A stretch of 47,007 nucleotides of DNA, from assembly GCF_024691275.1 (NCBI RefSeq), contig NZ_JAILNU010000006.1, positions 1 to 47,007 on the forward strand, in the 5' to 3' direction. Origin of the DNA: Ruminococcus sp. GTDB lineage: Bacteria > Bacillota > Clostridia > Oscillospirales > Ruminococcaceae. Within the stretch, counting starts at the first letter, position 1, and each line of letters opens with the position of its first letter. The notes below the pieces were generated by a model. That model ran no database searches and was not told the DNA's origin. It saw only the letters and a list, made by a program, of their open reading frames with translations. Below are positions 1-47,007 of this stretch, one piece after another. The position numbers and the translations under genes were made by a program.

Positions 1-2
1 TA

Positions 3-479
3 CCACTATGTAACACGCCTAATTATGTAAGAACTGGCTGTTGTCGTAAACTTTCTCTTCCTGTAAATACAGGTCGTGAACTTTTACAGTGGTGTGAGCT
101 TCACGCTATACGCAATACTCCGTACATGCTGATTGAAGAGAATGGAGATCTTATGGCTTGGTATAGTCTTTCAAGAAAGTATAAGCAGATGATCCGTGCA
201 GCTCATGTCAGACCGCTTGTATTCGATGCATTGAGAAACACATTTGTATTCAACGCCTTGAATGCAGGGCTTTCCGTTGATGTCATAGAGTTGATACTTG
301 GACTTCAGCCAAGCTATGAGCTCTCAGAAGCAGAATCAGCACAGATCGGGCAAAAACTTGCCTGTGGCTTCTCTGCATCACTAATTGGCGTATTCCCGAG
401 AGTAGACTATACCCCTATCGCTCCTGAAATACAGGACATTCGTCAAAAGAACGAAAGAATGCTCAGACTTATGTATTGA
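3..479 (+). CDS. Partial tyrosine-recombinase-like protein, degenerate C-terminal half
   Basis: The frame is open from base 3 with no start, so the gene begins outside the window. An internal ATG at 126 gives a 117-residue protein, but the frame continues upstream with plausible protein sequence. Layout matches the catalytic half of phage-type integrases: an RKLSLPVNTGRELLQWC stretch like the beta-hairpin region, then LVFDALRNTFVFNALNAGL, where integrases carry HxLRHTxAT. The first His is replaced, the Arg is kept, the later LGH box reads LGL, and no clear Tyr nucleophile context is seen. It may be an inactive or diverged recombinase, or a related DNA-binding protein. The assignment rests on pattern likeness only. 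Confidence 0.5.
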   Translation, partial: PLCNTPNYVRTGCCRKLSLPVNTGRELLQWCELHAIRNTPYMLIEENGDLMAWYSLSRKYKQMIRAAHVRPLVFDALRNTFVFNALNAGLSVDVIELILGLQPSYELSEAESAQIGQKLACGFSASLIGVFPRVDYTPIAPEIQDIRQKNERMLRLMY

Positions 480-503
480 TCCACCCGCAACCTATAAGTG
501 AAA

Positions 504-533
504 GATTCCCTGTGGCGATTGCTACAGGGAATC
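504..533 (+). terminator. Hairpin after the recombinase-like gene
   Basis: A 10-bp perfect stem (GATTCCCTGT with its complement, 10-base loop) starts 25 bases after the stop at 479. The 3' side runs into ACTTTGT, a weak U-tract, so termination is probable but not strong. The rest of 480-704 shows nothing else I can support. Confidence 0.5.
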
Positions 534-704
534 ACTTTGTCTCGTCATTCAAATCGCCTCTACAGTGCGCTATGTAGCCATCTTTAGGCAATCATACATG
601 GATGCCTCTCAAACGCTCTTCTCGTAGAAGTGGGAGTTCCCAACAACGCCTGCACAGGAAGTCTCAGGAACTGCACATGGCAGATTTCTATGCTCATGTC
701 TATC

Positions 705-1235
705 TTATAACCAGTACTGTCTCAGGTACTGGCTTACATCTACGCCGCTCTCCATGTACCTCAATAGTATCTCTGCACAGGCACGGCTATCGCTGTCAGC
801 TTGGTGGTGATTCAGGGCTATATCGTAGTATTCGCACATCACGTCAAGGTTATGCTTCATGTTCGGAAGTACACGCCGACCTATCTGTACCGTACATAAA
901 TAGTCAGCAGCAGCTTTCCATGAAATACCGTAACTCCGTAGACATTGACGAAGAACACTCATATCGAATACAGCATTGTGAGCAACAAGAATGCCTTTGC
1001 TCATGATAGGCTCGATTTTCTCCCACAGTTCAGCAAAGTTCGGAGCGCTTTTGACCTTCTCGGCATCTATGCCTGTTAGCTGGGTGTTGAAGTAGTCGAA
1101 GTGAGTTTCCGGGTTGACGAGAGAGTAGTAATTGGCAACAATCCTGTTATCCTTGATTGCAGATATGCCTATCGCACTCATACGGTCATTGGCACGGTTG
1201 GGTGTCTCAACGTCGAAAGCTATGTATATTGCCAT
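705..1235 (-). CDS. DnaQ-like 3'-5' exonuclease
   Basis: A 176-residue DEDD-superfamily exonuclease of the DNA polymerase III epsilon type. Exo I is FDVET near residue 7, Exo II is the HNAVFD stretch near residue 87, and Exo III is HHQADSD near residue 146, whose His-x-Ala-x-x-Asp spacing marks the DEDDh class. All metal-binding acids are present, so it should be an active two-metal nuclease. It is a single domain with no helicase or polymerase part. I chose ATG at 1235 (AAGGAG nine bases upstream); TTG at 1238 is possible with a 6-base spacer. It lies 168 bases downstream of the 579-residue gene on the same strand and may be co-transcribed. Role inferred: element replication or repair, or a defence effector. 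Confidence 0.85.
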   Translation of the reverse strand: MAIYIAFDVETPNRANDRMSAIGISAIKDNRIVANYYSLVNPETHFDYFNTQLTGIDAEKVKSAPNFAELWEKIEPIMSKGILVAHNAVFDMSVLRQCLRSYGISWKAAADYLCTVQIGRRVLPNMKHNLDVMCEYYDIALNHHQADSDSRACAEILLRYMESGVDVSQYLRQYWL

Positions 1236-1403
1236 CAAGTATCACTCCTTGATCGATAATTGAGGTTGGATGCAGCTACAGTGCATTCTGTGTATGACTG
1301 TAAGCAGATGCCTCTTACAATTGATGCTAGCAGAATCAGGGGGTCTTCAGAGCCTCTGTACTGGTACTTTCAGCATTCGCCTATGATAGTTTTCATACAT
1401 CAT

Positions 1404-3143
1404 TTAGAAATCAGTCATCATATCCTTGATCTTCTGGATATATCTCTCAAGACTCGCTTTAACTTCCTCAAACACGTTACAACGAGAGCTTCTCCAGTCT
1501 CCCCACCTATACGATTCCTGACCATCGTATCCATTCTTACATTGTTCATTCTGTTCATCCATACGCTCCAACTCTTTGTTCATTTCATCAATCGCACCAG
1601 CAAGTTGTTGGCTTTCGGCATACTCCTTCATCTTCTTACCGTGTTCTTGTATACTGCTATCTGCGGTCGAATAAGTATAATTCTTTGGTAAGCTGTTAGC
1701 GAATTTATTGATTTCGGCTCCTACCTCTCCTATCCATTGTAACAAAGCAAATGATAGCTCGGATGCACTGAATGAATGTTCTTGATTGATCTCTTGTTCC
1801 TCTATTTGGCCTTGTTCTAATACATCATATAGCTTATCAAGCTTACTGAGTTCGGGTTCAATCAACATAGGCAACTCGGTATACAGTCGATATGAAGCAT
1901 TGTTAAAGTGGTTTTCGATGTACGATTCCATATATGATTGGGCAACGCTTTCTCGTTCATACTCATTATTACAGAACAATTGTATCATATCTTCGTTAAC
2001 AACAGTTTCATGTATCAGTGAACTCAGATCCAGTGAGATTATCAATTCCATAAGTTCTTCTATGTATCTCTTAGTACATCGATATTGTTCAATGTAGTCT
2101 TGGATAAACCTACTATAGATCAATTCTTGAATCTCGCTATGGGAATACCTACTACCTGACGCCTCATTCCTCTTGTAGTATACACGATAGTTAGAGTCTT
2201 TAGGAGCCTTGATCATATCCGACATGTCAATATTGGGGTAAAGAACTTGTGATTTGTACTTCATTGACGGAATGCATATACTTGGAGGAACAAGAATGTC
2301 ATCGATAATGTGCCATCCTAAAGTATTATCTAAGTTCATGTCAACCTCATCAAATTTCTCATACTTGCTATCTAAGACAATGATGTATTTGAACTCGTGG
2401 TGATGCAGTCGCCTTCCTTCCCATTCACCTGTTATCATATTACGCCTGCCGTATAGGATTTGCAACAGTTCACGTTTCGAGTACTTATATAATTCCTTAA
2501 ATCTATAACGTAGATAACTATAGTCATTATAACAATCAATGTCAAATAGTAGTGGTATGAAGTTTTGGCAAAGAAGCTCATATATCTTTGTGGCCATGAC
2601 TGTTCCATACATATCATCTTTTTCAAGTAACTCCAACAACGGGATACTTCCAATTCTACATTCCTGATCCTGTTCACAACTAGTTGCTACCTGTGCTTCA
2701 CTGCAGCATACTACAATCTCACCATATGGAGCGTATGCACTTGGTGTTTTAAGTACTTCAAATGGTGAATCTGCCGTTCTTACATATGTATAGTTGTATC
2801 GTGGATTCAACACATCAACATTCTTGATGCCGACTGCCGAACAAAAATTAGCTATGCAGTGAAGATCATCGAAATCCTTACTTGTGGGGTCAAACATGAC
2901 CTCAGTGCCAGGGCGATTAACAAAAGTGAGCCCAAATATTTCCATAAGCTTAGCCTGATATGTAGGAGTAAATCTAAGTTCATCCATAAAGCCTGTGCCA
3001 TGTCTGCCCTTACAGATTGTCTTTACATTACTATTATTCTCATCAACATAAAAGTTAACATGTTTGACGCCGTAGATATCTTTCATCAGTGTTTCGAGGC
3101 ACTCCATCTTTACACTTTCATGTTCACTCATCTGCTTACTCAT
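1404..3143 (-). CDS. Unrecognised 579-residue protein of the mobile element
   Basis: I do not recognise this family. It is a soluble-looking protein with no signal peptide or membrane segment. The first 130 residues read as mixed alpha/beta; the middle is rich in Tyr and Asp, with an RLHHHEF stretch near residue 245; the last 250 residues are acidic and helical, with Glu-rich segments suggesting coiled coil, and end in a helical tail. The start is secure: AGGAGG lies 6 bases before ATG. A perfect 27-bp palindrome lies immediately upstream of that ribosome site, so expression is probably repressor-controlled. It is transcribed away from the replication operon, toward the DnaQ-like exonuclease. 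It could be a cargo or defence protein, a replication accessory or a regulator; the sequence does not decide. Confidence 0.8.
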   Translation of the reverse strand: MSKQMSEHESVKMECLETLMKDIYGVKHVNFYVDENNSNVKTICKGRHGTGFMDELRFTPTYQAKLMEIFGLTFVNRPGTEVMFDPTSKDFDDLHCIANFCSAVGIKNVDVLNPRYNYTYVRTADSPFEVLKTPSAYAPYGEIVVCCSEAQVATSCEQDQECRIGSIPLLELLEKDDMYGTVMATKIYELLCQNFIPLLFDIDCYNDYSYLRYRFKELYKYSKRELLQILYGRRNMITGEWEGRRLHHHEFKYIIVLDSKYEKFDEVDMNLDNTLGWHIIDDILVPPSICIPSMKYKSQVLYPNIDMSDMIKAPKDSNYRVYYKRNEASGSRYSHSEIQELIYSRFIQDYIEQYRCTKRYIEELMELIISLDLSSLIHETVVNEDMIQLFCNNEYERESVAQSYMESYIENHFNNASYRLYTELPMLIEPELSKLDKLYDVLEQGQIEEQEINQEHSFSASELSFALLQWIGEVGAEINKFANSLPKNYTYSTADSSIQEHGKKMKEYAESQQLAGAIDEMNKELERMDEQNEQCKNGYDGQESYRWGDWRSSRCNVFEEVKASLERYIQKIKDMMTDF

Positions 3144-3155
3144 ACTATACCTCCT

Positions 3156-3182
3156 GTACGTTCGGAAAGTTTCCGAACGTAC
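3156..3182. promoter_or_regulatory. Perfect 27-bp palindrome, probable operator
   Basis: Two 13-bp arms (GTACGTTCGGAAA and its exact complement) flank one central base. It ends 4 bases before the AGGAGG of the 579-residue gene and lies 41 bases from the -35 of the divergent plus-strand promoter. A dimeric repressor bound here could block the minus-strand transcript; in RNA it could also fold as a hairpin beside the ribosome site. No gene for a conventional repressor is visible in the part of the element seen. Confidence 0.7.
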
Positions 3183-3223
3183 TCAAAAATTTTTTTATAG
3201 GTTCTGAATCTTCCGCTACCCCT

Positions 3224-3251
3224 TTGTTAAGCAAGTAGTTTATAATATAAT
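3224..3251 (+). promoter_or_regulatory. Sigma-A-like promoter of the element's replication operon
   Basis: TTGTTA at 3224, a 16-bp spacer, and TATAAT at 3246. It faces the small gene at 3417 and the helicase genes behind it and leaves a leader of about 160 bases in which I see no strong structure. Confidence 0.6.
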
Positions 3252-3416
3252 CATACCAAGCTGATACAGCGTATTCATTCTGTTATCTCTATGATAGCAG
3301 AAATCAAGGAGCAGGTAAAGGGTGTAAATGTAAACTTTGCCTCTCATTGGTCGAAGAAAACGCTGCACGCTGGCATAACACAAACCCATATACTATCACA
3401 AAGGAGGCGTATCTGT

Positions 3417-3614
3417 ATGGATACTAACAAAAAGAAACGTGACGTAACAAAGTCACAAACACGCGAGAGTAACACAAAAGAGCCGTCCAAGGCAAAGGCT
3501 TCATTGTTGGAAGCAACAGCAATGGGAATCGCATCAGGTCTTCCATTCGAGCTTGTTGAGCCTATAAATCTCGACGAGAACGAAGGTCCGGGACTGACCA
3601 TGATCGTATTCTAA
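3417..3614 (+). CDS. Small 65-residue protein of unknown function
   Basis: The frame could open at 3291, but AAGGAGG at 3401 sits 9 bases before the ATG at 3417, which is the supported start. The first 30 residues are basic and polar with many Lys, Thr and Ser and are probably disordered. The second half (ASLLEATAMGIASGLPFEL) looks like a short helix followed by an acidic turn and a hydrophobic end, LTMIVF. I recognise no domain. It is the first gene of the replication operon, with 26 bases to the SF3 helicase gene, so a regulatory or replication-accessory role is possible. Confidence 0.6.
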   Translation: MDTNKKKRDVTKSQTRESNTKEPSKAKASLLEATAMGIASGLPFELVEPINLDENEGPGLTMIVF

Positions 3615-3640
3615 GAGCTATATGGAAGGAGGAAATCTAA

Positions 3641-5548
3641 ATGAATCCGAACGACAACTCGGCCAATAATGGCTTCACTGTCACATCGTCAGAAGGCATT
3701 TCTCAGGGAGCTGTGGAAGGTGGAACAACATCATCGGCGACAATTGTTCCTAAAGCTGATACAAGTAGCCCTCCATTAAGAATTGCTGGAGCTATAACTC
3801 CAGAAGGAGAAATAGTTCCTGTGCCTACTGATTCAACAATCCCTCGGTCGCCGTTTAACATTGTTAATCCTCTTACTAATGAGGTATTCATACAACTGAC
3901 AGGGCAATCTGATAATAGCACAGCTGCCACAGGTGTCACTGCTAATGCACCACCGTTGAGTGTAGGAGGCTCTCCTCCTACACAGCCACCGTTTCCTCAA
4001 CTTAGTTATGATGAGCGGAAAGCACTTGCTGAAACGACAACAGGCATCAGTGGCACAGCTGCAATGGGTGCCGTTGCCAATCCACCACCGATGAATGTAG
4101 GAAATCTACCTCCACCAAATAATCTTCCATACGTCAGCAGCACAGCTGTAACTGTAGCCACTGCTAACGCACCGCCGCTGACGATGAATGGAGTATACTA
4201 TCCTACAGCATCAGATTCTTACAGTTACATAAGGGACTCGCTCAATGACGAGCAACGATACGAAATAGAGCAAAAGCTCGTTAGGGAGCGTTGGATAGTT
4301 CTGTATAACTCGAAACCATATATGTTTTATAACAGGAGATATGTTCCGATCAATGACATACTTATCATACGTATGATTCTATGGATGATACATGTTACAT
4401 TCGGAATAGATCCTGAACCTATTGATGTTTGTCACAGTATCCTAAAATCAGCGATACCTCGTGCATTTCTTGTTACTGTTCAAGCAAACGATGATCGCTA
4501 CACTATCTTTATAAATGGTAGCTTTGATAACACAACAGGCGATTTTTATGAGAACCAAATTCCTGGAGACTACTTCCATACTATGATCGTCGAAGCAAAC
4601 TTTCTTGGTTTCGATGTTCAGCTTGATCACCCTGTTACAGATAAATTCTTCGGTACGATATCTGGTGGAGACACTCTTTTGATAGAGCTTCTTTATGAGG
4701 TTATCGGTTACTGCATCTCTCCTGATGCCAAAGCAAAGGCTATTTTCGTTCTCTATGGTCCTAACGGTGACAACGGCAAGTCAACCTTCCTGAGAATGCT
4801 TGAATCATTCATCTCTGATTCTGGAGTTGAACACAAGTCAATGAAGACGCTTCTCGGTGATAGATTTGCCATTGGCGAGCTAACCGACAAGAGGATAAAC
4901 ATCTCCGGTGACGAAGGCGCTGTAGATATAAGTAAAGATGCTATTGGTAAGCTGAAATCTCTATCAGGTGGTGATAAAATATCTGCACCTGTTAAGTTCC
5001 AGAATCAAGTAAAGGTTCAACCGTCCTGCAAGATTCTTATTGCCTCCAACTACAACATTGGCATGGCATACTCTGCAATAGATAAAGCTTTCGCTAGAAG
5101 GATCGTACCGATACCCTTCGATTATTCTGTTCCCAAGGATCAACAGGATCCATATCTATTGAATAAGCTGTTGGCTGAGCGAGATGCTGTTTGCACCGAA
5201 GCTATGAGGCATTACATGAAGCTTAAGAACAACAACTACAAGTTCACCAACAGGGACGCTTATCTACAGGAGTTGACATTCGGACCGAGTACACAGCCCT
5301 ACGAACTGGTACGTCAGTTCAGCAATGAGTACTGTGAGTTCACAAATCCTGAAACATTCATATACTCGCAAGAGTTATATGAGGCTTTCGTAAAAAAATA
5401 CGGTGGTGATGTGTTCAAAGACCTATCTGCCTTTTCACAAGCGTTCTACAAGACAAATGAGCATCGAGTAGATAAAGACAGAAAGCGCACAGGAAATATC
5501 AACCAACGTGGCTTCTACGGAGTCCGTCTAAAGGAGGTACTACAATGA
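3641..5548 (+). CDS. D5/P4-type SF3 helicase with repetitive Pro-rich N terminus
   Basis: A 635-residue replication helicase. The C-terminal half matches phage/plasmid P4-family primase-helicases: a D5_N-like region around residues 290-365, Walker A GPNGDNGKST at 373-382, an acidic Walker B context ISGDEGAVD near 421, sensor Asn in IASNYN near 469, and an Arg-finger-like FARR near 485. The first 195 residues instead hold four diverged copies of a low-complexity unit built on TANAPPLSVGG-like text (near residues 40, 100, 145 and 170), probably disordered. No archaeo-eukaryotic primase or Toprim motif is visible, so primer synthesis must come from elsewhere. AAGGAGG lies just before the ATG. 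It overlaps the next gene by 4 bases, indicating translational coupling. Expected role: unwinding at the element's origin. Confidence 0.85.
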   Translation: MNPNDNSANNGFTVTSSEGISQGAVEGGTTSSATIVPKADTSSPPLRIAGAITPEGEIVPVPTDSTIPRSPFNIVNPLTNEVFIQLTGQSDNSTAATGVTANAPPLSVGGSPPTQPPFPQLSYDERKALAETTTGISGTAAMGAVANPPPMNVGNLPPPNNLPYVSSTAVTVATANAPPLTMNGVYYPTASDSYSYIRDSLNDEQRYEIEQKLVRERWIVLYNSKPYMFYNRRYVPINDILIIRMILWMIHVTFGIDPEPIDVCHSILKSAIPRAFLVTVQANDDRYTIFINGSFDNTTGDFYENQIPGDYFHTMIVEANFLGFDVQLDHPVTDKFFGTISGGDTLLIELLYEVIGYCISPDAKAKAIFVLYGPNGDNGKSTFLRMLESFISDSGVEHKSMKTLLGDRFAIGELTDKRINISGDEGAVDISKDAIGKLKSLSGGDKISAPVKFQNQVKVQPSCKILIASNYNIGMAYSAIDKAFARRIVPIPFDYSVPKDQQDPYLLNKLLAERDAVCTEAMRHYMKLKNNNYKFTNRDAYLQELTFGPSTQPYELVRQFSNEYCEFTNPETFIYSQELYEAFVKKYGGDVFKDLSAFSQAFYKTNEHRVDKDRKRTGNINQRGFYGVRLKEVLQ

Positions 5549-7383
5549 TAGTAAAATCCAAGCATACTGAGAAGCACATGAGCAAGAATCTAGAAGTTGT
5601 GCTTGTTGAAGAAGAAAAGCGGTGTAAACTGAACCCCGATTGGGACGACTGCAGGACTTGCTGCTATAAGGTAGGATGTAAAGATGTCGCAGAATGGTCG
5701 CAGCTTATTACTGAACGTAAGAAAGAAGCAGCTGAAGCTACATCAAACGAAACCTTAGTTAACGCGAGTGGACTTGTTGAGACAACAGTAGTCCCCTCTA
5801 ACAAATATCTTGCAGATTTCTTCGATAAGGAAAAAATACGTGAACTTATCTGGGGACAAGCAAGCTTCATATGTACTCAAACTGGCTCAGGCAAGAGCTA
5901 TGCATTAGAAAACATTACATTTGATCTTTCTGGAGAGTACTATGTACTAGTACTCTCCCCTCGATTATGTAATGACCTTCAGTTCTTAAAAGAACTCGCT
6001 GAGAAGATGGGCGTTCCTATTGAGACGCTGAAGGAACTACAGAAGCATATGAGGGTAACAATTACTACATATCAAAGCTTTGTCGGACGAGAATCCGAGT
6101 TTACGGACAAGAAGCTTATAGTAATATGTGACGAGGTTCACTGCTTAAGTGAAGATGCAACCTTTTCATCATATCCTCAGAGAGTGATACGGTGGCTTAA
6201 GAATAATCGTGACAGAACCATAAGGATATATGTTACAGGAACACCAGCTGACATAGCTCCTTTGCTGTGGGATCTTGAGTTTGAGCCCAAGGAAGGTTCT
6301 TTATATCAACCTCTTACATCAAAAGGGATTCTTAATGCTTCATCAAAAGATGTTGTTACGCATAGGCTTGGACAACATACGCGCATCCAACATCTTTACC
6401 TGATGAAGTCAGATTATAACTACATTACGTTCAAAACATATGATAATCTGCAGCAGCTTGCTGATTTCACTAACAAGAACTCAGCAGATGGTCATAAGAC
6501 ATTGATGCTGATCAACGATATCGATAAAGGTCGTGAGTTCAATGCTCTACTAAATCCGCCTGGACAGCAGATCTACTCAGACAGTCTGAATGACGAGCTT
6601 AACGAGGAGATTGAGAAGATCACGATGAACTCCTGCTTCGATTCATCAGTACTGATAACGACCAAGGTCGCAAATAACGGTTTATCGATTCATGATGACA
6701 AAGTGACGATTATCGTCGCTCACTCTTATGATCCTATTGCCATTCAGCAGATCATAGGTCGAGTTAGAGTTAACAGGAAGAATCCGCGAAATATCACGGT
6801 TCTCATTCCTGATTACAACAGTGGTGATTTAGGTCGAATAGAGCATATGCTTTGTGAGCAGCTGAATAAATTCAAAAAAGCGAAAGCTAATCCATACGCA
6901 TTTGATTGTGAGCCATATAGATATTCTTCGCCAGAAGGAAGAATACTTGTTCCTAACGAGCTTGCTATCAAGACTCTTGAAATCAAGCTCAAGTTCATTC
7001 AAAAGCTCAAAGCTGAGGAGCAGGAGAACCCACATGCATTTGTGAGATACATCCTCAGCTTATACGGCAAGGGAAATGTATACAGTGATAAACTGCGTAT
7101 CGACTATGATGCCATTATCGATTGTAAGTCACGTATACAGGAAGCAGCAAAAGTGTTCGAGAAAAGTGATGGCAGTGCTGCTGCATTAGATAAGTTGAGA
7201 GATGGGTTAAGAGCTGCTTTTGAAGCAACTGGAACCGACTTTAAAAGACGTAACAGTAAAAAGGCATTTGATCTTAGCACCAACTTTCAAATTAATACTA
7301 TCAATGACATACTTGAGTATGGTGAAGTAGAACGGCCTGTTCAACAACGCTATATCATGTGTGATAAGGAACCGATAGAGTAG
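5545..7383 (+). CDS. SF2 DEAD/DEAH-type helicase with N-terminal Cys cluster
   Basis: A 612-residue ATPase with SF2 motifs in order: motif I TQTGSGKS (111-118), motif II DEVH (196-199), motif III TGTP (231-234), a motif V-like TKVANNGLSIH stretch, and motif VI QQIIGRVR (401-408). Layout and size resemble herpesvirus origin-binding-like and poxvirus-like DNA helicases more than RNA helicases, but this is by impression. Five cysteines at 27, 36, 39, 40 and 45 may bind zinc or a cluster. The last 140 residues are helical and unassigned. ATG at 5545 overlaps the SF3 helicase stop and has AAGGAGG 7 bases upstream. Pairing with an SF3 helicase suggests one protein opens the origin and the other unwinds. 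Confidence 0.85.
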   Translation: MIVKSKHTEKHMSKNLEVVLVEEEKRCKLNPDWDDCRTCCYKVGCKDVAEWSQLITERKKEAAEATSNETLVNASGLVETTVVPSNKYLADFFDKEKIRELIWGQASFICTQTGSGKSYALENITFDLSGEYYVLVLSPRLCNDLQFLKELAEKMGVPIETLKELQKHMRVTITTYQSFVGRESEFTDKKLIVICDEVHCLSEDATFSSYPQRVIRWLKNNRDRTIRIYVTGTPADIAPLLWDLEFEPKEGSLYQPLTSKGILNASSKDVVTHRLGQHTRIQHLYLMKSDYNYITFKTYDNLQQLADFTNKNSADGHKTLMLINDIDKGREFNALLNPPGQQIYSDSLNDELNEEIEKITMNSCFDSSVLITTKVANNGLSIHDDKVTIIVAHSYDPIAIQQIIGRVRVNRKNPRNITVLIPDYNSGDLGRIEHMLCEQLNKFKKAKANPYAFDCEPYRYSSPEGRILVPNELAIKTLEIKLKFIQKLKAEEQENPHAFVRYILSLYGKGNVYSDKLRIDYDAIIDCKSRIQEAAKVFEKSDGSAAALDKLRDGLRAAFEATGTDFKRRNSKKAFDLSTNFQINTINDILEYGEVERPVQQRYIMCDKEPIE

Positions 7384-7425
7384 TACGAATCGTCTATATA
7401 CTATATAAAGGAAGGAGGTGTCATC

Positions 7426-7650
7426 ATGAAAAAGATGAACAGTATCAACGAAACTTATAAGCTCTGCTGTGAGCACAGTGTGGGCATAAGCAGAGGTTTA
7501 CTTCTCAATCTCGTTAACAGCGGTGAGATACCATGCGTTAAAGCCGGTCGCTCAACACTTGTTAACTGGGAGAAGCTCGTGGAATACCTTGACAATCATA
7601 CACTGCCGCCAAGTGATCCTGAGTCAAAAATCAGAAAGATCTCAGCCTGA
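7426..7650 (+). CDS. Excisionase-like HTH DNA-binding protein
   Basis: A 74-residue protein with the winged-helix layout of the excisionase/HTH_17 family: a helix with GISRGLLLNLVNSGEIPCVKAG, then the wing and VNWEKLVEYLD. Members bind DNA beside the attachment site and steer the integrase toward excision; some only regulate transcription. It sits 56 bases before the integrase gene, the usual place for xis. AGGAGG lies 7 bases before the ATG. The tail is short, polar and basic. Function is inferred from family and position. Confidence 0.8.
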   Translation: MKKMNSINETYKLCCEHSVGISRGLLLNLVNSGEIPCVKAGRSTLVNWEKLVEYLDNHTLPPSDPESKIRKISA

Positions 7651-7706
7651 CCGATATATATGGGGCATTCTCAGGAATGCCCCATATTCATAGAAAGGAG
7701 GCCATT

Positions 7707-9167
7707 ATGGCTACTGCAAAGAAACACATATCAAAGGATGGAAAGGTTACATATTATATTCGTGCATATGACGGATATGATAGCAATGGAAAGCATATCG
7801 AACGCTGCATGACATGGATCCCACCCGATAAGATGAAACCTGACCAAATCGAAAAAGAGCTTGAACGACAGAAGATCAGATTCGAGGAACTTGTCAGGAA
7901 CGGAACATACTTTGACGACAATACACGATTCAGCGAATACGCAGAGACATGGCTTGAAAACAACAAGCCTATGCTTGCGCCTAAGACATATGAACGATAT
8001 AAGGCACTGCTGAAAAATATCAATCTCGCTATCGGTGATACAAAGCTAACCAAACTGCAGCCCCATCATCTGAAAGCTTTCTACAACAATCTTCGTGAGA
8101 AAGGCATCAAGCAAGTTGGGGCATATGCCCATTCCGATAAGCTGAGAGATCTTATATCAGAAAAGCATCTCACAATCAAAGCTGTAGCCAGCAAAGCAGG
8201 ACTTTCCGCTGCGACTGTCTCAGCTGCCTGCAAAGCAGAACACATAAGCATAGAATCTGCTGAGAAGATAGCAGCTGCACTGGGAAGAAAGACAGATAAG
8301 CTTTTTAAGCTACACACCGAAACGACTGGCCTATCATCGAAGACCATACTTCACCATCACAGGCTCATTAGTTCAATTCTTGCTGAAGCTACCCGTGACG
8401 GACTTGTTCCAAGAAATATCGCAGACCGCAACTACATGAAAGCTCCGAAACTTGAGCATTCAGAAGCAGCATTCCTTGATGATGAACAGGCACGACACGT
8501 ACTTGAACTGCTTGACGAGGAACCTCTCAAGTGGAAAACGGCAATGTACCTTCTTATTTTCAGTGGTATGAGACGAGGCGAACTTCTTGGCCTGGAATGG
8601 AAGGATATCGACTTTGACAACCGTGTTATACATATCAAAAGAACCAGTCAGTATGTTCAGAACATGGGCATAATAACCAAGTCCCCCAAGAATGAAACAT
8701 CTTACCGCACCATAAAGCTCTCTGAAATGGTATTTGACCTTCTCGGAGAATATCAGGCTTACTGGAACAAGCTCAGAAATGATATGCTTGATCGCTGGGA
8801 GCATTTCATCACCATAACGCTTGCAGACGGAAGTACGAAAACCGTAAGAAACGATAGGCTCTTCATAAAGGATGATACGACTCCTATGAATCCAGATAGC
8901 TTGACCGACTGGACAAGCAAGTTCGTAAAACGCAATAAGCTGCCTCATTTTACGCCTCACTCACTTAGGCACACTCATGCAACGCTTCTTATAGCTGAAG
9001 GAGTATCTATACCAGCAGTTTCTAAACGCCTCGGTCATTCTTCGATAACTACAACAAGTAAGATATACGTTCATGCAATACAGTCTGCTGACGAGATAGC
9101 TTCGGATGTGATTGACAGCAAACTCAATCCTGTTAAGCACAAAGACACAAAGGAAGAAGCAAAGTAA
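7707..9167 (+). CDS. Tyrosine integrase with embedded Cro-like HTH domain
   Basis: A 486-residue tyrosine recombinase. An AP2-like arm-binding N terminus (about 1-60) is followed by a SAM-like core-binding domain, then the catalytic domain with Arg in GMRRGELLGLEWKDI, Lys in the TKSPKNETSYRTIKLS hairpin, HSLRHTHATLL, LGHSS and the nucleophile Tyr in SKIYVH. All catalytic residues are present. Between the two halves of the core-binding domain (about 140-210) is an inserted helix-turn-helix, LTIKAVASKAGLSAATVSAA, of the XRE/Cro type; I have seen similar inserts in other clostridial integrases. Translation starts at ATG 7707, ten bases after AAAGGAGG; an upstream in-frame start at 7677 lacks a ribosome site. 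It should drive integration at the adjacent tRNA gene. Confidence 0.93.
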   Translation: MATAKKHISKDGKVTYYIRAYDGYDSNGKHIERCMTWIPPDKMKPDQIEKELERQKIRFEELVRNGTYFDDNTRFSEYAETWLENNKPMLAPKTYERYKALLKNINLAIGDTKLTKLQPHHLKAFYNNLREKGIKQVGAYAHSDKLRDLISEKHLTIKAVASKAGLSAATVSAACKAEHISIESAEKIAAALGRKTDKLFKLHTETTGLSSKTILHHHRLISSILAEATRDGLVPRNIADRNYMKAPKLEHSEAAFLDDEQARHVLELLDEEPLKWKTAMYLLIFSGMRRGELLGLEWKDIDFDNRVIHIKRTSQYVQNMGIITKSPKNETSYRTIKLSEMVFDLLGEYQAYWNKLRNDMLDRWEHFITITLADGSTKTVRNDRLFIKDDTTPMNPDSLTDWTSKFVKRNKLPHFTPHSLRHTHATLLIAEGVSIPAVSKRLGHSSITTTSKIYVHAIQSADEIASDVIDSKLNPVKHKDTKEEAK

Positions 9168-9170
9168 TGA

Positions 9171-9206
9171 AAAGCTCCTTCTCCGATATGGGGAAGGAGC
9201 TTTTTA
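9171..9206 (+). terminator. Terminator after the integrase gene
   Basis: AAAGCTCCTTC pairs with GAAGGAGCTTT and is followed by a short T-run, three bases after the integrase stop. It closes the element's plus-strand operon. Confidence 0.85.
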
Positions 9207-9349
9207 TGTCATGTGGAGGTATAAAAGAAGTGTAGAAATGACACCCTGCATGGTTCATTGATTGCCACAGTTTGACATGGTTTCGCACCGTTAGGACGGA
9301 AATCGTCGGAAACGGAACATACTCAAAGTTCAATTAAGCTTTCTTTTTT

Positions 9350-9443
9350 GTCAGCAACATAGTCCCTGATTCCAAAGATATCACGGTCGCAGAAGCCTAT
9401 TCTAAGCCATATAACAAAAGGACTATGTTTAACAACATAGTCC
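9350..9443. repeat. Direct repeat pair near the tRNA end
   Basis: CAACATAGTCC occurs at 9355-9365 and again at 9433-9443, with similar flanking bases. The second copy forms one arm of the tRNA terminator. They may be recombinase or excisionase sites or a chance duplication. Nothing else is evident in 9210-9350. Confidence 0.35.
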
Positions 9444-9445
9444 TT
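9411..9445 (-). terminator. Terminator of the tRNA-fMet gene
   Basis: On the minus strand AAGGACTATG pairs perfectly with CATAGTCCTT around an 8-base loop, followed by TTGTTAT. It begins 6 bases after the tRNA CCA end. Confidence 0.75.
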
Positions 9446-9450
9446 GTTTC

Positions 9451-9527
<77 letters not shown>

Positions 9528-9559
9528 ATATATTTAACATTGTCGCTTACGACTATATT

Positions 9560-9588
9560 ATTATATCACGGTTACATCAAAAAGTCAA
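9560..9588 (-). promoter_or_regulatory. Promoter of tRNA-fMet
   Basis: Read on the minus strand: TTGACT, a 17-bp spacer and TATAAT, placed about 33 bases before the tRNA 5' end. A near-consensus sigma-A promoter. Confidence 0.8.
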
Positions 9589-9676
9589 CAGTAAAAATAT
9601 ATTTTTTTGTTTTAACAGTTGTTTTTTACCTATTCCACTAAAAACGCAAGTTGAAAACCTCAAATTAAAGCAAATA

Positions 9677-10183
9677 TCACGTCAGGGAGATACAAATTTC
9701 GATACACTTCCATTTTTCTCCAAAAACATTATAGGTTTCACCGCCTTCGTCCAGCTCACAAAAACCTGCTGCTTTATAACATTTACGCGCTGAAAGATTA
9801 TTCTTGAACACTCCGAGAGAGAGTTTTTCGGCATGAAGCACATCTATGGCATATGATTTAGCAAGTTCGAGCATTGCTCTTCCGACTCCCCTGCCGCGAG
9901 CCGACCTATCAACGATAACGAAACCAAACCTGACCTCGTTCTTATTTTCATCAGTATAACGCAGAATAAGGTGTCCGAGCACATTGCCATGTTCATCTGC
10001 AGCAGTCAAGGGAAAGAAAGTGCCCGAACTGCTGCACTTTTTGTAATGATCGACCAGATTTTCAGGAGATACAGGATAATCACCGAAGCGGTCGGCGCTC
10101 CACATTCTAAGCTCTCGTTCATTGTTTATCCAGCTAAGTATTGATGCAGCATCATCAGGACGGAATTCTCTCAAAGTCAACAT
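9677..10183 (-). CDS. GNAT-family N-acetyltransferase
   Basis: A 168-residue acetyltransferase. The acetyl-CoA pyrophosphate loop is RSARGRGVGRAML, followed by the motif B strand and the C-terminal LGVFKNNLSARKCYKAAGF. The Trp-rich start (REFRPDDAASILSWINNERELRMW) resembles ribosomal-protein and amino-sugar acetyltransferases of the RimJ/RimL type; the substrate cannot be read. GGAGAG five bases upstream fixes the ATG at 10183, leaving 10 bases to the next GNAT gene upstream, so the two are surely co-transcribed. Confidence 0.88.
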   Translation of the reverse strand: MLTLREFRPDDAASILSWINNERELRMWSADRFGDYPVSPENLVDHYKKCSSSGTFFPLTAADEHGNVLGHLILRYTDENKNEVRFGFVIVDRSARGRGVGRAMLELAKSYAIDVLHAEKLSLGVFKNNLSARKCYKAAGFCELDEGGETYNVFGEKWKCIEICISLT

Positions 10184-10193
10184 AAGTCTCTCC

Positions 10194-10628
10194 TCAAAGC
10201 CATTTAATAAACGCGGTTTTATCGTTACTGTTGTAGCCTGCTTTTCTGTAAAAATCAAGAGTACCGCTTTCCTTAGAGCCCGTAAGCAGCATCATTTTAT
10301 AGCAGTTTTCGCTTTCAGCGATCTCACGAGCACGGTCAAGGCAGGCAGAAGCCAGTCCCCTTCTGCGGTATTTTTCAGAAGTCACCACATTCTCAATGAG
10401 AGCATACGGACGCTGACCTCGCGTAAGATTTGGTATTATGACACAGACGCAGGCTGCTGCGATAACGCCGTCAAGTTCTGCGACGATGATATGGTGATTT
10501 TTATCATCAATAATACTTTTCCACACAGACATTACTCTGTCATCTTTCTCAGGAAAAGGATTACTGTGGAGTTCCATATAAAGCCGCATCAAACCGTCAA
10601 AATCGTCATTGTTCAATTCTCTTATCAT
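10194..10628 (-). CDS. GNAT-family N-acetyltransferase
   Basis: A 144-residue acetyltransferase with the CoA-binding loop KYRRRGLASACLDRA and the terminal LDFYRKAGY element of the family. AAGGAG sits 9 bases before ATG 10628; a TTG three codons earlier abuts the ribosome site and is unlikely. It is the middle of three GNAT genes on this strand and differs strongly from both neighbours, so they are not a recent tandem duplication. Substrate unknown. Confidence 0.88.
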   Translation of the reverse strand: MIRELNNDDFDGLMRLYMELHSNPFPEKDDRVMSVWKSIIDDKNHHIIVAELDGVIAAACVCVIIPNLTRGQRPYALIENVVTSEKYRRRGLASACLDRAREIAESENCYKMMLLTGSKESGTLDFYRKAGYNSNDKTAFIKWL

Positions 10629-10691
10629 ATAAATCAACTCCTTATTTTAAATTATAACGCAGTTATTCCCGAACGAAAACCTAAAAACATT

Positions 10692-11156
10692 TCATATTGA
10701 AAGCTCCATAAAAATTTCTGCCATTTCATTATCATTATAGCGTTCGCAGCGCCTGAATCCCATTTTCTCATAAAGTTTCAATGCCTTATCGTGCTTTAGC
10801 ATAGTATCGAGAACAATTTTAGCAAATCCCATCTCTTTTGCAAAATCCACAGCTGTTTCAGCCAGTTTATAACCAAGCCTGCGACCATGATATCTTTCAT
10901 ATACATAAAGGCATTTCAGCTCACAGACCGTTTCGCTGAGTTTTTTTACAGCCACCGTCCCAACGACCTCATTATCGAGCATCAAGCACCAGAAGCCGAT
11001 AAAATTCCGCTCTATATCATTAAATGCAGCGTGTCTGCCGTCAGGTTCAAAGGTCTTGCCCGCCTCCTGAAACACACTTCTCAGAAAATCGTGGACTTTT
11101 CCACACTTATTGGTTGAATACACTGATAATTCAATTTTTCCCGAATCTTTTTCCAT
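10692..11156 (-). CDS. GNAT-family N-acetyltransferase
   Basis: A 154-residue acetyltransferase with the CoA loop RYHGRRLGYKLAETA and the ALKLYEKMGFRRCERYN ending common in this family; the last part, MAEIFMELSI, is the closing strand. AAAGGAG precedes the ATG by 12 bases. It is the first of three clustered GNAT genes, with 63 bases to the next. A TATAAT-like -10 lies at 11195-11200 on the minus strand, with a poor -35. Substrate unknown. Confidence 0.87.
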   Translation of the reverse strand: MEKDSGKIELSVYSTNKCGKVHDFLRSVFQEAGKTFEPDGRHAAFNDIERNFIGFWCLMLDNEVVGTVAVKKLSETVCELKCLYVYERYHGRRLGYKLAETAVDFAKEMGFAKIVLDTMLKHDKALKLYEKMGFRRCERYNDNEMAEIFMELSI

Positions 11157-11235
11157 TTTTTATTTATGCTCCTTTCAGAAACATATATCACATCATTATA
11201 CAGGCAGCAACAGCGAACAAAATCCAACTGTTTAC

Positions 11236-12519
11236 TCAAACAAGCTCATACCCGCCCACAGGTCGAACTGACAGCACATAGCAGCTTCCCGTACCGAAAA
11301 TGCGTTCCATTTCCCTTGCATAATCATTGGTCAGATAATTGGGAACAAAAGCCTGTATCGTGCCTGCAAAGCCTCCGCCATGAACTCTGACAGCGCCGCT
11401 GCCGTTCAGGAAACGCTTACTCATCATAATTGCGAGGGGAATCTGCTGAGCCTGAGGACTGCCATTTGAATAGACATTCTGAAGCAGCTCATACGAGGAA
11501 GTACCCGATTCATTTACAAGCTCAAAAAAACGCTCTGTATCGCCGTTTGAAATGGCATCTGCCTCTTCAGCGGCTCTTGTATTTTCAGCGAAGAAATGCG
11601 CAGCTCTGAGTATCGCCCTGTCGGTGCAGTTCTTTCGCAGCTCGGGTATCTTCGCGTAGAACTCGCTCTCATCGGCTTCGCGGAGAACAGTGCAGCCGAG
11701 AGCCGCCGCGACCTGCTTCATTTCGCCTGACACAGCACTGTATTCGTCCGAAAGATCGGCGTGACTTTCCTTGGTATCAGTAATGCAGACGGAATACCCT
11801 GCCCTCTCGAAGTCAAAATCCACCGCAGACACCTTTGGCACGTCAGGATCGGCAAAATCAATGGAAACGAAGCCGCCTGCCGCGCATACCATCTGATCCA
11901 TAAGTCCGCTCTGCTTGCCAAAGTAGGCATTTTCCGCAAATTGTCCGATCTTAGCTATATCAGCAGCACTGACTTTTCCGTCGCAGTACTTCTTATTAAT
12001 AATGGTCGCCACAAGCACCTCAAAAGCAGCCGATGACGAAAGACCGCTTCCGCCGAGCACCTCAGAGGTCATATAAGCATCAAAGCCGCCTATTTCAGTG
12101 CCCATTTCCGCAAATCTCGCGGCAATACCGCGGATAAGACCTGCGGAAGTACCCTTTTCCGCCTCGCGTACCTCCAGCTCGTCAAGCCTTATCTCGTCAG
12201 CGGTGTAGCCCTCGGACTTTACGCGGATAACTCCGCTGCTGTTGAATTTTACCACTGCGATTATATCCAGACTGACAGCCGCCGCCAGCACACAGCCGTG
12301 CTGGTGATCGGTGTGATTTCCGCCTATTTCAGTCCTTCCCGAAGCCGAAAATACGTGTACATCTGTACATTCGGGGTACATACGCGAGAAATTCTCCACA
12401 GCGCTGAGATATCTCGCCCTTGCACGTAAAGCTGCCTTTTCGGAACATCCGTACAGCATTCTGAACTGCTCATCGAAAGTCCCGTTGGAAATTCCGTTTA
12501 TAAGATCATAAATATTCAT
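11236..12519 (-). CDS. galK: Galactokinase
   Basis: A 427-residue GHMP kinase that phosphorylates galactose at C1 with ATP, the entry to the Leloir pathway. The galactokinase signature GRTEIGGNHTDHQHG lies near residue 56; the ATP-binding loop VLGGSGLSSSAAFE and the C-terminal RVHGGGFAGTIQAFVP motif follow. ATG 12519 with AAAGGAG nine bases upstream is well supported; a longer frame reaching 12726 has an unconserved leader part. The untranslated leader is about 200 bases and contains a paired element at 12661-12698. No galT or galE is next to it. With the mannoside phosphorylase across the divergent gap it suggests galactomannan use. Confidence 0.93.
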   Translation of the reverse strand: MNIYDLINGISNGTFDEQFRMLYGCSEKAALRARARYLSAVENFSRMYPECTDVHVFSASGRTEIGGNHTDHQHGCVLAAAVSLDIIAVVKFNSSGVIRVKSEGYTADEIRLDELEVREAEKGTSAGLIRGIAARFAEMGTEIGGFDAYMTSEVLGGSGLSSSAAFEVLVATIINKKYCDGKVSAADIAKIGQFAENAYFGKQSGLMDQMVCAAGGFVSIDFADPDVPKVSAVDFDFERAGYSVCITDTKESHADLSDEYSAVSGEMKQVAAALGCTVLREADESEFYAKIPELRKNCTDRAILRAAHFFAENTRAAEEADAISNGDTERFFELVNESGTSSYELLQNVYSNGSPQAQQIPLAIMMSKRFLNGSGAVRVHGGGFAGTIQAFVPNYLTNDYAREMERIFGTGSCYVLSVRPVGGYELV

Positions 12520-12910
12520 AGGCTCAACTCCTTTAAGAGATAATTTAAGTAAGTTCCGATAACGAATGAGCTGCTGATATCCCCTGAAAGACAATGTACG
12601 ATAATTTAAAAGTCTATGCCGCTCCAGCAGCTTTGCTCTTTTGCAGAGCCGATCCGTCAAACAGGCAGATAGCCGCCAAATCCGAAAGCACTGCCTGTCT
12701 TTTGGCAAAAATACCTTTTTTACCATTATACACTAATATGCCCATTGGATTCTATAACATTATGTAAATTATATAGTGTAAAATAATGAGCGGCAAAATA
12801 GTGCATTCTTACAAAAATACTTAAATCTTAGCTTTTCCCTTGACTAAACATACACTATACAGTATAATTTAATTAAGCGATTTCAAATACTTAATTAAAA
12901 GGAGTTTGTT
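12520..12910. other. Divergent intergenic region galK / GH130
   Basis: A 391-base gap. It holds the long galK leader with an 8-bp stem (ACAGGCAG/CTGCCTGT, arms 12661-12668 and 12691-12698, the loop including a Cys-Gly-like GC-rich segment), a TATAAT on the minus strand at 12725-12730 with no good -35, and the strong GH130 promoter listed separately. No gene is evident. Confidence 0.6.
12840..12868 (+). promoter_or_regulatory. Promoter of the GH130 phosphorylase gene
   Basis: TTGACT, a 17-bp spacer and TATAAT, ending 42 bases before the ATG. Near-consensus sigma-A promoter. Confidence 0.85.
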
Positions 12911-13930
12911 ATGACGGATATTAAAATGATAGGAGAAGCTCTCCCGAACATACCATGGCAGGATAAGCCCGCAGGCTGCACCGCTCCCGTCTGGAGATAC
13001 ACTGAGAACCCTGTCATCAACAGAAATCCGCTGCCCAATGTGGCAAGGATATTCAACAGCGCCGTAATGCCTTACGAAAACGGCTTCATAGGAGTTTTCC
13101 GCGGTGAGCAGCGAAACGGTATCCCCCATATCTACCTTGGTCGGAGCCGCGACGCTCTGCACTGGGAATTCGACGAAGAAAAGATTCCGTTCACAAACGG
13201 CAAGGGCGAGCCTTTCATGCCCATATACGCATACGATCCGCGGCTTGTAAAGGTCGATGATACGTATTATATAATGTGGTGTCAGGACGCATTCGGCCCT
13301 ACCATAGGCATCGCAAAGACCACGGATTTCAAGACCTTCACCCGTGTGGAGAACCCATATCTTCCATACAACCGCAATGCCGTGCTTTTCCCACGCAGAA
13401 TAAACAACAATTTCGTGATGCTTTCCCGTCCGTGCGATAACGGACACACAGCTTTCGGCGATATATTCCTGTCAGAAAGCCCCGACATGGAGTTCTGGGG
13501 CAGACACCGCCACGTCATGGGACGCTCGGACAACTGGTGGGAAAACCTAAAAATAGGCGGTGGAGCTGCTCCTATCGAGACTGACAAGGGATGGCTCATG
13601 TTCTATCACGGCGTGGTAAATACCTGCAACGGATACGTTTACAGCATCGGAGCTGCTATCCTCGATATCAACGAGCCGTCAAAGGTGCTTCACCGCTGTT
13701 CAAACTATATCCTCACCCCCGAGGAATGGTACGAGGAACGCGGATTTGTACCGAATGTATGCTTCCCGTGCGCTGCTCTCACAGACGCAGAAACAGGACG
13801 CATAGCAATATATTACGGCTGTGCCGACAGCTATGTGGGAGTTGCCTTCACTACGATTCAGGAGATATATGACTATATCCTGAAGTACGACAAGCTCCAG
13901 CCCGAGGACAACACCCTCGGTATAAGATAA
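12911..13930 (+). CDS. GH130 beta-1,4-mannoside phosphorylase
   Basis: A 339-residue five-bladed beta-propeller glycoside phosphorylase. It cleaves beta-mannosides with phosphate to give mannose 1-phosphate; length and the N-terminal WRYTENPVINRNP and ARIFNSAV text resemble the mannooligosaccharide phosphorylase type (RaMP2-like) rather than the longer mannosyl-glucose type, but the split is not certain. The catalytic-acid motif YDPRL is present near residue 102; RGEQ, HIYLGRS and the late GCADSYVGVAF are family blocks. No signal peptide, so it acts on imported oligosaccharides in the cytoplasm. AAGGAG precedes the ATG. It is followed by a terminator, so it is monocistronic. Confidence 0.88.
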   Translation: MTDIKMIGEALPNIPWQDKPAGCTAPVWRYTENPVINRNPLPNVARIFNSAVMPYENGFIGVFRGEQRNGIPHIYLGRSRDALHWEFDEEKIPFTNGKGEPFMPIYAYDPRLVKVDDTYYIMWCQDAFGPTIGIAKTTDFKTFTRVENPYLPYNRNAVLFPRRINNNFVMLSRPCDNGHTAFGDIFLSESPDMEFWGRHRHVMGRSDNWWENLKIGGGAAPIETDKGWLMFYHGVVNTCNGYVYSIGAAILDINEPSKVLHRCSNYILTPEEWYEERGFVPNVCFPCAALTDAETGRIAIYYGCADSYVGVAFTTIQEIYDYILKYDKLQPEDNTLGIR

Positions 13931-13968
13931 TATTGACATCTTCTATTATCACTCACTTTCATATTTAT

Positions 13969-13999
13969 AAAAAAGGACTGCTTCCCGCAGTCCTTTTTT
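13969..13999 (+). terminator. Terminator of the GH130 gene
   Basis: AAAAAGGACTGC pairs with GCAGTCCTTTTT around TTCCC, 39 bases after the stop; A- and T-runs on both sides allow action in both directions. Confidence 0.85.
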
Positions 14000-14051
14000 G
14001 CAGCGTGACGCTGCACCCTTGCCACGTTGACGCTTGTTCCACTCGCTCACT
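14000..14051 (-). repeat. Dispersed repeat, copy 1
   Basis: Read on the minus strand it shares AGTGAGCGAG, TGGCAAGG, GCAGCGTCAC and CTGC in the same order and nearly the same spacing with 35858-35910. The two copies sit in unrelated gaps, so this is a mobile or structural intergenic repeat rather than a gene remnant. Confidence 0.7.
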
Positions 14052-14144
14052 TCATCAATTATCCCTACACGTACTCGCTTACGGTACAAAAATGTAAGCA
14101 TAGAAACCAAATACATCAGGTGTTTCGCAAAATGAATTAAAAAG

Positions 14145-14166
14145 CAGTCCAGTGGACTGTTTTTTT
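14145..14166 (+). terminator. Hairpin with seven T's
   Basis: CAGTCC-AGT-GGACTG followed by TTTTTTT. It repeats the GGACTG core of its neighbours, about 150 bases beyond the first terminator. Confidence 0.6.
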
Positions 14167-14175
14167 GACAAACCG

Positions 14176-14202
14176 AAAGGACTGCCCCATGCAGTCCTTT
14201 TT
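14176..14202 (+). terminator. Third GGACTGC hairpin with T-run
   Basis: AAAGGACTGC-CCCAT-GCAGTCCTTTTT. The stem is nearly identical to that at 13969-13999. Confidence 0.7.
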
Positions 14203-14416
14203 GCATTTTAAGGCTGCCTGTGGTATAATTATACAGATATTGCAGTTCATTAACGCTATAATACCTTCGTCATTTTTACCAAGGGTAATTCCGTCAAAAT
14301 GATGAAAAACGAAGTTTTCTGATGTCAAAATGTACAAATCATAGCGTTGAAAATTGTCGTTAATGTACTTTCGTTGCGAAATTCGCCGTCCGATTCTGCA
14401 TTTTATCAAAAAACAC

Positions 14417-14445
14417 TTGCAGTTTTTTGTGAATTGTGATAAAAT
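14417..14445 (+). promoter_or_regulatory. Promoter of the Ddl-family gene
   Basis: TTGCAG, a 17-bp spacer and TAAAAT, about 60 bases before the ATG. Confidence 0.65.
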
Positions 14446-14505
14446 ATAGTGATACTTGAAAATGACAATAAAAAATAAGGACTACTATTTATAAAGGAGA
14501 AACAT

Positions 14506-15579
14506 ATGGCAAAGATAAAGGCTGCCGTTATTTTCGGCGGCACTGCCCGCGAGCATGAGCTTTCACTGGCTTCTGCCGCTGAGGTGATACAGAACATACC
14601 AAAGGATAAATATGAGGTCGTCTGTATCGGCATAACCCGCAAAGGACGCTGGCTGTATTTCCCTGGCGATGTATGCGATATAGCAGACGGCTGCTGGGAT
14701 CAGGACCCCGACTGCACATCTGCGATGCTCTCCCCCGACCCGCTCTACAGAGGCATAATCACCATCGAGAACGGTGAAGCCACTGTCAGAAAGATCGACG
14801 TGGTGATGCCGATACTTATGGGAAAACGCGGCGGCGACGGTACTATACAGGGACTTCTCGACCTTGCAGCTATCCCATACGTGGGAAGCGGCGTTCTCGC
14901 ATCAGCATCGTGCATGGACAAGTCCCACACACATATGGTAATGGACGACTACAACATAAAGACCGCTCAATGGGAGCTCATCACCCAGCGCGAACTGAAC
15001 CGTCTTGACAAATGCTGCCTCGAGATCGCAGGCAAGCTCGGTTTCCCGCTTGTGGTAAAGCCTGCAAACAGCGGAAGCAATGTGGGTACAAGCTTTGCCG
15101 AAAACGCGGAGCAGCTCCTCGCAGCTGTAAAAATAGCTTTTTCCAACGACAACAAGGTAGTTGTTGAAAAATATATCAAGGCACGTAAACTCGAAGCCGC
15201 AGTCCTCGGATACGACCAGCCGATATGTTCACCTGTCGGCGAGATAACCGCTCCAGAGACTGTTTACGATCCGAATAACTTCAACGTCAGCACAGGCGAC
15301 GACCTTACAATACCTGCCGATATCCCCGAAGAGCTCACAAAAAAAGTTCAGGATACAGCGGTAAAAGCTTTCAAGGCACTCGGCTGCAAGGGTCTGGCGC
15401 GTGTTGACTTCTTCCTCACTGAGGACGGCGAGCTTCTGCTCAACAAGATAGGCACAATGCCCGGACTCAGAAAAAACAGCGTTTTCCCGAAGCTCATGGA
15501 AAAAATGGGCTACTCACACGAAGAACTCATCGACGACCTGCTCGAACAGGCTGTAGATAACGCAGACAGAACATATTGA
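14506..15579 (+). CDS. D-Ala-D-Ala ligase-family protein with altered active site
   Basis: A 357-residue ATP-grasp protein of the Ddl family, which joins two D-alanines for peptidoglycan. The N-terminal GGTAREHELSLASA, central KPANSGSNVGTSFA, and ARVDFFL with its Arg and Asp are conserved. But the metal/phosphate motif that normally reads LNEINTMPGxT is LNKIGTMPGLR here: Glu to Lys, Asn to Gly, Thr to Arg. The FYDYxxKY loop is replaced by VYDPNNFN, losing the Lys-Tyr pair. So it may be inactive or have a changed substrate, and a normal ddl should exist elsewhere. AAAGGAG precedes ATG. It lies 76 bases before the DUF1934 gene. Confidence 0.85.
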   Translation: MAKIKAAVIFGGTAREHELSLASAAEVIQNIPKDKYEVVCIGITRKGRWLYFPGDVCDIADGCWDQDPDCTSAMLSPDPLYRGIITIENGEATVRKIDVVMPILMGKRGGDGTIQGLLDLAAIPYVGSGVLASASCMDKSHTHMVMDDYNIKTAQWELITQRELNRLDKCCLEIAGKLGFPLVVKPANSGSNVGTSFAENAEQLLAAVKIAFSNDNKVVVEKYIKARKLEAAVLGYDQPICSPVGEITAPETVYDPNNFNVSTGDDLTIPADIPEELTKKVQDTAVKAFKALGCKGLARVDFFLTEDGELLLNKIGTMPGLRKNSVFPKLMEKMGYSHEELIDDLLEQAVDNADRTY

Positions 15580-15655
15580 TATCACCTGTCCATCAAAAAG
15601 CTGATGTATAATTAGATGATATCATACAACTTCTGCGGCTATAAAGGAGGTTATT

Positions 15656-16078
15656 TTGAAAAATAACGTTTTGATTTCCCTTACGAGTATCCAGTGGCAG
15701 GATAACGAAAAAAGCGAGACTGAGCTGCTCACAAAAGCAAGCCTGACCAGCAAGAACGGCTGGGACATCATCTCCTATGAGGACACCTCCGCTACAGGCT
15801 TTGAAGGCTCTGTTACGACCATAAAGGTCGATGACTGCAAGAACGCCTCCATAACACGCGAAGGCACAGCAAATTCAGTCCTCTCCCTTGAAATAGGACG
15901 CAAACATTTCTGCCAGTACGGAACTCCTTACGGCAACCTTCAGATCGGCGTCTATACCCACGCTATCGAGAATACCCTCGCCGAAAACGGAAGGCTCTAC
16001 CTAAAATATACACTTGATCTGAATTCCTCGTATCTTTCAGATAACGAGATAATCATGACAGTTCAGTCCCAGAACTGA
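15656..16078 (+). CDS. DUF1934 (YwiB-like) beta-barrel protein
   Basis: A 140-residue protein of the DUF1934 family, typified by Bacillus YwiB, a small calycin-like beta-barrel of unknown function. Recognisable text: VLISLTSIQ at the start, then IKVDD and the central FCQYGTPYGNLQIGVYT, with the closing LKYTLDLNSSYLSDNEI strand pair. It begins with TTG at 15656, seven bases after AAAGGAGG. It directly precedes argS with 23 bases between, the same order as in Bacillus (ywiB-argS). Confidence 0.88.
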   Translation: MKNNVLISLTSIQWQDNEKSETELLTKASLTSKNGWDIISYEDTSATGFEGSVTTIKVDDCKNASITREGTANSVLSLEIGRKHFCQYGTPYGNLQIGVYTHAIENTLAENGRLYLKYTLDLNSSYLSDNEIIMTVQSQN

Positions 16079-16101
16079 ACACAAAAGAAAGGATAGATAA
16101 A

Positions 16102-17871
16102 ATGTCAGACCTTATCAATTCCGCTTCGATCAGGCTCCGCGAGATAATAATGGATTCTCTCGGAAAGCTCGTTGCCGACGAAGCGATCCCCGCAGTTCCA
16201 CTCCCGTCATTCAACATCGAGATCCCTGCTGACAAGTCTCACGGCGATTTCGCAGCAAATACCGCAATGGTATGCGCAAAGGCTCTTAAAATGCCTCCGC
16301 GCAAGATAGCTGAGCTCATCTGTGAGAAGCTCGACCTCGAAGGCACTATCTTCGACAGAGCCGAAGTCGCAGGTCCCGGATTCCTCAACTTCTTCCTCAG
16401 CAGGAAGTGGTTCTCGGACGTTGTTGCAAATGTACTCGAAGAGGGCGAAAATTACGGAAAGACTGAGCTCGGCAAAGGCAAGAAAGTCCTTGTGGAATTC
16501 GTTTCCGCAAACCCCACAGGTCCTATGCACATCGGTAACGCAAGAGGCGGTGCTATAGGAGACTGTCTCGCAAGTGTCCTCCAGTGGGCAGGCTATCACG
16601 CAGAGCGCGAGTTCTACGTAAATGACGCAGGCAACCAGATAGAAAAGTTCGGCAAGTCCCTTGAGCTCAGATACTTACAGCTCTGCTCCCCAAGAGGTCA
16701 GGAGCTCATCGCTCAGTACAAGGACGACACCGACAAGCTCTGCTCAGTTATCTATGAGGGCAGCGGCGAAGGCGGAGAGTTCGAGATGCCCGAGGACGTT
16801 TACCTCGGCACAGACATCATCGAACACGCTAAGAACTTCTACGATATCAACGGAAATTCATTCGCAGAAGCTTCCGAGACAGACCGCAGAAAGGCTCTCG
16901 TTGAGTATGCGCTCCCTATAAATATTGCTGGTCTGGAACGCGACCTGAAAAAGTACCGTATCGTTTACGACAACTGGTTCAGAGAGAGCACAGTCCACGA
17001 AAAGAACGAGACAAAGCTCGTAGTAGACAAGCTCATGGAAGCAGGAAAGGCTTACGAGCAGGACGGCGCTATCTGGTTCAAGGCTACCGACTACGGTATG
17101 GATAAGGACTTCGTACTCAAGAGAAGCAACGGCCTCTATACTTATATAGTACCCGATATCGCTTACCACTACAACAAGCTTGTCACACGTAATTTCGACA
17201 AGGCTATCAACGTTCTCGGTGCCGATCACCACGGCTATGTACCGCGTCTGAAAGCAGCTCTCAACGCTCTCGGAGTTGACGAGACAAAGCTCGATGTAGT
17301 TCTCATGCAGATGGTCAGACTTGTCCGCAACGGCGAAACGGTCAAGCTTTCAAAGAGAAGCGGCAAGGCTATCACACTGGTAACTCTCCTCGACGAGATA
17401 CCGATAGACGCAGCTCGTTTCTTCTTCAATCTCCGTGAAGCAAATTCACAGTTCGAGTTCGACCTCGGTCTTGCTATCGAAAAGACTTCTCAGAACCCTG
17501 TATACTATGTTCAGTATGCTCATGCAAGAATTTGCAGCATGATAAGGGCTCTTGCAGAAGAGGGCATAAATGTTCCCGATTCGGCTGACTTCGACCTCCT
17601 CGCAGATGCAAGAGAGATAGAGCTTATCCGTCACCTTGCTTCACTTCCGAAGGAGATCGACCTTGCAGCAAAGACCTACGACCCTGCAAAGATCACAAAG
17701 TACGCTATCGACCTCGCAACTCTGTTCCACCGCTTCTACGGCGCTTGCAGCGTAAAGAACGCAGAGAACTATGCTCTCAGAAATGCACGTATCCTCCTTT
17801 GTGTTGCAGTACGTCAGACACTCAGGAACGTCCTCGAGATACTCAATATCGACAGACCCGAGAAGATGTGA
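16102..17871 (+). CDS. argS: Arginyl-tRNA synthetase
   Basis: A 589-residue class I aminoacyl-tRNA synthetase that charges tRNA-Arg. The N-terminal Add-1 domain covers about 1-115; the HIGH motif appears as HIGN at 143 within VEFVSANPTGPMHIGNARGG; the KMSKS motif is replaced by KLSKRSG (from 415), a normal variation in this family; the C-terminal anticodon-binding DALR domain follows, ending near LRNVLEILNI. Length is typical. AAAGGA lies upstream of ATG. It is the last gene of its run; about 250 bases separate it from the regulator gene. Confidence 0.96.
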   Translation: MSDLINSASIRLREIIMDSLGKLVADEAIPAVPLPSFNIEIPADKSHGDFAANTAMVCAKALKMPPRKIAELICEKLDLEGTIFDRAEVAGPGFLNFFLSRKWFSDVVANVLEEGENYGKTELGKGKKVLVEFVSANPTGPMHIGNARGGAIGDCLASVLQWAGYHAEREFYVNDAGNQIEKFGKSLELRYLQLCSPRGQELIAQYKDDTDKLCSVIYEGSGEGGEFEMPEDVYLGTDIIEHAKNFYDINGNSFAEASETDRRKALVEYALPINIAGLERDLKKYRIVYDNWFRESTVHEKNETKLVVDKLMEAGKAYEQDGAIWFKATDYGMDKDFVLKRSNGLYTYIVPDIAYHYNKLVTRNFDKAINVLGADHHGYVPRLKAALNALGVDETKLDVVLMQMVRLVRNGETVKLSKRSGKAITLVTLLDEIPIDAARFFFNLREANSQFEFDLGLAIEKTSQNPVYYVQYAHARICSMIRALAEEGINVPDSADFDLLADAREIELIRHLASLPKEIDLAAKTYDPAKITKYAIDLATLFHRFYGACSVKNAENYALRNARILLCVAVRQTLRNVLEILNIDRPEKM

Positions 17872-17989
17872 CAACTATTCGCTCAACTCGTAAAAATTAC
17901 AGCTTGGTTACAAAGAATTCAGTTGCTTTGTAAAATATAAACAAAATTCAACACATATGTAAGTCATGTTTGTGAGCCTTCAGACGAGA

Positions 17990-18009
17990 GTTAACAGTTT
18001 GTTAACAAA
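17990..18009. promoter_or_regulatory. Paired GTTAAC sites before the PucR-type gene
   Basis: GTTAAC occurs twice, 5 bases apart; the second lies in the perfect 12-bp palindrome TTTGTTAACAAA (17998-18009). About 115 bases before the regulator's ATG, it could be an autoregulatory operator. A weak TACAAT follows at 18028. The rest of 17872-18122 shows nothing definite. Confidence 0.35.
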
Positions 18010-18122
18010 CAGAAGCAGAAAATGTGTTACAATTTGTAATATGTTGAGGAGAGAACTGCTCTCCCGACTCTCCTTGAAGGTCCGCTCAAAATAAGATCTT
18101 ATTAAGAGAAAGGATGTAAATC

Positions 18123-19208
18123 ATGTCCAACAGATTATTTCAAGGTTTAGTTCATCAGATGCGCGACTCTATTGATGCTACTATCGGTGTAGTAGACGAG
18201 ACCGCAACTATCATCGCTTGCAGCGACCTTACCCGCGTAGGTACAACAAATGAGTTTGTTTCACTCGACCTCAGCGATTCACACGACATCTTTATTCGTG
18301 ACGGTTTTACATACAAGCCTTTCGGCTCACGAGTAAAGCCCGATTATGCTGTATTCGTGGAAGGCGTTGACGACGCTGCTGCTAAGTATGCAAGCATTCT
18401 TGCTATCGCACTTTCAAACATCAAGCAGTACTACGATGAAAAGTATGACAGAAACAATTTCATTAAGAACGTTATCCTCGACAACGTTCTCCCCGGCGAT
18501 ATCGTTATCAAGGCAAGAGAACTCCACTTCAATGCCGAGATCAGCCGTGCAGTATTCCTCATCAGAATAATCTCAGCTAATGATATCTCCGCTTATGATG
18601 TTATCCAGAACCTGTTCCCTGATAAGAATAAGGACTTCGTTTTCAATATCACAGAGACCGATATCGTTCTCGTTAAGGAGCTCAAGAGCGCTGTAGATTC
18701 CAAGGATCTCGAAAAGCTCGCTCGTTCTATCGCTGATACCCTCAGCAGTGAGTTCTATACAAGAGTAAACGTTGGTATCGGTACAGCAGTTGTAGGTGTA
18801 AAGGACCTCGCACGTTCATTCAAGGAAGCTCAGATGGCTCTTGAAGTCGGCAAGGTATTCGATACAGACAAGGTTATCGTAAGCTATGACAACCTCGGTA
18901 TCGCTCGTCTTATCTATCACCTCCCGACAACTCTCTGTGAGACCTTCCTCCATGAGGTATTCAAGGTAGGCAGCATCGAGTCACTCGACCACGAAACACT
19001 CTTCACTATCCAGAAGTTCTTTGAGAACAACCTCAACGTTTCAGAAACATCAAGAAAACTCTTCGTACACAGAAATACACTCGTATACAGACTCGAAAAA
19101 ATCAAGAAGCTTACAGGTCTTGATCTCCGTGAGTTCGATCACGCTATTATCTTCAAGATCGCTCTCATGGTAAAGAAGTACCTGTCTGCTAATCCTGTCA
19201 AGTTCTGA
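18123..19208 (+). CDS. PucR/CdaR-family transcriptional regulator
   Basis: A 361-residue regulator. The C terminus has the PucR-type helix-turn-helix (HTH_30): FFENNLNVSETSRKLFVHRN, then TLVYRLEKIKKLTGLDLREF. The middle (about 110-270) matches the diverged GGDEF-like CdaR domain, without a GGDEF signature. The first 100 residues resemble a small sensory domain. The ligand is unknown; family members respond to sugar diacids, purines or amino acids. AAAGGATGT precedes the ATG. It stands alone, between argS and the ftsEX module, 71 bases before ftsE, so read-through into ftsE is possible. Codon use is strongly host-like. Confidence 0.85.
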   Translation: MSNRLFQGLVHQMRDSIDATIGVVDETATIIACSDLTRVGTTNEFVSLDLSDSHDIFIRDGFTYKPFGSRVKPDYAVFVEGVDDAAAKYASILAIALSNIKQYYDEKYDRNNFIKNVILDNVLPGDIVIKARELHFNAEISRAVFLIRIISANDISAYDVIQNLFPDKNKDFVFNITETDIVLVKELKSAVDSKDLEKLARSIADTLSSEFYTRVNVGIGTAVVGVKDLARSFKEAQMALEVGKVFDTDKVIVSYDNLGIARLIYHLPTTLCETFLHEVFKVGSIESLDHETLFTIQKFFENNLNVSETSRKLFVHRNTLVYRLEKIKKLTGLDLREFDHAIIFKIALMVKKYLSANPVKF

Positions 19209-19279
19209 TAAGCCCTGCGGCTTATATGAACTTTCGGGCGGTATACCGCTCTTTTACAGATTAAGGTAGGTGTAACCCA

Positions 19280-20293
19280 TTGGTAGAACTTAAAAACGTA
19301 TCCGTGACCTACTCCAGCGGCGTGGACGCTCTCAACAACGTCAGCCTCAAGATCAACGACGGCGACTTCGCCTTCGTGGTAGGTTCATCAGGTGCGGGAA
19401 AAAGTACTATGATAAAGCTTCTTCTCAAGGAGATAGACGCTACAAGCGGTGTCGTCACCGTAAACGGCTATAACCTGAACAAGCTCAAAAAAAGAAAGAT
19501 CCCCGAATTCCGCCGTACACTCGGCTTCGTATTCCAGGATTTCCGTCTGATCCCGTCAATGACCGTATATGAGAACATCGCTTTCGTTCTCAGAGTTATC
19601 GACGCTCCGATCAAGTATATCCGCAAAAGAGTCCCCTACGTTATAAGTCTCGTAGGACTTCACGCAAAGACAAACTCTTACCCCGATGAGCTCTCGGGCG
19701 GCGAAAAACAGCGTGTGGCTATCGCCCGTGCACTGGTAAACGACCCCCAGCTCATCATCGCAGACGAGCCTACGGGTAATATCGACCCCGAGCTCTCCTA
19801 CGAGATCGTCGAGCTCCTCAAAGGAATCAACGATCAGGGTACTACTATACTCATGGTAACTCACGAACATGACCTCGTCCGTCACTTCGGCGGAAGAATA
19901 ATCAATATCACCGAAGGTGAGATCGTATTCGATGAGGTCATTACAGGTACAAATGACGAGCTTCTCGCCGATATGGACTCGGAGATACCAAGCGAAGCTA
20001 TGGCTGCGGCTATCAGTGAGGCTGAACGTATAAACGACCACACTCCCGATAATGCCGAAGTCAATACCGAGGAGGCTATCGACCTTCCTATCGAGAATAT
20101 GACAGCCGATGATATCATTTCCGCTATCGGAGGCGTTCCCGAAGGAAAAAGCGACGCCGAAAGCAGGCTGATGCCGAAGGTCGCTGATAATATCGACGTC
20201 GACCTCTCCGAGGCAAGCAATGTTTCAGCCGCAGCTACCCCAGAGGAACTGCTGGCAGCTCTCACAGAAAAAACTGAGGGAGGTGCTAAATGA
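19280..20293 (+). CDS. ftsE: Cell division ATPase FtsE with long acidic C-terminal tail
   Basis: An ABC ATPase that, with FtsX, transmits a cell-division signal across the membrane to a peptidoglycan hydrolase. Walker A GSSGAGKST (about 36), Q-loop FQDFRL, ABC signature LSGGEKQR, Walker B LIIADEPTGN and the switch His in MVTHEHD are all present in the first 225 residues. Usual FtsE stops there; here about 110 acidic, Ala- and Glu-rich, probably disordered residues follow. Start is TTG at 19280 with AAGGTAGGTG upstream. Its stop overlaps the ftsX start by 4 bases. Confidence 0.93.
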   Translation: MVELKNVSVTYSSGVDALNNVSLKINDGDFAFVVGSSGAGKSTMIKLLLKEIDATSGVVTVNGYNLNKLKKRKIPEFRRTLGFVFQDFRLIPSMTVYENIAFVLRVIDAPIKYIRKRVPYVISLVGLHAKTNSYPDELSGGEKQRVAIARALVNDPQLIIADEPTGNIDPELSYEIVELLKGINDQGTTILMVTHEHDLVRHFGGRIINITEGEIVFDEVITGTNDELLADMDSEIPSEAMAAAISEAERINDHTPDNAEVNTEEAIDLPIENMTADDIISAIGGVPEGKSDAESRLMPKVADNIDVDLSEASNVSAAATPEELLAALTEKTEGGAK

Positions 20294-21201
20294 AGCTAAG
20301 CGGTATCAAATATCTCGCAGATCAGGGCGTAGAAAATATATGGAAAAATAAAATGATGGCGTTCGCAACATTCTGCGTTCTCCTTATATCCCTTCTTCTC
20401 GTCGGAATAGCAGGTCTTTTCTATATTAACCTCAATTCCATGATAAAGGGTCTTGGAAGCCAGAACGAGATCGTCGTTATTATGAAAGTGGGTACTTCCG
20501 AAAGCGAAAATTCAACTGCTGAATCCGCTATCAGGGAACTGCCCAATATCGACAAAGTAACATTTGTCTCAAAGGAAGAAGCTCTCGAAAGACAGCGCGC
20601 TAATCTTCCTAATGCTGAGAAGATCTTCGATGAGTACATCGGCTCAGATGCAAGCTTTATGCCCGATGGCTTCAGCGTTACGGTAAAGGATACCGATAAG
20701 ATCGCTGAAACCACAACGGAAATAGGCAAGATCGCTCACGTACAGAGCGCTTCTGCATCACCACAGGTAGCAGAGTTCCTCAGAGAGCTCCGCAAGGTCG
20801 TTTCTCTCATCGCAGGCGCTATTATAATCGCGCTCTCAGTCATCTCTATGATAATTATCTCCAATACCACCAAGGCAAGCGTTTTCGCCCGCCGTGAGGA
20901 GATACAGATAATGAAGTATGTCGGCGCAACAAATGCCTTCATTCGTATGCCTTTCTTCGTTGAAGGCATGGTAACAGGTTTCTTTGCAGGCGCAGGCGCT
21001 TACTTCATAACATGGGCGATCTATCGCTCAGCCTATGATATGATAAAGGAACAGGGTATGCTCATGAACACCTTCGGTGTCAGCAGCCTTATCCCCTTCT
21101 CCGATATACGTCTTTACGTAGTTGTTGCCTACCTCGTTGTCGGCGCTCTGATCGGAGCTTTAGGAAGTGTCATAAGCACAAGAAAACACATTGATGTCTG
21201 A
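20290..21201 (+). CDS. ftsX: Cell division protein FtsX
   Basis: A 303-residue membrane protein, partner of FtsE. One N-terminal transmembrane helix (about 22-45) precedes an extracellular domain (about 50-165), followed by three helices near 170-195, 220-245 and 265-290: the FtsX four-helix plan. The loop ARREEIQIMKYVGATNAFIRMPF is the conserved coupling segment. The external domain should contact the coiled coil of the PcsB-like hydrolase encoded next. Start ATG overlaps ftsE. Confidence 0.95.
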   Translation: MKLSGIKYLADQGVENIWKNKMMAFATFCVLLISLLLVGIAGLFYINLNSMIKGLGSQNEIVVIMKVGTSESENSTAESAIRELPNIDKVTFVSKEEALERQRANLPNAEKIFDEYIGSDASFMPDGFSVTVKDTDKIAETTTEIGKIAHVQSASASPQVAEFLRELRKVVSLIAGAIIIALSVISMIIISNTTKASVFARREEIQIMKYVGATNAFIRMPFFVEGMVTGFFAGAGAYFITWAIYRSAYDMIKEQGMLMNTFGVSSLIPFSDIRLYVVVAYLVVGALIGALGSVISTRKHIDV

Positions 21202-21238
21202 CGTTATCCCACCCTATAATAATGTGAATTTTTTTATG

Positions 21239-21281
21239 AAAGGAGTGTGCATTCGGAGTATCTCCGAGACGCAGCTTAATT
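21239..21281 (+). promoter_or_regulatory. Leader of the PcsB-like gene with a displaced ribosome site and hairpin
   Basis: AAAGGAG lies about 37 bases before the only in-frame ATG, too far for normal initiation. Between them is the hairpin CGGAG-TAT-CTCCG (21254-21266). No closer ribosome site is evident, so translation may depend on this structure or on coupling to ftsX. Confidence 0.4.
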
Positions 21282-22679
21282 ATGGAAAAGCTAAACATAT
21301 TCAAGAAAACTCTTTCCTGTGTTATGAGTGCAGCTCTTACATTTGCACTTGTTTCGGTCTACCCAAAGACAACAGGCAAGAACGCCAACAACGCATCAGC
21401 TCAATCTATCGCTGAGATGCAGGAGCAGATCAACGCAAACAAAGGTAAAATTTCCGAATTGCAGGCACAGCTCGACGAGCTCGCAGGCAATAAAGCTGAA
21501 AATCAGCAGTATCAGGCTGTTCTCAACGAACAGATATCTGTGATCCAGAACAATATCAACCTCCTCAATCAGGAGCTTGAGACCCTTAACAACGATATCA
21601 ACTCCGCACAGGAGAATATCGGAAACCTCAATCAGGCTATCGACAATCAGCAGCAGGCTATCGACGATAAGGTCGAACTCTTCAAGAAGCGCCTTTGCGC
21701 GATGTACGTTTCAGGCAACGACAACCTCGCTTCAGTAGTTGTAGGTACATCAAGCTTCTATGACATGATGTCAAGAGTCGAAATGGTAAACCGTATCGCT
21801 ACCTACGACGAGGAGCTCATAAACGATATCCTCGGCGAGATCGACAATATGGAGGCTGACAAGAAGCAGCTCGAATCCGAAAAGCTTACTCTCGAAATGA
21901 AGGTCTCTGAACAGACCAAGCGTAAGGAAGAAAAAGCTGCCGAAATGGACAACCTCACCGAAAAAATGCATCAGACTCAGGCTGAGATCGACCGTATCGC
22001 TCAAGAAGAAGCTCTTGCAGCCGATCAGAAGGCAGAGCTTGAAGCTGCAAATGCAGAATTCAATAACAAGATCGAAGAAATAATCGCTGCTCAGGCTGCA
22101 GCTGCTCAGGCTGCATATGAGGCAGAACAGCAAAGACTTGCTCAGGAAAGAGCTGCTGCAAACGCTGCTGCCGCTCAGCAGGCTGCTCAGCAGGGACAGA
22201 GCTATACTCCTACATATACAGAACCGTCATATATCCCGGCACCTTCCGCTTCAGGCTTCGCATGGCCTGCACCCGGCTGCTGCTACATCTCCAGTACCTA
22301 CGGTCCGAGATGGGGGTCATTCCACGGCGGTATCGACGTAGGTGATGCAGGTATCCACGGCAGAGCTGCTACTGCTTCTAAGTCAGGCACTGTTGTATAC
22401 GTTTACAATTCATGCAGCTATGACTACCCTAAGAACGCAGGCTGTCCGTGCGGCGGCTGCGGAAATTACGGAAACCACGTAATCATCTCCCACGACGGTA
22501 CATACTCTACAGTTTATGCACATCTTGCTTCTGCTTGCGTATCTGTAGGTCAGCACGTTGAACAGGGACAGACTATCGGATATATCGGCTGCACAGGCTG
22601 GTCAACAGGAGCTCATCTCCACTTTGAGGTGCGTGTCAACGGAAACCGTGTAGATCCGCTTGGATACGTTAGTCCATAA
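21282..22679 (+). CDS. PcsB/EnvC-like M23 peptidoglycan hydrolase
   Basis: A 465-residue secreted protein. A signal peptide (hydrophobic core CVMSAALTFALVSVY) is followed by a long coiled coil (about 40-265, many Glu, Gln and Leu), an Ala/Gln-rich linker, and a C-terminal LytM/M23 metallopeptidase domain (about 330-465) with zinc-ligand motifs HGGIDVGD and HLHFEVR. The complete zinc set suggests it can cleave cross-link peptides itself, unlike degenerate EnvC. A Cys-rich insertion sits in the peptidase domain (CGGCGNYGNH). It follows ftsX, as its activators do in other Firmicutes. The start is ATG 21282; see the leader entry. Confidence 0.9.
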   Translation: MEKLNIFKKTLSCVMSAALTFALVSVYPKTTGKNANNASAQSIAEMQEQINANKGKISELQAQLDELAGNKAENQQYQAVLNEQISVIQNNINLLNQELETLNNDINSAQENIGNLNQAIDNQQQAIDDKVELFKKRLCAMYVSGNDNLASVVVGTSSFYDMMSRVEMVNRIATYDEELINDILGEIDNMEADKKQLESEKLTLEMKVSEQTKRKEEKAAEMDNLTEKMHQTQAEIDRIAQEEALAADQKAELEAANAEFNNKIEEIIAAQAAAAQAAYEAEQQRLAQERAAANAAAAQQAAQQGQSYTPTYTEPSYIPAPSASGFAWPAPGCCYISSTYGPRWGSFHGGIDVGDAGIHGRAATASKSGTVVYVYNSCSYDYPKNAGCPCGGCGNYGNHVIISHDGTYSTVYAHLASACVSVGQHVEQGQTIGYIGCTGWSTGAHLHFEVRVNGNRVDPLGYVSP

Positions 22680-22699
22680 CAATAAAATATACAGATTCA

Positions 22700-22728
22700 G
22701 GGCAGTTCACGCAACTGCCCGAATTTTT
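22700..22728 (+). terminator. Terminator or attenuator before ctpA
   Basis: GGGCAGTT-CACGC-AACTGCCC followed by GAATTTTTG. It ends 20 bases before the ctpA ATG, so it also controls read-through into that gene. Confidence 0.75.
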
Positions 22729-22747
22729 GTCAGAAAGCGATGATAAA

Positions 22748-23932
22748 ATGAACAAGAAGATCAGTCTTGGTCTGGCACTGAGCCTTATCGCCATAGCTTC
22801 TGCGGTAACGTTCATACTCACTTCCTTCTTTTCACTTCAAAGCTTCAATAAAAAAGTCATTGATGTAAATGAGAAGAGTAAAAAATACAACTCGCTGCAG
22901 ACCCTCGATTCCTACGTCCGCGAACACTACCTCGGCGATATCGACGAATCAGAGCTCAGCGACGGTATCCTAAAAGGCTATATCTCAGGACTTGACGATA
23001 AGTACTCCCGCTACCTCTCGGCTGATGAATATATCGCCGAACAGAATGAGGACGAGGGACAGCTCGTCGGTCTCGGTCTGACTCTAAGCAAGGACGAGAG
23101 CGGTTATATCCGTATCGACGAGATAATGCCCGATTCACCTGTTATCGAAGCAGGACTTAAGGTCGGCGATATCATCACTCTTATCGACGGTATTGATGTA
23201 CTTGAAGCAGGCTTTGATGAATCAGTTGAAGCTATGCGCGGTCTGGAAGGCTCAGAGATAAAGCTCACCGTCCGCCGCGGCGGTATCGACAAGGACTACA
23301 CCTTCACACGCCGCTCTATCGAAATGATAACCGTAAACGGCGAGATGATAACCGACCGCATCGGCTATATACAGATAACAAGCTTCAAGAAGAATACTCC
23401 CGAGCAGTTCGTGGATACGCTGGAACGCCTTACCTCAAACGGCGCAAAAGCTATAATCTTCGATGTCCGCGACAACAGTGGCGGTCTGGTCTCGGCTCTT
23501 TCGGACTGCGTTGACCCGCTTCTCCCAGAGGGAGTTATCGCCACCGCCGAGTATAAGGACGGTCACAGCGAGACTATCGTTTACTCCGACGAGAGCAGCC
23601 TGAATATCCCTATGGTAGTCCTTGTCAATGAAAATACCGCCAGCGCTGCCGAGCTCTTTGCTGCTTCACTGCGCGATGTGGGAGGTGCTGCCCTTGTAGG
23701 CGGAAAAACATACGGCAAGGGCGTTATGCAGCAGACTACCGAATTTGATAATACTAAGGGAGCTGTTGTCCTCACAGTCGCAAAATACCGCACTGCCGTT
23801 TCGGAGTGCTATGACGGCGTGGGTCTTACTCCAGATTATCCTGTGGATAATCCCGATGAGGTCGAGGACAGATCTGACGACGATCAGTACTATAAAGCGC
23901 TCGAAGTCGCTAATATGCTCCTCGGACATTAA
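22748..23932 (+). CDS. ctpA: C-terminal processing protease, S41 family
   Basis: A 394-residue membrane-anchored serine protease. N-terminal helix LGLALSLIAIASAVTFILTSF anchors it outside the membrane; a PDZ domain follows (about 100-185, LVGLGLTL to IKLTVRRGG); the S41 catalytic part has FDVRDNSGG, the nucleophile Ser in NTASAAELF and the general-base Lys in GGKTYGKGVMQ. ATG 22748 is chosen because the TTG at 22727 lies within the terminator's T-run. Its ribosome site is weak. It belongs with the ftsEX module and may process cell-wall enzymes, as PDZ proteases do in other Gram-positives. Confidence 0.9.
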   Translation: MNKKISLGLALSLIAIASAVTFILTSFFSLQSFNKKVIDVNEKSKKYNSLQTLDSYVREHYLGDIDESELSDGILKGYISGLDDKYSRYLSADEYIAEQNEDEGQLVGLGLTLSKDESGYIRIDEIMPDSPVIEAGLKVGDIITLIDGIDVLEAGFDESVEAMRGLEGSEIKLTVRRGGIDKDYTFTRRSIEMITVNGEMITDRIGYIQITSFKKNTPEQFVDTLERLTSNGAKAIIFDVRDNSGGLVSALSDCVDPLLPEGVIATAEYKDGHSETIVYSDESSLNIPMVVLVNENTASAAELFAASLRDVGGAALVGGKTYGKGVMQQTTEFDNTKGAVVLTVAKYRTAVSECYDGVGLTPDYPVDNPDEVEDRSDDDQYYKALEVANMLLGH

Positions 23933-23942
23933 ATATGCATTC

Positions 23943-23973
23943 ATGGGCGGAATTTTCCGCCCATTTTCTTTTT
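23943..23973 (+). terminator. Terminator of ctpA
   Basis: ATGGGCGG and CCGCCCAT pair across AATTTT, followed by a T-rich tract, ten bases after the stop. Confidence 0.85.
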
Positions 23974-24024
23974 GTCAGATTGACCCTTATAATATGCGTT
24001 TTCATAAACGGTACAAAATGATGT

Positions 24025-24052
24025 GAAATTCAAGTGAAACACCTTGAATTTC
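24025..24052. repeat. 10-bp perfect inverted repeat without U-tract
   Basis: GAAATTCAAG and its exact complement surround TGAAACAC. An A-run follows instead of T's on the plus strand. It could be an operator or a structured RNA piece. Confidence 0.5.
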
Positions 24053-24185
24053 AAAAAATAATTTTCAGATTCTACACTTTGCACAAACGAGTCATCTGCC
24101 AATAGTATAATATTGACAATAAATAAAACTTGTACGGACACCAGAGGTCATATATTATGTGGTGAGACACTTTTAAATACAGCTA

Positions 24186-24214
24186 TTGACTTTTATTGCG
24201 TGATATAGTATAAT
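24186..24214 (+). promoter_or_regulatory. Promoter of greA-lysS
   Basis: TTGACT, 17-bp spacer, TATAAT; about 80 bases before the greA ATG. Confidence 0.85.
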
Positions 24215-24294
24215 TATATGTAATGCTATTTAAAGCTTCGGGAAGTACATGGTTTCTTTCTCTCCCGAAATGATAATATAAGGAGTGTATTGAT

Positions 24295-24765
24295 ATGGCT
24301 ACAAAGAAGATGTCCAGAGAAAGCTACGACAAGCTCGTTGCAGAACTTGATGACCTTAAAATCAATAAACGTAAGGAAGTTGCCGAAAGACTTAAAGTTG
24401 CTCGTTCCTACGGAGACCTCTCCGAGAACGCAGAGTACGATGAAGCTAAAAACGAACAGGCTATCCTCGAAGCTCAGATCAACGAACTTCAGTATACTAT
24501 CGACAATGCTGAGATCGTTGATGACGATAATATCTCTGTTGATGAGATCGGTATGAGCTCCAAGATCACAATAAAGCGCTTAGATACAGGCAAGGTACAG
24601 ACATTCACTATCGTTGGTACAAACCATGCTAACGTTAAGGAAGGTCTTATCTCAGATGAGTCCCCTATCGGCAAGGCTGCTATGAAAAAGAGAGTCGGCG
24701 ATATCTTCATCGTTGAGGCTCCCGCAGGCGAGCTGAAGTTCGAGGTCATTGAGATCTCCAAGTAA
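24295..24765 (+). CDS. greA: Transcription elongation factor GreA
   Basis: A 156-residue factor that rescues backtracked RNA polymerase by stimulating transcript cleavage. The N-terminal coiled coil (about 1-75) has the conserved SYGDLSENAEYDEAK tip with the acidic residues that reach the catalytic centre; the C-terminal FKBP-like domain ends with SPIGKAAMKKRVGD. Length is standard. AAGGAGTG lies before ATG. It is followed by lysS after 18 bases, a pairing common in Clostridia and consistent with one transcript from the promoter at 24186. Confidence 0.96.
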   Translation: MATKKMSRESYDKLVAELDDLKINKRKEVAERLKVARSYGDLSENAEYDEAKNEQAILEAQINELQYTIDNAEIVDDDNISVDEIGMSSKITIKRLDTGKVQTFTIVGTNHANVKEGLISDESPIGKAAMKKRVGDIFIVEAPAGELKFEVIEISK

Positions 24766-24783
24766 TTTGAAAGGATACTTAAA

Positions 24784-26403
24784 ATGAGCGAAAATCAGGT
24801 AAACAACCCTGTACAGGCAGAGGAAGAGCCTGCGCAGGATATAAATATACTCAAGAAGGACAGAATGGATAAGCTTGCTGACCTCAAGGAGCTTGGCAAG
24901 GATCCTTTCCAGATCACAAAGTATGACGTAACAGGTCACGCTGCTGACTACAAGAAGGAGTTCGAGGCTAAGGAAGCCGAGATACTCGCAGCTGTAGGCG
25001 ATGACGAGGAGAAGAAGGCTGCTGAGCTGGAAAAGCTCAACGCTAATATTATCCGCATCGCAGGCCGTATCATGAGCTGGAGAGATATGGGCAAGGCTAA
25101 CTTCATTGATGTACGCGACGCTTCCGACCGTATACAGGTATACGTTCGTTCAAACGATATCGGAGCCGACCTCTTCAAGGAATTCAAGAAGAAGTGGGAT
25201 ATCGGCGATATCATCGGCGTTGAAGGCTATGTATTCAGAACTCGCAAGGGCGAGATATCCATACACGCTAAGAGCATCACTCTCCTCACAAAGTCACTCC
25301 TTCCGCTCCCTGAAAAGTGGCACGGTCTGAAGGACACCGATACAAGATACCGTCAGCGTTACACTGACCTTATCATCAACCCCGAGGTAAAGGATACTTT
25401 CGTTAAGCGTTCAAAGATAATCGCTTCTATCAGACGTTACCTCGATAATCAGGGCTTTATGGAAGTCGAGACTCCTATGCTCGTTTCCAATGCAGGCGGT
25501 GCTGCTGCAAGACCTTTCGAGACTCACTACAACGCTCTCGACGAGGAAGTAAAGCTCCGTATCAGCCTTGAGCTCTACCTCAAGAGACTTATCGTCGGCG
25601 GTCTTGAAAGAGTTTACGAGATCGGCAGAGTTTTCAGAAACGAAGGCGTTGATACACGTCACAACCCTGAGTTCACTCTTATGGAGTTATATCAGGCATA
25701 TACAGACTACTACGGAATGATGGATCTCACCGAGAATATGTTCCGTCACGTTGCTCAGGAAGTTTGCGGAACTACCTGCGTGCCTTACGGCGAGTACATG
25801 ATCGACCTGGGCAAGCCTTTCGAGAGACTCACCATGATCGACGCTGTAAAAAAGTACTCGGGAGTTGACTTCAGCGAGATCAAGACTCTCGAAGAAGCTC
25901 GCAAGATAGCGGACGAAAAGGGTGTAGAGTACGAAGACCGCCACAAGCGCGGCGATATCCTCAACCTCTTCTTTGAGGCTTATGTTGAGGAGCACCTCAT
26001 TCAGCCAACTTTCATTATGGATCACCCGATCGAGATATCTCCTCTTACAAAAAAGAAGCCCGATGCTCCTGATTATGTTGAGCGTTTCGAGCTCTTTATC
26101 ACAGGCCGTGAGATGTGCAACGCTTACTCAGAGCTCAACGATCCTATCGACCAGCGTGAGCGTTTCAAGGCTCAGGAAGAAGCTCTCAGCCAGGGCGACG
26201 AAGAAGCTAACCGCACAGACGAGGACTTCCTCCGCGCTCTCGAGATCGGTATGCCTCCAACAGGCGGTATCGGCTATGGTATCGACCGTCTTGTTATGCT
26301 TCTCACAAACAGCGCATCTATAAGAGATGTACTCCTCTTCCCGACTATGAAGAGCCTGCCTGCTAATAATGGCAGAAATACACAGGAAATCAGCGAAGAA
26401 TAA
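24784..26403 (+). CDS. lysS: Lysyl-tRNA synthetase, class II
   Basis: A 539-residue class II synthetase. An N-terminal variable helix (about 1-60) leads into the OB-fold anticodon-binding domain (about 85-190); motif 1 lies around FMEVETPML, motif 2 in YEIGRVFRNEGVDTRHNPEFT, and motif 3 in GGIGYGIDRLVML. The ending past motif 3 is slightly longer than usual. AAAGGA lies a few bases upstream of ATG. No T-box or other leader is visible, since it is transcribed with greA. A folded repeat element follows the stop. Confidence 0.96.
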   Translation: MSENQVNNPVQAEEEPAQDINILKKDRMDKLADLKELGKDPFQITKYDVTGHAADYKKEFEAKEAEILAAVGDDEEKKAAELEKLNANIIRIAGRIMSWRDMGKANFIDVRDASDRIQVYVRSNDIGADLFKEFKKKWDIGDIIGVEGYVFRTRKGEISIHAKSITLLTKSLLPLPEKWHGLKDTDTRYRQRYTDLIINPEVKDTFVKRSKIIASIRRYLDNQGFMEVETPMLVSNAGGAAARPFETHYNALDEEVKLRISLELYLKRLIVGGLERVYEIGRVFRNEGVDTRHNPEFTLMELYQAYTDYYGMMDLTENMFRHVAQEVCGTTCVPYGEYMIDLGKPFERLTMIDAVKKYSGVDFSEIKTLEEARKIADEKGVEYEDRHKRGDILNLFFEAYVEEHLIQPTFIMDHPIEISPLTKKKPDAPDYVERFELFITGREMCNAYSELNDPIDQRERFKAQEEALSQGDEEANRTDEDFLRALEIGMPPTGGIGYGIDRLVMLLTNSASIRDVLLFPTMKSLPANNGRNTQEISEE

Positions 26404-26409
26404 AACACT

Positions 26410-26539
26410 CGGGCGGCATAAGCATGGTGCTTATACAGAAACTTTACACGAATTTATCGGGGGAACCTTTCTGAGGAAAGGTTTTCCTCAATATCTCACG
26501 TAAAAACTTCTGTATCAGCACTGACCTTAATGCCGCCTG
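26410..26539. repeat. Multi-stem structured repeat element
   Basis: A 10-bp outer stem (CGGGCGGCAT at 26410-26419 pairing with 26530-26539, one G:T) encloses three further helices: ATAAGCA-TGG-TGCTTAT, a TACAGAA/TTCTGTA stem, and AACCTTTC-TGAG-GAAAGGTT nested in the latter. Such regular folding in a gap suggests a repeat RNA or a non-autonomous mobile repeat. It starts 7 bases after lysS and ends 22 before the next ATG, so it lies within the transcript between them. Confidence 0.65.
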
Positions 26540-26560
26540 TTATCTTAAAAGGAAATATCT

Positions 26561-27475
26561 ATGAAAGACAAGGATAAAACCAATATCCCCGATCCCGACA
26601 GCGAAGACAAAAAGCTCGATATACAAAAAAGCGTCTTCCAGGTCAATAAGGAGCTCCGTCAACAGCAGGAGGACAAACTCAAAAAACAGCAGGAGGAGCT
26701 CGAACGCCAGTACGCCGAGCGTGAAAAGAAAAAACGCGAGGAATACGAAAAACAGCTCCAGAATGAACGCATAGAGCTTATGCGCATGAAGCAGGGGCTC
26801 ATAGATGAAAGCGAGACCATCAAGGAGGAACAGCCCGAGGAAATAAAGCTGTCGTTACCTAAAAAGATCGGCAATTTCTTCTTCCATAACAAGTGGTGGC
26901 TGGGTATTGGTGCGTTCTTCGTGTTCCTCATCTCGTTCCTGTTATACGACCTGCTGTCGAAGCCGAATCCTGACATGGTAATTCTCATGCTGTGTCCGAA
27001 CGAATCTATCAGCTCGTCGGTATATCTGGAAAGCTATTTCTCGGAACTCGGCATTGACTCCAACAATAACGGAAAAGTCCTCGTGTCGGTATACTATATC
27101 CCCTACAGCGACGACGAGTACCAGAACTACACAAAGGGAGTAACAAACAAGCTCACCACCTTCCTCAACAATGCAGACGGAGTTGTCATTATCGGCGATA
27201 AAACAACTGTTACCGATCTGCTTGTGCCCGAGGAGTCACTTGTGGATCTCAGCAAGATATACCCCGATAATCCCCATGTAAAGGACTACTACTTCTATCT
27301 GAAGGATACGGATTTTGCACAGCGTCTGGGCATTCCCGATTCCGAGATACCTGATGATCTGTATTTTGCGATCCGCAAGCCGAAGGATCTCATCAATTCA
27401 AGCAAGGAAGATATGCAGGCGACATACGACAAGGACTTCCCTGTTTTCAACAAAATAGTAAACGATCTCACATAA
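26561..27475 (+). CDS. Hypothetical coiled-coil membrane protein
   Basis: A 304-residue protein I cannot assign to a family. Residues about 25-95 are a highly charged coiled coil (Gln, Glu, Lys and Arg in heptad-like runs), predicted cytoplasmic. A single transmembrane helix (WWLGIGAFFVFLISFLLYDLL, about 111-131) follows. The outer part (about 135-304) is mixed alpha/beta, acidic and Tyr-rich, with the run VVIIGDKTTVTDLLVPEESL. No catalytic motif is evident. AAAAGGAAA precedes ATG; a bidirectional terminator follows. Topology suggests a structural or membrane-organising protein; that is inference. Confidence 0.75.
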   Translation: MKDKDKTNIPDPDSEDKKLDIQKSVFQVNKELRQQQEDKLKKQQEELERQYAEREKKKREEYEKQLQNERIELMRMKQGLIDESETIKEEQPEEIKLSLPKKIGNFFFHNKWWLGIGAFFVFLISFLLYDLLSKPNPDMVILMLCPNESISSSVYLESYFSELGIDSNNNGKVLVSVYYIPYSDDEYQNYTKGVTNKLTTFLNNADGVVIIGDKTTVTDLLVPEESLVDLSKIYPDNPHVKDYYFYLKDTDFAQRLGIPDSEIPDDLYFAIRKPKDLINSSKEDMQATYDKDFPVFNKIVNDLT

Positions 27476-27476
27476 C

Positions 27477-27510
27477 AAAAACGGAGCTTTGTGAATACAA
27501 AGCTCCGTTT
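27477..27510. terminator. Bidirectional terminator
   Basis: AAACGGAGCTTTGT pairs with ACAAAGCTCCGTTT between two convergent genes (ends at 27475 and 27524). Confidence 0.9.
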
Positions 27511-27523
27511 CTGTTTATCAATA

Positions 27524-28615
27524 TCAAAACACAAGATACTCGATGACAGAGTTCGACATAAGAAAGCCCTTTGTCGTCAGCCAAACGCGCTCGCCGTCGG
27601 TTTCTGCATAGCCGTCCTTTAAAAGGGGCGGAAGTTTTCTCAGTATCTCTCCCCTGTGCTCCTCCGCATCGGACAAAAGGAGTCCCTCTTTCAGTCTCAG
27701 TCTCAGCATGGCGAACTCCTCAAAACCGCAGGGGCTTTCGTCCGTGACCGTTACATTCTGCACGGGACTGCTCACAAAATCCGCAATATCACGCTCGACT
27801 GCGAAACGCTTTCCCTTATAGCAGGAATGAGCCGCAGGACCTATGCCGAGATAGTCCATGCACTTCCAGTAACGGCAGTTATGGCGGCTCTCGAAGCCGT
27901 TTTTCGCAAAGTTCGACACCTCATACTGCATGAAGCCGTGATTTTCAAGAAGTTCCACCATTTGCAGATAAAGCTCTGCGGAAGCGTCCTCATCGGGAAG
28001 TCGGCTTCTTATCTCCTCGCAGTCGAAAGCAGTTCCGTTCTCGGTTTTCAGAATATACGCGGAGATATGCTGTATCGGCAAAGCTGCCAGACGCTCAATG
28101 GAGTACCTGAGTGCTTCGGGCTTCTGGTCGGGAAGAGCTGCCATGAGGTCGCAGGATATATTCTCAAAGCCTGCCGCAGCTGCATCGAGCACAGCCTGCT
28201 CCGCTCTTGCCGCAGTATGCAAACGTCCCAGCGTCCTTAGCTCATCATCTATCATGGACTGAACACCGATCGAAAGGCGGTTCACGCCGATATTTCGCAG
28301 TTCCGAGAGTTTCTCTGCATTGAGCGTACATGGGTTGGCTTCGAGAGTTATCTCCGCTTTTTCATCAAGTCGGAAGCTCTTTCCTATTTCATTTATCATG
28401 CTGCCGATCTTCGAAGCCGCAAGCAGCGAGGGTGTTCCTCCGCCGAAATACACTGTATCAACAAGCTGTGAATCGTCCGCGTAATGTCGTATATTACGCA
28501 AAACTGCCGCGGCGTATCCCTCCGCAGCAGCTTTAGACCAGTTTACCGAATAAAAATCACAGTATGAACACTTCCTGCCGCAGAACGGCACATGGATATA
28601 TATACCGAGACTCAT
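27524..28615 (-). CDS. hemW: Radical SAM protein HemW
   Basis: A 363-residue radical SAM protein of the HemN/HemW group. The cluster motif CGRKCSYCDF (Cys 12, 16, 19; the third followed by Asp-Phe) is the HemW form. GGGTPS, ITLEANPCTL and the RLSIGVQS block are conserved; a C-terminal HemN-type domain completes it. Despite frequent labelling as coproporphyrinogen oxidase, HemW proteins act as heme chaperones and lack the fourth Cys of HemN. Its start overlaps the upstream membrane-protein gene by 4 bases. It is last in the lepA minus-strand operon, as in many Firmicutes. Confidence 0.92.
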   Translation of the reverse strand: MSLGIYIHVPFCGRKCSYCDFYSVNWSKAAAEGYAAAVLRNIRHYADDSQLVDTVYFGGGTPSLLAASKIGSMINEIGKSFRLDEKAEITLEANPCTLNAEKLSELRNIGVNRLSIGVQSMIDDELRTLGRLHTAARAEQAVLDAAAAGFENISCDLMAALPDQKPEALRYSIERLAALPIQHISAYILKTENGTAFDCEEIRSRLPDEDASAELYLQMVELLENHGFMQYEVSNFAKNGFESRHNCRYWKCMDYLGIGPAAHSCYKGKRFAVERDIADFVSSPVQNVTVTDESPCGFEEFAMLRLRLKEGLLLSDAEEHRGEILRKLPPLLKDGYAETDGERVWLTTKGFLMSNSVIEYLVF

Positions 28616-28956
28616 TTTTCGTATGCGTCGATGCGCAGTGTCTCCATCATTTTAAAGCAGAAACCGTTTACGATCTTGGGAACGATATACATATTGAGTA
28701 TCAGCGCCATTACTATCGGCACCTCATGGGTATCCCACCATACGCTGTCCTTGCCGTGCATGAAAACATAGACTACAAATATAAATGAAATAAGGAAATA
28801 TATAGCCGCAAATATCGTAGCTCCCTTACCGTTCACGCAGCGTTTTCCGCACTTCGGGCATACTCTGCCCTTTGATCTCATTGTCCCTGCCATTGCCTTT
28901 GTCAGCGGATTGAAGGTCTTCTCACCGCAGCATGGGCAGTTGTATATACTACTCAT
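28612..28956 (-). CDS. Zinc-ribbon membrane protein
   Basis: A 114-residue protein. Cys motifs CPCCG (about 7-11) and CPKCGKRC (about 33-40) form a probable zinc ribbon, followed by two transmembrane helices (about 48-66 and 80-96). The family is not one I can name. ATG follows AAAGGAATAAAT. It is translationally coupled to hemW by an ATGA overlap. Role unknown. Confidence 0.7.
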   Translation of the reverse strand: MSSIYNCPCCGEKTFNPLTKAMAGTMRSKGRVCPKCGKRCVNGKGATIFAAIYFLISFIFVVYVFMHGKDSVWWDTHEVPIVMALILNMYIVPKIVNGFCFKMMETLRIDAYEK

Positions 28957-28958
28957 AT

Positions 28959-29384
28959 TTATTCCTTTCCTTCCACAGCTGTGGACTCGACTTCTATCGG
29001 TTCAAGCTCTTTTGCGAGCTTAGTCAGCGGAACTTCGCCTGCAAGCTTTGGTGTAAGTCCAAGGCGAGCAGCTTTCTTAGCCTTTCTGCGTGTCCTGAAC
29101 ATACTTATAAAGTCCTCGGGGTGGAGCACTATCAACGTAAGCAGCAGCACTCCCAGCGCGACGAATATATCTCCCATATTCTCATCGAAAACAAGTCCGA
29201 ATATGAGCAGGACTGCCGCTGTAACACAGAAGCCTGTTAGCGATATCTCCCTCAGCCTTATCCTTACAGCGCGGAGAACTCTGTCCGCCTTTGTATTCCT
29301 TTGCACAAACGGTTCGGCAGCAACTGTGATGATACTTGCGAAGCATATCATAACGATCGCTCCGAAAATGATATAATTTATCAT
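28959..29384 (-). CDS. Small membrane protein of unknown function
   Basis: A 141-residue protein with three hydrophobic helices (about 3-22, 50-70 and 72-86) and a basic then acidic cytoplasmic tail (RTRRKAKKAARLG followed by ELEPIEVESTAVEG). No recognised domain. GGGAGGC precedes the ATG; only 2 bases separate it from the next gene and 16 from lepA, so it belongs to the lepA-hemW operon. Confidence 0.68.
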   Translation of the reverse strand: MINYIIFGAIVMICFASIITVAAEPFVQRNTKADRVLRAVRIRLREISLTGFCVTAAVLLIFGLVFDENMGDIFVALGVLLLTLIVLHPEDFISMFRTRRKAKKAARLGLTPKLAGEVPLTKLAKELEPIEVESTAVEGKE

Positions 29385-29400
29385 ATAAAGCCTCCCGTTC

Positions 29401-31203
29401 TCAGCTGTCCAGCTTGAGAACGCTCATGAACGCCTCCTGTGGCACTTCTACCGTACCCAGCTGGCGCATACGCTTCTTACCTTCCTTCTGCTTTTCGAGC
29501 AGCTTCTTCTTACGAGTGATATCACCGCCGTAGCACTTGGCAAGAACGTCCTTGCGCATAGCCTTAACGGTCTCACGAGCGATTATCTTACCGCCGATAG
29601 CCGCCTGAATAGGCACTTCAAAGAGCTGACGCGGAATGTTCTCCTTGAGTTTTTCCGCTATTTTACGAGCTCTTGCGTAAGCCTTGTCGGTATGGATTAT
29701 AAAGCTCAGCGCATCGACTATCTCGCCGTTGAGGAGTATATCCAGCTTGACAAGCTTGCTTGGAACATATCCCATCATCTCATAATCGAATGATGCATAG
29801 CCCTTTGTGCGTGATTTGAGCACGTCAAAGAAGTCGTACACTATCTCATTGAGCGGCAGCTCGTAGTGAAGCTCGACACGGGTATCGTCGAGATACTTCA
29901 TGTCCTTGAAAACGCCGCGTCTGTCCTGACAAAGCTCCATGATATTGCCCACATAGTCCGACGGCGAGAGTATGCTCGCCTTGACCATAGGTTCTTCTGC
30001 GATCTGTATGAGCGCAGGGTCGGGATAGTTGGTAGGATTGTCGATATACTGCACCTCGCCGTTGGTGAAAGTGACTTTGTATATAACCGAAGGAGCAGTT
30101 GTTATCAGGTCGAGGTTGTACTCTCGTTCAAGACGCTCCTGAATTATCTCCATGTGGAGAAGTCCGAGGAAGCCGCAGCGGAAACCAAAGCCGAGAGCGA
30201 TAGAGGTCTCGGGCTCGAACGACAGCGATGCGTCGTTGAGCTGGAGCTTCTCCAGAGCTTCGCGGAGATCGCCGTACTTAGCGCCGTCAGCAGGATATAT
30301 ACCCGAGAATACCATGGGATTGACCTTGCGATAACCGGGGAGCGGCTCGTCGCAGGGGAACTCGTCATTAGTAACGGTATCACCCACCTGAGTGTCGCCG
30401 ATGCTCTTGATAGAAGCCGCGATATAGCCAACTTCACCTGCTTCGAGACTGCCGTTGTTCACAAGGTTCGTAGCGTCCATAAAGCCTGCTTCAACAACAT
30501 TGAAAACAGCTCCTGTAGCCATAAGGCGGATATTGTCTCCCACCTTAACCTTGCCTTCCTTTACGCGGACGTAGATGATAACGCCCTTGTAGGAGTCGTA
30601 ATAGCTGTCGAAAATAAGCGCTTTGAGGGGCTTTTCGGGATCACCCTTAGGCGCAGGGATATCGGTAACTATCCTTTCGAGAACCTCCTCGATGTTCACG
30701 CCCATTTTCGCAGAGATACGCGGAGCGTCCATAGCAGGGATACCGATGACGTTCTCCACCTCGTTGCAGACGCGCTCGGGGTCAGCCGAGGGCAGGTCTA
30801 TCTTGTTGACAACGGGGACGACTTCGAGATCGTGCTCGATAGCGAGATAGGTATTCGCAAGAGTCTGCGCCTCGATGCCCTGTGAAGCATCGACCACGAG
30901 GATCGCACCCTCGCAGGCAGCGAGAGAACGTGACACCTCGTAATTGAAGTCAACGTGACCGGGAGTGTCGATGAGGTTGAAGATATAGTCCTCGCCGTCC
31001 TTGGCAGTATACTTCAGGCGTACCGCACGAGCCTTGATAGTGATGCCGCGCTCACGCTCGATATCCATATTGTCGAGAAGCTGATCCTCCATATCGCGGA
31101 TAGCGACAGTTTCGGTCTTTTCGAGGATACGGTCGGCAAGTGTGGACTTACCGTGGTCTATATGTGCTATAATACAGAAATTTCTGATCTTATCGTTAGC
31201 CAA
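29401..31203 (-). CDS. lepA: Elongation factor 4 (LepA)
   Basis: A 600-residue translational GTPase that back-translocates or remodels stalled ribosomes. G1 AHIDHGKS, G3 DTPGHVDF and G4 NKID lie in the first 140 residues; the EF4-specific C-terminal domain, with [20 protein letters not shown], closes it. The true start is TTG at 31203 (MANDKIRN), giving the family's usual length; the ATG at 31236 has no ribosome site, while AAAAGAGG lies 6 bases before the TTG. First gene of the operon running to hemW. Confidence 0.95.
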
Positions 31204-31282
31204 TGTTTTACCTCTTTTCAAAACATATTTACTCATGATAATTATAACAGAAACGGCGCGGTTTGTAAAGAGTTTTGCGGCA

Positions 31283-31319
31283 TAAAAAAGAGCGGACACA
31301 AAGTCCGCCCTCAGTTTTT
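31283..31319 (-). terminator. Terminator of the peptidoglycan-binding gene
   Basis: On the minus strand GGGCGGAC-TTTGT-GTCCGCTC runs into TTTTTT, nine bases after the stop at 31328. It lies close before lepA. Confidence 0.85.
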
Positions 31320-31327
31320 ATTAAAAC

Positions 31328-31783
31328 TTATCTATATCTGTTGTTATGTTCTTCTATAGCTTTATCAATAAGTCTGTTTATCTTGCGAACTGTAATTCTG
31401 CCTGCATAACCGTCAGCATCTACTGCACCAATATTTTTATAAACCTTAGCCTGAATATATTTAACTGACTTTATTGTGTTCGGACCATAGTATCCATCAA
31501 CTATCAGCCTTTTACTTCTGTCAAAATTCAGATTTTCGATAACGAAGTTAATAGCTGACTGAATCCATTTTACTTCATCGCTACAAGCGTAAGGATTATA
31601 GTATCCATTTGCTCTTGTAGGCTCAGGATACTGCTGAAAATATGTATCATAGTTACCAGATGCTGATGCGGTCAGTGTATTTTCACTGAAAACTGATACA
31701 TTATTTGATACTGCTGGTGCAAGTGTAAGCGCACACATAACTGCTGCTGATGTAACAACAAATGCTCTTTTAATTTTGTTCAT
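31328..31783 (-). CDS. Secreted peptidoglycan-binding protein
   Basis: A 151-residue secreted protein: signal peptide (FVVTSAAVMCALTLAPAVS), a short linker, then a PF01471-like peptidoglycan-binding fold (about 65-140) with VKWIQSAINFVI, LIVDGYYGPNTIKSVKYIQ and DGYAGRITVRKI, the classical repeated pattern of the family. There is no catalytic domain, so it probably binds wall or cell-surface sugar without cutting. It has its own promoter and terminator, thus monocistronic. Its Lys/Asn-rich codon use is slightly more A+T-rich than the neighbours, possibly horizontal. Confidence 0.82.
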   Translation of the reverse strand: MNKIKRAFVVTSAAVMCALTLAPAVSNNVSVFSENTLTASASGNYDTYFQQYPEPTRANGYYNPYACSDEVKWIQSAINFVIENLNFDRSKRLIVDGYYGPNTIKSVKYIQAKVYKNIGAVDADGYAGRITVRKINRLIDKAIEEHNNRYR

Positions 31784-31858
31784 TGATATAAACCCTCTTT
31801 AAATTAGTAATGTTAAAATTGGTATGTTTTGTAAAAAGTGCACTAAATTACAGTTATT

Positions 31859-31887
31859 ATTATAGCATAGATATTGCTGTTTGTCAA
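31859..31887 (-). promoter_or_regulatory. Promoter of the peptidoglycan-binding gene
   Basis: On the minus strand TTGACA, 17-bp spacer, TATAAT: full consensus, about 75 bases before the ATG. Confidence 0.9.
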
Positions 31888-31960
31888 GTTCTTTAAATTT
31901 AAATAAATAATAATACAATAGTAATTAACAAATATTAAATCATACAAAAAATTGACGGAT

Positions 31961-31990
31961 AAAAAATAAGGGCGGATAATATCCGCCCCT
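31961..31990 (-). terminator. Terminator of the GH5 gene
   Basis: On the minus strand GGGCGGAT-ATT-ATCCGCCC followed by TTATTTTTT, 14 bases past the stop at 32005. Confidence 0.9.
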
Positions 31991-32004
31991 ACACATAGTA
32001 TCAA

Positions 32005-33867
32005 TTATGCTTTTCCGGCGATAGATCTCTTGCCGAGGAGGAACTCCTGGATAGCCAGAGCGTCCTCGGTAGTAACTCCCTTGCTTGTGCCGGGGATATC
32101 AGCGTTATTCTGACCCTGAACAGTGATATGTGTCTTTTCAGTACCAGTTATGCTGTACTTGTCAGGATTTGCAAGACTCTGCATTACGAGAACAACGTCA
32201 CCCATGTCAACGCTTCCGTCGCAGTTAGCATCGCCGAGCTTAACGTCCTTGACCTCGGTAGTAACTGTTGTAGTGGTACTGCTTGTAGTAGTGGTATTGC
32301 TTGTAGTAGTGGTATTGCTTGTAGTAGTTGTCTGCTTTGAAGTAGTCGTTATAGTCGCAGATGTGGTAGTAGTAGTGATCTTAGGCTGGTCACTGCCATT
32401 TTTACCACCGTCCATATTGCTGCCCTCGCCTGAAGCCACGAAGTCGCCCAGTGAAACGCCGTTGCCTGCTGTTCCGAGCGGTATCTTGTGGTCAAGGCTT
32501 ATGTACTTGCCGCTCTTTGTCTGCCAGAGTGAAGGCTCAACGAATTCGTACTTCTCGTCGTCCCACTTCTGGAAGTTATCATACATAAGTCCGCCTGTAT
32601 CCGATGAATTCTCATTGAAGCACCAGAATGTGTGGTGGATACGCTTCTTTATCATGTAGTCACGCAGAGTTGTGAGCCAGTGAGTATTTGCACCTGACGG
32701 GTCATTCTCCTTGTCTATGAAGCCGCCCCATTCGCCCATGAGCAGCGGAGCCTTATGCTCCTCAACAAGATATGCCCATGTGTCGTACCAGTACTCTTTA
32801 AGGAGAGACTCCTCGTCGAATTTATAGCTTGTCCAGTTTGGCTTTGTGCCTGTTAAGTGGAACCACTCCTGCTCATATACAAACGGACCGTAGTCGTGAG
32901 GAGAATATACGAGCTGGCTCTGGCTTGAACCAAGATCTACAGGGAAATCCTTTGCGCCGCGGAAGTTAGCTCCCCACCATGCGCCGTAATACGGCTGATA
33001 CTCGGACTCGCCGTAGTGAGCATAGTCAGTAGATGGTGAATTCCAGTCGAATCCCTTTTCGATCTTCGGGTAAACCTCGATACCCTCTACCATTATGAGG
33101 AGGTTAGGGTTCTTATCGAGGCACGCCTTAGCACCCTTTTCAGCACCGTAGCGCCAGTTATTGGCATCTGAGGAACCGTCCCATTTTGCAAAGCTGCCCT
33201 CGTCCTTTTTGCCGTGGGGTTCGTTCTTCAGGTCGATAGCGATAATGGTATCGTCGTCCTTGTAGTAGTCTGCGAACCATGCAAGTGCATCGAGCCAGTC
33301 CTTCTCGGAAAAGTTATTATCGTACCAGAGCGGAAAATTATGACCAGCGGAATTTGTGGTAGCGCAATGGATATCCATCATTATCTTGATGCCGTCCTCT
33401 TTGCACCATTCAACTACCTTGTTCCAGATGTCAAAGCTGTACATAGGTGTACCGCCTTCAACGCCCTCTATGGTAAGCTCAGGATTTTTATACTCGTTGA
33501 GCTTGATTATTGGATCGGGCTTTCCTGCCTTCCACTGGAGAAGAATCTCTGTAGACATAGGTACACGGAGCAGATTGAAGCCGTGATCTGCGATAAGATC
33601 AAGACAGTGGTGAACGTTTGCCGACCATGCACCGTCAAATATCTGGCTGCCTACGTTGTAGCCGAACCAGTTTACACCTGTGAGCCATACCTCGTTGCCG
33701 TTCATATCAACGATCTGTGCTTTATCGTTGACATGGAGCCAGTCGTCGTGACAGTCATCTACAGCAACTGCGACATTAGTATCGCCGCTCTGAGCTGCTG
33801 TAGGAACAAATACTAATGCTGCGGCTGAAGCTGATGCAACGAGCTTCTTTAAAATTGATGTTGCCAT
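32005..33867 (-). CDS. GH5 endoglucanase with dockerin
   Basis: A 620-residue secreted cellulase. Signal peptide (about 1-35), GH5 catalytic domain (about 40-460) with WLTGVNWFGYN near its start, acid/base Glu 216 in DLKNEPHG and nucleophile Glu 379 in MGEWGG; sequence style is close to GH5_1 endoglucanases. A Thr/Ser-rich linker (about 495-545) leads to a C-terminal dockerin: the first calcium loop GDANCDGSVDMGD is canonical, the second (NADIPGTSKGVTTED) is shortened. The dockerin implies cellulosomal or surface attachment through a cohesin. ATG 33867 follows AGAGAGG; a frame reaching 33957 has no ribosome site. Own promoter and terminator. Confidence 0.93.
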   Translation of the reverse strand: MATSILKKLVASASAAALVFVPTAAQSGDTNVAVAVDDCHDDWLHVNDKAQIVDMNGNEVWLTGVNWFGYNVGSQIFDGAWSANVHHCLDLIADHGFNLLRVPMSTEILLQWKAGKPDPIIKLNEYKNPELTIEGVEGGTPMYSFDIWNKVVEWCKEDGIKIMMDIHCATTNSAGHNFPLWYDNNFSEKDWLDALAWFADYYKDDDTIIAIDLKNEPHGKKDEGSFAKWDGSSDANNWRYGAEKGAKACLDKNPNLLIMVEGIEVYPKIEKGFDWNSPSTDYAHYGESEYQPYYGAWWGANFRGAKDFPVDLGSSQSQLVYSPHDYGPFVYEQEWFHLTGTKPNWTSYKFDEESLLKEYWYDTWAYLVEEHKAPLLMGEWGGFIDKENDPSGANTHWLTTLRDYMIKKRIHHTFWCFNENSSDTGGLMYDNFQKWDDEKYEFVEPSLWQTKSGKYISLDHKIPLGTAGNGVSLGDFVASGEGSNMDGGKNGSDQPKITTTTTSATITTTSKQTTTTSNTTTTSNTTTTSSTTTTVTTEVKDVKLGDANCDGSVDMGDVVLVMQSLANPDKYSITGTEKTHITVQGQNNADIPGTSKGVTTEDALAIQEFLLGKRSIAGKA

Positions 33868-33906
33868 GTTTTTTCCCTCTCTTTTCAGCAAAAATATGAT
33901 AACTTC

Positions 33907-33935
33907 ATTATAACCTCTTTTTACACGGTTGTCAA
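33907..33935 (-). promoter_or_regulatory. Promoter of the GH5 gene
   Basis: On the minus strand TTGACA, 17-bp spacer, TATAAT; about 40 bases before the ATG. Fully consensus, implying strong expression or repressor control. Confidence 0.9.
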
Positions 33936-34019
33936 CGATATTTGCGTGTTTCCGCAATAATTGCAGCTTTTTATCATATTTTCACGATGCAAAGAAAAAG
34001 TTTGAATCAAAAGAGAGTA

Positions 34020-34571
34020 TCACAGCTCCATTTTTATCAACAGCTCTTCTATGGAATCTGCAAGGTGCACCGACTTTCTGTCAACGGACTGAACTGCCAG
34101 TACCTCGTCGGACTCGTTATCTGCCATTACCAGCCATCCGTCGTCGCCGTCTATGGAGCAGCCTCCTATTTTCAGCCAATTGTGCTCATTAAGGTAATTC
34201 GTGTCCTCGAAATTGAAGTTTACCGCAAGCAGCTCCGATATATCGGTATCGGGAACAAGCATATCAAGAGTCACCCCTATAGTGCCGAGCTCGCTGTCAA
34301 AATGCCCGTCAAGGGGCAGAAACCGGTATACCGACAAATATTCCCTTATCTGTTCGGATACACGGAATCCCAGTATGCTTTCGGCTTTGGCAAAGTCCAC
34401 AGGCTTATCCTGCAAAACGGGTGTCCATTCCGCATAGCCCTCATTATCAAGAGTATCGTTCAGATACAGTCCCATATGGCTAAGTTTTTCGATATACGGC
34501 TTTTTTCTGAGAAAAATGACAGCGTTTGCGGCTTTTTCAAAGTAGGTATCGAATGCTTCTTTCATTGACAT
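34020..34571 (-). CDS. SUKH-like protein
   Basis: A 183-residue protein with features of the SUKH (Smi1/Knr4/Syd) superfamily: an EQIREYLSVYRFLPLDG helix-turn, then NWLKIGGCSIDGDDGWLVM and a closing VHLADSIEELLIKM. SUKH proteins often act as immunity proteins to contact-dependent toxins, but many single ones have other roles; no toxin gene is beside it. GGAGG lies 7 bases before ATG. Its own promoter overlaps the 3' end of the sigF gene region. Confidence 0.6.
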   Translation of the reverse strand: MSMKEAFDTYFEKAANAVIFLRKKPYIEKLSHMGLYLNDTLDNEGYAEWTPVLQDKPVDFAKAESILGFRVSEQIREYLSVYRFLPLDGHFDSELGTIGVTLDMLVPDTDISELLAVNFNFEDTNYLNEHNWLKIGGCSIDGDDGWLVMADNESDEVLAVQSVDRKSVHLADSIEELLIKMEL

Positions 34572-34601
34572 GGCGTTTCCTCCGTTTACTGATTTTTTAT
34601 T

Positions 34602-34630
34602 ATTATATCAGCACACAGCGCCAAAGTCAA
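34602..34630 (-). promoter_or_regulatory. Promoter of the SUKH-like gene
   Basis: On the minus strand TTGACT, 17-bp spacer, TATAAT, placed just after the sigF stop codon and about 30 bases before the ATG. Confidence 0.8.
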
Positions 34631-34635
34631 TCGCC

Positions 34636-35295
34636 CTATTTCAGCAGCTCCTCACGCATATAGTTCAGCAGTTTCTTTTCGCGGCGCGACACCTGCACCT
34701 GCGTCATACCGAGAGCCTTTGCGGTCTTTGACTGAGTGAGCCCCTTGAAATAGCGGAGCTCCAGCAGAACGCGGTCATTTTGGGCGAGCCGTGACATTAT
34801 CTGCCGAAGTGCAAGGAGGTCGGTTATGTTCTCATCGGGAGCTTCGGTAGGGATATCGGTCTGTCCCTCGTCGTCATCAGCGGAAGTAAGTGACAGCAGC
34901 GGCTGGCTAACGCAAAGCGCTTCTGAAACGTCGCTCTCATCTGCCCCCGAAAGCTGTGAAAGCTCGGCTATAGTTGGTTCGCGCATCTCGCGCTGACGGA
35001 ACTCCTCGCAGATACGCTGCAAACGCATAGCCAGCTCCTTCAGGCTGCGGCTGACACGGATAACTCCACCGTCCCTGAAAAGCCGCTTTATCTCTCCCAG
35101 TATCACAGGAACGGCATAGGTGGAGAACTTCACGTCCCTGCCGCTGTCGAACGCCTTCACAGCTTTGAGCAGCCCGATACAGCCTGCGGAATACAGGTCT
35201 TCGTACTCTATCCCACGTCCGCGGAAACGGTTCGCGCAAAGGTGGACAAGTCCCAGATTTTCCTCGGCAAGAGGCTTCTTTGTCTCAGTCTCCAT
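34636..35295 (-). CDS. sigF: Sporulation sigma factor F
   Basis: A 219-residue sigma-70 family factor of the SigF/SigG/SigB group. Region 2 (about 10-80) has YEDLYSAGCIGLLKAVKAFD and FSTYAVPVILGEIKRLFRDGG; region 3 follows; region 4 (about 165-215) contains ELRYFKGLTQSKTAKALGMT. It directs forespore transcription and is held in check by SpoIIAB. Position as the last gene after spoIIAA and spoIIAB, overlapping spoIIAB by 11 bases, identifies it as sigF rather than sigG or sigB. Confidence 0.93.
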   Translation of the reverse strand: METETKKPLAEENLGLVHLCANRFRGRGIEYEDLYSAGCIGLLKAVKAFDSGRDVKFSTYAVPVILGEIKRLFRDGGVIRVSRSLKELAMRLQRICEEFRQREMREPTIAELSQLSGADESDVSEALCVSQPLLSLTSADDDEGQTDIPTEAPDENITDLLALRQIMSRLAQNDRVLLELRYFKGLTQSKTAKALGMTQVQVSRREKKLLNYMREELLK

Positions 35296-35722
35296 GTTCC
35301 GACAGCCTTTTGCGCATAGTTATGGTAGTCCCCTTGTCGGGAGCGCTTTTCACTTTCAGCTTGTCCATAAAGGTCTGCATGACGGAAAAGCCCAGTCCCG
35401 AGCGCTCCTCCTCGGGAGCAGTAGTAAAGAGGGGCTCCATTGCCTGCTCCACGTCTGCTATCCCGCAGCCCTTGTCCTTTACTCTTATGTATATTATCCT
35501 TTCGGGCAGCAGCCTTACTGTCAGCTCGATATTGCCTTTTTTATGCCTGTAGCCGTGGACTACCGCATTCGTAACTGCTTCGGAGACAGCTGTCCTTATA
35601 TCGGAAAGCTCCTCCACTGTGGGATCTGCCTGCACCAGAAACGACGACACGACAGCCCTTGCCGTGCTCTCGTTGACAGACAGCGACGGCATGGTGAATT
35701 TTATCTCATTCAGTATTTCCAT
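35285..35722 (-). CDS. spoIIAB: Anti-sigma F factor SpoIIAB
   Basis: A 145-residue GHKL-type kinase. It binds SigF and phosphorylates SpoIIAA. N-box EAVTNAVVHGY, G1 box DKGCGI and the RSGLGF G2 box are present, with the MQTFMD helix after. Length matches the family. AAAAGGAG precedes ATG. It overlaps sigF but is separated from spoIIAA by 214 bases holding an inverted-repeat element, an unusual gap in this operon. Confidence 0.94.
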   Translation of the reverse strand: MEILNEIKFTMPSLSVNESTARAVVSSFLVQADPTVEELSDIRTAVSEAVTNAVVHGYRHKKGNIELTVRLLPERIIYIRVKDKGCGIADVEQAMEPLFTTAPEEERSGLGFSVMQTFMDKLKVKSAPDKGTTITMRKRLSEHGD

Positions 35723-35745
35723 TGCTTTTTCTCCTTTTTTCAGTC

Positions 35746-35928
35746 AGCCGTTAGTCTTCAGCTATTGCAGGAGCTGCCTTTGGCAGCCCGTATTTGCAAG
35801 TTCATGTTATATTTGCATATCGTGCCGAAACGAAAACAAATCAAAGTTTTCGTACAGAGTGAGCGAGACGGCTCAGTCCGCAGCATGGCAAGGTGGCAGC
35901 GTCACTCTGCGGCTAAGGGCTGACGGCT
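35746..35928 (+). repeat. MITE-like repeat inside the spoIIA operon
   Basis: Imperfect 17-bp terminal inverted repeats (AGCCGTTAGTCTTCAGC at 35746 and its partner at 35912-35928, 13 of 17 matching) enclose two hairpins, GCTGCC-TTT-GGCAGC and CGAAAAC/GTTTTCG, and the dispersed-repeat block 35858-35910 also found at 14000-14051. It separates spoIIAA from spoIIAB. Possibly a small non-autonomous transposed unit. Confidence 0.6.
35858..35910 (+). repeat. Dispersed repeat, copy 2
   Basis: Shares AGTGAGCGAG, TGGCAAGG, GCAGCGTCAC and CTGC in order with the minus strand of 14000-14051, with spacing differing by one base. Confidence 0.7.
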
Positions 35929-35936
35929 TTATTACA

Positions 35937-36242
35937 TTACAGTATCTTCACTATGCGTTCTATGCCTGCAAGCTTCAGAACGCGCTTTATGTACGGCTGA
36001 GGATTGTGTACCTCAAGCCTGCCGCCGCACTCGCGCATCAGCTTGCTGCGTCCCATTATAAGCCCGATGCCCGAGCTGTCCATGAACGTTATACCGCCGA
36101 GATCTATGGCAAGCTCACGGGGCTGGGCTGTTATTATGTAGCGGTCGAGCTCACTGCGCAGTTCCTTTGCATTGTGGTGGTCTATTTCACCGCTGAGCAC
36201 CGCAACTGCTGAACCGTTCTCACTTTTTATGTCTATTTTCAT
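35937..36242 (-). CDS. spoIIAA: Anti-anti-sigma factor SpoIIAA
   Basis: A 101-residue STAS-domain protein. The phospho-acceptor Ser lies in FMDSSGIGLIMGR (about 54-66), the signature of SpoIIAA/RsbV. When dephosphorylated by SpoIIE it frees SigF from SpoIIAB. SpoIIAA identity rests on its place before spoIIAB and sigF. AAAGGAGG lies upstream of ATG; a TATAAT is seen on the minus strand at 36288-36293 without a clear -35 or SigH site. Confidence 0.92.
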   Translation of the reverse strand: MKIDIKSENGSAVAVLSGEIDHHNAKELRSELDRYIITAQPRELAIDLGGITFMDSSGIGLIMGRSKLMRECGGRLEVHNPQPYIKRVLKLAGIERIVKIL

Positions 36243-36353
36243 CGCCTTTCCTCCTTTTCAGTGACGGCTTATGCCTCTTTATGCCCTATTATACCACCGC
36301 AGCCGACAGAAATTTGTCGAAACCGCGCCCGTGTTTATTTTTCTCAAAAACAA

Positions 36354-36382
36354 TTGAAACTTTCGCCCTTTGGTGATATAAT
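36354..36382 (+). promoter_or_regulatory. Promoter of the flavodoxin/ferredoxin operon
   Basis: TTGAAA, 17-bp spacer, TATAAT; 47 bases before ATG 36430. Confidence 0.85.
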
Positions 36383-36429
36383 GTAGTATGTGTTATTATG
36401 ACCGATTAAAAATGTTTCAGGGGGAAAAT

Positions 36430-37257
36430 ATGGTTTTATACTTTTCGGCTACGGGAAACACCGAATTTCTGGCAAAGGAGCTTTCAAAAAGGCTCGGTGA
36501 CAGTTCTCTGAACCTCATAAACAGGATAAAAGAGCAGGACTTCTCGCCTGTCGCTTCCGACAAGCCCTTTGTGATCTGCGCTCCTGTATATATATGTGAG
36601 ATGCCTCGTTTTCTCAGCGCTTACCTCAAAAAGCTCCCGCTGACAGGCTCTGATAAAGTATACTTCATCATGAGCAGTGCCGGCTACAGCGGTATTTCGA
36701 GCTATCTTGCGAAAAAGCTGGCAAAGAGGAAGGGACTTCGTTACATGGGGTGCAGCGAAGTCGTTATGCCGAGAAATTACTTCATCGGGCATTATCCCAT
36801 GCAGTCGGGCGAGGAAATAAAGCAGCGCCTGCTCAATGCTTACGAACAGGTCGGCAGCATCGCCGATAATATCGCAAAAGGCAAGATGCTCCGTTCCCGT
36901 CACGTCTATATGTTTGAGAAAGCCATCACACTGCCCTTCAATCCTGTCTGGAGCAAACTCAAGCTCAAGGCAAAGGACTTCGCCGCTACTGACAAATGCG
37001 TGACCTGCGGCAGATGCGTGCAGGTGTGCCCCCTCAATAACATCTCCATAAAGGACGGCAGACCCGTATGGAGCGACAACTGCACACACTGCATGGCGTG
37101 TATCGGGAACTGTCCTGCCGAAGCCATAAATTACGGCAATGCAGGCGCTTCCAAAGCAAAGTACAACTTCAGTAAGTACAAACACTTCCTGAACGAAAAA
37201 AATACCGATATCCACACCCCTGACCCAAAGATATACAAAAGGAGAAAAAATGGCTAA
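36430..37257 (+). CDS. EFR1-type flavodoxin/ferredoxin fusion
   Basis: A 275-residue redox protein. The flavodoxin-like N terminus starts with FSATGNTEFLAKEL (FMN phosphate loop); the C terminus carries two [4Fe-4S] motifs, CVTCGRCVQVCP and CTHCMACIGNCP. This domain order is that of the EFR1 family. Its redox partner is unknown. CAGGGGGA lies upstream of ATG 36430; a start at 36388 would leave unconserved residues. It overlaps the flavin reductase-like gene by 8 bases and probably feeds or uses it. Confidence 0.85.
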   Translation: MVLYFSATGNTEFLAKELSKRLGDSSLNLINRIKEQDFSPVASDKPFVICAPVYICEMPRFLSAYLKKLPLTGSDKVYFIMSSAGYSGISSYLAKKLAKRKGLRYMGCSEVVMPRNYFIGHYPMQSGEEIKQRLLNAYEQVGSIADNIAKGKMLRSRHVYMFEKAITLPFNPVWSKLKLKAKDFAATDKCVTCGRCVQVCPLNNISIKDGRPVWSDNCTHCMACIGNCPAEAINYGNAGASKAKYNFSKYKHFLNEKNTDIHTPDPKIYKRRKNG

Positions 37258-37843
37258 ACAATTCTGGAAAGGCAGTACTCTTCTCGCACCCGTGCCTGCC
37301 GCTCTCGTGACCTGCGGCACTATGGAAGAACCCAATGTGCTCACTATCGGCTGGACGGGCATAGTATGTACAAGACCGCCAATGACCTATATATCTGTGC
37401 GTCCCGAACGCTATTCCCATGATATCATAAAGAATTCAGGCGAATTCGTCATAAATCTCACTACCTCGGCTATGTGCCGCGAGACCGACTTCTGCGGTGT
37501 CAAAAGCGGCAAGGATACCGACAAGCTGGCAGTCTGCGGCTTCCATACCGTCCCTGCACACGAGGTAGCTCCGCCGCTTATCGAGGAATGTCCCCTGAGC
37601 CTTGAATGTCGGGTCGTTGACGAAAAGCTCCTCGGCTCTCACACCATGTTCCTTGCCGAGATAGTCGGCATAGACGCTGACGAGAAGTTCATCGACAGCA
37701 AGGGCAAACTCAATTTACAGCAGTGCGGTCTCATGGCTTTTGCCCACGGTGAATACTTCGCCCTCGGAAGGAAGCTGGGCGACTTCGGATTCTCTGTCCG
37801 CAAAAAGAAGAAGCACCGCAAGCCGCCGCAGAAAAAGTCATGA
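37250..37843 (+). CDS. Flavin reductase-like protein
   Basis: A 197-residue FMN-binding split-barrel protein of the flavin reductase-like family. TIGWTGIVCTRPPMTYISVRP is the typical FMN-binding strand pair, then FVINL and FCGVKSGKDTDK. The tail is very basic (RKKKKHRKPPQKKS). It overlaps the preceding iron-sulfur protein, so the two likely form one electron-transfer pair. It runs convergently into the next gene with a 6-base overlap of 3' ends. Confidence 0.88.
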   Translation: MAKQFWKGSTLLAPVPAALVTCGTMEEPNVLTIGWTGIVCTRPPMTYISVRPERYSHDIIKNSGEFVINLTTSAMCRETDFCGVKSGKDTDKLAVCGFHTVPAHEVAPPLIEECPLSLECRVVDEKLLGSHTMFLAEIVGIDADEKFIDSKGKLNLQQCGLMAFAHGEYFALGRKLGDFGFSVRKKKKHRKPPQKKS

Positions 37844-38179
37844 CGAGATATCCTCGATGAAGCGCTTCAGTTCACTCTCGGACGAGAAATATATCCCATC
37901 GGCGAGCATCTCCCTGTCATGGTCGGGAAGCAGGCGCAGGTCAACATCTATCAGCAGGTACGGCTTTTCAGCTCCCCTTCTGAACACCGCAGCCCTTCCC
38001 CCGCTCTCACGGACAGTGAAAAGAGGGTCTTCCTCCTGCTCAATGGCAGCTGCTGCCAGCCGTGTTTCGAGATTGTGTCTGCGCACTGTTTGTCCCAATG
38101 TGCATACCGTTATGAACCCCGATACCGTTATTGCTGTAAGAAGCGTAAAATAAATCATTTTCGCACTTTTCAGCGTCAT
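37838..38179 (-). CDS. BofC-like C-terminal-domain protein
   Basis: A 113-residue membrane-anchored protein: an N-terminal helix (MIYFTLLTAITVSGFITVC), then about 60 residues with DVDLRLLPDHDREMLADGIYFSSESELKRFIED, the pattern I associate with BofC C-terminal-domain proteins of Clostridia, which occur near sporulation genes. AAAGGAGTGATATA precedes the ATG. Family assignment is by pattern only. It converges on the flavin reductase gene. Confidence 0.6.
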   Translation of the reverse strand: MTLKSAKMIYFTLLTAITVSGFITVCTLGQTVRRHNLETRLAAAAIEQEEDPLFTVRESGGRAAVFRRGAEKPYLLIDVDLRLLPDHDREMLADGIYFSSESELKRFIEDISS

Positions 38180-38265
38180 TATATCACTCCTTTGCCGAAT
38201 TATCCTTAAATATTATCGCCCGATTTTTCTATATTATACAAAATGCCGATTTTTTCGGAAAAGCC

Positions 38266-38294
38266 TTAACATTTACGCATCAAAGTGATATAAT
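38266..38294 (+). promoter_or_regulatory. Promoter of the class A PBP gene
   Basis: TTAACA, 17-bp spacer, TATAAT, about 75 bases before the PBP ATG. Confidence 0.75.
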
Positions 38295-38328
38295 GTATAA
38301 TGTATATTTATATGCAAAAATATATTTG

Positions 38329-38373
38329 AAAGGAGCTGCCGCCTCTTTCATGGCGGTCATTCTTGCAAAATGA
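38329..38373 (+). promoter_or_regulatory. PBP leader: hairpin and seven-codon reading frame
   Basis: AAAGGAG at 38329 is 34 bases from the PBP start. A short frame ATG(38350) MAVILAK-stop ends in ATGA overlapping the PBP ATG. The hairpin CCGCC-TCTTTCAT-GGCGG includes that upstream ATG in its loop and stem, and an alternative pairing GAAAGGAG with CTCTTTC would hide the ribosome site. This suggests translational coupling or control. Confidence 0.45.
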
Positions 38374-41054
38374 AAGATAAAAATTACCCACCTTCCGATC
38401 AGTTCAGCAGCAGACCTGCCGAACGTCAGACACCACCAAAAAAGAAAAAGAAAAAACACAGCAAGCCTTTCATCATCTTCAAAAAGCTGATGACTGTTAT
38501 CGCTACCACGCTGCTCTCGCTGACGCTGGTATGCATTATAACGGGTACTATCGTTACAACGGCTCTGACTGTCTACGTCCTCAACTTTATGGACGAATCA
38601 ACAAATATTACTATCCAGGAGCTGGAATCGGGAAGCGATACCTACTTCTACGGTGACGAGCTCAATCCCGAAACAGGCGAACCTGAGCTTTCTGTCATAC
38701 ACTGGGTGCCTAACCAGGTAAACCGTATCCCTGTCGGCATAGAAAGAATCCCACAGCACGTCCGCAACGCTTTCGTTTACACCGAGGACGAGCGTTTCTA
38801 CGTTCATGACGGTGTTGACTACAAGCGTACATTCTCGGCTTTCGCAAATATGTTCCTTCACTTCTACGATACCGAGCAGGGCGGTTCAACTATCACTCAG
38901 CAGCTCATCAAAAACCTTTCGGGCGATGACGAACATACCCCGCAGCGTAAGATACGTGAGATATTCTCCGCTATGCAGCTGGAAAAGACCTACTCAAAGG
39001 ACGAGATACTTGAGGAATACCTCAATTATATCAGCTTCGGCGGCGCTACAAACGGTATACAGCTCGCTGCTATCAACTACTTCGGAAAGAGCGTCGAAGA
39101 CCTCACTATCCCCGAGGCTGCTGTTCTCGCTGCTATCCCTAAGAGCCCTGAGGAATACGGCCCTTACGTTGAGTACTATGAGGACGACGACCCGAACAAG
39201 CGCCTGCTTATCGACGGACGTGCAAATAACAAGCCCCGTCAGGAATACGTTCTCTACAAGCTCTATGAGAACGGCGTTATCTCATACGATGAATACCAGC
39301 AGTATATAGCTGCTCCGCTCATATTCAGAGACTCAGAGGAATACAAACAGGCTCACCCGGAGGAGGAAGCTCAGAAGCTCGAAGAGGAAGAGCGTTCTTA
39401 CAGCTGGGTAGTCGATGCGACTTACTATGAAGCTGTACAGATATTCATGGACAAGTTCGATCTCGAATACGACAAGGCTATGGAAAAGCTCCAGAAGGGC
39501 GGCTATAAGGTATATACCACCTACGATGCAAGAATGCAGAAGCATGTTGAGGATAAGCTCCTCGACATAAACAATATAGTACCTGATTGGCAGGTACGCA
39601 AATACGCCGACATGGAGCCATACGGCAGCCCTGACGGCGTAGCAGAGGAATACCTCCCGCATATCGCTTTCGTCGCTCTGAACTACGAGGGCGAGGTGCT
39701 CTGTGCAGTCGGCGATATCGGACCAAAGGTAGGCTCTCTCGGCACAAACTACGCTGTTCGTAAAGCAGACGGCAGACAGGTAGGTTCAACTATCAAGCCT
39801 ATCACGACCTATGGCTACGGTATCGAAACAGGTCAGATCTGCTGGGGAACACCTATAAAGAACTACGGTATCTTCAAGGGCGAGGACGGAAATATGTGGC
39901 CGTTCAACTACGGAAGAGAAGCAGGTAACGGTAGTAACCTTCCTGTATATTACGCACTCCAGAAGTCTTTCAATACTGTTCCTGCTCAGCTCTGCGAACA
40001 GTTCGGCATAGATAACGTATACAAGTTCGCTACGGAAAAGCTCGGCTTACAGCTCGATCCCGCAGATAAGAACTACTCACCTCTGACCATCGGTTCACTC
40101 GATACAGGTGTAACTCTCGAAAACCTCGTAAACGCTTATCTCCCTTACGGAAACCGCGGTATCTATAACGAGGCTCACATAATCTCACGTATCGAGGACA
40201 GCACTCAGCAGATAATCTACCAGAACAACGGCAACCCAAGACCTGCCGTATCTGACGAGACCGCATGGGTAATGAACAGACTCCTCAAAAACGTTGTTGA
40301 AAACGGTACAGGTACTGCCGCAAGACTCACCAACAAGGTCGTAGTCGGAAAGACAGGTACTACCGAGGACTGGTACGACGAGTGCTTCGTAGGTCTTACA
40401 CGCGATTTCGTAAGCGGTATGACCATGGGTTATAAATACAAGACTCCTTCGCTTGAACTTAAAGGCATCAATTCAGCTCAGATATGGCAGAACATCATCG
40501 GTGATTACGCTAATACGATGTACCCTGATACAGGAAGTGACTTCGACTCAGTCAAGTCTGTAATCGAAGCTCCTATGTGTACTTCTACAAACCAGATCGC
40601 AGGACAGTACTGCGGCAAGGGTCCGATAGGCTACTGGAAGTCGGAAGTTACAGATACCTATTCTCCTCCATACTGCGCAGGCGCTCACGGTTACTCGAAT
40701 AATTCACAGACAGGCGGCAGCACCACAGGCAACGGCGGCGGTACTGCTACAGGCGGCGGTACTGCTACAGGCGGCGGCACTGCTACAGGCGGCGGCACTG
40801 CTACAGGCGGCGACGCTACAGGCGGCGGCACAGGCGGCGGTACTGCTACAGGCGGCGACGCAACAGGCGGTGCAGGCGGCTACACAGGCGGCGATGCAAC
40901 AGGCGGCGGCACAGGCGGTTACACAGGCGGCGGCGACGCTACAGGCGGCGGCACAGGCGGCGGTACTGCTACAGGCGGCGGCGGTGACGCAGGCGGTTAC
41001 ACAGGCGGCGGCGATGCAGCAGGCGGCGGCGGTGACGCAGCAGGCGGCGTTTAA
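38370..41054 (+). CDS. Class A penicillin-binding protein with Gly-rich tail
   Basis: An 894-residue bifunctional peptidoglycan synthase (PBP1a type). A basic cytoplasmic start and one transmembrane helix (about 36-62) precede the glycosyltransferase domain with catalytic Glu 139 in TEDERF and GGSTITQQLIKNL. The transpeptidase has SxxK Ser 473 in GSTIKPI, SxN 533-535 in KSFNTV and KTG at 661. From about residue 782 to the end it consists of Gly, Thr, Ala and Asp in short repeats (GGGTAT, GGDAT, GGYT), a flexible tail outside the membrane. See the leader entry for the start. Its own promoter drives it. Confidence 0.94.
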   Translation: MKDKNYPPSDQFSSRPAERQTPPKKKKKKHSKPFIIFKKLMTVIATTLLSLTLVCIITGTIVTTALTVYVLNFMDESTNITIQELESGSDTYFYGDELNPETGEPELSVIHWVPNQVNRIPVGIERIPQHVRNAFVYTEDERFYVHDGVDYKRTFSAFANMFLHFYDTEQGGSTITQQLIKNLSGDDEHTPQRKIREIFSAMQLEKTYSKDEILEEYLNYISFGGATNGIQLAAINYFGKSVEDLTIPEAAVLAAIPKSPEEYGPYVEYYEDDDPNKRLLIDGRANNKPRQEYVLYKLYENGVISYDEYQQYIAAPLIFRDSEEYKQAHPEEEAQKLEEEERSYSWVVDATYYEAVQIFMDKFDLEYDKAMEKLQKGGYKVYTTYDARMQKHVEDKLLDINNIVPDWQVRKYADMEPYGSPDGVAEEYLPHIAFVALNYEGEVLCAVGDIGPKVGSLGTNYAVRKADGRQVGSTIKPITTYGYGIETGQICWGTPIKNYGIFKGEDGNMWPFNYGREAGNGSNLPVYYALQKSFNTVPAQLCEQFGIDNVYKFATEKLGLQLDPADKNYSPLTIGSLDTGVTLENLVNAYLPYGNRGIYNEAHIISRIEDSTQQIIYQNNGNPRPAVSDETAWVMNRLLKNVVENGTGTAARLTNKVVVGKTGTTEDWYDECFVGLTRDFVSGMTMGYKYKTPSLELKGINSAQIWQNIIGDYANTMYPDTGSDFDSVKSVIEAPMCTSTNQIAGQYCGKGPIGYWKSEVTDTYSPPYCAGAHGYSNNSQTGGSTTGNGGGTATGGGTATGGGTATGGGTATGGDATGGGTGGGTATGGDATGGAGGYTGGDATGGGTGGYTGGGDATGGGTGGGTATGGGGDAGGYTGGGDAAGGGGDAAGGV
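40712..41051 (+). repeat. Gly-Thr-Ala-rich short-unit tandem repeat in the PBP gene
   Basis: Imperfect units of 15-24 bases built on ACAGGCGGCGG-TACTGCT make up the last 340 bases of the PBP gene. Repeats of this kind expand and contract by slippage, so tail length may vary between strains. All indels seen keep the frame. Confidence 0.9.
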
Positions 41055-41074
41055 TATTGATAACAGGTGATATT

Positions 41075-42190
41075 TTGAACGATAAGATCAGATTGTGCTG
41101 TCCATGCCATTTTGGGCTGGAAAGCGTATTAAAATATGAAATACAAAAAATAGGCGGTACTGACCTGAAAGTCAGCGACGGAAAGATAAGCTTCACGGGC
41201 GACGAGAATATCCTCGCCCGCGCCAATCTTTGCCTTTCTACCGCAGAGAGAGTTCTTGTTGAGCTCATCGAATTCAAAGCCACGACCTTTGAGGAGCTCT
41301 TTCAGGGCGTTAAGGCTGTGGAGTTGGAACGCTACATCGGTCCACAGGACGCTTTTCCTGTAAAGGGATACTCCCTCAACTCTGCACTTCACAGCGTTCC
41401 CGACTGCCAGTCTATAGTAAAAAAGGCGGCAGTTGAAAGGCTCAAATCCAAGTACGGTATAAACTGGTTCGACGAAAGCGGTCCCACAGTGCAGATAAAG
41501 TTCAGCATACTCAAGGACGTGGTTTCCATTTACCTCGACACAAGCGGTGTGGGACTTCACAAGCGCGGCTACAGGAGAAATTCCAACGCCGCACCGATCA
41601 AGGAGACTCTCGCAGCAGGCATCATCGACCTTGCAAGAGTCCGTCCCGACTCAATAGTATGCGATCCTTTCTGCGGAAGCGGTACTCTCCTCATAGAAGC
41701 TGCTCTCAAAGCGCTGAAAATAGCTCCCGGCATCAACAGACGCTTTGCGGCTGAAAAATGGAGCTGCTTCGATCCGAAGCTGTGGCAGGAAGAAAGAAAA
41801 AGAGCTATCGACAGCGTTGACAGAACCGCTGAATTTCACGGAATAGGCGCTGATATCGACGACGCAGCCGTAGCGCTGACGCTGGATAACGCTCACAAGG
41901 CAGGCATAAAGTCAAGGCTGAAGATCGAACAGGCTGATATAACGAAGTTCGTTCAGCCTGAGGACTCAATAGTCATCTGCAACCCTCCATACGGCGAGCG
42001 ACTGCTCGAACTGAGAGAGGCTGAGGACATATACCGCAAAATGGGAAGAGTCCTCGGAAAGGGCGGCAGCAAACAGAGCTACATCATCTCCCCACACGAG
42101 GAGTTCGAGAAGTTCTTCGGCGCGGAAGCACACAAGCGCAGAAAGCTCTACAACGGCATGATAAAGTGTCAGTTATATATGTACTTCTAA
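41075..42190 (+). CDS. THUMP-domain rRNA methyltransferase (RlmL/YpsC-like)
   Basis: A 371-residue class I SAM-dependent methyltransferase. The N terminus carries a THUMP RNA-binding domain (about 45-155). The catalytic half has the SAM motif DPFCGSGTLLIEA and the amino-methyltransferase motif NPPYGERL. These match the 23S rRNA m2G methyltransferase RlmL (Bacillus YpsC). Start TTG at 41075 follows ACAGGTGA; a TTG at 41057 lies too near the preceding PBP stop to have a ribosome site. It is 20 bases downstream of the PBP gene. Confidence 0.9.
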   Translation: MNDKIRLCCPCHFGLESVLKYEIQKIGGTDLKVSDGKISFTGDENILARANLCLSTAERVLVELIEFKATTFEELFQGVKAVELERYIGPQDAFPVKGYSLNSALHSVPDCQSIVKKAAVERLKSKYGINWFDESGPTVQIKFSILKDVVSIYLDTSGVGLHKRGYRRNSNAAPIKETLAAGIIDLARVRPDSIVCDPFCGSGTLLIEAALKALKIAPGINRRFAAEKWSCFDPKLWQEERKRAIDSVDRTAEFHGIGADIDDAAVALTLDNAHKAGIKSRLKIEQADITKFVQPEDSIVICNPPYGERLLELREAEDIYRKMGRVLGKGGSKQSYIISPHEEFEKFFGAEAHKRRKLYNGMIKCQLYMYF

Positions 42191-42213
42191 CTATAATTTT
42201 CATAGAGCCATTT

Positions 42214-42245
42214 AAGGGAACGCTTTCATTTGCAAGGCGTTCCCT
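42214..42245 (+). terminator. Terminator of the methyltransferase gene
   Basis: GGGAACGC pairs with GCGTTCCC, followed by TCTTTC. Confidence 0.75.
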
Positions 42246-42280
42246 CTTTCAAAACAGACCAACATACTGCTTGCAAAACT

Positions 42281-42312
42281 AAAAGCTCCGTTTTTCGCGG
42301 AGCTTTCATTTT
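42281..42312 (+). terminator. Hairpin directly before comF
   Basis: AAAGCTCCG and CGGAGCTTT with a TTTTTCG loop, followed by CATTTT. It ends a few bases before the comF ribosome site and may attenuate it. Confidence 0.6.
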
Positions 42313-42322
42313 AGGTGATGAT

Positions 42323-43027
42323 ATGAGATATGCATTAAAAAGAAGGCTGCTGCACCTGTTCTTCCCGACCCGATGCCCCATATGCGGCTGCATAATAGGA
42401 GCTATGGACAGATTCTGCACAGACTGCTCCGATAAGCTGAACGTTTATGATGACTGTCTTAGCATTGAAGGCGCTGAGAGCTTTACTGCCGCTTTCAGAT
42501 ATGACGACACTTCTAAGCCTGCAATATTTCTCCTGAAACGCGGCGTGGACGGAAATGCAGCGTATGCACTCGGCGGAGCTCTGGCTGACAGGATAAAAGC
42601 CGACGGTATCGCAGACTGTATCGACGTTATAATCCCTGCACCCATGCACCGAAAAGACATAAGGCGCAGAGGTTTCAATCAGGCAGTTCTTATAGCCCGT
42701 GAGGTCGGACGGGAGCTCGATATCTCCGTCGATGAAAAGGCAGTCTCCAAAACACGCCTTACTCAGGCACAGAAGCAGCTGGACAGACTTTCCAGAACAA
42801 TGAATCTAAAGAACGCTTTTACCGCCGATCCCTCCCGACTGAAAGGCAAACGTGTACTGTTGGTCGATGACATATGCACAACGGGCAGCACTCTCCGCGA
42901 GATAACCTCTGTCATAAAGAAAAACGGCGCAGCTTCTGTCAGATGTGCCTGCTGCTGTAAGACCTACAGGAATGATCCCAAAGGAACTTCTGAACGAGTA
43001 TCGCAAAATGCTCAGCCCAAAACATAA
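42323..43027 (+). CDS. comF: ComF-family phosphoribosyltransferase-like protein
   Basis: A 234-residue ComFC-type protein, used in DNA uptake during competence and present in most Firmicutes. An N-terminal zinc finger (CPICG about residue 18 and CTDC) is followed by a type I phosphoribosyltransferase fold with RRRGFNQA and the PRPP-binding loop VLLVDDICTTGSTL near 175. The last 25 residues are unconserved. ATG 42323 follows AGGTGATG; a longer frame to 42230 would run through two hairpins. No comFA helicase gene is adjacent. Confidence 0.88.
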   Translation: MRYALKRRLLHLFFPTRCPICGCIIGAMDRFCTDCSDKLNVYDDCLSIEGAESFTAAFRYDDTSKPAIFLLKRGVDGNAAYALGGALADRIKADGIADCIDVIIPAPMHRKDIRRRGFNQAVLIAREVGRELDISVDEKAVSKTRLTQAQKQLDRLSRTMNLKNAFTADPSRLKGKRVLLVDDICTTGSTLREITSVIKKNGAASVRCACCCKTYRNDPKGTSERVSQNAQPKT

Positions 43028-43063
43028 TAAAACTGCGGTTTTAACATCTTGAACAGCTAAACC

Positions 43064-43100
43064 AAAGCCCCGAAGCATCGCAAAACACTTCGGGGCTTTT
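43064..43100. terminator. Bidirectional terminator
   Basis: AAAGCCCCGAAG pairs with CTTCGGGGCTTT between convergent genes ending at 43027 and 43102. Confidence 0.9.
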
Positions 43101-43101
43101 A

Positions 43102-44721
43102 TCATCTCTTTTTCTGGAATTCCTTTATGTCATATATCGGGTCGCTGCCTGACAGATTTGCATAAAACGCAAGTATCACCGAGGCATCTGACGAATCCAC
43201 AAAGCCGTCGCTGTTTACGTCAGCCGCCTTGTTCTGGCGTGGGTCAGTGAATGAAGATGCTTCGCCAATGGACTGCAATGCGTATTCCTTGAGGACCGTC
43301 GATGCGTCAACTGCATCAACGAACTTGTCATTGTTTACATCGCCGAGAATATAATCAAGGTTTGCAAGAACCTTTATACCTCCCCTATCAAGACCACTGC
43401 TGAATATGTACTTTGTCATGGCATCTGCCTTTTCGTCATACGCATAATTGCTGAAAAGCGGCTGTAACTTGCCGTATTTGGACTTTCCAATCTCAAAGGT
43501 GAACTCGTCCCCTGCCTTGCAGTCATCAGGGAGAGTTACATCTATCGTCCACATTACGCCGTCCTTGCCGAGGTCAGCCTTACCGCTGGTGCTCAGCACA
43601 ACGAAGTCCCCTGTATCGCCCATTACATTTACAGCGGTAAGCTCGTCTATAGCCGCACCCTTCTTGATCTCGCCTATCTTCAAGCGCTTGTCGTAGTATA
43701 CATATAATAATGTATCACAGTAGAGCTTGTCCGCGCCTTCAACGGATATAACGAGCTGTTCCTTTCTGCCCACAGCATCTTCAAAATAGACCTCTGTGCG
43801 GCTGAGTCTGAACTCAGGCTTTCCCTGCTGAGCTGCTCTGCTTGTGGTAGTGGAAGTAGTTGTCGAAGTTGTTGTGGTGGAAGTTGTACTCGTAGTTGTG
43901 GTAGTGGGCTTCGATGTTGTGGAAGTCGTACTCGTTGTCGTGGTAGTGGGCTTCGATGTTGTGGAGGTCTTACTCGTAGTCGTGGTAGTGGGCTTCGATG
44001 TTGTGGAAGTCTTACTCGTAGTCGTGGTAGTGGGCTTCGATGTTGTGGAAGTCTTACTTGTGGTCGTGGTAGTGGGCTTCGATGTTGTGGAAGTCTTACT
44101 TGTAGTCGTGGTAGTGGGCTTCGATGTTGTGGAAGTCGTACTCGTTGTCGTTGTCATGGGAGCCGGAGCAACAGAAGTAGTTGTTAAGACAGGCTGCTCA
44201 TTCCTGATAGTTCTGCTTATGTAGTTGTACCTCATTGCATAATCGAGAGCCATTGAACCTCTGTAGCTGCGGATTATTCCGTTATATCTTGATGCTTTGC
44301 CGTCCGCAGCAGCTGCATTGCATATTGTATCTCCGCTGTCATATATCTTGCATTCCGAGTTGTATATCTCTATCTCGTCAAGCTTTGAGCAGTTCCTGAA
44401 AGCGTCTTTTTTTATCTCGGCAACACTTGCAGGAAGCTTTATAAAGGTTATCGCCGAACCGTCAAAAGCAGTTTCGTCAATAACAGTCACGGGCAGTCCT
44501 GAAATATTCGTCTCCACTGTGATCTCGTCCTTTGCAGCTTTACCGCTGTATAGCTCAACGTGATCGCTGTACTTTCGGTATATCACGTCACCTACCGATA
44601 CTGTGGAATAGCCGAAAGTATCTGTCTTAACTATGTCCTCGCCGACTGTACTTGCCGCAGGAACTGAACCTGCCATGATAAAAGCTGCGATAGCTGCTGA
44701 TATTACTCTATTAAGCTTCAT
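43102..44721 (-). CDS. LRR-cohesin-dockerin surface protein (scaffoldin-like adaptor)
   Basis: A 539-residue secreted protein. Signal peptide (about 1-24); a BspA-type leucine-rich repeat region (about 50-130, with ISGLPVTVIDETAF and ITFIKLPASVAEIKKDAF); a Thr-rich linker (179-294) of six 14-residue units; a cohesin-like beta domain (about 301-452); and a dockerin (457-530) with two canonical calcium loops, DVNNDKFVDAVD (461) and DVNSDGFVDSSD (501). Cohesin plus dockerin is the plan of adaptor scaffoldins, which link enzymes to a larger scaffold. The cohesin call is by general pattern and less certain than the dockerin. AGGGAGG precedes ATG. It lies 44 bases after the GT2 gene. Confidence 0.85.
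   Translation of the reverse strand: MKLNRVISAAIAAFIMAGSVPAASTVGEDIVKTDTFGYSTVSVGDVIYRKYSDHVELYSGKAAKDEITVETNISGLPVTVIDETAFDGSAITFIKLPASVAEIKKDAFRNCSKLDEIEIYNSECKIYDSGDTICNAAAADGKASRYNGIIRSYRGSMALDYAMRYNYISRTIRNEQPVLTTTSVAPAPMTTTTSTTSTTSKPTTTTTSKTSTTSKPTTTTTSKTSTTSKPTTTTTSKTSTTSKPTTTTTSKTSTTSKPTTTTTSTTSTTSKPTTTTTSTTSTTTTSTTTSTTTSRAAQQGKPEFRLSRTEVYFEDAVGRKEQLVISVEGADKLYCDTLLYVYYDKRLKIGEIKKGAAIDELTAVNVMGDTGDFVVLSTSGKADLGKDGVMWTIDVTLPDDCKAGDEFTFEIGKSKYGKLQPLFSNYAYDEKADAMTKYIFSSGLDRGGIKVLANLDYILGDVNNDKFVDAVDASTVLKEYALQSIGEASSFTDPRQNKAADVNSDGFVDSSDASVILAFYANLSGSDPIYDIKEFQKKR
43901..44152 (-). repeat. Six 42-bp tandem repeats
   Basis: The unit begins GTAGTGGGCTTCGATG (plus strand) at 43901, 43943, 43985, 44027, 44069 and 44111, exactly 42 bp apart with a few substitutions each, and encodes 14 residues of the form SKPTTTTTSKTSTT. 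Copy number should vary among strains without breaking the frame. Confidence 0.95.
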
Positions 44722-44744
44722 ACTTACCTCCCTGATATAATAAA

Positions 44745-44763
44745 CTGCCGAAGTCTCGGCAGA
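44745..44763 (-). terminator. Hairpin between the GT2 and adaptor genes
   Basis: CTGCCGA-GACTT-CGGCAG on the minus strand, followed by TTTATT. It follows the GT2 stop and precedes the adaptor ribosome site, so it may reduce read-through. Confidence 0.65.
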
Positions 44764-44765
44764 AT

Positions 44766-45509
44766 TTATTTTTTGTCGTTATAATCGTAAAAAAGCTCGT
44801 CCATGAGCTTGTCATAGCCGCTTCTGTCTCCGAAGGCAGCTTTTATCAGAGCGCCTGCATTTCTGAATATGAGCTTGAAATACAGCAAGTCTCCCATATC
44901 GTCAAACTTCCTTGTGGAATTGATGAGGTGATTTTTCTTCAGACAGCCATACCTCCTGCCAATCGACTTCCCGTATGCTCTCAGAGCCTTTGCAGTAGCG
45001 ATATCCTCGCCTGCCTTTTTATCGGCAAAGCCTCCCACAGCCTCAAAGCTTGACTTTTCAGCCCAGAATATACCGCAGTACAGTCCCGTCAGTCCGAAAC
45101 CTGCACGGCACATCATATCATTGAGCCATAACGGAAACGAATAACGCTCGAAGCGAATGGGCGCTCCGCCGCCAATGTACTTTCTGCTGTTGAGCATACC
45201 AAGAACTTCACGGATAGTCCCGTCAGTCATGCGGTTATCGCAGTCGATGGTCATTATCACCCTTCCTTGCGCAGCCCTGATGCCTGCATTTCGCACAGAT
45301 GCTATGCACCTGCTCTCATCTGAAATGACCCGCGCACCGTTTTCAGCAGCAAGCTCTGCCGTTAAGTCGGTGCATCTGTTGCATACAACGATGATCTCAA
45401 CACCGCACTTTACACGAGAAGCCGCCTGTTTTATGGAATCAATGCATCTTACCACATATTTTTCCTCATTATGTGCAGGCACGATCACTGATACAGCTAT
45501 TTTACCCAT
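44766..45509 (-). CDS. Family 2 glycosyltransferase
   Basis: A 247-residue GT-A enzyme. SVIVPAHNEEKYVVRCIDSI is the nucleotide-sugar-binding start, TIDCDNRM the metal-binding DxD region near residue 93, and AGEDIATAKALRAYG carries the ED catalytic site of inverting GT2 enzymes. No transmembrane helix is clear. Donor and acceptor cannot be read. Start ATG 45509 has GGAGGAG 13 bases upstream. It may be transcribed with the downstream cohesin-dockerin protein, which would suit a role in glycosylating Thr-rich linkers; that is speculation. Confidence 0.85.
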   Translation of the reverse strand: MGKIAVSVIVPAHNEEKYVVRCIDSIKQAASRVKCGVEIIVVCNRCTDLTAELAAENGARVISDESRCIASVRNAGIRAAQGRVIMTIDCDNRMTDGTIREVLGMLNSRKYIGGGAPIRFERYSFPLWLNDMMCRAGFGLTGLYCGIFWAEKSSFEAVGGFADKKAGEDIATAKALRAYGKSIGRRYGCLKKNHLINSTRKFDDMGDLLYFKLIFRNAGALIKAAFGDRSGYDKLMDELFYDYNDKK

Positions 45510-45550
45510 AAATGGCTCATCTCCTCCGAAGTTGACTATAATACTCTATT

Positions 45551-45579
45551 ATTATAAGCTTTTAATTAATAAAAGTCAA
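45551..45579 (-). promoter_or_regulatory. Promoter of the GT2 gene
   Basis: On the minus strand TTGACT, 17-bp spacer, TATAAT; about 40 bases before the ATG. Confidence 0.85.
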
Positions 45580-45754
45580 TAGCAGCGCGGACGACAACCG
45601 TTCGTCCCTGCAACAGGCTCATGTTACATATATTCAGATCCGTCCGTGATATCGGACACGATCAATTCCATCTTCCCCGTTCCGAATTATGCTAAAGGCT
45701 GAGCTCTCTGACTAACCACTAATTGCTGAATCTTAAAAAACTTTAAAAAAATGC

Positions 45755-45783
45755 TTGACAACTACAATTATATATGTTAAAAT
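45755..45783 (+). promoter_or_regulatory. Promoter of the rpmG-secE-nusG cluster
   Basis: TTGACA, 17-bp spacer, TAAAAT, about 100 bases before the rpmG ATG. Confidence 0.85.
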
Positions 45784-45789
45784 GGAAGT

Positions 45790-45870
45790 ACCTCGTTGGG
45801 GGTCTATTTTTTTGTCCCGGTGCGAGGGAGGCAAACAACCTACCTTCGGTAACGAAGGAAGTACTAATTC
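45790..45870 (+). promoter_or_regulatory. Structured leader of rpmG
   Basis: Two stems are visible: CCTCG (from 45792) with CGAGG (45823-45827), closing a G-, T- and C-rich loop, and CCTTCG-GTAA-CGAAGG. A leader of about 90 bases of this kind could carry ribosomal-protein control; I cannot match it to a named leader family. Confidence 0.4.
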
Positions 45871-45883
45871 AGGAGGTGCCGAT

Positions 45884-46033
45884 ATGAGAGTAAAGGTTAC
45901 TTTAGCTTGCACAGAGTGCAAACAGCGCAACTATGTTTCCAAGAAAAACAAGAAGAACGACCCTGACAGAATCGAAATGATGAAGCATTGCAAGTTCTGC
46001 AGAAAGCATACTCTTCACAGGGAAACAAAGTAA
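45884..46033 (+). CDS. rpmG: 50S ribosomal protein L33
   Basis: A 49-residue large-subunit protein. CTEC (about 9-12) and CKFC (about 35-38) give the four-Cys, zinc-binding form of L33. [13 protein letters not shown] is family-typical. AGGAGGTG lies upstream of ATG. First gene of the rpmG-secE-nusG-rplK order found across Firmicutes; 15 bases to secE. Confidence 0.95.
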
Positions 46034-46048
46034 TCGGAAGGGGTATTT

Positions 46049-46282
46049 ATGGCTAAAGATACAACTTCAGAAAAGAAGTCCGAGAAAAAGGAAGGCGGAA
46101 AACTCCGCAAATGGTTCAAGGACCTCAAAATCGAATTCAAAAAAGTGGTTTGGCCAACCAAGAAGACAGTTGTCAACAACACCTCAGTTGTTGTGGGCGT
46201 TATAGTCGCTTCAGCTGCACTTGTTGGAATCATCGATCAGTGCTTTCTTTTCGTACTGCGTCTTATCTATAACGCAGGCTAA
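46049..46282 (+). CDS. secE: Preprotein translocase subunit SecE
   Basis: A 77-residue single-span membrane protein of the SecYEG channel. After a charged start, FKDLKIEFKKVVWPTKKTV is the conserved SecE amphipathic segment; the transmembrane helix is about 43-72. Single-helix length is usual in Gram-positives. Ribosome site GGAAGGGG lies upstream. It precedes nusG by 27 bases. Confidence 0.95.
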   Translation: MAKDTTSEKKSEKKEGGKLRKWFKDLKIEFKKVVWPTKKTVVNNTSVVVGVIVASAALVGIIDQCFLFVLRLIYNAG

Positions 46283-46309
46283 TTTCTAAAGGAGATCAGG
46301 AGGAATATT

Positions 46310-46837
46310 ATGTCAGAAGCAGCAAAGTGGTATGTTATCCACACGTATTCAGGCTATGAGAATAAGGTAGCTCAGAATATTGAAAAGGTTGTCGAAAACC
46401 GTAAGCTTCATGAACTTATCCAAGAGGTCAGAGTCCCTACAGAAAAAGCTACTGAGATCACAGACGGCAAAACCAAGGAAGTAGAACGCAAGACCTATCC
46501 GGGCTACGTTCTCGTAAAAATGATAATGAACGATGACTCATGGTACGTCGTTAGAAATACCAGAGGCTGTACAGGCTTCGTCGGACCCGCTTCAGAGCCT
46601 ACTCCCCTTTCGGAAGAGGAAGTTCAGAAGCTCTTCGGTATTGAGGTAGCATCAGTTACCGTCAATTTCAAGGTCGGCGATAGTGTGCGTATCTCGGGTA
46701 CTGCTATGGACGGATTCATCGGCGTTGTTCAGAACATCAATCTCGACGATCGCTCAGTAGATCTTCTTGTATCTATGTTCGGTCGTGAAACTCCTACTAC
46801 CCTGCCTATAAGCCAGGTAGTTCTGGTAGAGGATTAA
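46310..46837 (+). CDS. nusG: Transcription antitermination/termination factor NusG
   Basis: A 175-residue RNA polymerase-binding factor that suppresses or fixes pausing. The NGN domain (about 5-110) starts with KWYVIHTYSGYENKVAQN and has TYPGYVLVKM and RNTRGCTGFVG; the C-terminal KOW domain (about 122-175) has FKVGDSVRISGTAMDGFIGVV. Standard length. AGGAGG precedes ATG. Confidence 0.96.
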   Translation: MSEAAKWYVIHTYSGYENKVAQNIEKVVENRKLHELIQEVRVPTEKATEITDGKTKEVERKTYPGYVLVKMIMNDDSWYVVRNTRGCTGFVGPASEPTPLSEEEVQKLFGIEVASVTVNFKVGDSVRISGTAMDGFIGVVQNINLDDRSVDLLVSMFGRETPTTLPISQVVLVED

Positions 46838-46850
46838 TTCAGGTCAAAAA

Positions 46851-46913
46851 GAACCCATTAGCTTAGGGGTTCAGTGGGAGAGGTAAAATAATTCTTGCCT
46901 CGCCATTTACCAC
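46851..46913 (+). promoter_or_regulatory. Structured rplK leader
   Basis: A hairpin GAACCC/GGGTTC (46851-46872) is followed by an element in which GTGG pairs with CCAC, and either GAGG pairs with CCTC or GGTAAA with TTTACC. This GTGGGAG...ACCAC layout before rplK is familiar from Firmicutes; control by L1 binding is an inference from E. coli. Confidence 0.45.
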
Positions 46914-46933
46914 ATTTATGGAGGTGCGAATAC

Positions 46934-47007
46934 ATGGCACAGAAAGTAGTTGGCTACATTAAGCTTCAGATCGCAGCAGGAAAGGCTACTCCTGCACCAC
47001 CTGTTGG
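46934..47007 (+). CDS. rplK: Ribosomal protein L11, 5' part
   Basis: The first 24 codons of L11 run off the right edge. MAQKVVGYIKLQIAAGKATP and the following APPVG match the L11 N-terminal domain, whose Pro-rich switch follows here. GGAGGTGCGAATAC precedes the ATG. Placed after nusG, as expected. Confidence 0.95.
   Translation, partial: MAQKVVGYIKLQIAAGKATPAPPV

Follow-up and report, generated by a model that had tools for sequence, protein, structure and literature searches.

A fast-changing protein family at a fixed position in small integrative elements of Ruminococcus, with a possible role in immunity

What does a large protein of no known family do when its gene runs divergently from the replication operon of a mobile element, behind a perfect palindrome and next to a gene for a DnaQ-like exonuclease? 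This question is raised by a locus at the left end of a Ruminococcus contig, where a protein of 579 amino acids (aa; P0001) is encoded. An earlier note on this DNA had regarded P0001 and the exonuclease (P0002) as a repressed, paired module of defence or superinfection control. In the present analysis the locus was compared with related loci (designated by L numbers), and the position of the 579-aa gene and its counterparts is referred to as the slot.

Organization of the Locus

The window, i.e. the whole stretch of DNA that was analysed, is an entire contig of 47,007 bases from a 3.4-Mb Ruminococcus genome (93% complete). Open reading frames (ORFs) were predicted mechanically, using the start codon that gave the longest frame; the start codons of L085, L089, and L091 are uncertain. 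Both minus-strand genes, the gap between them and their orientation away from the replication operon were recovered as the earlier note had described them (Table 1), and the primase, helicase, and integrase genes on the opposite strand agree, for the large protein, with its view of divergent cargo on a mobile element. The contig begins with a recombinase piece that matched Pfam Phage_integrase at E 0.12 only. Six of its eight best matches were recombinases located 3' of slot genes (E 9e-5 to 0.002), the others being L169 and L029, and a search of 59 other genomes yielded one weak match (E 5e-4). Because of this weak resemblance to slot-side recombinases, the gene order has probably been retained in the window, running from recombinase through passenger and slot gene to the replication operon.

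Table 1. Features at the left end of the window and the basis of their assignment.
Feature	Coordinates	Strand	Basis and remarks
Tyrosine-recombinase-like protein, C-terminal piece, truncated by contig end	3..479	+	Similarity to recombinases 3' of slot genes
Terminator-like hairpin 3' of recombinase piece	504..533	+	Sequence scan
DnaQ-like DEDDh 3'-5' exonuclease (P0002), 176 aa	705..1235	-	ATG start; RNase_T; alternative TTG start at 1238, one codon upstream
Gap between exonuclease and 579-aa genes	1236-1403		168 bp
579-aa slot family member (P0001)	1404..3143	-	ATG start; family by profile; matches no named family
AGGAGGT ribosome site abutting palindrome	3149..3155	-	Sequence reading
Perfect 27-bp palindrome in leader of 579-aa gene	3156..3182		13-bp arms, 1-nt centre
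Promoter-like site TTGTTA-16-TATAAT, for divergent replication operon	3224..3251	+	Scan total of 12 sites against 10.1 expected, i.e. chance level
107-aa ORF, no function assigned, first of divergent operon	3291..3614	+	ORF call and family scans
P4-type primase/helicase, 635 aa	3641..5548	+	TIGR01613, E 1e-33
Superfamily-2 type helicase, 612 aa	5545..7383	+	ResIII/DEAD/Helicase_C
Small protein, presumably excisionase-like	7426..7650	+	Size, position, and resemblance; 73% identical protein before L088 integrase
Tyrosine integrase, 496 aa	7677..9167	+	Domain-level matches below curated cut-offs; L088 integrase 78% identical

Between the N-terminal and the catalytic part of the window's integrase lies a LacI/XRE-like helix-turn-helix (approximately residues 154-224), the matches to LacI-type regulators being weak (NCBIfam, E 0.015 or worse). 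Three imperfect 50-nt repeats, which encode a repeated ANAPPL-like stretch, are located at 3918-4189 in the region of the primase gene that codes for the N-terminus. Attachment sites were sought as direct repeats of at least 14 bp between the two sides of the fetched stretches; none was found in 24 of 25 loci (all family loci except L131), and the single, chance-like repeat lies in the window.

An Unnamed Protein Family

As the earlier note had stated, the 579-aa protein resembles no known family: in Pfam, PHROGs, PADLOC, and NCBIfam nothing scored below E 0.03, and these profile scans likewise matched no structural or replication family. Among 5.8 billion proteins it has two close homologues at the sensitivity of that search, P0003 (73% identity; a protein named Ruminococcus sp.) and P0004 (57%), and among 99 relatives and 125 members of the genus a homologue of this level was found only in its own genome. 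The wider family was reached through gene position, since proteins encoded divergently from related primases were large unknowns with a similar start. One of them, a 640-aa protein of L024, matched P0001 collinearly at both ends with each score being borderline. Further members were found with profiles from two other pairs, and their contexts were then fetched.

Profiles built without P0001 matched it significantly. A hidden Markov model (HMM) of 20 relatives excluding P0001, P0003, and P0004 recovered these three at E 1.9e-10, 2.7e-10, and 2.6e-12, respectively, with the best decoy (300 shuffles, four reversed sequences, and other ORFs) at E 0.034. When the closest relative, L024, was removed as well, the values were 2.5e-5, 8.7e-5, and 1.7e-6, with a best decoy of 0.04. 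Profile-profile comparison gave a probability of 97.1 (E 5.5e-11), and without L024 one of 78.1 (E 1.8e-5) over 80 N-terminal columns. These profile comparisons show P0001 to be a member of a highly divergent family that has so far not been named.

Family members are mostly 476-689 aa long. A protein search with ten members as query, in which up to 7,999 candidates were scored, returned at least 33 proteins at E ≤ 0.001, and with 23 sequences as query the family was detected in 24 of 125 genomes of the genus, own genome included and some by fragments only. Among 391 class-wide genomes, with at most the best three candidates scored per genome, it was present in at least two, namely the own genome and one marginal case (6.8e-4). 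At E 1e-3 none of 23 members matched a model of PHROGs, NCBIfam, or PADLOC, the latter covering anti-phage defence; no convincing Pfam match was obtained either, three single-member matches lying at E 0.001-0.01. Literature listings and the openings of abstracts contained no description of the family. The slot protein of L031 (6880-8949) is a fusion with a separate domain; its last approximately 100 aa match a stretch in 929-1177 aa frames from 11 other genomes as well as the end of the L092 slot protein.

The structure of a relative, P0021, was modelled with 35 sequences (pLDDT 79.8, pTM 0.73) and consists largely of helices, its short strands being concentrated in the first 300 residues. A fold search with this model gave no confident match, the residues before approximately 208 being hardly covered; the slot family matched no DNA-binding domain family, and the fold comparison bears on this point chiefly from about residue 208 on. 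Invariant positions in the family alignment A5 are R6, N84, Y88, F89, and P304, of which P0001 itself lacks the R. A conserved set of catalytic residues was not seen in the family alignment.

A Fixed Place in Several Types of Elements

The 26 family loci (the window, L024, L031, L032, L034, L035, L082-L096, and L127-L131) were gathered by homology and from fetched contexts and do not represent a census. In all 24 loci that could be assessed (the contigs of L129 and L131 end too soon) the slot gene runs divergently from a primase operon (n = 17) or a large ORF (n = 7). In the primase group, to which the window with its replication operon belongs, the slot gene is divergent either immediately or with a small ORF or an integrase gene in between. 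The large ORFs of the other group (L087, L088, L091, L094, L127, L128, and L130) encode 660-1027 aa; among the four scanned, coupling-protein domains were found above the Pfam cut-off in L088 and L091 and below it in L127, and none in L094. The 3' side of the slot carries an amidoligase-like and/or a GATase gene in 19 of the 26 loci, often together with a recombinase (L024 by eye). The amidoligase and class-II GATase form a set, present with one or both genes in L031 (1082-3346) and 18 further loci, with median pair identities of 78 and 73%.

Related elements without the family hold other genes at this position: a type I restriction R subunit in L023 (PADLOC E 4e-292), an AAA-type ATPase in L027 (AAA_14 E 1e-4, below its cut-off), and further genes in L026, L033, and L159, whose products have no detectable relation to the family. 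The slot proteins of L033 (7333-8904) and L159 (3543-4961), which are 29% identical and encoded divergently from primase operons, constitute a second unnamed family. Twenty further primase loci, many of which are phages or other elements as judged by eye, contained no family member. Gene order in these loci shows that small integrative elements of several types in the genus carry the family at one and the same position.

Two kinds of repeats were observed near the slot. Directly after the slot stop codon of L087, L088, and L128 lie the inverted ends TTACGTTTTT ... AAAAACGTAA, approximately 90 bp apart and with a variable middle; they are imperfect in L127 and weaker in L129 and L130. A sequence of approximately 100 bp with TGTCCA repeats and a hairpin is present in up to three copies between the tyrosine recombinase and the slot gene (L092 5331-5448, 6140-6253, and 6949-7049 in oriented coordinates; near the recombinase in L090 and L031). 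Small genes sit between its copies, like the sites of a gene-cassette array, and as a lead the repeats of L031, L090, and L092 may be considered candidate integron-like sites.

Exchange and Rate of Change

Identities of the individual genes were determined pairwise for 20 of the 26 loci. The median was approximately 23% for the slot protein, 29% for the relaxase, 34% for the primase, 72% for the second integrase, 73% for the GATase, and 78% for the amidoligase. Within pairs, the neighbour was more conserved than the slot protein in 100 of 105 comparisons for the primase, 66 of 78 for the relaxase, 44 of 45 for the second integrase, and all comparisons for the GATase (n = 78), the amidoligase (n = 45), the window-type integrase (n = 6), the Xis-like protein (n = 3), and the window-type primase and helicase (n = 1 each). 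Only the coupling-type ORF deviated, being more conserved in one of three pairs, with the slot protein better conserved in the other two. The primases of L092/L093 are 91% and those of L031/L090 87% identical, with slot proteins of 27% identity in either pair. L035 and L090 share 89% identity in the amidoligase, 90% in the GATase, 80% in the primase, and 20% in the slot protein, and the window and L088 share 78% in the integrase, 73% in Xis, and 20% in the slot protein.

On the DNA level, 7 of 14 pairs (L092/L093, L031/L090, L031/L093, L035/L090, L031/L035, L082/L096, and L085/L096) are similar on both sides, with a break over the slot gene and the 27-600 bp preceding it. In four pairs (L031/L032, L083/L086, L083/L095, and L086/L095) similarity extends across a large part or the whole of the slot, L088/L128 is intermediate, and in L032/L093 as well as window/L088 the match is confined to the operon side. 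The opposite situation was found in L086/L095 and L087/L088, where the slot gene is young (NG86 dS 0.35 and 0.45) and the neighbours are saturated or have a dS > 2. Swaps within conserved flanks and young slot genes beside old neighbours thus show, as far as gene comparisons go, that the slot gene moves independently of its surroundings and has been exchanged between elements separately from the flanking genes.

The dN/dS ratio was 0.26-0.48 for the slot gene (five pairs), 0.13-0.22 for the relaxase and 0.06-0.25 for MobC (three pairs each), and 0.06-0.07 for the primase and 0.12-0.14 for the integrase (one measurable pair each). By these measures the slot gene changes faster than most of its neighbours; positive selection is not implied, as dN/dS stays below 1. 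P0001 and P0003 show one difference in approximately the last 130 residues and 40-95% identity per 40-column window before them. This pattern possibly reflects recombination inside the gene that produced a mosaic allele, a reading weakened by the finding that the C-terminus is the better conserved part also between P0001 and P0004.

The Leader Palindrome

The perfect 27-bp palindrome that had been noted at the ribosome site was found to adjoin it directly. Perfect arms of 13 bp are expected approximately 0.0007 times per 47 kb (arithmetic for equal base frequencies). In the 3.4-Mb genome a single perfect match to the 17-bp core was found, none with one mismatch and three with two, and since a backward control of the core also totals four matches, only the perfect one stands out. 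As RNA, the leader has a folding energy of -19.6 kcal/mol, with a z of -4.3 relative to 200 shuffled sequences.

An inverted repeat with TTCCGA/TCGGAA or TTTCGA/TCGAAA halves is found within approximately 45 nt upstream of the start codon in 7 of the 26 loci (the window, L035, L083, L086, L094, L095, and L096), three of which (L083, L086, and L095) are close relatives. Its density, 8 matches in 7,417 bases of intergenic DNA compared with 1 match in the remaining 437,474 bases of these loci, refers to a pattern selected after inspection of the window palindrome, and none of the five loci added once the pattern was fixed (L127-L131) carries it. A general excess of inverted repeats in slot leaders was rejected, as repeats of any sequence at p ≤ 0.05 were not enriched (6 of 26 slot leaders against 19 of 108 control leaders) and enrichment was confined to the specific pattern. 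The leader repeat may act as an operator in the DNA or as a hairpin in the RNA, and both readings fit.

Candidate Functions of the Slot Protein

The reading that we favour, tentatively and as something less than probable, is that the slot protein is an element-borne immunity factor of variable specificity, serving either phage defence or the exclusion of rival elements. From the earlier note's proposal of a defence or superinfection-control module it retains the gene, whose anatomy fits such a role, and drops the exonuclease as a second component. Because no catalytic residue set was seen conserved, the protein would bind a variable foreign partner rather than act by catalysis, and its level would be kept low and self-adjusting by the palindrome or hairpin in the leader. 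The fixed place, block exchange, fast change, possible mosaics, and missing catalytic set would fit a binding protein with a changing partner. An immunity function is also favoured by the type I restriction subunit (L023) or AAA-type ATPase (L027) at the slot of related elements. On the other hand, only one of the slot alternatives is a clear defence gene, the dN/dS of MobC reaches 0.25 and thus about the lower value of the slot gene, and the median identities of primase and relaxase are not far from that of the slot protein. With neither a conserved catalytic set nor a confident fold match, nothing direct points to defence. More doubtful is the fuller proposal that the slot proteins form a new hypervariable class of immunity proteins, swapped as a single-gene block, shuffled internally, changing in their recognition of phages or rival elements, and partly under a shared leader palindrome. 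Should the slot protein prove to be an immunity factor, a fibre-degrading gut and rumen genus would have in its mobile elements a rapidly changing one that has so far gone undescribed and escapes current defence databases. Natural slot swaps in similar backbones (e.g., L092 and L093) make the recognition target directly testable by allele exchange.

The main and strongest rival, in itself rather unlikely, is an immunity-type regulator that would bind the palindrome and intergenic sites, repress its own gene and the divergent operon, and vary against cross-repression as phage repressors do. It would account for the shared intergenic region between divergent genes in all 24 assessable loci, for the occurrence of a related leader repeat in 7 of 26 loci across subfamilies of approximately 20% identity, for the single perfect palindrome core in the genome, and for exchanged blocks that take in nearly the whole intergenic region in L035/L090, L031/L090, and L092/L093. 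However, the intergenic region is conserved to 27-81 bp from the slot gene in L082/L096 and L085/L096, with slot proteins of 22 and 33% identity, and the control region of the operon therefore need not change with the slot protein. Furthermore, 19 of the 26 leaders, including all five of the later-added loci, lack the motif, the family matched no DNA-binding family, and the slot protein is far larger than the usual repressors.

Still less probable is an accessory factor for replication or mobilisation of the elements, acting for example in origin binding, as a loader, or in DNA processing. The constant position beside replication or transfer genes is consistent with such a function, but the slot protein does not track the primase (27 against 91% identity, with the reverse case in L086/L095), its gene accompanies operons as different as primase plus relaxase, primase plus helicase, and a coupling-type ORF, and other genes take its place in L026, L033, and L159.

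The Exonuclease as a Candidate Passenger

The full DEDDh active site ascribed to P0002 was confirmed by eye (D8, E10, D91, H144, and D149) within an RNase_T domain (E 2.1e-21; PADLOC DEDDh model, E 3.8e-28), and domain and residues together identify the protein as a DEDDh exonuclease. Its pairing with the large protein did not survive the survey of homologues that the earlier note itself had proposed, as the exonuclease lies beside none of the 25 other family members. A tblastn search with P0002 against 34 loci (25 with the family, three of these on contigs under 7.5 kb) returned nothing below E 1. Relatives of P0002, 61-89% identical over the matched part, are present in 26 of 125 genomes of the genus including its own, and in none of 12 fetched contexts does the slot family adjoin them. 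These contexts share with the left end of the window only the exonuclease gene, the neighbours being variable; in G101 and G103 an element with a slot gene lies 9-16 kb from a P0002 relative on the same contig. Other small genes occupy the exonuclease position in L031 (233 and 178 aa), L090 (198 aa), and L092 (173, 276, and 154 aa). Six passenger genes were scanned against PADLOC, five of which had no match and one a match of E 0.0019 only.

A two-gene defence module of large protein and DEDDh exonuclease, as proposed earlier, is highly improbable on these grounds (missing exonuclease at other family loci, missing family in exonuclease contexts, and different genes at the exonuclease position in L031, L090, and L092), even though the two genes share a strand and are closely spaced in the window and candidate systems with a DEDDh domain exist in PADLOC, of which PDC-S48 matches the exonuclease domain only. 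From the gene neighbourhoods, the exonuclease is best read as a probable passenger between slot gene and recombinase. In L148-L153, P0002 relatives are close to a further gene cluster that includes an integrase and is common to several genomes of the genus, so that the exonuclease, too, may be carried by mobile DNA.

Comparison with Known Systems

With the DnaQ family of DEDDh exonucleases P0002 shares the RNase_T domain and the active-site residues, but it is a stand-alone protein of 176 aa, and longer models match its exonuclease domain only and below their cut-offs. The pairing of protein and exonuclease at a single locus was misleading and was resolved by comparing loci.

Many hosts of the slot family have the gene content of integrative mobilizable elements, with a tyrosine integrase, a primase, a MobA-type relaxase, and a small protein without Pfam match that we take to be MobC-like. 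The element in the window differs in having a primase, helicase, excisionase-like protein, and integrase (relaxase search to 9.2 kb). Phage satellites and integrative elements of the P2/P4 and PICI type have hotspots for defence or accessory genes. Like the slot, these hotspots have a fixed position in a mobile element and exchange their content block-wise between conserved flanks. They differ from the slot in that many of its occupants belong to one homologous, hyperdivergent family (in a homology-collected and thus biased census) which is absent from PADLOC.

Phage immunity regions consist of a repressor plus its operators. They resemble the slot in the divergent gene, the operator-like palindrome, and the replacement as a block, whereas the slot protein has 476-689 aa and matches no DNA-binding family, and the control region is conserved in some pairs. 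An immunity protein class of the kind considered here would be the protein-level counterpart of such a swappable immunity region.
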